The notes under the pieces: model-generated
Database searches by the model: none
The model's input: only the letters and a program-made list of their open reading frames with translations
Told to the model about the DNA's origin: nothing
Position numbers and translations under genes: made by a program
NCBI GenBank assembly: GCA_012735145.1
Contig: JAAYIA010000008.1
Location: 1 to 35,268, forward strand
Length of the DNA: 35,268 nt
Source: Clostridiales bacterium
GTDB lineage: Bacteria > Bacillota > Clostridia > Peptostreptococcales > Anaerovoracaceae
Reading direction: 5' to 3'
In this document: piece after piece, positions 1 to 35,268 of the stretch
Layout of the letters: every line of letters starts with the position of its first letter
How positions within the stretch are numbered: position 1 is the stretch's first letter

Positions 1-1
1 C

Positions 2-823
2 AGAAAGGGTATAAATCCTATATCTTTTCCCGATCTTGAGGTATCTATTTCGACAGACGAATCAAGGGCTATCAATCTAGACACAACACCAAAGATTATT
101 ATTTCAGCCGCAGGAATGTGTGAAGCAGGTAGAATAAGACATCACCTCAAACACAACCTGTGGAGACCTGAATCCACGATTCTCTTTGTTGGATATCAGA
201 GTACAGGAACTGTTGGAGCAAGACTTCTTGACGGAGAAGAAAATATTAAGCTTTTTGGTGAAGAAATAGCTGTCAATGCTGAAATCATCAGAATTGAAGC
301 TTTTAGCAGCCATGCTGATAAGAACATGCTCATTAAATGGATCCAAGAGGTTAATCCGAATATCCGGATCTTTATAAACCATGGAGAAGATAATGTTACT
401 GAAGAACTAGCAAAGGAAGCATCTGACCTTATGGATAAGCCGGCTGTTGCACCTTATAGTGGAGAGGTGTGGGATCTTGAAAGAAATGAACTGCTTAGTA
501 AGGCGGAGGTTATACCTGTTATCAGAAGGCAGGCACAAGGTGGAATCGAAGTTGGCTCAGACCATCAAGCGGCAGAGCTCACGGATAAAGGAAGAGAAGG
601 TGGAGCCGACAGGGACACGGGTGAGATGGAAGATACGCGCGGATATAAGATTACCAAAGCTACAGGGAAGACTGTTTCTGCTTACAATAAACTAAATGAT
701 GCAGGAAACAAGCTGATGAAGACAATTGAAGAAAGTCAGGGAATTTCCAATAAAGAACTCAAAGAGTTTGCAGATGAAATTATAAGATTGTCAGAAAAAC
801 ATAAAATACATAAAGAAAAATAA
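2..823 (+). CDS. MBL-fold/beta-CASP metallo-hydrolase (RNA-metabolising type), C-terminal part; 5' end outside window
   Basis: Frame open from base 2; 'IISAAGMCEAGRIRHHLKHNLW', 'GYQSTGTVGARLLDG' and 'IEAFSSHADKNMLIKW..NHGE' are beta-CASP/RMMBL motifs. Confidence 0.85.
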   Translation, partial: RKGINPISFPDLEVSISTDESRAINLDTTPKIIISAAGMCEAGRIRHHLKHNLWRPESTILFVGYQSTGTVGARLLDGEENIKLFGEEIAVNAEIIRIEAFSSHADKNMLIKWIQEVNPNIRIFINHGEDNVTEELAKEASDLMDKPAVAPYSGEVWDLERNELLSKAEVIPVIRRQAQGGIEVGSDHQAAELTDKGREGGADRDTGEMEDTRGYKITKATGKTVSAYNKLNDAGNKLMKTIEESQGISNKELKEFADEIIRLSEKHKIHKEK

Positions 824-841
824 AAAACAGCGGAGGCATGT

Positions 842-1642
842 ATGGATAATAGAGCAATCGGATTTTTTGATTCGGGTCTTGGAGGATTAACTTCTGTTCA
901 GGAAATGCATGAGCAGTTGCCGAATGAAAAAGTCATATATTATGGAGACACAGCAAGGACACCTTATGGATCGAAGTCACCTGCGACTATAAGAAAATTT
1001 GCAACTCAGATTGTAGATTATCTTGTTTCCAAGGATGTTAAGATGATAATTATTGCGTGCAATACAGTAACTTCGATGGCATTAGATCCTTTAAGAGAGA
1101 GATATCCTAATATTCCGATTTTGGGAGTAATTGAGCCAACAGTAAAAAAAGTGGTAAACGACAGATGCACTAGTGTTGGCGTTATAGCAACAAAAGCTAC
1201 GATTAGCAGTAATGTATATGGAGACAACCTCAAACAAGCTAATCCGGATATAGAAGTGTATAGCCTTGCGTGTCCGGCATTTGTTCCCCTTGTTGAAGAA
1301 GGTATTATTGACAACGAAATAATGGAACTGATGATTAAATACTATATGGATGATTTTGTTACGAATAACGCTTTTAATAATCTTATACTCGGATGCACAC
1401 ATTATCCGATTATAGCAGGGCAGATAAAGCAGCTGTATCCGGGAATAAAGTTATATAATTCTTCTGCTGAGGTAATAAGGGAGGCAAAACAATATCTTGA
1501 GGAAAATGATATGCTTGCTGAAAATTCCTCTATTAAAGACAGATATTATGCAAGCGACCTTTCAGAAAACTTTATTGCAATGACAGAATTGCTTTTTAAA
1601 GACAGAGAATCCAAGATAAAATTGGTAGAATTGCGAAATTAA
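842..1642 (+). CDS. murI: Glutamate racemase
   Basis: 'IGFFDSGLGGLTSVQEM', 'YYGDTARTPYGSKS', 'IIACNTVTS', 'LGCTHYPII' motifs with both catalytic Cys. Confidence 0.96.
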   Translation: MDNRAIGFFDSGLGGLTSVQEMHEQLPNEKVIYYGDTARTPYGSKSPATIRKFATQIVDYLVSKDVKMIIIACNTVTSMALDPLRERYPNIPILGVIEPTVKKVVNDRCTSVGVIATKATISSNVYGDNLKQANPDIEVYSLACPAFVPLVEEGIIDNEIMELMIKYYMDDFVTNNAFNNLILGCTHYPIIAGQIKQLYPGIKLYNSSAEVIREAKQYLEENDMLAENSSIKDRYYASDLSENFIAMTELLFKDRESKIKLVELRN

Positions 1643-1694
1643 ATAGAAAAAAGCACATATATCGCCAAAAAAAATAATAAAACACCTAATCACC

Positions 1695-1723
1695 TTGAAG
1701 AGCATGTAGTTTTCTTGTAAAAT
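1695..1723 (+). promoter_or_regulatory. Putative sigma-A promoter, TTGAAG-N17-TAAAAT
   Basis: -35-like 1695-1700, -10-like 1718-1723, 17-nt spacer, upstream of CYTH gene. Confidence 0.5.
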
Positions 1724-1768
1724 GTTACGGCTGTGTATATTTTTAAGCGGCTTAATAGGAGAAATTTT

Positions 1769-2380
1769 ATGGAAAAAGAATTTAAATTCCGACTGGATGA
1801 TCCAGAGGTCTTTGACATCATCGTCAATGATAAAGAGTTTAATATGATCGACCTCAACGCTGTAGAGGAAATCGATATGAATGCTTCATATTTCGATACT
1901 CTTGAGATGGACTTTCGAAATAGAGGTATTGCTTACAGAATCAGGCATGAAAACGAGAGAATTACTGCAACTATAAAGTGGGATGTTAATGTCAAAGAAG
2001 GATTCCACATAAGAGAGGAATTTAACCTCGTAGTCAATGACGAACACTTTGCGGAATCTCCTGATATAGAACTGTTTAAGTCAAGCGATGCTTATGATGT
2101 TCTTTATGAGGCAGCTGGTAATAAAAGACTTATTAAGACAATTGGTATGAATTACGATAGGCGTCAGATTAAGGTAGACACAGGTAAATCAATAAGCTGT
2201 ATAACCTTGGATGTCGGAACGATACATCACCTTGAAGGTCATGCTGTACCAGTGTGTGAACTTGAAATTGAATGGTACTATGGTGATGAGGATGATTTCA
2301 AATCTCTTGCAAAAAGGATTCAAACCAAATATGGATTACAGACAGAAGATAAGTCTAAGCTCCAGAGAGCATTTGAATAA
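1769..2380 (+). CDS. CYTH domain-containing protein
   Basis: N-terminal 'MEKEFKFRL' (ExExK-like), 'YRIRHENERITATIKW', 'CELEIEW'; AGGAG upstream of ATG 1769 preferred over the ORF-track start at 1733. Confidence 0.75.
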   Translation: MEKEFKFRLDDPEVFDIIVNDKEFNMIDLNAVEEIDMNASYFDTLEMDFRNRGIAYRIRHENERITATIKWDVNVKEGFHIREEFNLVVNDEHFAESPDIELFKSSDAYDVLYEAAGNKRLIKTIGMNYDRRQIKVDTGKSISCITLDVGTIHHLEGHAVPVCELEIEWYYGDEDDFKSLAKRIQTKYGLQTEDKSKLQRAFE

Positions 2381-2494
2381 AAGCTTTAATAGAATAAAGC
2401 AACAATAAATTGTCAAGATAATATCAAGAATCAGAAATAATATATCAATTAATACTAGCTAAGACAAAAAAATTTATCACGGAGGATAATATTA

Positions 2495-3823
2495 ATGAAA
2501 TCTACACAAGTTTCAAAGGAAAATGGAGTTGCAAAGTTTAAGATTGAGTTTTCAGAAGAAGAATTTAAGGAAGCTCTTAATAATGCGTATCTTGCAAATA
2601 GGGAAAAGTTTTCAATAGACGGTTTCCGCAAAGGCAAAGCACCAAGGAAGATTATTGAGAATTATTATGGGGAAGATATTTTCTATGATGAGGCACTTAA
2701 TGGTCTTCTCGAAAACGGGTATTTCAACGCGATTAAGGACATGGAACTTGATGTAATTTCGCAGCCTTCAATCGAGTCACCTACTGTAAAAAAAGGTGAA
2801 CCTATAGAGATTTTTGGATCGGTAGAAATTTTTCCTGAAATAGAGGTAAAGAATTACAAGAGTCTTGAGGTTGAGAAATTTGATACTAAAATTGGCGACA
2901 AAGAGGTTGAAGAAGAACTGAAAAACATTCAGAAAAAGCAAGCAAGAATGGAAAATGTTGAAGGCCGTAAGTCAGAAGAAGGAGACACTCTTATTATTGA
3001 CTTTGAGGGAAGTGTCGATGGAGAGGTTTTTGCTGGCGGAACTGCAGACAATCATGAGCTGAAGCTTGGAAGTGGACAGTTCATTCCGGGATTCGAAGAA
3101 CAGCTTGTAGGTAAGGATGCAGGTGAGGAAGTTGATGTTAAAGTTAAATTTCCTGAAGAATACCATGCAGAAGAGCTTGCAGGTAAAGATGCAGTATTCA
3201 AGTGTAAAATCCACGAGATTAAGATGGAGATTTTGCCAGAAGTTGATGACGAGTTCGCAAGTGATGTAAGCGAGTTTGAAACACTTGAAGAGTACAAAAA
3301 AGATCTCGAAGAGAAGCTTCAAAAAGAAGCATCGGAAAGAGATATAGCTATAATGAAAGACAGAGTACTTGAAAAACTCAACAGCGAAAATCCTATTGAA
3401 GCACCGGAAGCAATGTTGAAAAACGAACTAGATAATATGATTTATGATATGGATCAAAACCTTGCATCACAGGGTCTCAGCCTTCAGCAATATATGGATT
3501 GGATGGGTAAGACAATTGATCAGGTTAAAGATGAAGCAAGGCCTGAGGCAGAGAAAAGAATTATAACAAGAATACTTCTGAAGAACATCATCAGAATAGA
3601 AAACATATCTGTAAACGACGAAGAAGTAGCTGAAATTATTAAGGAGTTTTCAGAACAGTATGGAATGACAGAGGATCAGGTCAAGGGTATGGCGGGATCC
3701 GACACAGTTACATACTTTAAGGAAGATGCTCAGACCAAGAAAGCTATCGATTTAGTTTATGACAGTGCTAATTTCGTAGAAGTAGAAGTAATTGACCTTG
3801 ATAAGGAATCAGAAGAAAAATAG
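2495..3823 (+). CDS. tig: Trigger factor (peptidyl-prolyl isomerase chaperone)
   Basis: 'GFRKGKAPRKIIENYYGEDIFYDEA' ribosome-binding signature; 'GSGQFIPGFEEQLVG' PPIase; followed by clpP-clpX. Confidence 0.97.
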   Translation: MKSTQVSKENGVAKFKIEFSEEEFKEALNNAYLANREKFSIDGFRKGKAPRKIIENYYGEDIFYDEALNGLLENGYFNAIKDMELDVISQPSIESPTVKKGEPIEIFGSVEIFPEIEVKNYKSLEVEKFDTKIGDKEVEEELKNIQKKQARMENVEGRKSEEGDTLIIDFEGSVDGEVFAGGTADNHELKLGSGQFIPGFEEQLVGKDAGEEVDVKVKFPEEYHAEELAGKDAVFKCKIHEIKMEILPEVDDEFASDVSEFETLEEYKKDLEEKLQKEASERDIAIMKDRVLEKLNSENPIEAPEAMLKNELDNMIYDMDQNLASQGLSLQQYMDWMGKTIDQVKDEARPEAEKRIITRILLKNIIRIENISVNDEEVAEIIKEFSEQYGMTEDQVKGMAGSDTVTYFKEDAQTKKAIDLVYDSANFVEVEVIDLDKESEEK

Positions 3824-3832
3824 GAGAAGGTT

Positions 3833-4414
3833 ATGAATTACATACCTTATGTAGTTGAACAGACGGGTCATGGCGAAAGAACCTATGATATTTATTCTAG
3901 ATTGTTGATTGACAGGATAATATTCATTGATGGAGAAATTACAGAGCATACTGCAAGTGTTATCGTCGCTCAACTTCTTTTCCTTGAAGCACAAGACCCA
4001 GATAAGGATATAAATATATATATCAATTCCCCGGGAGGAATGGTAACAGCAGGACTAGCAATATATGACACAATGAAATTCATAAAGCCTGATGTAAGCA
4101 CGATTTGTGTAGGAATGGCTGCAAGTATGGCAGCTGTGCTTTTGACTGCAGGAACTAAGGGCAAGAGGTATGTTTTACCGAATGCAGAAATTATGATTCA
4201 TCAGCCTCTTGGCGGTTTTCAAGGACAGGCATCAGATATCAAAATTACAGCGGATCATATATTGGATATCAAGTCGAAACTAAATATTATTCTTGCTGAT
4301 GCTACTGGTCAGAAACTGTCAACTATTGAAAATGATACCGATAGAGACAATTATATGTCTGCAAAAGATGCAGTAGAATATGGTCTCGTGGACAAAGTCC
4401 TCGAGAGACATTAA
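3833..4414 (+). CDS. clpP: ATP-dependent Clp protease proteolytic subunit
   Basis: '[17 protein letters not shown]', '[11 protein letters not shown]', 'MIHQPLGG' catalytic Ser/His motifs. Confidence 0.98.
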
Positions 4415-4435
4415 TAGAAATTTAAGGAGTACCAA

Positions 4436-5677
4436 ATGGCAGATAATAACGAACTTGTATGCTCATTTTGCGGAAAAACGAGCTCGCAAGTACGTAAGGT
4501 TATAGTAGGACCGAACGTATATATTTGCAATGAATGCGTAGATTTATGCAAGTCGCTGATTGAAGAGGAAGGCGAATCTCCACATAGGAAGAAAGTTGAC
4601 AAATTGCCTCTTCCGGCAGAGATTAAGGCCGAGCTTGATGCGTATGTCATCGAACAGGATCCCGCAAAAAAAAGCCTAGCTGTAGCTGTATACAATCACT
4701 ATAAAAGGATAAAACATCTCCAGAGGACAGAGTCCGGGTCTAAGGACAGTCTTGAATTACAGAAAAGCAATATCTTGATGCTTGGCCCTACGGGAAGTGG
4801 TAAAACGCTGCTGGCTCAAACTCTTGCAAAAATTTTAAATGTACCTTTTGCAATTGTAGATGCAACCTCTTTGACCGAGGCAGGTTATGTCGGAGAGGAT
4901 GTTGAAAATATTCTTCTCAGACTGTATCAAGCGGCGGATGGAGATCTCGAGAAAGCTCAGAAGGGCATAATTTATGTAGATGAAATAGACAAAATTGCAC
5001 GTAAATCAGAGAATATGTCTATAACAAGGGATGTGAGTGGAGAAGGAGTTCAGCAGGCACTTCTTAAGATTATTGAGGGTACCGTCGCAAATGTTCCGCC
5101 TCAAGGAGGAAGGAAGCATCCAAGTCAGGAGTTTATACATTTCAATACTAAGGATGTTCTTTTTATCTGTGGAGGAGCATTTACGGGGCTGGATAAAATA
5201 ATCAAGGTAAGACTAGGTAATAAGGTAATTGGTTTTAATAGGGATGACGAACTTGCGAATATCAAGGATGAGGATATCTTATTACAGGTAGAGCCTGAAG
5301 ATTTACTAAAATATGGCATTATTCCAGAATTGATTGGAAGATTGCCTATGATTGTTGCCCTTAGTGAGCTAAGTGAAGAGGCTCTTGTAAGAATTCTTGT
5401 AGAGCCAAAAAACTCTTTAATAAAACAATATAAAGCTCTTGTAGCTATGGATGATATAGAACTTGAGGTCGAAGACGATGCTATATCAGCAATTGCAAAC
5501 AAAGCACTTGAATTAAAAACCGGTGCGAGAGGACTCAGAGGAATTTTTGAGAGAATGATGACAGATATAATGTATGATTTGCCATCAGAAACAGATGTTG
5601 AAAAATGCATTATAACGAGTAAAACAGTTGAAGAAGGAAAACCACCTATTTTGATTAGAAAAAAGAAAGAAGCGTAA
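4436..5677 (+). CDS. clpX: ATP-dependent Clp protease ATP-binding subunit ClpX
   Basis: N-terminal C4 zinc finger '[21 protein letters not shown]'; Walker A 'GPTGSGKT'; '[15 protein letters not shown]'. Confidence 0.98.
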
Positions 5678-5680
5678 TAT

Positions 5681-8005
5681 ATGGCTAAAACAGGAAATGT
5701 AATGGCAAAAATCCCCTACATTCCCTTGAGGGGACAGACTTTCTTCCCCGAAACCACAGTTGGGTTCGATATAGGAAGAGACAAATCACTAGCCGCCGTT
5801 GATCATGCGATGAACGGCGACAAGTATATTGTGGTATCTACACAGAAAGATGCTAATATAAATGCTCCGACAATGGATGACTGCTATCTTACCGGGGTGT
5901 TAATAAAGGTAATACAAGTCGTAAAAAAACATGAAGAATTTGTTCGAGCTCTTGTTAGCGTAAAATGCAAGGTAAGGATAAGTAATATATATGACGAAGG
6001 CGACATGATGACTTGTGAATATACATTCGTTGAGGACTATGATAATGATCCTAACGATTTGACTTTGCAAGCAAATGTCAGAGTACTCAAGCAGATGTTC
6101 CTTAAATATCTTGAAATGACAGGACAAGGAGAGGCGACAGGTCAAGAAATGATTGATAATATCAATGATCCTGCCACTCTTTGCAATATTTTAGCAAACG
6201 AGATTGATGTTAGTTATGATGTAAAGCAAACTTTACTTGAAATTGATTCTGTAAATATAAGAATATCTCATCTTATAGATATTTTGGGTAAAGAGAATAA
6301 GATTCTATCCATTGCGAGAAGGATTAATAATAGAGTTCTCAAAAATATGAACCGGAGTCAGCAGGAATACTATTTAAGGGAACAACTTCAGGTAATAAAG
6401 GAAGAGCTAGGCGAAGATGAGGACTTTGATGATGAGGCAATACAGTGGAAACAGAAGCTCGATGAACTTAAGTTACCGGAAAAAATCGACGCAAAAGTTA
6501 GAAAAGAGATTGATAAATTTACAAAGATGAATGCTATGAGTCCTGATGCCAATGTCAGCAGAACATATATAGAGACTATATTAGATCTTCCGTGGCAAAA
6601 GGCAAACAAGACGAATAATAATATTAAGAAAGCAGAAAAAATTCTCAATGAGGATCACTATGGTCTTGAAAAAGTCAAAGAGAGAATTCTTGAGAATCTT
6701 GCGGTTCAACAGCTTACAAAGAGCAATAAGGGCCCTATTATATGCCTAGTTGGTCCTCCGGGTGTAGGAAAAACATCAATTGCAAGATCTATTGCTAGAG
6801 CAACGAACAGAGAGTTTGTCAGAATGTCTCTGGGCGGAGTGAGAGATGAGGCCGAGATAAGAGGACACCGTAGGACATACATAGGAGCTATTCCGGGAAG
6901 AGTTATTAATAATATAATAGAAGCAGACTCAAATAATCCGCTGTTCCTCTTTGACGAGGTGGATAAAATTGGAAGCGATTTCAGGGGAGACCCGGCATCT
7001 GCGCTTCTTGAGGTTCTTGACCCTGAACAAAATGACACATTTACTGATCACTATCTCGAAATTCCTTTTGACCTTTCAGATGTGATGTTCATAACTACTG
7101 CAAACACGACCTCGACTATTCCAAGCCCACTTCTTGACAGGATGGAAGTCATTGAAATTTCAAGCTATACGGAAGAAGAAAAGGTTAGAATCGCCGAAGG
7201 ATATCTGATTCCTAAGAAGATGAAAGAAAATGGAATTAAGAAATCTCAAATGACATTCAGCGAAGCAGCGATTAGAAATATAATTGAATATTATACGCGT
7301 GAAGCAGGAGTGCGTAATCTCGAAAGAGAAATTGGAAACGCATGTCGTAAAGCAGCAAAAAATATTGTTAGTGGAAAATCTAAGATTAATAATGTAACTG
7401 CAAGAAATTTGGATAAATATATAGGTAAAAAAATATTTATTGAGGAAATAGGATCCTTAGAGCCAGAGGTCGGTGTTACGACAGGGCTGGCTTGGACTAC
7501 TGTTGGTGGGGTTACGATGAATATCGAAACCGTTAAGATGCAGGGAACTGGAAAGCTAATTCTGACCGGACAGATGGGTGATGTCATGAAGGAATCGGCT
7601 CAAACAGCCTTGGGGTATATTAAGTCAATATCCTCAAAGTATAAAATAAGCAATGATATATTTAAGGATTATGATATTCAGATACACATTCCTGAGGGTG
7701 CCACTCCAAAGGATGGGCCATCTGCCGGAATAACAATGTGTAGCGCACTTTTTTCATTACTGACAGGCAGAAAGGCAGACAAGACTGTTGCAATGACAGG
7801 CGAAATAACTCTTAGGGGTAATATACTAAGAATAGGAGGACTCAAAGAAAAAAGTTTGGCTGCTTACAGACAGGGAATCAGACGTATAATCATTCCTAAA
7901 GAAAATATGCCAGACCTTGAAGATATACCGGTATCTGTAAGAAGGAAGATGGAGTTTATTCCTGTCGAAAGTTTTGAAGACGTTATACCAATTGTCATCA
8001 ATTAA
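5681..8005 (+). CDS. lon: Endopeptidase La (Lon protease)
   Basis: 'GPPGVGKTSIARSIARA', 'GPSAGITM' catalytic Ser and Lys region; full Lon length. Confidence 0.98.
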   Translation: MAKTGNVMAKIPYIPLRGQTFFPETTVGFDIGRDKSLAAVDHAMNGDKYIVVSTQKDANINAPTMDDCYLTGVLIKVIQVVKKHEEFVRALVSVKCKVRISNIYDEGDMMTCEYTFVEDYDNDPNDLTLQANVRVLKQMFLKYLEMTGQGEATGQEMIDNINDPATLCNILANEIDVSYDVKQTLLEIDSVNIRISHLIDILGKENKILSIARRINNRVLKNMNRSQQEYYLREQLQVIKEELGEDEDFDDEAIQWKQKLDELKLPEKIDAKVRKEIDKFTKMNAMSPDANVSRTYIETILDLPWQKANKTNNNIKKAEKILNEDHYGLEKVKERILENLAVQQLTKSNKGPIICLVGPPGVGKTSIARSIARATNREFVRMSLGGVRDEAEIRGHRRTYIGAIPGRVINNIIEADSNNPLFLFDEVDKIGSDFRGDPASALLEVLDPEQNDTFTDHYLEIPFDLSDVMFITTANTTSTIPSPLLDRMEVIEISSYTEEEKVRIAEGYLIPKKMKENGIKKSQMTFSEAAIRNIIEYYTREAGVRNLEREIGNACRKAAKNIVSGKSKINNVTARNLDKYIGKKIFIEEIGSLEPEVGVTTGLAWTTVGGVTMNIETVKMQGTGKLILTGQMGDVMKESAQTALGYIKSISSKYKISNDIFKDYDIQIHIPEGATPKDGPSAGITMCSALFSLLTGRKADKTVAMTGEITLRGNILRIGGLKEKSLAAYRQGIRRIIIPKENMPDLEDIPVSVRRKMEFIPVESFEDVIPIVIN

Positions 8006-8020
8006 GATGCAGGTAAAATT

Positions 8021-8611
8021 ATGAAGATAAACAAATCAGAACTGGAAGCTGTAGCTGTAAAGCCATCACAATATCCCGAACCAAATCTGCCTGAAATAGC
8101 TTTTGCGGGTAGATCAAATGTAGGAAAGTCATCTCTTTTGAATTTCATAACAGGAAGGAAAAGTCTTGCTCGTGTCTCTGGAACACCGGGTAAGACGAGA
8201 ACTATAAACTTCTATCTTTGTAATGATGAATTTAGAATAGTGGATCTGCCAGGATATGGATACGCAAGACTAGGTCGTGCAGAAAAAGCAGATTGGGGTA
8301 AAATGATGGAGAGTTATCTTGAAAAGAGAGAGAATCTCCTCAAGGTAATTCAGCTTGTGGATATAAGGCATAAACCGAGCGCTCAGGATGTTCAAATGTA
8401 TGAATATCTCAAATATTATGGTTTTGACGGTATTGTTGTTGCAACAAAAGCGGACAAAGTCAGTAACAATGAAAAAGCAAAATGTATCAAGGAGATCAGA
8501 AAAACTCTCGATATGAACAAAAATGATATCGTAATCCCAATCTCATCACTTAAGAAAACCGGCGATGAAGAACTTCTTGATGTCGTAGAGAATTTGATAA
8601 ACAGTCGATAG
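8021..8611 (+). CDS. engB: Ribosome biogenesis GTP-binding protein YihA/YsxC
   Basis: 'FAGRSNVGKSSLLNFITGRKSLARVSGTPGKTRTINFY', 'DLPGYGYA'; directly after lon as in many Firmicutes. Confidence 0.95.
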   Translation: MKINKSELEAVAVKPSQYPEPNLPEIAFAGRSNVGKSSLLNFITGRKSLARVSGTPGKTRTINFYLCNDEFRIVDLPGYGYARLGRAEKADWGKMMESYLEKRENLLKVIQLVDIRHKPSAQDVQMYEYLKYYGFDGIVVATKADKVSNNEKAKCIKEIRKTLDMNKNDIVIPISSLKKTGDEELLDVVENLINSR

Positions 8612-8676
8612 TTTTATGAAATAAACAGTTGACTGTGTGGCGAAACCAGACTGAAAATAATTAAGGAGATATGCAG

Positions 8677-9228
8677 ATGGCTGAAGAAAAAGACCAAGTC
8701 GGGAAAATCCTATATACACAATCAGCAATTACTAAAAGAGCAAAGGAGATATGTGCTCAAATCGATAAGGATTATGAGGGCGAAGAAGTGATTCTTCTCG
8801 GTTCGCTCAAAGGCTCAGTGATGTGGTTGGTAGATATAATGAAATATACAACCATAGACACTAAGATTGATTTTATTACAGCAAGTAGTTACGGATCTTC
8901 GACGACAAGCTCAGGCGTTGTCAAAATTTCTTATGAGCCACAAACAAACATGTACAATAAGAATATACTTATTGTTGAGGATATTGTGGACACTGGAAAT
9001 ACACTCAAATATCTAATTTCCAAGCTTAACGAACGTGGTCCTAAGTCAATTAAAGTGTGCACAATGCTAGATAAGAAGGCAAGAAGAACGACAGATATTA
9101 AGCCTGATTATATAGGCTTTGATGTCGAGGATTTCTTTATTATCGGATATGGACTTGATTATGACCAGAGATTCAGAGATCTGCCATATATTGCATACCT
9201 TGAGGAAGATGATGTGGAGAGTATATAG
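8677..9228 (+). CDS. hpt: Hypoxanthine phosphoribosyltransferase
   Basis: 'ILIVEDIVDTGNTL' PRPP motif; 'LLGSLKGSVMWLVDI'; AAGGAG 8 nt upstream of ATG 8677 favours that start over 8671. Confidence 0.93.
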   Translation: MAEEKDQVGKILYTQSAITKRAKEICAQIDKDYEGEEVILLGSLKGSVMWLVDIMKYTTIDTKIDFITASSYGSSTTSSGVVKISYEPQTNMYNKNILIVEDIVDTGNTLKYLISKLNERGPKSIKVCTMLDKKARRTTDIKPDYIGFDVEDFFIIGYGLDYDQRFRDLPYIAYLEEDDVESI

Positions 9229-10098
9229 ATGCAAAGACAGGTTCTCTGCAAAGGCGAGATTATCGATCTTATGAACTCAAATCTAAAAAAGGATCTTCAC
9301 ATTCACACATGCTTTTCAGATGGTGAGCTAACTCCCCAAGAAGTAGTTGATAGATGGGACATGAATGACTATGATGTAATATCCGTAACAGATCATGATG
9401 GGATAAAAGGATCAGAAAAGGCTGTAAAATATGCAGAAAAAAAGAACATTACCTGTCTACCTGGTGTAGAATTCGATTCTGCTAATGGGGATGTGAAAGA
9501 CCTTCATATACTGGGCTATGGGATTGATTTCGAAAATCCAGATCTTATTTCCGGAATAAACGAGATAAGACAATGGAGAGATACAAGAAACAGTAAACTG
9601 CTGGAAGTATTGAACGATCTCGGATATGATATTAGTGAAGAGGAAGTGATAGCTGGCAGTAATGGAGAATACATAGGCAAGCCTATGTTCGCATTGGCAT
9701 TGTACAACAAAGGTTATGTTAAAAAGCCTGTAGATGCTTTCAGTCGAATATTTAGAAAACATGAGGAGATTCGAAATTTAAAGAAAAAAGTTCTGAGCTC
9801 ACAAGAAATCATTGAAATGATTCACAAGGCCGGAGGCTTGGCGATTATGGCCCACCCTATAGAGCAGAGAAGAAGAGGCGAAGGGTTCAACGAGTTTAAC
9901 CAAAGACTGGATATATTGCTTCAGAAGTTCCTCGACTACGAAATTGACGGGTTGGAGTGTTATCATCCGTCTGCAAGCAAGAAACAGGCGGAAATGTTAA
10001 GAAAATTCGCAGAGGGAAATGGTTTACTGGTTACAAGGGGTTCAGATTTTCATGTAGACAATCTTAACAGAAACTTTTCTAGATATCATATGGAGTGA
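9229..10098 (+). CDS. PHP domain-containing metal-dependent phosphoesterase
   Basis: 'DLHIHTCFSDGELTPQEVV', 'SVTDHDGIKG', 'IMAHP', 'TRGSDFH' PHP motifs. Confidence 0.88.
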   Translation: MQRQVLCKGEIIDLMNSNLKKDLHIHTCFSDGELTPQEVVDRWDMNDYDVISVTDHDGIKGSEKAVKYAEKKNITCLPGVEFDSANGDVKDLHILGYGIDFENPDLISGINEIRQWRDTRNSKLLEVLNDLGYDISEEEVIAGSNGEYIGKPMFALALYNKGYVKKPVDAFSRIFRKHEEIRNLKKKVLSSQEIIEMIHKAGGLAIMAHPIEQRRRGEGFNEFNQRLDILLQKFLDYEIDGLECYHPSASKKQAEMLRKFAEGNGLLVTRGSDFHVDNLNRNFSRYHME

Positions 10099-10255
10099 AA
10101 GTATATATAAAAAAGAAAATGATATAGATATCACCAATATTGTACTGATTTCATGCTATATTTTCACTTCACTTTATCATCATTTTATATAACACTAAAG
10201 AGGTTATAATAGCTCTGTAAGGAGCTATTTTTAGTACAAAGGATTACAGATTAAA

Positions 10256-10645
10256 ATGACTGATAAAACATTGAACGGATCCAGAAAAAGAATTATGCCA
10301 AAGGAAGTTTATTATCAATGTATTTGGATGATTAGGGATATAGACAGACTTGAAGAATTGGCGCTGAATAAATATCTATTCGAGAATTGTTCGAATAGCG
10401 AGGTGGCTTTTATTGCCGATGATACTCAAGACCTGATTTCAGTTGAAATTATTAAAGAAGCAGTTAGGAGATTGGAGTGTATTCATGATGCACTTGATAC
10501 AATACCTGAGGAGTATAGAAAAGATATCATAGATATAATAAAAAAAGTGCGGCCCTATTATCCGGATACCGCACATGAAAATACTTGGAATAAATGGAAA
10601 CATTGTTTCATATATAGGCTTGCAAAGAATATGGATATGTTTTAG
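10256..10645 (+). CDS. Small hypothetical protein, possibly related to phage-type late regulators
   Basis: Open frame with ATG; 'MPKEVYYQCIWMIRDIDRLEEL ... EEYRKDIIDIIKK' recalls small helical phage regulator-like proteins; weak resemblance only. TATAAT at 10205-10210 upstream. Confidence 0.45.
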   Translation: MTDKTLNGSRKRIMPKEVYYQCIWMIRDIDRLEELALNKYLFENCSNSEVAFIADDTQDLISVEIIKEAVRRLECIHDALDTIPEEYRKDIIDIIKKVRPYYPDTAHENTWNKWKHCFIYRLAKNMDMF

Positions 10646-11508
10646 ATTCTGCACTTGGCGATGTATGTACCACCTTCAGGGAGTTTAAGTTCCTCATCAG
10701 GTGTTTCAAAAGTCCACAAAGGTGCATTTGCTCTTATCGAATCCATGACAGCATAGAAGTTAAACATTAATATTCCGTAATTCAGATACATATCTGATCC
10801 GTCTGTAATTTCATCTTCAAGGCCAATCAGATAAACATAGCTATCATCAAGGATAAGTCTGTATGGCTGGCGATTCAGAAAGGACTGCGCTTTGCTGGCT
10901 GCAAGCAGAGAACTTTCAAGCTCTGCATATAATTTCTCTGACTCTAACGGCTGACCGTATACTTTATAAGAAACTAAATCGTCAAGGCTGATTTTTGGCG
11001 CAGCCTTTGTTCCGCTTTCAATCATTTTAACATTTGATGGACTCTTTATGTCGAGCCTGGTTTCGGTTACATCCTTATTTCTATATCCGAATGCTATAAT
11101 AGCAGCAATGGTTTTGTCACTATCTTCATCGATTGTTTTCTTTGCAATATCGGCATCATTAATAGTAAGCCAACATGCGGCAAGATCAAGTTGGGTCATT
11201 TTAAGTGTCAAGCCCTGAGCAATAAAGCCTGCATTCTCAAGATAATGATCTTTTTCTTCTGAGAAAATAACAAGATAATTAGGTGCTTTAATAAGGAAGC
11301 CATTATATCCAACGCTGCCTTCTGTTTTCTCTAGAGTAGCGTATGAGTATGTTTTTAATTCTGTGGCGATTTCAGGGACCAGCAAAGTTTCCTGGTTATA
11401 ATATTCATATAAGGCATCAATTTTAATTTGCTCTACATCGTTCATAATAAAATTTCTGCATGATTCTCTTCTTTTTACAATTTCGTCATAATATTTGATA
11501 TATTCCAT
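10642..11508 (-). CDS. Nitroreductase family protein (putative TM1586-type)
   Basis: 'YDEIVKRRESCRNF', 'KAPNYLVIFSEEKDHYLENAGFIAQGLTLKMTQLDLAACWLTI', 'AIIAFGYR'; on the minus strand AAAGGAG lies just upstream of ATG at 11508, so the 343-aa ORF start is likely too long. Confidence 0.8.
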   Translation of the reverse strand: MEYIKYYDEIVKRRESCRNFIMNDVEQIKIDALYEYYNQETLLVPEIATELKTYSYATLEKTEGSVGYNGFLIKAPNYLVIFSEEKDHYLENAGFIAQGLTLKMTQLDLAACWLTINDADIAKKTIDEDSDKTIAAIIAFGYRNKDVTETRLDIKSPSNVKMIESGTKAAPKISLDDLVSYKVYGQPLESEKLYAELESSLLAASKAQSFLNRQPYRLILDDSYVYLIGLEDEITDGSDMYLNYGILMFNFYAVMDSIRANAPLWTFETPDEELKLPEGGTYIAKCRI

Positions 11509-11711
11509 AATTATAAACTCCTTTACATATGTGTATTGTGGAAATTTGATTAATGATTTTCTTATGTATTCCCATTCATATTGATTATATGGGTTTCTGC
11601 TCATAAAGTCGATAGGAATAAGAGGCATTTTCTTAGTAATTTTGGCCAAGAAAATGAATAAATTATGATACAATACATATGCATATAGAAAATTATTGTC
11701 AAGGAGAGATT

Positions 11712-12245
11712 ATGATATTAGAGGAAAAGACTATCAGTAGTGAGATTGTTTATAGGGGACCTGTTTTTGACGTAAGAAAGCATTTGGTAGAAACTCCAGG
11801 AGGGAAAACTACTCGAGATGTCGTTGAACACAACGGTGGATCTATTATGTTAGCAGTAACAGATGAAGGAAAAATCTTGATGGAAAGGCAGTTTAGGAAA
11901 CCTTTGGAGAGAATTGTTCTGGAGCTTCCTGCAGGAAAGATTGACCCGGGAGAGGATGCTTTGGTTACAGCTATAAGGGAACTGGAAGAAGAAACAGGAT
12001 ATAAGGCAGGTGATGTGAAGCATCTCATTTCATATAATCCCACCTGCGGGTACTCCAATGAAACTCTTCATATATATTTATGTCGAGAACTCTCGCCTGG
12101 GAGAAAAAATTGGGATGATACTGAGTATCTGGAAATTGAAGAATACGAAGCGGACGAAATCATAGATATGATAAAGGATAAAAAAATAAAAGATAGTAAG
12201 ACAATTGTAGGGATACTTTTCGCAAGATTGATTGGTGAAATATAA
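11712..12245 (+). CDS. NUDIX hydrolase (ADP-ribose pyrophosphatase-like)
   Basis: Nudix box 'GKIDPGEDALVTAIRELEEETGY'; AAGGAG upstream of ATG 11712. Confidence 0.92.
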   Translation: MILEEKTISSEIVYRGPVFDVRKHLVETPGGKTTRDVVEHNGGSIMLAVTDEGKILMERQFRKPLERIVLELPAGKIDPGEDALVTAIRELEEETGYKAGDVKHLISYNPTCGYSNETLHIYLCRELSPGRKNWDDTEYLEIEEYEADEIIDMIKDKKIKDSKTIVGILFARLIGEI

Positions 12246-12249
12246 GTGA

Positions 12250-13143
12250 ATGTTGATGATTAAAGTAAGCGATTTTATTGAATATTTGAGCATATCCGGA
12301 AACAAGAAAAAAAACACATTGGTTGCATACGAAAGAGATCTCAATGAGTTCGAGCTTTTTTTGAAAGAAAGGGATGGCAAATCACTAAATGATTGTAGCG
12401 AAAGTGATGCCGTTGCTTTTGTTCTCGCTTTGAATAAGAAGAAAAAGTCAAAGGCTACCATTAATCGCAAGATATCATCCATCAGAATGTTTTATGAATA
12501 CCTTATAGATAAGGATATATTAGATACTAATCCGTTTTCAAAAATAAAATCTACAAGAAATGATAGACGGGATATAGACTTTCTTAGCGTTGAAACAGTA
12601 GAAAAGCTTCTTTCTCTTCCTGAAGACACAGATAAGGGCATAAGGGACAGAGCTCTTATGGAATTTATGTATGGAACCGGGGCAAGGGTAACTGAGGTGG
12701 TAAGGCTTAAATTCTCGGATATAAATTTCAAAATGAGTTTTGTAACGCTGAGAGATTCTTACGATGAGAAAAGGATAGTTCCTCTCGGAAGCTATGCAAA
12801 TGCGGCGATGAGAAGGTATATAAATGAAGCATACATCTCTATTAAAGGTCGAGAAGTATCTTTTGATGACTATTTCTTTATAAATTTAAGAGGAGAGGCT
12901 CTGACAAGACAAGGTATATGGAAAATTTTTAAAGAATATGGAGAAATGATAGGTATTGCCGAGCGAATGACACCACAGATTTTTAGAGATAGCTTTGCAA
13001 CACACATCCTCCAAAACGGCGGAGATCTTAAAACTTTGCAGGAACTTATGGGTTTTGAAGATATGTCTGTAGGTATTGCATATCTTGCAATGGTGACTGT
13101 ACATGTTAAAGAGGTTTTCAATAAATGTCATCCTAGAGCTTAG
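12250..13143 (+). CDS. Tyrosine recombinase, XerD-like, with degenerate active site
   Basis: N-terminal SAM-like core-binding domain 'TLVAYERDLNEFELFL'; 'YGTGARVTEVVRLKFSDI'; 'MTPQIFRDSFATHILQNGGDLKTLQELMGFEDMSVGIAYLAM..HPRA'. Confidence 0.85.
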   Translation: MLMIKVSDFIEYLSISGNKKKNTLVAYERDLNEFELFLKERDGKSLNDCSESDAVAFVLALNKKKKSKATINRKISSIRMFYEYLIDKDILDTNPFSKIKSTRNDRRDIDFLSVETVEKLLSLPEDTDKGIRDRALMEFMYGTGARVTEVVRLKFSDINFKMSFVTLRDSYDEKRIVPLGSYANAAMRRYINEAYISIKGREVSFDDYFFINLRGEALTRQGIWKIFKEYGEMIGIAERMTPQIFRDSFATHILQNGGDLKTLQELMGFEDMSVGIAYLAMVTVHVKEVFNKCHPRA

Positions 13144-13179
13144 TTTTAATCTAAATTTCAAATTATATTCTGAAAGCAC

Positions 13180-13208
13180 TTGCATTGCTCCTCAAGGTAA
13201 TGTATATT
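13180..13208 (+). promoter_or_regulatory. Putative promoter for rplS, TTGCAT-N17-TATATT
   Basis: -35-like 13180-13185, -10-like 13203-13208, 17-nt spacer. Confidence 0.6.
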
Positions 13209-13298
13209 ATTAAGGCTGTTATTACGGGCGGTCCTCTGGTTGCAGATAGAATTTCTAATCATTAAACCAAGAACGTCTTGAGGGGAGGGAGAAATAAC
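13209..13298 (+). ncRNA. Candidate ribosomal protein L19 leader RNA
   Basis: Long structured 5' UTR before rplS; CCTC(13233-13236)/GAGG(13280-13283) and TGGTT(13237-13241)/AACCA(13265-13269) complementarity near the Shine-Dalgarno. Confidence 0.5.
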
Positions 13299-13640
13299 AT
13301 GAATATTTTAGATCAGCTTACAATGGATTACAGGAAGGAAGATCTTCCAAAGTTCAATGTTGGCGACACTGTGCGTGTACACATTAAAATAGTCGAAGGC
13401 CAGAGAGAAAGAATCCAGGTTTTCGAGGGTTATGTGCTTAAGAAGCAACATGGTGGTGTCAATGAGACGTTCACTGTAAGAAAGCTGTCCAGAGGAATTG
13501 GCGTTGAGAAGACATTCCCGCTGCATTCACCAAGAATTGATAAGATTGAGGTGATAAGAGAAGGAAGAGTCAGAAGAGCAAAACTCCACTACATGCGTGA
13601 GAGAACAGGCAAGGCAGCAAGAATTAAAAGTGCCAGATAA
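13299..13640 (+). CDS. rplS: 50S ribosomal protein L19
   Basis: '[91 protein letters not shown]'; GGGAGG before ATG 13299. Confidence 0.98.
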
Positions 13641-13647
13641 TGGATAT

Positions 13648-13692
13648 AATGCATACCCGAAGCAAAAGCTGAAGGTATGCATTTTACTTATT
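13648..13692 (+). terminator. Putative rho-independent terminator after rplS
   Basis: AATGCATACC (13648-13657) / GGTATGCATT (13674-13683), with inner AGC/GCT, then T-rich tail. Confidence 0.6.
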
Positions 13693-13730
13693 CTATATGC
13701 TATGACACAACAGATTAAAGAGATAAAAAT

Positions 13731-14588
13731 ATGGGGAATATAGAAAAAATTAACTGGTATCCCGGCCATATGAAAAAAACTAGGGAGATGATACGAGATA
13801 ACCTAAAGGCTGTTGATCTTGTAGTTGAGATTATAGATAGCCGTATTCCTGTGTCCAGCAGAAATCCGATTATTGACGATTTAATATCCGGAAAGAGAAG
13901 GATTGTAATCCTAGGTAAATTTGATCTTGCCGATGAAGCAGAAACTAGAAATTGGCAGGAACAAATAAGAGCTTCCAAGGATGTGGTCAAGGTGATGGCT
14001 CTTAATTTACAGTTAGGTGATAATATAAAATTGCTTATAAAGGCATTAGATGCTGAACAACATATAAGAGATGTAAATAAGTCAATCAAAAGGCCTCTGC
14101 GACTTATGATAGTGGGTGTTCCTAATGTCGGAAAATCTTCGCTTATAAACAGGTTGACCGGTAGAAAATCTGCTCAAACAGGAGATAGACCTGGAGTGAC
14201 GAAGGGTAAACAATGGCTAACACTGGAAAACGGAATGCAGCTACTCGATACACCGGGAGTGCTTTGGCCCAAATTTGAGGATAATAATGTAGGGCTTAAA
14301 CTTGCATTCTGCGGAAGTATAAGGGACGATATATTAGATGTTCAGGAGCTGGGTTTTGAGCTAATTAAGGTGCTTGGAAATACATATCCTGATCTCTTGC
14401 TGGAAAGATACAAACTGGATTATATAAGTGAAAATGCACTTGAAAATATGGACAATATAGCAATCAAGAGGGGGTTCATACTGCCTGGTAAGCGGATAGA
14501 TTATGAAAGAACCGCTAGGATTGTTCTTGATGAATTTCGCAGCGGAAAAATAGGACGTATTACCTTAGAGAAAGCAAGGACATTATGA
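13731..14588 (+). CDS. ylqF: Ribosome biogenesis GTPase YlqF/RbgA (circularly permuted)
   Basis: 'INWYPGHMKKTREM', G4-like 'GKFDLAD', 'GVPNVGKSSLINRL', 'DTPGVLWPK'. Confidence 0.95.
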   Translation: MGNIEKINWYPGHMKKTREMIRDNLKAVDLVVEIIDSRIPVSSRNPIIDDLISGKRRIVILGKFDLADEAETRNWQEQIRASKDVVKVMALNLQLGDNIKLLIKALDAEQHIRDVNKSIKRPLRLMIVGVPNVGKSSLINRLTGRKSAQTGDRPGVTKGKQWLTLENGMQLLDTPGVLWPKFEDNNVGLKLAFCGSIRDDILDVQELGFELIKVLGNTYPDLLLERYKLDYISENALENMDNIAIKRGFILPGKRIDYERTARIVLDEFRSGKIGRITLEKARTL

Positions 14589-15949
14589 CAAAGCTTGAAA
14601 GAATCGAAATTCAGAAACAGAGATTGCTGGATATGAAAGCCCATGAAAACGAATTGCGTCTCAAAGGGTTAAAATATATAGCCGGTATAGACGAGGTCGG
14701 TAGGGGTCCCCTTGCCGGTCCTGTTTATGCGGCCTGCGTGATTATGCCTGAGAATTTTGAAGTACTCGGTATTAACGACTCCAAGAAGCTTACCGCAAAA
14801 AAAAGAGATGAGTTTTTTGACCTTATAACTGAGAGCGCTGTGGCTTACGGCATTGGTATAGTTGACAATAAAGAAATAGACAGTATAAATATACTTGAGG
14901 CGACAAAGAAAGCGATGATAAAAGCCATCCATGCGTGCAATAAGATGCTATCTGAAAAAATCGGAACTGATGCACAGATCGATATATTGCTTATCGATGC
15001 CCTCAGGATTGACATAGACATTCGTCAAGAGTCAATAGTAAAAGGTGATGAAAAATGTCTTTCAATAGCAGCAGCTTCCATATTAGCGAAGGTCTCACGA
15101 GACCGCTATATGGTGGAAATGGAAGATATATATCCGGGGTACGGTTTTGTCAGCAACAAGGGATATGGAACAGCTGCACACTATGATGGACTGAATGAAT
15201 TTGGAATTACTCCTATACACAGGAAAAGTTTTCTCAAAAATTTCAGTTCCGAGCAGGATATAGCACGAAAAACGATTAAAGCTACAAATGGAGGAAATAT
15301 GGCAAAGAAAATATATGCCGTAAAGAAAGGAAGAATAACGGGAATCCTGATGACATGGGAGGAGTGTAAAGCCAGTGTTGATGGATTTGCAAACGCAGAG
15401 TACAAGAGCTTTACCGATGTAGACGAGGCACTGGATTATATTGGCTTATCCAGGACCGGATCACTTTTAAATACTGATGTTAAATCAAAAGGCTTTGTAG
15501 CACAAGAAAAAAAACTGCCTTCCGGAATACGTGCCTATGTTGACGGAAGCTTCGATGAAGCAACAGGGAGATTTTCATGTGGTGCTGTCATAGTTAAAAC
15601 GGATGAAGAAGGCAAAACGGATATTGTTGAGTTAAACTCTGCATTTAATGATGAGGAATTTGCAAAGCACAGAAATGTCGCCGGAGAAGTAATGGGTGCG
15701 AAGCTCGCAATCGATTATGCTCTAGATAATGACATAAAGGAAATAACTATATACCACGACTATGAGGGTATTGAAAAATGGGCGAATGGACTATGGAAGA
15801 CGAATAATCCTCTGACGAAAGCATATAAAGCATATGTGGCCGATGCCAGGGAGAAAATTAAAATAGATTTTGTCAAAGTAAAAGCCCATACCGGAGATAA
15901 ATACAATGAAATGGCTGATAGACTTGCAAAGAAGGCTCTCGATATGTAA
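14585..15949 (+). CDS. RNase HII fused to viroplasmin/hybrid-binding domain + RNase HI
   Basis: Residues ~1-220: 'GIDEVGRGPLAGP', 'LIDA', 'KGDEKCLSIAAASILAKVSRDR' (RNase HII); ~239-454: 'MAKKIYAVKKGRITGILMTWEECKASVDGFANAEYKSF' (HBD) and 'AYVDGSFDEATGRFSCGAVI..GEVMGAKLAI..IYHDYEGIEKW..NEMADRLAKKA' (RNase HI). No intervening stop. Confidence 0.93.
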   Translation: MTKLERIEIQKQRLLDMKAHENELRLKGLKYIAGIDEVGRGPLAGPVYAACVIMPENFEVLGINDSKKLTAKKRDEFFDLITESAVAYGIGIVDNKEIDSINILEATKKAMIKAIHACNKMLSEKIGTDAQIDILLIDALRIDIDIRQESIVKGDEKCLSIAAASILAKVSRDRYMVEMEDIYPGYGFVSNKGYGTAAHYDGLNEFGITPIHRKSFLKNFSSEQDIARKTIKATNGGNMAKKIYAVKKGRITGILMTWEECKASVDGFANAEYKSFTDVDEALDYIGLSRTGSLLNTDVKSKGFVAQEKKLPSGIRAYVDGSFDEATGRFSCGAVIVKTDEEGKTDIVELNSAFNDEEFAKHRNVAGEVMGAKLAIDYALDNDIKEITIYHDYEGIEKWANGLWKTNNPLTKAYKAYVADAREKIKIDFVKVKAHTGDKYNEMADRLAKKALDM

Positions 15950-15967
15950 AATATAAAACGTGAGTGA

Positions 15968-16043
15968 GGTCTATTAGCTCAGTTGGGAGAGCGTCTGGGT
16001 GACAACCAGAAGGTCATTGGTTCAAGTCCAATATAGGCCACCA
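15968..16043 (+). tRNA. tRNA-Val(GAC), CCA encoded
   Basis: Cloverleaf: GGTCTAT/ATAGGCC acceptor, TCTGG-GTGACAA-CCAGA anticodon arm, ATTGG-TTCAAGT-CCAAT T arm, CCA. Confidence 0.95.
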
Positions 16044-16054
16044 ATATAATATGT

Positions 16055-16095
16055 ATAAGGCTTGAAGATGTTAAAGTTTCAAGCCTTATTTTATT
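16055..16095 (+). terminator. Rho-independent terminator after tRNA-Val
   Basis: AAGGCTTGAA (16057-16066) / TTCAAGCCTT (16078-16087) plus ATTTTATT tail. Confidence 0.75.
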
Positions 16096-16190
16096 GAAAT
16101 GAACATGAGAGGATGCAAATATAACCGAAATTTAGATCGATTAAAATAGATATGAAACTATAGAATATTGAATATGTGATTGGTTATTAA

Positions 16191-16220
16191 TTCCAAATCA
16201 TACATCTTATATGCTATAAT
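16191..16220 (+). promoter_or_regulatory. Putative promoter for folD, extended -10 TGCTATAAT
   Basis: TATAAT 16215-16220 preceded by TGC; weak -35 (TTCCAA). Confidence 0.5.
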
Positions 16221-16268
16221 TAAACGGTTAGTTTTGCATTATAAAACATTAAATGAAAGGAATGCAAA

Positions 16269-17141
16269 GTGCTTAAAGAGTTACACGGTGATATCGTCAA
16301 AGAAGAGATTGATAACAGTATTATTTCGAGTGTTACCAAGCTTAATGACGAGGGAATAATTCCCAAGATAGCTATTATAAGAGCCAAAGAAAATTCAGGT
16401 CTTATTTATTATGAAAAGGCTATTCTGAGGCAGTGCAAGGCATACAATATTGAGTCGCAGCTGATTTCCTTCCCTGAAGATGTTTCGCAGAAAGAGCTTG
16501 AAAATAAATTACATGAAATAAACATGGATAAATCGGTTCACGGTATTATTTTGCTCAGACCTTTTCCTTCTCAAATAAATGAGGATAGATTGAATAATAT
16601 TATACATCCTTCAAAGGATATTGATGCGGTTACAGATATTTCGATAGCAGGGCTTTTTACGGGAAAGAAAGATATTTATCTTCCATGCACAGCAAATTCA
16701 TGCATGGAGTTTTTGAAACATTATGGAATATCAGTAGAAGGTAAGAAAGTGACGATTATAGGAAGAAGCTTAACTGTAGGCAAACCTCTTTCTGTTTTAA
16801 TGCTTGCAGCTAATGCTACTGTAACGGTGTGTCATTCGAAGACGACACAAGAAGACCAGATTGCTGCATGTAAGAATGCAGATATTGTTGTTCTTGCAAC
16901 AGGCAAGGTTGAGGGGTATGGAACGGAGTATTTCAGAGATGGTCAAATTGTCCTTGATGTCGGTACAGGAACCGGCAAAGATGGAAAGATGCACGGTGAT
17001 CTCGATATGAGAGAAATACAGGAATCTGATATTATCAAGGACTTTACATATACCCCTGTACCGGGTGGTATAGGCAAGGTTACAACTGCAATATTGTTAC
17101 GTAATATTATTAAATCTGCGGGAATGTATAAGGAGAAATAG
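16269..17141 (+). CDS. folD: Methylenetetrahydrofolate dehydrogenase/cyclohydrolase
   Basis: 'IILLRPFPSQINEDRLNNIIHPSKDIDAVT', 'PCTANSCMEFLKHYGI', 'IIGRSLTVGKPLSVLML', 'TPVPGGIGKVTTAILL'; GTG start. Confidence 0.94.
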   Translation: MLKELHGDIVKEEIDNSIISSVTKLNDEGIIPKIAIIRAKENSGLIYYEKAILRQCKAYNIESQLISFPEDVSQKELENKLHEINMDKSVHGIILLRPFPSQINEDRLNNIIHPSKDIDAVTDISIAGLFTGKKDIYLPCTANSCMEFLKHYGISVEGKKVTIIGRSLTVGKPLSVLMLAANATVTVCHSKTTQEDQIAACKNADIVVLATGKVEGYGTEYFRDGQIVLDVGTGTGKDGKMHGDLDMREIQESDIIKDFTYTPVPGGIGKVTTAILLRNIIKSAGMYKEK

Positions 17142-17843
17142 ATGGCTTATAGATATTACATTGCAGAGCGAACGAGGGGAATTATGCCCGAGTATAAAGG
17201 TACAGATGAGGAACTTCAGGACACTATAGATGATATAAGCTTGCTTTACAATTCTGCAATTAAAGAACTTGAAACAAAATTAGAGGTTTTGTCCGATGAT
17301 TTTGACAAAAAGCATGCATATATGCCGATTCATCATATACAATCAAGACTCAAAACTTTTGAGAGCATACTCGAAAAAGCTATTAGATATGGAATCGAAG
17401 ATCCGATAAACAATTTGGATACGGTAAGAAGGGAAATACTTGATATTGCCGGCATAAGGGTTGTATGCAACTACGAAGAAGATGTATATACTATGTCCAA
17501 TCTGCTTCTTAATCAAGAAGATATCGAGCTTGTAAGAATTAAAGATTATTGCAATAAGCCAAAGGAAAGCGGTTACAGAAGCTTGCATGTTGTTGTAGCT
17601 GTGCCGGTTTATCTTGTAAATAGAAAGAAAATTATTCCTGTGGAACTGCAGTATAGGAGTGTTGCCATGGACACGTGGGCAAGCTTGGAGCATGAGCTGA
17701 GATACAAGAACAAGGGAGAACTTTCGGAAGAGATTGTTAATGAGCTTAAAGAGTGTGCACAGGCCCTTGATGATGTAGATAAACGCATGGCAAAGGTAAG
17801 ACATGAAGTCCTTAAGGATGAGAATGAATATAGTAACTATTGA
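17142..17843 (+). CDS. GTP pyrophosphokinase family protein (RelP/RelQ-type small alarmone synthetase)
   Basis: 'IQSRLKTFESILEKA', 'DIAGIRVVCNYEEDVYTMSNLL', 'KESGYRSLHVVVAVPVYL', 'VELQYRSVAMDTWASLEHELRYK'; no HD hydrolase domain. Confidence 0.88.
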   Translation: MAYRYYIAERTRGIMPEYKGTDEELQDTIDDISLLYNSAIKELETKLEVLSDDFDKKHAYMPIHHIQSRLKTFESILEKAIRYGIEDPINNLDTVRREILDIAGIRVVCNYEEDVYTMSNLLLNQEDIELVRIKDYCNKPKESGYRSLHVVVAVPVYLVNRKKIIPVELQYRSVAMDTWASLEHELRYKNKGELSEEIVNELKECAQALDDVDKRMAKVRHEVLKDENEYSNY

Positions 17844-17860
17844 TACATAAGGAGAGAAAG

Positions 17861-20545
17861 GTGAAGAATTTAGATAAGACATATAGACCTAAAGATTTTG
17901 AAGATCGCATATATGAGATGTGGGAAGAAAAGGGTGCTTTTAATGCTGAAATTGATAAAAGCAAAAAACCTTTCACTATTGTTATGCCGCCTCCGAATAT
18001 AACAGGACAACTTCACATGGGCCATGCATTAGACCAAACTCTGCAGGATATTCTAACGAGATGGAAGAGGATGCAAGGCTATTCTGCCCTGTGGCTGCCG
18101 GGAACCGATCATGCAAGCATAGCAACTGAAGTCAAAGTTGTAGAGAAGCTTAAGAAAGAAAAAGGTATCGATAAGAACGATATAACTCGTGAGGAGTTTC
18201 TGGAGCATGCTTGGGAATGGAAGAAAGAATACGGGGGAAGGATAACTGAGCAGTGTCGTAAGCTTGGAGATTCTTGCGACTGGAGAAGAGAACGATTTAC
18301 AATGGACGAAGGCTGTAACAAGGCAGTTACAGAGATGTTCATCAAGCTATATAACGATGGATTGATATACAAGGGAAATAGGTTAATTAACTGGTGCCCA
18401 AGCTGTCAAACAACTCTTTCTGATGCAGAGGTTGAGCATGATGATACTGATGGTAAATACTGGTACTTTCGCTATCCTGCTACAGATGGCGGCGCCGGAA
18501 TTACTATTGCAACATCAAGACCTGAGACAATGTTTGCCGATGTGGCAATAGCTGTTGCCGAAGATGATGAAAGGTATTCTGCACTTGTTGGTAAAACGGT
18601 TATATTACCGCTGACCGGTAGGAAAATTCCTGTTATCACAGATGAACATGCCGATCCTGAGAAGGGTACGGGAGCAGTCAAAATCACACCCGCTCACGAC
18701 CTGAACGACTTTGAAGTGGGACAGAGGCACGGACTTGATTTGAGTTTCTCATGCATAGACGAGCACGCGAAGATGACAAGTTTGGCAGGCAAATATGAAG
18801 GAATGGACAGATACGACTGCCGTAAAGAATGGGTTAGAGAACTTGAAGAGGCAGGCTATCTCGTCAAGACAGAGGATGTTGTAATTCCAATTGGGAAATG
18901 CTACAGATGCAATACGGTAATTGAACCAAAAATAAGCGATCAGTGGTTTGTTGCTATGAAAAAACTCGCTGAGCCTTCAATCAAAGCCGCAGAGGGAGAA
19001 GGAGGGGAGCTTGTTCACGTCCCAAAAAGATTCGAGAAGATTTATCTGAATTGGCTGACTGATATAAGAGACTGGTGTATATCGAGACAGCTTTGGTGGG
19101 GACATAGAATCCCGGCATATTATTGTGATAGTTGTGGAGAAATCTTTGTAGGTAGAGAAGCTCCTGCAACTTGTTCAAAATGTGGTGGAAACAGTTTTCA
19201 TCAGGATGAAGATGTTCTCGATACATGGTTCAGCTCAGCCCTTTGGCCTTTCTCAACCCTTGGATGGCCTCAAAAAACACCTGATCTGGACTACTTTTAT
19301 CCGAATAGTATAATGGTAACAGGATACGATATTTTGTTCTTCTGGGTCGTAAGAATGGTTTTCTCCGGAATATATGCAATGGAAGAAATACCATTCAAAT
19401 ATGTATTTCTTCACGGTCTAGTAAGAGATGAGCAAGGCCGTAAGATGAGTAAATCTCTTGGAAATGGTATCGATCCTCTTGAAGTGATAAATGATGTTGG
19501 AGCTGATGCGTTAAGGTTCATGCTTGCGACCGGAATTTCACCGGGCAACGATATGAGATTTATCAGGGGAAAGCTCGAATCTTCGAGAAACTTTGCAAAT
19601 AAACTATGGAATGCTTCGAGGTTTACAATAATGAATCTCAAGGATGATAATGACGAATTTCTTCCGGTAGCTGATGATGCTACTGCTGTTCTCAAGGATG
19701 AGGACAAATGGATAATTGCAAAAATCAACGATGGAGTGAAGGAAATTACCGGTGATCTTAACAAGTTTGAACTGGGACTTGCAGGACAGAAGGTATATGA
19801 GCTTATCTGGGATGTTTATTGCGATTGGTATATCGAGCTTGTTAAAGGAAGACTTTATGGTAACGATGAAGAAGATAAAATGACGGCAAGGTATGTTTTG
19901 CAAAGAACATTGAAGACACTTCTAAAATTGCTTCATCCTTATATGCCATTTATTACCGAGGAAATTTGGGGATATCTACCGGAAGAACCAAAAACTTCAG
20001 ATAATCCTGATGGACTTTTAATCAAAGAGAGCTGGCCTGTGTATTATGCAGGCCTTGAATACGATGAATCTGTAGATAGGGTAGAAACAGCTAAGGAAAT
20101 AATCAAAGCCATAAGAAATATTAGGGCTGAAGCTGATGCTCCACCATCAAGGCATATCAATTTGATTATAAGAACAGATAGCATTGCTGAAATGGTTCCA
20201 TTCATTGAGCCTTATGTCAAGAAGCTTGTCAATGTTGATAATATTAAAGTGGAGGGACTGAGCTCGGCAGCTGCAAATGATGTAATATCTGCTGTATTCA
20301 GCGGGGGAGAAATTTTGGTTCCGCTTGATGAGTTAGTCGACATAAGTGCAGAAATTGAGAGACTCGAGAAGGAGATGAAAAAGCTCGAAGGCGAAGTTCA
20401 GAGGGTTGACAAGAAACTGTCGAATCCTGGATTTACTTCAAAAGCACCTACTGAGGTCGTTGATGAGGAACGTGCTAAGGGTGAGAAATATAGGGAAATG
20501 CTCGAAACAGTTATTTCAAGACTTAACTCACTCAAATCAAAATAA
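17861..20545 (+). CDS. valS: Valyl-tRNA synthetase
   Basis: 'PPPNITGQLHMGHAL' (HIGH), 'GRKMSKSLGN' (KMSKS), 'WCISRQLWWGHRIPAYYC'; AAGGAG followed by GTG 17861. Confidence 0.97.
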   Translation: MKNLDKTYRPKDFEDRIYEMWEEKGAFNAEIDKSKKPFTIVMPPPNITGQLHMGHALDQTLQDILTRWKRMQGYSALWLPGTDHASIATEVKVVEKLKKEKGIDKNDITREEFLEHAWEWKKEYGGRITEQCRKLGDSCDWRRERFTMDEGCNKAVTEMFIKLYNDGLIYKGNRLINWCPSCQTTLSDAEVEHDDTDGKYWYFRYPATDGGAGITIATSRPETMFADVAIAVAEDDERYSALVGKTVILPLTGRKIPVITDEHADPEKGTGAVKITPAHDLNDFEVGQRHGLDLSFSCIDEHAKMTSLAGKYEGMDRYDCRKEWVRELEEAGYLVKTEDVVIPIGKCYRCNTVIEPKISDQWFVAMKKLAEPSIKAAEGEGGELVHVPKRFEKIYLNWLTDIRDWCISRQLWWGHRIPAYYCDSCGEIFVGREAPATCSKCGGNSFHQDEDVLDTWFSSALWPFSTLGWPQKTPDLDYFYPNSIMVTGYDILFFWVVRMVFSGIYAMEEIPFKYVFLHGLVRDEQGRKMSKSLGNGIDPLEVINDVGADALRFMLATGISPGNDMRFIRGKLESSRNFANKLWNASRFTIMNLKDDNDEFLPVADDATAVLKDEDKWIIAKINDGVKEITGDLNKFELGLAGQKVYELIWDVYCDWYIELVKGRLYGNDEEDKMTARYVLQRTLKTLLKLLHPYMPFITEEIWGYLPEEPKTSDNPDGLLIKESWPVYYAGLEYDESVDRVETAKEIIKAIRNIRAEADAPPSRHINLIIRTDSIAEMVPFIEPYVKKLVNVDNIKVEGLSSAAANDVISAVFSGGEILVPLDELVDISAEIERLEKEMKKLEGEVQRVDKKLSNPGFTSKAPTEVVDEERAKGEKYREMLETVISRLNSLKSK

Positions 20546-20560
20546 TCGGAGAACTTTAAC

Positions 20561-21739
20561 ATGGCAAATTTTGATGGGCTGGAAAGAATGAATGCTTTTC
20601 TCGAAGAGATTGGTCATCCCGAAAAAGATTTCAAAGTGATACATATCGCTGGCACCAATGGCAAGGGTTCCACAGCTGTTATGATAGCTGCTATTCTCGA
20701 ACAGGCGGGATATTCCGTCGGTATATATACATCTCCTCATCTTGAGGATTATTGCGAAAGAATGCAAATTTGGGATGGAAATCATAGGATGATTAGTTGC
20801 GATAAGTTGACCAGTCTTATGTCAAGGGTGGAAAATTTCCCGAATCTTACGCTGTTTGAGAAGCTGACAGGAGCTGCATATCTTTTCTTCGCAGAGGAAA
20901 AACCTGATTATATTGTTCTGGAATGTGGCCTTGGAGGCAGATGGGACTCTACAAATACAATTGAAAAGCCTCTGGCTTCTGTTATCACACAGGTGGGATT
21001 GGATCATACTGAAATACTTGGCAAGACAATATTTAAGGTCGCAAGAGAAAAGGCAGGAATAATTAAGCCGGGTGTTCCGGTTGTATCTCAGACTATGGAT
21101 TTAACTGTAAAAAATATTCTAAGCAGAAAGGCTGCTGAGAAGGGAAGTCAATTTATAGACGTATCATTTTTGATTGATGAGTATAGACATTACCAACTTG
21201 CAATGAAAGGCAAACATCAGCTTGCAAATGCTGCAACGGCTGTTGAGGCAATAAAAGCTTCCGGCATTTCTGTTTCAGAAGAAAATATTGAAAGTGGTCT
21301 TAGCAGGGCAGTCTATCCCGGACGATTTGAGATAGTGAAGACAAATCCGTATTGGATAATAGATGGAGCACACAATCCTGATGCAATTCAGGTACTGACA
21401 GAAACATTTAATGCTTTTGCTAAGGGAAATAAGATAAAAAGAACCCTTGTAATTTTTGGCTGTATGAAAGATAAGAATTACAATAGGATGATAAGCTTAT
21501 TAACAGAGAATTTGAGGGGATGCACATTTTCTACAGTAACAATAGATGATGAAAGAGCAGAGGATGCTGTAGTTCTTGGTAAAAGGTTTGTAGACAGAGG
21601 GAGAAGCTGTGTATGTTATGACTCCGTGGATGAGGCTGTAGCAGAAGCAAAGACGATGAACTTTGAGTGTATACTCGTAACAGGCTCGATATATCTGGCA
21701 GGATCAATTAGAGAATGTCTTTTTGAAGAAAGGGGCTAA
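20561..21739 (+). CDS. folC: Folylpolyglutamate synthase/dihydrofolate synthase
   Basis: 'HIAGTNGKGSTAVMIAAIL', 'YTSPHL', 'ECGLGGRWDSTN', 'WIIDGAHNPDAI'. Confidence 0.94.
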   Translation: MANFDGLERMNAFLEEIGHPEKDFKVIHIAGTNGKGSTAVMIAAILEQAGYSVGIYTSPHLEDYCERMQIWDGNHRMISCDKLTSLMSRVENFPNLTLFEKLTGAAYLFFAEEKPDYIVLECGLGGRWDSTNTIEKPLASVITQVGLDHTEILGKTIFKVAREKAGIIKPGVPVVSQTMDLTVKNILSRKAAEKGSQFIDVSFLIDEYRHYQLAMKGKHQLANAATAVEAIKASGISVSEENIESGLSRAVYPGRFEIVKTNPYWIIDGAHNPDAIQVLTETFNAFAKGNKIKRTLVIFGCMKDKNYNRMISLLTENLRGCTFSTVTIDDERAEDAVVLGKRFVDRGRSCVCYDSVDEAVAEAKTMNFECILVTGSIYLAGSIRECLFEERG

Positions 21740-21744
21740 GGTTA

Positions 21745-23010
21745 ATGTTTGACAGAAATGGAAACGAAAGCAGCGATTATAACCACAAGATTGTAGAAGA
21801 AATAAGAAAGACCTCAGGAAAGGTTGCCGATCTTATTGAAAAAGAGTATTTCAGGCAAAAAGAAAATGTAGAACTTATAGCTTCGGAAAATTATTGCTCG
21901 GAAGCTGTAATGGCTGCGTGCGGAAGCTGTCTTTCATGGAAGTATGCAGAAGGATATCCATATGAGAGATCTTCTGGAAACAAGGGCAGGTATTACGGTG
22001 GAACCAAGTATGTAGATGAACTCGAAGAGTATTGTTGTGAGAAATGGAAAGAGGTTTTCAATACGGATTATCATGTCAACGTTCAGCCACATTCAGGCTC
22101 GCAGGCAAACTTTGCCGCATATGGTGCGGTTCTTAAACCAGGGGATACAATTCTTGCTTTAAATCTAAACAATGGGGGACATCTAACCCATGGATCATCG
22201 GTAAATTTCAGTGGAAGAATTTATGATATGCATTTCTATGGCGTGGATGAAAACGGTTTAATAGATATGGCGGATGTTAGAAAGAAAGCAGATGAGCTCA
22301 GGCCCAATATGATTTTGGCTGGGGCTTCCGCATATTCCAGAATTATTGATTTTGAAGGTTTTTCAGAAATTGCAAAGGAAGTCGGAGCACTGTTTATGGT
22401 AGATATGGCACACATAGCAGGTCTTGTAGCTGCAGGTGAGCATCCATCACCGTTCGGGTATGCTGATATTATCACAACTACTACTCATAAAACTCTGAGA
22501 GGACCTCGTGGAGGAATGATATTCTGTAAGCCGGAACTGGCTAATAAAATTGATACAGGGGTATTTCCTTTCGCTCAAGGTGGTCCGCTGGAACACATAA
22601 TTGCCGGTAAAGCAATATGTGCAGAGGAAGCATTATCACCTGAGTTTAAAAAATATCAACATCAAGTAAGGCTTAATTGTTCTGCATTTGCAGATGAGTT
22701 TATCAAGCTGGGATACAATGTGGTTACGGGAGGAAGTGACAATCACGTATTCCTACTGGACTTTTCAGACCGAGAATTTACAGGTAAGGACCTTCAAATG
22801 GCAGGAGACGAAGCAGGCATTACTATGAATAAGAACTGTGTGCCAAACGAAAAGAGATCTCCAATGCAGACTTCAGGAGTTAGGATAGGAACAGCTCCTA
22901 TGACAACACGTGGATGGCTTGAAGAGGATTTTCGTCAAGTAGCACACAGAATTGATAAAATTGTCAAGGATCTTGAGCAAAAGAAGGCAAAAGAGAAGAT
23001 AGAAAAATAA
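21745..23010 (+). CDS. glyA: Serine hydroxymethyltransferase
   Basis: 'ENVELIASENYCSEAVMAACGS', 'TTTHKTLRGPRGG' PLP Lys, 'VRIGTAPMTTRG'. Confidence 0.97.
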   Translation: MFDRNGNESSDYNHKIVEEIRKTSGKVADLIEKEYFRQKENVELIASENYCSEAVMAACGSCLSWKYAEGYPYERSSGNKGRYYGGTKYVDELEEYCCEKWKEVFNTDYHVNVQPHSGSQANFAAYGAVLKPGDTILALNLNNGGHLTHGSSVNFSGRIYDMHFYGVDENGLIDMADVRKKADELRPNMILAGASAYSRIIDFEGFSEIAKEVGALFMVDMAHIAGLVAAGEHPSPFGYADIITTTTHKTLRGPRGGMIFCKPELANKIDTGVFPFAQGGPLEHIIAGKAICAEEALSPEFKKYQHQVRLNCSAFADEFIKLGYNVVTGGSDNHVFLLDFSDREFTGKDLQMAGDEAGITMNKNCVPNEKRSPMQTSGVRIGTAPMTTRGWLEEDFRQVAHRIDKIVKDLEQKKAKEKIEK

Positions 23011-23059
23011 AAAATAAGAAGAATGAGCAAAAAAAGCATATGCATTTCGTGACATTTGA

Positions 23060-23088
23060 TTGAATAGGTTTTTTTGCTGTTGTATAAT
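23060..23088 (+). promoter_or_regulatory. Putative promoter TTGAAT-N17-TATAAT
   Basis: -35 23060-23065, -10 23083-23088, upstream of the small P-loop gene. Confidence 0.65.
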
Positions 23089-23118
23089 GATGAAAAGAAT
23101 CAAGGAGGGCTTAACCAA

Positions 23119-23541
23119 ATGGTGAAATTGTTAATCGGACATAAAGGTAGCGGTAAGACCAAGAGAATGATTGAATTGGCTAATGATACTGTTCAGACAG
23201 CTAAGGGAAGCATAGTTTTTATCAATAAGAATTCCAGGCTTATTTATGACCTAGACTATAAGATTAGGGTTGTATGCATGGAGGACTTTCCGCATATTAC
23301 CAATGAAGATGAGTATATAGGATTTCTCTTCGGAATAATGAGCTCTGATAACGATATAGAGACGATATTCCTTGATGGAATTATGAGACACAGGGATTTT
23401 GCTCTTGAGATTCTGCCGAGCTTTGTTGAAAAGATTAAGGTCATTTCCAAAGAAGCAGAAATCGACTTTGTTCTGAGTGTAACTGCTGAGCTTGAGGAGA
23501 TGATAGGAGTCAGTTTCGACGATGTCGAAGTGTTGAACTGA
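23119..23541 (+). CDS. Small P-loop NTPase-like protein
   Basis: Walker A 'IGHKGSGKTK', Walker B-like 'ETIFLDG'; AAGGAGGG upstream of ATG 23119. Confidence 0.7.
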   Translation: MVKLLIGHKGSGKTKRMIELANDTVQTAKGSIVFINKNSRLIYDLDYKIRVVCMEDFPHITNEDEYIGFLFGIMSSDNDIETIFLDGIMRHRDFALEILPSFVEKIKVISKEAEIDFVLSVTAELEEMIGVSFDDVEVLN

Positions 23542-23554
23542 TAGAAAGACAAAT

Positions 23555-23587
23555 GCCCTGAGCAAAGCTCAGGGCAATATTTTTTTG
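23555..23587 (+). terminator. Rho-independent terminator
   Basis: GCCCTGAGC-aaa-GCTCAGGGC followed by a T-rich tract. Confidence 0.93.
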
Positions 23588-23593
23588 TGAATA

Positions 23594-24973
23594 GTGGGGA
23601 TGTTTCGTATGCCAACCAATGAAACCAATCTTTTAAAGCAGTTTATGCAAGGTATCGAAGATGGAAAGATTAAGTTCGATGATGCTCTTGAAAGATCGAA
23701 TAAAGATTATCAAGTTTTCAAGTGCACGGAAAAACATCTATGCACATCAAGTGGTAAACACTCTGAAAAAAAAGAATTTTCAGAATTGGCACTTGGAGAT
23801 AATCTGGAATACATGACACAGCTCCTCTCAAAAGGCTATGCAGGAAGATTTAATCTGATATATATTGATCCACCGTTTTTCACCAAAGCAAAATACAATG
23901 CGACTGTTACAATAAAAGATAGAGAAGGTAAGGAACATAAGATACATCACCTTGCATACGATGATCGTTTTGATAGAAATCTCAAATTTTATATTGAAAA
24001 TATGACGGTTAGACTTATGATGATAAGAGAGCTTTTATCTGATAACGGTCTTGTATGGGTACACCTCGATTGGCATTCTGCTCATTATATCAAGATGATG
24101 ATGGATTATATATTCGGAGACAAGAACTTTGTAAATGAAATCGTGTGGTGTTATAAGTCCGGAGGTTCGGGAAAGAGACATTTCGCACGTAAGCATGACA
24201 CAATTCTTGTTTATGGCAAGACAAAAAAATACTATTTGAATATCCCAAAAGAAAAATCATATAATAGGGCGTTTAAGCCGTATCAATTCAAAGGGGTTAA
24301 GGAATATAAAGATGAAAAAGGCTGGTATACTCTTGTCAATATGAAAGATGTTTGGCTTATTGACATGGTTGGAAGAACATCTAACGAGAGAACTGGCTAT
24401 GCTACTCAAAAACCAACAGAATTGATGAACAGAATAATCCGTTCAAGTTCTAAGGAAGGTGACCTTGTAGGAGATTTTTTTGCGGGAAGCGGAAGCTTTT
24501 TAGAAGAGGCAGAGTCTTTAGGCAGGTGCTGGATTGGTTGTGATAATGAGAAGCTAGGTGTTTCCATTACTAAGAAAAGACTGGACATTAAGGGTGCGAA
24601 TTATGTATATAGTTCAGAAAATGCGAAGAATCTCAATATCGATGGAGTTACTATAGAATGCACCGATTGTGATATTCTTGAAAGCGGGAAGAAGCTATGC
24701 AAATATAGAATTTCACGTTTTGTACCTGACATCGCAATGGGATATATACAATTAAGAGATCGTGAATTTGTTGAAGATGCTCTTGCTACCGATACAATGC
24801 AATTTATAGATTACATAATGGTAGATTCGGATTATAATGGTAGTTTTTCATGTACAGATATGTTTGACAAGAATTACGATAATATGACAGTTGTCGCAAG
24901 AGATTTAACAGCTTTTATAGTTGTAGATATATTTGGAAGAGAATATTTTATTAAGAAAGAGAACGATAAGTAA
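23594..24973 (+). CDS. Site-specific DNA methyltransferase, beta-class (adenine N6/cytosine N4)
   Basis: 'ALGDNLEYMTQLL', motif IV 'LIYIDPPFFTKAKYNA' before motif I 'GDFFAGSGSFLEEAESLGRCWIGCD'; 'ATQKPTELMNRII'. Confidence 0.85.
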   Translation: MGMFRMPTNETNLLKQFMQGIEDGKIKFDDALERSNKDYQVFKCTEKHLCTSSGKHSEKKEFSELALGDNLEYMTQLLSKGYAGRFNLIYIDPPFFTKAKYNATVTIKDREGKEHKIHHLAYDDRFDRNLKFYIENMTVRLMMIRELLSDNGLVWVHLDWHSAHYIKMMMDYIFGDKNFVNEIVWCYKSGGSGKRHFARKHDTILVYGKTKKYYLNIPKEKSYNRAFKPYQFKGVKEYKDEKGWYTLVNMKDVWLIDMVGRTSNERTGYATQKPTELMNRIIRSSSKEGDLVGDFFAGSGSFLEEAESLGRCWIGCDNEKLGVSITKKRLDIKGANYVYSSENAKNLNIDGVTIECTDCDILESGKKLCKYRISRFVPDIAMGYIQLRDREFVEDALATDTMQFIDYIMVDSDYNGSFSCTDMFDKNYDNMTVVARDLTAFIVVDIFGREYFIKKENDK

Positions 24974-24977
24974 AGAA

Positions 24978-26009
24978 ATGAAAGATATGAAAGAAACAAA
25001 AATAAAAAACTCGGGACAGAAGAAGATAAAGAAATCTACAAAGAAGTCTAATAAGGACAGGCTTGAAAAAGAAAAAGAAGCTGTTTTTAAGGCGAACCGA
25101 ATTGCCGCGATAGACCCTACTTACAAGGGGAAGTCGAAGCTTCAAGTTAAAGCAAGTACTGTTATAACAGCACTTCTTGGCGCTGTTATGGGATCTTATG
25201 CTACAGTCAGCATTATGATACCAAGCGGCTTGACTTATGGAGGTATTACAGGTATTGCGAGAATGGTACAGAATTATACAGGCTGGAATTATTCTCTTAC
25301 ATACTATGCCCTGACATTTGTTGTTATGATAGTTGTCTGGATGACTCTGGGTATTAAGGAAGTAAAAAAAATACTTCTGCTGTCAATTTCTTATCCGGGG
25401 TTTATGCTTATATTTGAGCTTCTTGATGCAAAATTGCTTCAGAACGATGATAAATTTCTGGCTGCAGTCTTTTGCGGTGTAGCTTTTGGTGTTTCTAACG
25501 GTCTTACATTTAAAGCAGGGTTTTCCAGCGGTGGAACAGACTCTATCGCAAAAATTATTAAGTTCAAGAGGCTTCCTCATGTAGGTATAAATGATATAAC
25601 CTTCGTTATAAATACCGCCATTGTAATCATAAGCGCAATCGTATTCGGAATTAATGTTATGCTCTATACTATCATTACCATGTATATATCTATGAAGGTT
25701 GCCGAAGCTGTTATGTTCGGTTTGACAGATAAGCTAATAGAGCTGAGCATTATAACGGAAATACCAGAAGAACTTAAAAGCTATATTATCGGTGAAATCG
25801 GTCGTGGTGTTACAAGTGTTAAAATAACGGGAGAATATACAGGAGAGAAGAAAAAACAGCTTAAGGTAATTTGCTCACCAAGAGAGGGTTTCTTAATAAA
25901 GAGATTTCTTGCTGAAGGCGATCCACAATCATTTGTATCTGTCCTCAGAGTCAGCTCTGTATGGGGCGTAGGAAGAGGCTTCTCCGATATACGCGATATG
26001 GACAACTAA
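24978..26009 (+). CDS. YitT family membrane protein with C-terminal DUF2179-like domain
   Basis: Multi-TM region with 'GLTYGGITGIARM', 'GVSNGLTFKAGFSSGGTDSIAKI', C-terminal 'EIGRGVTSVKITGEYTGEKKKQLKVICSPRE'; start uncertain. Confidence 0.85.
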   Translation: MKDMKETKIKNSGQKKIKKSTKKSNKDRLEKEKEAVFKANRIAAIDPTYKGKSKLQVKASTVITALLGAVMGSYATVSIMIPSGLTYGGITGIARMVQNYTGWNYSLTYYALTFVVMIVVWMTLGIKEVKKILLLSISYPGFMLIFELLDAKLLQNDDKFLAAVFCGVAFGVSNGLTFKAGFSSGGTDSIAKIIKFKRLPHVGINDITFVINTAIVIISAIVFGINVMLYTIITMYISMKVAEAVMFGLTDKLIELSIITEIPEELKSYIIGEIGRGVTSVKITGEYTGEKKKQLKVICSPREGFLIKRFLAEGDPQSFVSVLRVSSVWGVGRGFSDIRDMDN

Positions 26010-26037
26010 AGCAAAATCAAAAACATGATATCAATTT

Positions 26038-26083
26038 AAATCTTATAGGAAAGGTAAAATTTACCAACCCTATGAGATTTTTT
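26038..26083. terminator. Bidirectional terminator between convergent YitT and exonuclease genes
   Basis: AAATCTTATAGG (26038-26049) pairs with CCTATGAGATTT (one G-T), with inner GGTAAA/TTTACC; T-run on + side, A-run on the other. Confidence 0.7.
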
Positions 26084-27059
26084 CTTTGATAATTTTTTCG
26101 ACTAGAATTGAAGATATTAGGTTGATTGTTCTGGGATTTAGGATGAGATAGCCATTGATATAATCGGGATCTGATGAAATATCTATCCCTATAGATTGAA
26201 GATCAAGGTAGAAGGAATCCATATATTTCCTAATTGGAACAGTAATTTCGTATAAACCTGTGCTGGAATTAAATATAGAAGTAACAGGGCACTCCTCGTC
26301 AGGATAAAATGCTGCAGATGATGGATTGGATATCTGATCGCCGCAGATGTTAAGAATAAGTTTTTTAGATAATAAATTAGGCCTCACGGTGTAACTACCA
26401 TTCATAATGGGGAAACCATAATTGGCCATTGCAGAGTCCATATTTGCAATATCGGGAAGTGACATTGATAAAAGTCTGTGTAGCTGCAATACATCTTCTC
26501 TATTGTGTGTAAGGAGAATTTTCTCTAGTGTGGAATTTCCGGTAAGAGAATACTTATCAAATATTGAAATATTTTCTCTACCGGAAATAACATCTTGCCT
26601 GCTTGAAAAAATTCCATAGTGAGTTTCTATAGATTTTTGACTCATTGAGCCAAGATTATATCTAAGATTGGTATTCCTAATCAGAAAATTATACAAATCA
26701 AAATTATATAGATTTAATCTTTCTTCCAAGTAATTATGTTCGAGTCTTGTGTTAAGAAATGGAAGGTCAAATCTAAGACCGTTGAAGGTAATAAAGAAAT
26801 CTATTTGTTCTTGTTTGATAAAGTCCAAACTTGCCTCAAGGACTTTACATTCTTCAAGAGGATTTTCTGCAAGAAATTGCACAACTTTAATTCCCGAAGG
26901 GGTTTTAATAAGAAAAGCAATCAGAAAGATTTTTGATCTCTTAGAATCCAATCCTGTGGTTTCTATATCGAGTACACAGGATTTCAAGCCATCAAAATAA
27001 GACTTGAAATTTTCAGGATATTCATTGATGTTTTTATATTTTTTTATAAAACATTTCAT
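26070..27059 (-). CDS. RNase H-fold exonuclease (YprB-like, DEDD type)
   Basis: 'CVLDIETTGLDSKRSKIFLIAFL', 'FITFNGLRFDLPFLNTRL', 'THNREDVLQLHRLL'. Confidence 0.8.
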   Translation of the reverse strand: MKCFIKKYKNINEYPENFKSYFDGLKSCVLDIETTGLDSKRSKIFLIAFLIKTPSGIKVVQFLAENPLEECKVLEASLDFIKQEQIDFFITFNGLRFDLPFLNTRLEHNYLEERLNLYNFDLYNFLIRNTNLRYNLGSMSQKSIETHYGIFSSRQDVISGRENISIFDKYSLTGNSTLEKILLTHNREDVLQLHRLLSMSLPDIANMDSAMANYGFPIMNGSYTVRPNLLSKKLILNICGDQISNPSSAAFYPDEECPVTSIFNSSTGLYEITVPIRKYMDSFYLDLQSIGIDISSDPDYINGYLILNPRTINLISSILVEKIIKEKIS

Positions 27060-27086
27060 AGATTTATTATAGCACTATGCATAAGT

Positions 27087-28178
27087 CTACACGTTAAAGA
27101 GGAAATGTACGACATCGCCGTCTTTGATTTCATATTCTTTGCCCTCAGATCTCAGCCAGCCGTGTTCTTTGGCAGCTGAAAGCTTACCGTCACATTCCAT
27201 AAGCTTATCGTAAGATATAGTTTCTGCTCTGATGAAGCCTCGCTCAAAATCCGTATGAATTTTTCCTGCCGCCTGTGGAGCGAGAGTGCCTCTCTTGATT
27301 GTCCAAGCACGAGTCTCATCTTCTCCAGTTGTAATGAATGATATCAGGTTAAGAAGGGCATATGAAGATTTGATAAGTTTATCAAGGCCTGTTTCATCTA
27401 TTCCCATATCTTCAAGGAAAATCGCTTTCTCGTCATCGTCAAGCTCCGAAAGTTCAGCTTCTATCTTTGCGCATATAACAACGACTTCTGACCCCTCTGT
27501 GGATGCATGTGCTCTGACTGCTTGAACATATTCGTTTTCATCGTCCATCAGTTCATCTTCAGAAATATTTGCGGCATATATTATTGGCTTAAATGTCAGG
27601 AGTTCAAGAGTTTTGACAAAGGCAGTCTCTTCTTCATCAAAGTCCATCATACGTGCAGAACGACCTTGGGACATATTGTTATATATATCTTGTAGTATTT
27701 TAAGTTCAGCTAAAGCAGATTTGTCTGATTTGGCCTGCTTCTCTGTCTTGGTAATACGTCTTTCAAGGACTTCCATGTCAGCTATTATAAGCTCAGTATT
27801 GATGATTTCTATATCATTTGCAGGATCGATGACACCATCAACATGAACAATGTTGGGATCGTTAAAACATCTTACGACATGCACTATTGCTTCAACTTCT
27901 CGAATATGACCAAGAAACTTATTTCCCAGGCCTTCGCCTTTGGATGCACCTTGAACAAGACCGGCAATATCACAAAACTCTATTGTGGTATATATGGTCT
28001 TCTTAGAATTATATACTTCGGAAAGGGTGGTAACGCGCTCATCGGGAACGGAAACAACACCAATATTAGGTTCAATGGTACAGAATGGATAGTTGGCAGC
28101 CTCAGCTCCGGATTTTGTAATTGCATTGAACAATGTGCTCTTGCCAACATTAGGCAAACCTACGATTCCAAGTTTCAT
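27087..28178 (-). CDS. ychF: Redox-regulated ATPase YchF (Obg-family)
   Basis: 'MKLGIVGLPNVGKSTLFNAITKSGAEAANYPFCTIEPNIGVV', C-terminal TGS domain 'DFERGFIRAETI..GKEYEIKDGDVVHFLFNV'. Confidence 0.97.
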   Translation of the reverse strand: MKLGIVGLPNVGKSTLFNAITKSGAEAANYPFCTIEPNIGVVSVPDERVTTLSEVYNSKKTIYTTIEFCDIAGLVQGASKGEGLGNKFLGHIREVEAIVHVVRCFNDPNIVHVDGVIDPANDIEIINTELIIADMEVLERRITKTEKQAKSDKSALAELKILQDIYNNMSQGRSARMMDFDEEETAFVKTLELLTFKPIIYAANISEDELMDDENEYVQAVRAHASTEGSEVVVICAKIEAELSELDDDEKAIFLEDMGIDETGLDKLIKSSYALLNLISFITTGEDETRAWTIKRGTLAPQAAGKIHTDFERGFIRAETISYDKLMECDGKLSAAKEHGWLRSEGKEYEIKDGDVVHFLFNV

Positions 28179-28236
28179 GTTATGTAACTCCTTGCTTGTA
28201 TAATGATTAGACTATGCGTCTGTGGTAAATTCAAAT

Positions 28237-28986
28237 TTATTTAGATGTTATAGGTTGATTCTTGCGGCAATAGAAATACATTCCTGTGCAGAGAATAATT
28301 ATAACAACACTTAATAATTGGGCTTGCTTTAATGTACCAATCATCAGGCTGTCTGTTCTGAGAGACTCCACAAAAAACCTCTCTATTGAATATAATATTC
28401 CATATAATGCTATAGTTTGACCATATGCTTTTCTTCTGTTCTTATTATAATAACTAAGAAAGAAGAAGAGAACTAGACACCAAATTGATTCATACAAGTA
28501 TGTCGGATGGACTTTAACGTTATCGATAATAATTCCCCAAGGAAGATTTGTCGGGCCACCATGGGCTTCTCCATTGAAGAAATTACCCCATCTCCCTATT
28601 GATTGAGCGAGTGCAACAGAAGGGATAAGAAGATCCATCATATTAAGTGGGTTGATTTTTTTTCGTTTGCAAACTATGTAAAGTGTTGCTATTCCGAATA
28701 TGAGACCTCCGTGTATTGCCAGCCCTCCGTTGCGTATATTAATCATCTCAGCGAAAGTATTGTAATAATTAAGATTAAATAAGACATAATAAAACCGAGC
28801 TCCTATAATGCCTATAGGAAGCATCCAGATTGTAACATCAAGAACATCATCACCTGTGAGATTATGCAGTGAAGCACGTTTTACTGATATGAGAATAGAA
28901 ATGCACATAGCAGCAGCGATAAGGATGCCATACCACCTTATATCGATGTTACCTATGCTGAAAGCAACAGGGTTTGGTTGAATCAT
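28237..28986 (-). CDS. lgt: Prolipoprotein diacylglyceryl transferase
   Basis: 'IRWYGILIAAAM', 'GARFYYVLFN', 'GGLAIHGGLIFG', 'SIGRWGNFFNGEAHGG', 'HPTYLYES'; GGAGG upstream of ATG 28986 on minus strand. Confidence 0.95.
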   Translation of the reverse strand: MIQPNPVAFSIGNIDIRWYGILIAAAMCISILISVKRASLHNLTGDDVLDVTIWMLPIGIIGARFYYVLFNLNYYNTFAEMINIRNGGLAIHGGLIFGIATLYIVCKRKKINPLNMMDLLIPSVALAQSIGRWGNFFNGEAHGGPTNLPWGIIIDNVKVHPTYLYESIWCLVLFFFLSYYNKNRRKAYGQTIALYGILYSIERFFVESLRTDSLMIGTLKQAQLLSVVIIILCTGMYFYCRKNQPITSK

Positions 28987-29198
28987 AATAACCTCCGATA
29001 GCATATAGTTTAGCACAATATGGCTGTCAAATTACTCATATATTGCGAGAAATCTGTAAATTTTTAAAGGAATATATATAGCTGTGGTCACAACATCGTT
29101 TTATCGAGATTTTAGATTAACATTTCAATCACTTAGAATGTATATAAAAGAAAAAAAGCATAAGAATAAAATGTTGATTATTGAGTACAAACTAAGCA

Positions 29199-29227
29199 TT
29201 GACAATACATGCTTCTTTTGCTAATAT
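29199..29227 (+). promoter_or_regulatory. Strong promoter for the tRNA operon, TTGACA-N17-TAATAT
   Basis: Perfect -35 (29199-29204), TAATAT -10 (29222-29227), 17-nt spacer, about 35 nt before tRNA-Met. Confidence 0.8.
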
Positions 29228-29262
29228 TGACAAGCACGGTTTTTTATTGAAGCTGTATTTGT

Positions 29263-29339
29263 GGCGGCGTAGCTTAGTTGGCTATAGCGTCCGGTTCATA
29301 CCCGGAAGGTCACTGGTTCAAGTCCAGTCGCCGCTACCA
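29263..29339 (+). tRNA. tRNA-Met(CAT), elongator-like, CCA encoded
   Basis: GGCGGCG...CGCCGCT-A-CCA; anticodon arm TCCGG-TTCATAC-CCGGA. Confidence 0.95.
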
Positions 29340-29343
29340 TGAA

Positions 29344-29419
29344 GGGCGCTTAGCTCAGCTGGGAGAGCACCTGCCTTACAAGCAGGGGGTCATAGGTTCG
29401 AGCCCTATAGCGCCCACCA
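29344..29419 (+). tRNA. tRNA-Val(TAC), CCA encoded
   Basis: Anticodon arm CCTGC-CTTACAA-GCAGG; acceptor GGGCGCT/AGCGCCC. Confidence 0.95.
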
Positions 29420-29424
29420 TTATT

Positions 29425-29501
29425 GGCCGAGTAGTTCAGTTGGTTAGAATGCCAGCCTGTCACGCTGGAGGTCGACGGTTCGAGCCCGTTCTCGGTCGCC
29501 A
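29425..29501 (+). tRNA. tRNA-Asp(GTC), CCA encoded
   Basis: Anticodon arm CCAGC-CTGTCAC-GCTGG; acceptor GGCCGAG/CTCGGTC. Confidence 0.95.
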
Positions 29502-29526
29502 ATTTTTTAAGAAAATGTTGTTTTGT

Positions 29527-29603
29527 GGTGGGTGTCGTCAAGTGGTTAAGACACAGGGTTGTGGCTCCTGTATACGTGGGTTCGAATCCCACCATCCACC
29601 CCA
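29527..29603 (+). tRNA. tRNA-His(GTG), G-1 encoded, CCA encoded
   Basis: Anticodon arm CAGGG-TTGTGGC-TCCTG; G-1 opposite C73. Confidence 0.94.
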
Positions 29604-29634
29604 TTTTTTCCGATATACAGTAGTGTATATTTGT

Positions 29635-29709
29635 TGGGGTATAGCCAAGCGGTAAGGCAACGGATTCTGATTCCGTCATTCGCAGGTTCGAATCCTGCTA
29701 CCCTAGCCA
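29635..29709 (+). tRNA. tRNA-Gln(CTG), CCA encoded
   Basis: Acceptor TGGGGTA/TACCCTA; anticodon arm ACGGA-TTCTGAT-TCCGT. Confidence 0.93.
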
Positions 29710-29740
29710 AAAATTCTGTCGAGTATTTGCTCGACACTAT

Positions 29741-29814
29741 GGCGACATAGCCAAGTGGTAAGGCACGAGTCTGCAAAACTCTGATCCCCGGTTCAAATCC
29801 GGGTGTCGCCTCCA
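29741..29814 (+). tRNA. tRNA-Cys(GCA), CCA encoded
   Basis: Acceptor GGCGACA/TGTCGCC; anticodon arm CGAGT-CTGCAAA-ACTCT. Confidence 0.94.
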
Positions 29815-29820
29815 AAAAAT

Positions 29821-29866
29821 ACATGTTTCATTTAACTCGAAAAGTTAAATGAAACATGTTTTTTTA
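29821..29866 (+). terminator. Rho-independent terminator of the tRNA operon
   Basis: 17-bp perfect stem ACATGTTTCATTTAACT-cgaaa-AGTTAAATGAAACATGT then T-run. Confidence 0.93.
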
Positions 29867-29872
29867 TTGAAC

Positions 29873-29901
29873 TTGCTTTCCCTACAGAGGGGGGGTATCA
29901 T
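29873..29901 (+). promoter_or_regulatory. Candidate promoter TTGCTT-N17-TATCAT with G7 tract in spacer
   Basis: -35-like 29873-29878, -10-like 29896-29901; spacer ends in GGGGGGG (29889-29895). Confidence 0.4.
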
Positions 29902-29983
29902 GCCTTCAAACATATATACACATAGGAGGGCCTTATTTCTTATCGATGTATATTAAAGTGTTTATTAGAAGGGAATTAATAAC

Positions 29984-31293
29984 ATGAAAGTGAAAAAAAG
30001 AAAAAGTATTGCATTAACGCTCGTCATGGTTTTAGTTAGCTTATTTGCTATTCAAATGTTTGTCGAGCCAACACTTGCATTAGCCGATTACGGTTCTGCT
30101 AATCAAGAAAATGCTTCTGACAGCTCTGCAGTTGATAACGCTACAGATGTAGACGCTTCGGATAAAGACGTTGTTAATGAAGGCCTGTCCAAACAAAAAA
30201 CATCTCAGAACAATATCAATGCTAGGGGAGGTGCTGCAGCTATTATAGACGTTGTAGTTCCAGCTATTTGGTATCCGGTTGATAAAGATACCAATAAAGT
30301 CATTAAGGGGCTGACTCCGAAGATCACCTATCCGGGTATGTTTCCAAGATCAGAAGTTGCAAGAATGTATGACGGCAGCGACATATACCAGATTGATTTG
30401 ATGGGAACACCTAAGCCTAAAGAACCTGGCAGCTGGTGGCAAATAACTTTATGTACACCTCCAATCTTTGGTTTACGGACAAGTTTCATCGAGTAGTTGC
30501 CCAGGCATATGGAACATATGAATTAGATGGAGGTGGGGGAAATAAAGTCAGCTCTGTTAGAAAGGTTAAGTACGGAAGCTTTGAAGCAGAAGCTAAGTTC
30601 GATGATACATTAAATGATTTTGTTGGACTTCACGGTTCAGATAGAGCTCCATATCAAGAAGGCAAGACGATGGAAATCTATATTGCTACAAAAACAAAGG
30701 ATGTCAGCTTGTCAGAACCTTCCTTCAAAACCGGTGATGTTATCGTTAAAGATGTAATGAGTGACGAAACAGTCCGAGATACACTTATCGATCATGTGGA
30801 GAAAGTAGAATATGTGTATCTTCCAGAGACATTAGAAGCAGGAGCCGGAGAGACTAAAGAATTGGATTTGTCTGTACTTGATACCCTATTTCTCTATCAA
30901 TATAATTCAGATGACTCTGGAGACTTTATAAAGTCCGGTAGCGATTATATAAACTTCATGAGTGAGTCTTTTGTAGGACTTCCTGAAGGGAAGTACGAGG
31001 CTGTTTACCCTATTTACTGGGATCGGGATATTCCGGACTACCTAAGCTCTCCTGATACATTCTCAAGAAACCGTTATAAATTTGAAGATACTTTCCACTT
31101 TACATTTGAAGTAAAGAAGGAAGCAACATCGACAGATAATACGAAGGATGACACAGGTCTGACTAATACAAATGACGATGCGAATCAGATCAAAACAGGT
31201 GATGAAAGCAGTATTTATTTATGGATAAGTATACTTTTGGTAGCAGCGTTGGGAATTTTTACGCTAAAAGATAGAATAATTAAAAAACACTAA
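29984..31293 (+). pseudogene. Secreted/wall-anchored surface protein split by a frameshift (frame 2 to frame 1 within 30421-30496)
   Basis: First ORF (29984-30496) starts with a signal peptide 'MKVKKRKSIALTLVMVLVSLFAIQMFVEPTLALA'; second (30421/30436-31293) ends with 'IKTGDESSIYLWISILLVAALGIFTLKDRIIKKH' TM + basic tail; neither is complete alone. Confidence 0.75.
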
Positions 31294-31321
31294 TTAGATT
31301 CATATATTCATTAAGAAATAA

Positions 31322-31352
31322 AAAAAGCTGCACATAAGGTGCAGTTTTTTTT
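31322..31352 (+). terminator. Rho-independent terminator
   Basis: AAAAAG-CTGCAC-ataag-GTGCAG-TTTTTTTT. Confidence 0.9.
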
Positions 31353-31470
31353 ATTATAAAATTTGTTTGAAATGAGAGGATGATATAGCTTTATTTATTA
31401 AAATAGATGCAATTAATATGATACTATTAGTTTAGGAATGGTATAAAAAAATAGAGAGGAGACTTTGCGT

Positions 31471-32490
31471 ATGAAAATTGCGATTAATGGTTTTGGAAGA
31501 ATCGGAAGGCTTTCTTTTCGTAAAATTTTAAACAATAAAAATATAGAAATCGTTGCAATTAATGATCTTACAAGTCCCGAAATGCTGGCATATCTTCTCA
31601 GAAATGATAGTGTTCAGCGAAGATTCGATGCAGAAGTAACAAATGATGATGAGGATATATTTGTGAATGGCAAGAAGTATAAAATCTATGACGAGGCTGA
31701 TCCTGCCAACCTACCTTGGAAGGAGCTGGATGTAGATATAGTTCTCGAGTGTACTGGATTTTTTGCATCAAAATCAAAAGCTCAGGCTCATATAGATGCA
31801 GGAGCAAAAAAAGTCTTGATTTCTGCTCCTGCCGGAGATGATTTACCGACGATAGTATACGGAGTCAACCATAATATTCTTACAAAAGATGACATAATCG
31901 TATCGGGAGCGTCTTGTACGACAAACTGTCTTGCTCCGATGGCAAAGGTCCTAAGTGATTATAGAGAAGTAAGAACTGGATTTATGACTACAATACATGC
32001 TTATACAGGAGATCAGATGCTTTTGGATGGTCCTCATAGAAAAGGAGACCTTAGAAGAACAAGAGCCGGTGCCATCAATATTGTACCAAGCACCACTGGA
32101 GCGGCAAAAGCTATCGGGCTTGTTATTCCAGAGCTTGCAGGTAAATTGATTGGATCGGCACAAAGAGTTCCTGTTCCTGCAGGTTCTATAACCATTCTTG
32201 ATGCTACACTCAAAGATGAGACAGAGACTGTTTCGGTAGAAGATCTTAATGAGGCAATGAGGGCAGCAGCCTCTCAATCATTCGGATATACCGAAGAAGA
32301 AATTGTCTCAAGCGATGTGATTGGAATGAGCTATGGTTCTCTTTTTGATGCAACACAGACACTTGCAGAAAAATGTGGAACTCACATATACGAAGTAAGA
32401 GTTGTTTCATGGTATGATAATGAAATGGGCTATGTCTGCCAGCTGATAAGGACGCTCGAACACATGATGACATTAACGCATAACAGTTAG
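31471..32490 (+). CDS. gap: Glyceraldehyde-3-phosphate dehydrogenase, type I
   Basis: '[14 protein letters not shown]', '[12 protein letters not shown]', '[19 protein letters not shown]', 'SWYDNEMGY'; GAGGAG upstream of ATG 31471. Confidence 0.96.
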
Positions 32491-32527
32491 ATATATATAT
32501 GGATTTGTTATAAAAGGAGGATGGAAA

Positions 32528-34009
32528 ATGGCTTACAATGGATTTGCGATTGACGAATATCTGGATGCTGATGCAATTAATTTTCAACTTGATGAACTTA
32601 TTAAGAAGCCGATTTATGGTGTTAAACCCGAGGCTTTAAGGGATTATGTAGATAATTATTTCGAAAAAAAATGCACAGGCTCAAAAAAAATGACAACACA
32701 AGCAAAGGAAGTTATTCCCGGTGGTGTTCAGCATAACTTGGCATTTAACTACCCGTTCCCATTGGCAATAGATAAAGCCGAAGGGGCATATTTATATGAT
32801 GTAGATGGAAATAAATATTATGATTTTCTACAAGCCGGTGGACCTATAATACTTGGAAGTAATGATCCCGTTGTTAGAGATGCAGTTATCGATCTGTTAA
32901 AAAACTGTGGACCATCCACAGGTCTTTTTCATGATTTTGAAGAAAAACTTGCGAGAAAGATATCTGAATGTGTACCAAGCGTTGATAAGTTCAGAATGCT
33001 TGGATCGGGTACCGAAGCGTGCATGGTTGCAGTAAGAATAGCCAGACTTAAAACGGGTAACAAAAACATACTAAAAATGGGCGGAGCCTATCATGGCTGG
33101 TCAGATCAGCTTGCTTATGGAATAAGGATACCGGGAACAAAGGGTTTGCTTTCAAAGGGTGTACCTGGATTTGTGTTAAAACATACAGATGAATTTTTCC
33201 CGGGTGATCTTGAAGACCTTGAAAGAAAACTAAAGAAGAACAAGTTTAATGGTGGAACTGCCGCGGTATTTATAGAGCCAATTGGTCCGGAGAGCGGAAC
33301 AAGGCCTGTGTCCAAAGCATTTGTTAGAGGATGTGAGAGGCTGGCACATGAATATGGTGCGCTGTTGGTGTGCGATGAAGTTGTATCCGGATTTAGAATT
33401 GGTATGAGCGGAGCTCAGGGATATTTTGGTATTGATCCCGACCTTACAATATTTGGGAAAGCCATAGCAGGAGGGTATCCGGGTGCGGGTGGCGTAGGTG
33501 GTCACAACGATTGCATGGCTCATCTGGGTGCCGGTCTTGATTCTTCTGGAAAAAAGATTAAGAAAGCTTTATGCGGTGGTACAGTATCTGCTACGCCTAT
33601 TTCATGTATAGCAGGATATACGGCAATCTGCGAGATTGAAAAACGTAATGCATGCGAAACGGCAGGTAGAATGGGAGATAGGCTCACCAAGGGATTACAG
33701 GAACTTATCAAAAAACACGACCTACCTTTTGTCGCTTTCAATCAAGGATCGATTTGTCATCTGGATAGTGTTGGAACTATGCATTTTGCCATTGATTGGA
33801 GCAAACCGTGGGAGGTTCCAAAGATTCTCAAACAAACCGGTAAGAGACAGGTGGAAATGGAGCATATAGGGGCTGCGTATATGGCAGAAGGCATTGTTAC
33901 ACTCGCAGGATCCAGGTTGTATACGAGTGCTGCATACACGGAAGAAATGATTGACGATGCACTGACGAGATTTGACAGGGTGTTTGCAAATTGTGAGAAG
34001 TTAAAATAG
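32528..34009 (+). CDS. Class III PLP-dependent aminotransferase (glutamate-1-semialdehyde aminomutase-like)
   Basis: 'GTEACMVAVRIAR', 'GAYHGWSDQ', 'LLVCDEVVSGFRIG', 'TIFGKAIAGGYPGAG' PLP lysine; GGAGG RBS. Confidence 0.88.
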   Translation: MAYNGFAIDEYLDADAINFQLDELIKKPIYGVKPEALRDYVDNYFEKKCTGSKKMTTQAKEVIPGGVQHNLAFNYPFPLAIDKAEGAYLYDVDGNKYYDFLQAGGPIILGSNDPVVRDAVIDLLKNCGPSTGLFHDFEEKLARKISECVPSVDKFRMLGSGTEACMVAVRIARLKTGNKNILKMGGAYHGWSDQLAYGIRIPGTKGLLSKGVPGFVLKHTDEFFPGDLEDLERKLKKNKFNGGTAAVFIEPIGPESGTRPVSKAFVRGCERLAHEYGALLVCDEVVSGFRIGMSGAQGYFGIDPDLTIFGKAIAGGYPGAGGVGGHNDCMAHLGAGLDSSGKKIKKALCGGTVSATPISCIAGYTAICEIEKRNACETAGRMGDRLTKGLQELIKKHDLPFVAFNQGSICHLDSVGTMHFAIDWSKPWEVPKILKQTGKRQVEMEHIGAAYMAEGIVTLAGSRLYTSAAYTEEMIDDALTRFDRVFANCEKLK

Positions 34010-34011
34010 GT

Positions 34012-34974
34012 ATGTATATGTATAGCGAAAAAGAAGCAAAAGACCTCGTTATTGAGGCCGGCCACAAATTGGTTGAGAATAAACTGATAGCAAGAACTTG
34101 GGGTAATATATCCGCAAGGATAAGTGATGAAGCGTTTGTAATAACGCCGAGTGGAAGGGCATATGATAATCTCAAGCCTGAAGATATTGTAACTGTAATG
34201 ATCAAAGATTGTTCATACGATAGCGATATAAAGCCAAGCAGCGAGAAAGGAATTCATGCGGCCGCATATAGACTAAGAAAAGATACAAATTTTGTAATAC
34301 ACACACATCAATTTTTTGCATCAGTAGTGTCTGCTGACAGAGGAGCGGAGGAATTTGCGCCGTGTGCTGAATACGGCCTACCGGGAACTACAAAACTAAG
34401 AAAAAATGTAGAATCTGTTATGGAAAGTTATCCAAAAGCTAAGATGTTACTTATGGCAAATCATGGAACTCTTGTAATGGGTGATGATTTCAGAGAAGCA
34501 TTCGATCTTGCCGAGGTTCTTGAAACTAAATGCGAGGCAATGTTTAAACGAAGAGTCCCTAGCAACGATAAGATAAGAAGCGAAGAAGTATCTTTGAGTA
34601 AACTTGATACCGGATATGAGAATTATATTATTCAGCAGGATGAATATGTTGAGGAATGTTGTCGCGCCGGAATCACATTAAAACCATATATAGACGACTT
34701 TGCTCAAATTGTCGGAGTTGATATTAAATGTTGTGACAAGAATATAGCAAAAATCAAAAAATCTATAAGGGGTAGAAATGCTGTTCTTGTTAAGGGTGTT
34801 GGCGCAATATGTTTTGCCGATAATGAGGAAGATGCCGAAGCTGTTGCGATGATACTTAGTAAGAACTGTGCAGCTGCTTGCTATGTAAGAAATGAAAAAC
34901 CTCTTGGGAAAATTGATTCAATGTTGCAAAGATATGTATATTTGAACAAATATTCTAAGCAAAAAGATGCCTAA
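34012..34974 (+). CDS. Class II aldolase/adducin family protein with C-terminal extension
   Basis: 'RTWGNISAR', 'VITPSGRAYDNLKPEDIV', 'PSSEKGIHAAAYR', 'VIHTHQFFASV', 'LLMANHGTLVMG' metal-binding and catalytic motifs. Confidence 0.87.
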   Translation: MYMYSEKEAKDLVIEAGHKLVENKLIARTWGNISARISDEAFVITPSGRAYDNLKPEDIVTVMIKDCSYDSDIKPSSEKGIHAAAYRLRKDTNFVIHTHQFFASVVSADRGAEEFAPCAEYGLPGTTKLRKNVESVMESYPKAKMLLMANHGTLVMGDDFREAFDLAEVLETKCEAMFKRRVPSNDKIRSEEVSLSKLDTGYENYIIQQDEYVEECCRAGITLKPYIDDFAQIVGVDIKCCDKNIAKIKKSIRGRNAVLVKGVGAICFADNEEDAEAVAMILSKNCAAACYVRNEKPLGKIDSMLQRYVYLNKYSKQKDA

Positions 34975-35014
34975 GGCACTAGAAAGTAATGCGACTTGTT
35001 TGAGGGAAAAAGAT

Positions 35015-35268
35015 ATGAAGTATATTCTAGCTTATGATATAGGTACGACAGGGGTCAAAACTTGTCTTTTCGAAGTGGATAAGACTATCAAACTTACTGC
35101 TGCCGCATCAAAGACTTATCCTCTATATATTTTAGAAAACGGTGGAGCTGAACAAGATAGTGAGGACTGGTGGGCTGCAATGGCAGAAAGTACTAAGGAA
35201 CTTTTTGCTATTTCTGAATTAAAACCAAGCGATGTATCCGGAATATCGTTCTGCTCACAGATGCAGGG
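35015..35268 (+). CDS. FGGY-family carbohydrate kinase, N-terminal part (runs off window)
   Basis: 'YILAYDIGTTGVKTCLFEVDK', 'GGAEQDSEDWWAAMAES', 'VSGISFCSQMQG'; open to the window end. Confidence 0.88.
   Translation, partial: MKYILAYDIGTTGVKTCLFEVDKTIKLTAAASKTYPLYILENGGAEQDSEDWWAAMAESTKELFAISELKPSDVSGISFCSQMQ

Follow-up and report, generated by a model that had tools for sequence, protein, structure and literature searches.

A XerD ortholog with a degenerate, probably non-catalytic active site in Mogibacterium and other Anaerovoracaceae, accompanied by an XerS-like recombinase and a candidate dif site

Streptococci carry, beside the single-recombinase system XerS/difSL, a degenerate relative of XerD, the XerD-like protein (NF002685/PRK02436). 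Its gene is located near scpA-scpB and, to our knowledge, the protein is not involved in difSL recombination. We know of no XerD ortholog that persists beside XerH of the Epsilonproteobacteria. The XerH/difH system consists of a single, longer recombinase and a linked, near-symmetric site (PMC2731167, PMC5357621) and resembles in its arrangement the system described below. Passages of PMC8523169 and PMC8242196 that cite Karaboja et al. 2021 state that XerD of Bacillus subtilis expels SMC from the terminus without recombination. For the tyrosine recombinase Cre, loss of the catalytic Lys alone inactivates the enzyme, whereas the variants K201A and Y324F still bind and synapse DNA (PMC4381057).

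The window is the whole stretch of DNA that was analyzed, 35,268 nucleotides in length. The host is a gut bacterium whose assembly amounts to 1.13 Mb in 91 contigs and is 83% complete; by the names of orthologous loci and by taxonomy it was placed in the genus Mogibacterium, family Anaerovoracaceae. The window encodes a XerD ortholog (Table 1) with a SAM-like N-terminal domain followed by a Phage_integrase catalytic domain; the arrangement in two domains and the HPRA at the C terminus, both reported in the initial annotation, were borne out. The protein can be aligned over its entire length with E. coli XerD (1a0p; phmmer 3.9e-37) and scores 269.1 bits against TIGR02225, the XerD equivalog model, which is under the curated cut-off of 329.6. 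End-to-end similarity, the position next to a NUDIX gene, the two-domain fold, the RQ..W segment and HPRA are shared with E. coli XerD and B. subtilis RipX (XerD), from which the window protein differs in having neither the catalytic Lys nor any of the three His. Membership of the streptococcal XerD-like group was considered and rejected, as the score against NF002685 was 37.8 bits (cut-off 178) versus 269 bits against TIGR02225. These two scores point to separate descent, that is, to an apparent parallel arising in a different subfamily. What is common to both cases is a degenerate XerD relative beside a recombinase of the XerS type; the streptococcal protein is shorter, with a model length of 245 as compared with 297 aa for the window XerD.

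Table 1. Location of the features of the XerD locus and of the second recombinase. Positions refer to the window, except for X2, which is located on contig C83 of the host genome (G000). Residue numbers of the window XerD are followed by the E. coli XerD equivalents where these apply.
Feature	Position	Strand	Basis or remark
XerD ortholog, 297 aa, stripped catalytic site	12250..13143	+	ORF and translation; TIGR02225 score; alignments
NUDIX hydrolase gene	11679..12245	+	4-base gap 5' of xerD; half of the conserved NUDIX-xerD pair
rplS (ribosomal protein L19)	13278..13640	+	kept 3' of xerD by most genus members; rbgA and rnhB come next
Arg I, kept, R146 (R148)	12685..12687	+	alignments
Catalytic Lys position, Ser170 (K172)	12757..12759	+	alignments; hairpin counted without gaps from its anchor Arg
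T219-R220-Q221...W224, segment matching the DNA-recognition helix	12904..12921	+	R, Q and W invariant in the family
HxxR His position, Gln243, codon CAG (H244)	12976..12978	+	alignments
Arg II, kept, R246 (R247)	12985..12987	+	alignments; invariant in 73/73 family sequences
Second His position, Asp247 (H248)	12988..12990	+	alignments; Asn in most of the family
LGH His position, Phe269 (H270)	13054..13056	+	alignments
Tyr nucleophile position, kept, Y278 (Y279)	13081..13083	+	alignments; replaced by Phe or Leu in nine orthologs of the family
C-terminal HPRA (H294-A297) and stop codon	13132..13143	+	P, R and A do not vary among family members
X2, XerS-like tyrosine recombinase	G000:C83:11292-12434		PF00589 search of the host genome

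The catalytic set of the window XerD reads R-S-Q-R-D-F-Y, as opposed to the canonical R-K-H-R-H-H-Y. A family-aware MAFFT alignment gave residue assignments identical to those of the pairwise alignment with E. coli XerD, and the earlier reading of the residues by eye (S, Q, D and F substituted, both Arg and the Tyr kept) proved correct at every position. The β-hairpin of the window protein (TLRDSYDEKR) has no Lys at the catalytic place, and that of most members of the genus has no Lys at all (TLRDVNDESR). When aligned with XerD the K/H/H residues were not found relocated elsewhere in the protein, and no alternative alignment that restores them was found. The segment that corresponds to T219-W224 contacts DNA in XerD generally. 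An AlphaFold model of the window protein (pLDDT 85.5, pTM 0.63) has the tyrosine-recombinase fold and adds little on activity. Since loss of the Lys alone inactivates Cre, no cleavage by this XerD is expected, and to judge from its residues we consider the window XerD non-catalytic with near certainty.

All 33 full-length orthologs from the genus (55-83% identity) have the pattern R / no K / Q or L / R / D / F / Y, which is far more than chance would give; in M. pumilum, M. timidum and M. kristiansenii, N replaces D at the H248 position. No close relative has an intact site and the substitutions are shared within the genus, so the window sequence is no decaying allele. For the family, 73 sequences were compared, the window and 72 loci, with L336 omitted as a likely foreign contig. 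None of the 73 has an intact active site: the Lys is kept in 2, H244 in 12, H248 in 6, H270 in 57 and the Tyr in 64. The nine sequences without the Tyr, eight with Phe and one with Leu, belong to several genera, and a maximum-likelihood tree of 99 sequences requires at least six state changes at this position. The vacated catalytic places have no substitute residue that is common to the family. Among the invariant columns are Arg II, R-Q..W, the His in FATH, the Asp in LGHxD and PRA at the C terminus. With its neighbors conserved, xerD is present in 82 of the 84 good family genomes (≥90% complete, ≤5% contaminated). The median dN/dS of xerD is 0.029 (36 pairs; Nei-Gojobori, pairs with dS 0.1-1.5), and the few higher values stem from saturated pairs. 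Loss of catalysis in the XerD of the family is strongly supported, and the constraint on the protein has shifted from catalysis to fold and probably to DNA binding.

XerDs of the order and class outside the family mostly keep HxxRH, LGH and the Tyr, and their hairpin Lys is variable. The Lys was counted by following the hairpin without gaps from its anchor Arg, since a shift in the MAFFT alignment mimicked loss of K172 in class-level XerDs; read in this way, many of these retain K172. The positional XerDs of many other Clostridia (L285-L332, L038-L052) retain every His as well as the Tyr, but their hairpin has no Lys in its usual position. Second, more distant XerD copies in G004:C49:5317-6189 (L046) and in G193 (L336) look like contaminating contigs.

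A NUDIX gene lies 5' of xerD, as initially annotated, and the adjacency of the two genes extends beyond the genus to further families of the order. In these other families scpA-scpB are located 2-3 genes from xerD, and in the genus the proximity of xerD and scpB is lost. The gene order of L040 is NUDIX-spoIIM-xerD-dacF-scpA-scpB; that of L039 is the same, the NUDIX gene there being unconfirmed. The NUDIX-xerD pair across the order and the order xerD-dacF-scpA-scpB in L040 and L039 support the view that the gene is the positional xerD and no mobile integrase. As a candidate defense-system protein it was rejected, with no PADLOC match. A 454-aa ORF of the window (14585-15949, + strand) fuses RNase HII (33-217), an RNase H1 N-terminal domain and RNase HI. 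The RNase HII/RNase HI fusion is present in nearly all Mogibacterium loci, and the parts are separate in L119. A TM1586-type nitroreductase-like gene at 10642-11673 (- strand), 5' of the NUDIX gene, was otherwise found only in the closest relative (L075) and is a recent insertion into the conserved cluster.

The PF00589 search of the host genome, which is 83% complete, yielded two proteins only, the window XerD and a second recombinase, X2; a XerC gene is absent from this set. The best NCBIfam match of X2, over the full length, is XerS (NF003462), with 145.2 bits, under the cut-off of 267; X2 comprises 380-400 aa as compared with 356 aa for XerS. The active site reads R-K-H-R-A-H-Y in 21 of the 21 X2 sequences read. 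From our own reading of the flanking sequences, X2 presumably sits in a miaA-X2-ynbB-like cluster. Identity of X2 within the genus is 74-88%, and that to X2 of other families of the order is 52-60%. X2 was found in all 84 good family genomes and, in a class sample of 118 genomes (1e-60), it was confined to the family. Three genomes of the order (G047, G058 and G059, 96-99% complete) have X2 and no XerD ortholog. Dimer resolution is probably carried out by X2. In many other Clostridia, for example G086, G120 and G142, XerD is accompanied by a second recombinase of approximately 325-365 aa with 205-218 bits to the XerD model, which may be their XerC or a further single Xer.

In the complete chromosome of M. 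pumilum (NZ_CP016199.1) the cumulative GC skew has its minimum at approximately 326 kb and its maximum at approximately 1,258 kb, and X2 is located at this maximum, at approximately 1,260 kb. When the region of this maximum was scanned for palindromes in an unbiased way, ACTATTCCTAAAATCATAATTTTGGGAATAGT was obtained at 1,256,596. The candidate dif is the single-copy near-palindrome AACTATTCCnAAAATTATGATTTTAGGAATAGTT, which is also present in other Mogibacterium; in the host genome it is located at G000:C83:15682-15709, and it was found in about 130 further genomes. The pattern TATTCCNAAAATNATNATTTTNGGAATA (≤3 mismatches) occurs in 27 of 36 genomes of the genus, once in all but one, and a looser pattern matches 106 of the 149 genomes of the family, in nearly every case once. 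Controls with the reversed pattern matched a single family genome and gave nothing in the genus. When candidate dif and X2 are on one contig, they are separated by a median of 4.8 kb, and by 10 kb or less in 52 of 55 cases; the candidate dif is near X2 also in G047, which has no XerD ortholog. The best match to the B. subtilis dif in the complete M. pumilum chromosome has 7 mismatches and lies away from the terminus. The difSL patterns were likewise tried in M. pumilum and gave no good match.

The candidate dif is conserved over approximately 34 bp, with variable flanks. Its arms (TTCCnAAAA / TTCCTAAAA) are nearly identical, so that one recombinase would be expected on both sides, and because the sequence outside the 34 bp is unconserved no adjacent XerD site is evident. 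As in the XerS/difSL system of streptococci and lactococci, the site is at the terminus with the recombinase gene close by, and the arms of difSL (TTTCCGAAAA; PMC5357621) resemble those of the candidate dif (TATTCCnAAAA). The two sites differ in that difSL has unequal arms and an 11-bp center, whereas the candidate dif is symmetric with an inferred 6-bp center; XerS is immediately beside difSL, whereas the gap between X2 and its candidate site is a few kilobases. We take the candidate dif to be the probable dif of a single-recombinase system, at which X2 is predicted to recombine DNA. A takeover of dimer resolution by the XerS-like protein with this site appears highly likely.

The reading that we prefer, and to which we assign about an even chance, is that XerD has been kept as a DNA-binding protein of the terminus, with unloading of SMC-ScpAB as its likeliest task, and that X2 resolves dimers at the candidate dif. 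X2 would have taken over chromosome-dimer resolution, probably alone, on the near-palindromic site of 28 to 34 bp a few kb away. XerD, freed of catalysis, would have lost the Lys first, the three His next and, in several lineages, the Tyr. Retaining its fold together with Arg II and the helix that likely reads DNA, it would have become a sequence-specific DNA-binding protein, which would bind sites near the terminus and unload SMC-ScpAB there, as XerD of B. subtilis does. With the cutting machinery gone and another enzyme apparently cutting at the terminus, XerD is likely to survive as a DNA-binding chromosome organizer; the binding of DNA is itself predicted from the conserved helix. Taken separately, a role with SMC or at the terminus is put forward tentatively, with a chance somewhat short of even. 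The missing active site and the retention under selection agree with a recombination-independent function; the proximity of xerD to scpA-scpB in other families of the order speaks for the SMC role, and the loss of this proximity in the genus speaks against it.

ScpB, the component searched for, is encoded in the host genome and in 56 of 60 relatives. It occurs also in genomes without a XerD ortholog, so that a link between XerD and SMC is not obligatory, and joint loss of ScpB and XerD followed no clear pattern. XerD half-site words were not enriched near the terminus of M. pumilum, where the true motif of the family XerD may differ from these words. Fifteen of the 19 copies of the 9-mer TTCTAAGAA in the M. 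pumilum chromosome (L153-L246) lie within 200 kb of the terminus (1,256,610). This 9-mer has no wider consensus and is unclustered in two relatives with a contiguous terminus, and its enrichment at the terminus is probably a result of chance or composition.

The lack of an obligatory link to SMC and of a terminus-enriched motif would also suit a DNA-binding regulator that acts away from the terminus, as a repressor, a nucleoid-associated protein or a blocker of mobile-element sites, and so would the retention of Arg II and of the likely DNA-recognition helix under strong purifying selection. Such a regulator is unlikely, as no particular target is indicated and the recombination-independent task of the B. 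subtilis ortholog at the terminus could be inherited without innovation.

The initial annotation had proposed an attenuated or non-catalytic partner. The non-catalytic part of this proposal almost certainly holds. A partner in dimer resolution would act at or beside the candidate dif and assist X2 in a regulatory or architectural way, in synapsis or in the order of strand exchange. The C-terminal tail of Xer proteins makes protomer-protomer contacts, and it is kept in this XerD; XerD and X2 also co-occur in the good family genomes (82/84 and 84/84). Catalytically dead Cre variants, moreover, still synapse (PMC4381057). Against these points, the candidate dif is nearly symmetric with no adjacent XerD site evident, and genomes of the order (G047, G058, G059) carry X2 without XerD, in G047 together with the candidate dif, which makes this role distinctly unlikely. 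XerS, the closest known relative of X2, acts alone (PMC5357621), and the residues E184, Y187 and W188, by which E. coli XerD contacts FtsK-gamma (PMC5052618), are Y, A and A in the window XerD.

That XerD still cleaves DNA, by means of Arg, Arg and Tyr alone or with substitute residues, is very improbable. The Tyr and both Arg are present in the window and in all genus sequences; some tyrosine recombinases are active with Gln or Tyr in place of His III, and Cre H289A retains activity at a reduced level (PMC4381057). However, the general-acid Lys, the loss of which suffices to inactivate Cre, is absent from 71 of the 73 family sequences, the family shares no substitute residue, and orthologs without the Tyr occur in several genera. 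The suggestion that the protein uses altered chemistry for dimer resolution is not supported, because 9 of the 73 family orthologs lack the nucleophile and the whole family possesses an intact XerS-like recombinase that has a candidate terminus site of its own. A pseudogene in waiting, left to decay after the XerS-like takeover, as the catalytic-site substitutions, the faster evolution of XerD than of X2 (55-83% versus 74-88% genus identity) and the apparent absence of XerD from G029 and G031 might suggest, is hardly credible and was rejected on account of a dN/dS of approximately 0.03, the 33 full-length genus frames, the retention in 82 of 84 genomes and the large number of columns near the former active site that do not vary, the two absences having little weight because the assemblies are incomplete.

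A search of the literature found no report on Xer systems of Mogibacterium or Anaerovoracaceae, which is no proof of novelty. Returning to the preferred reading, in which XerD binds DNA at the terminus, we suggest as a more tentative generalization that the family has undergone a natural split of functions, in which the XerS-like enzyme resolves dimers and XerD is a dedicated, non-enzymatic SMC-unloading factor of the terminus, independent of the streptococcal XerD-like protein. The pair of candidate dif and X2 is now proposed for Anaerovoracaceae and relatives, which are common in rumen, gut and mouth and in which classical searches for dif fail. The pipeline label 'site-specific tyrosine recombinase XerD' is probably wrong on activity for the gene of this family. 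In B. subtilis, SMC removal and recombination both reside in one enzyme, XerD. The family supplies dozens of natural dead XerD variants, some of them without the Tyr, for testing the second job; if the preferred reading is true, a XerD stripped of catalysis and under selection would mean that this second job alone is worth keeping.
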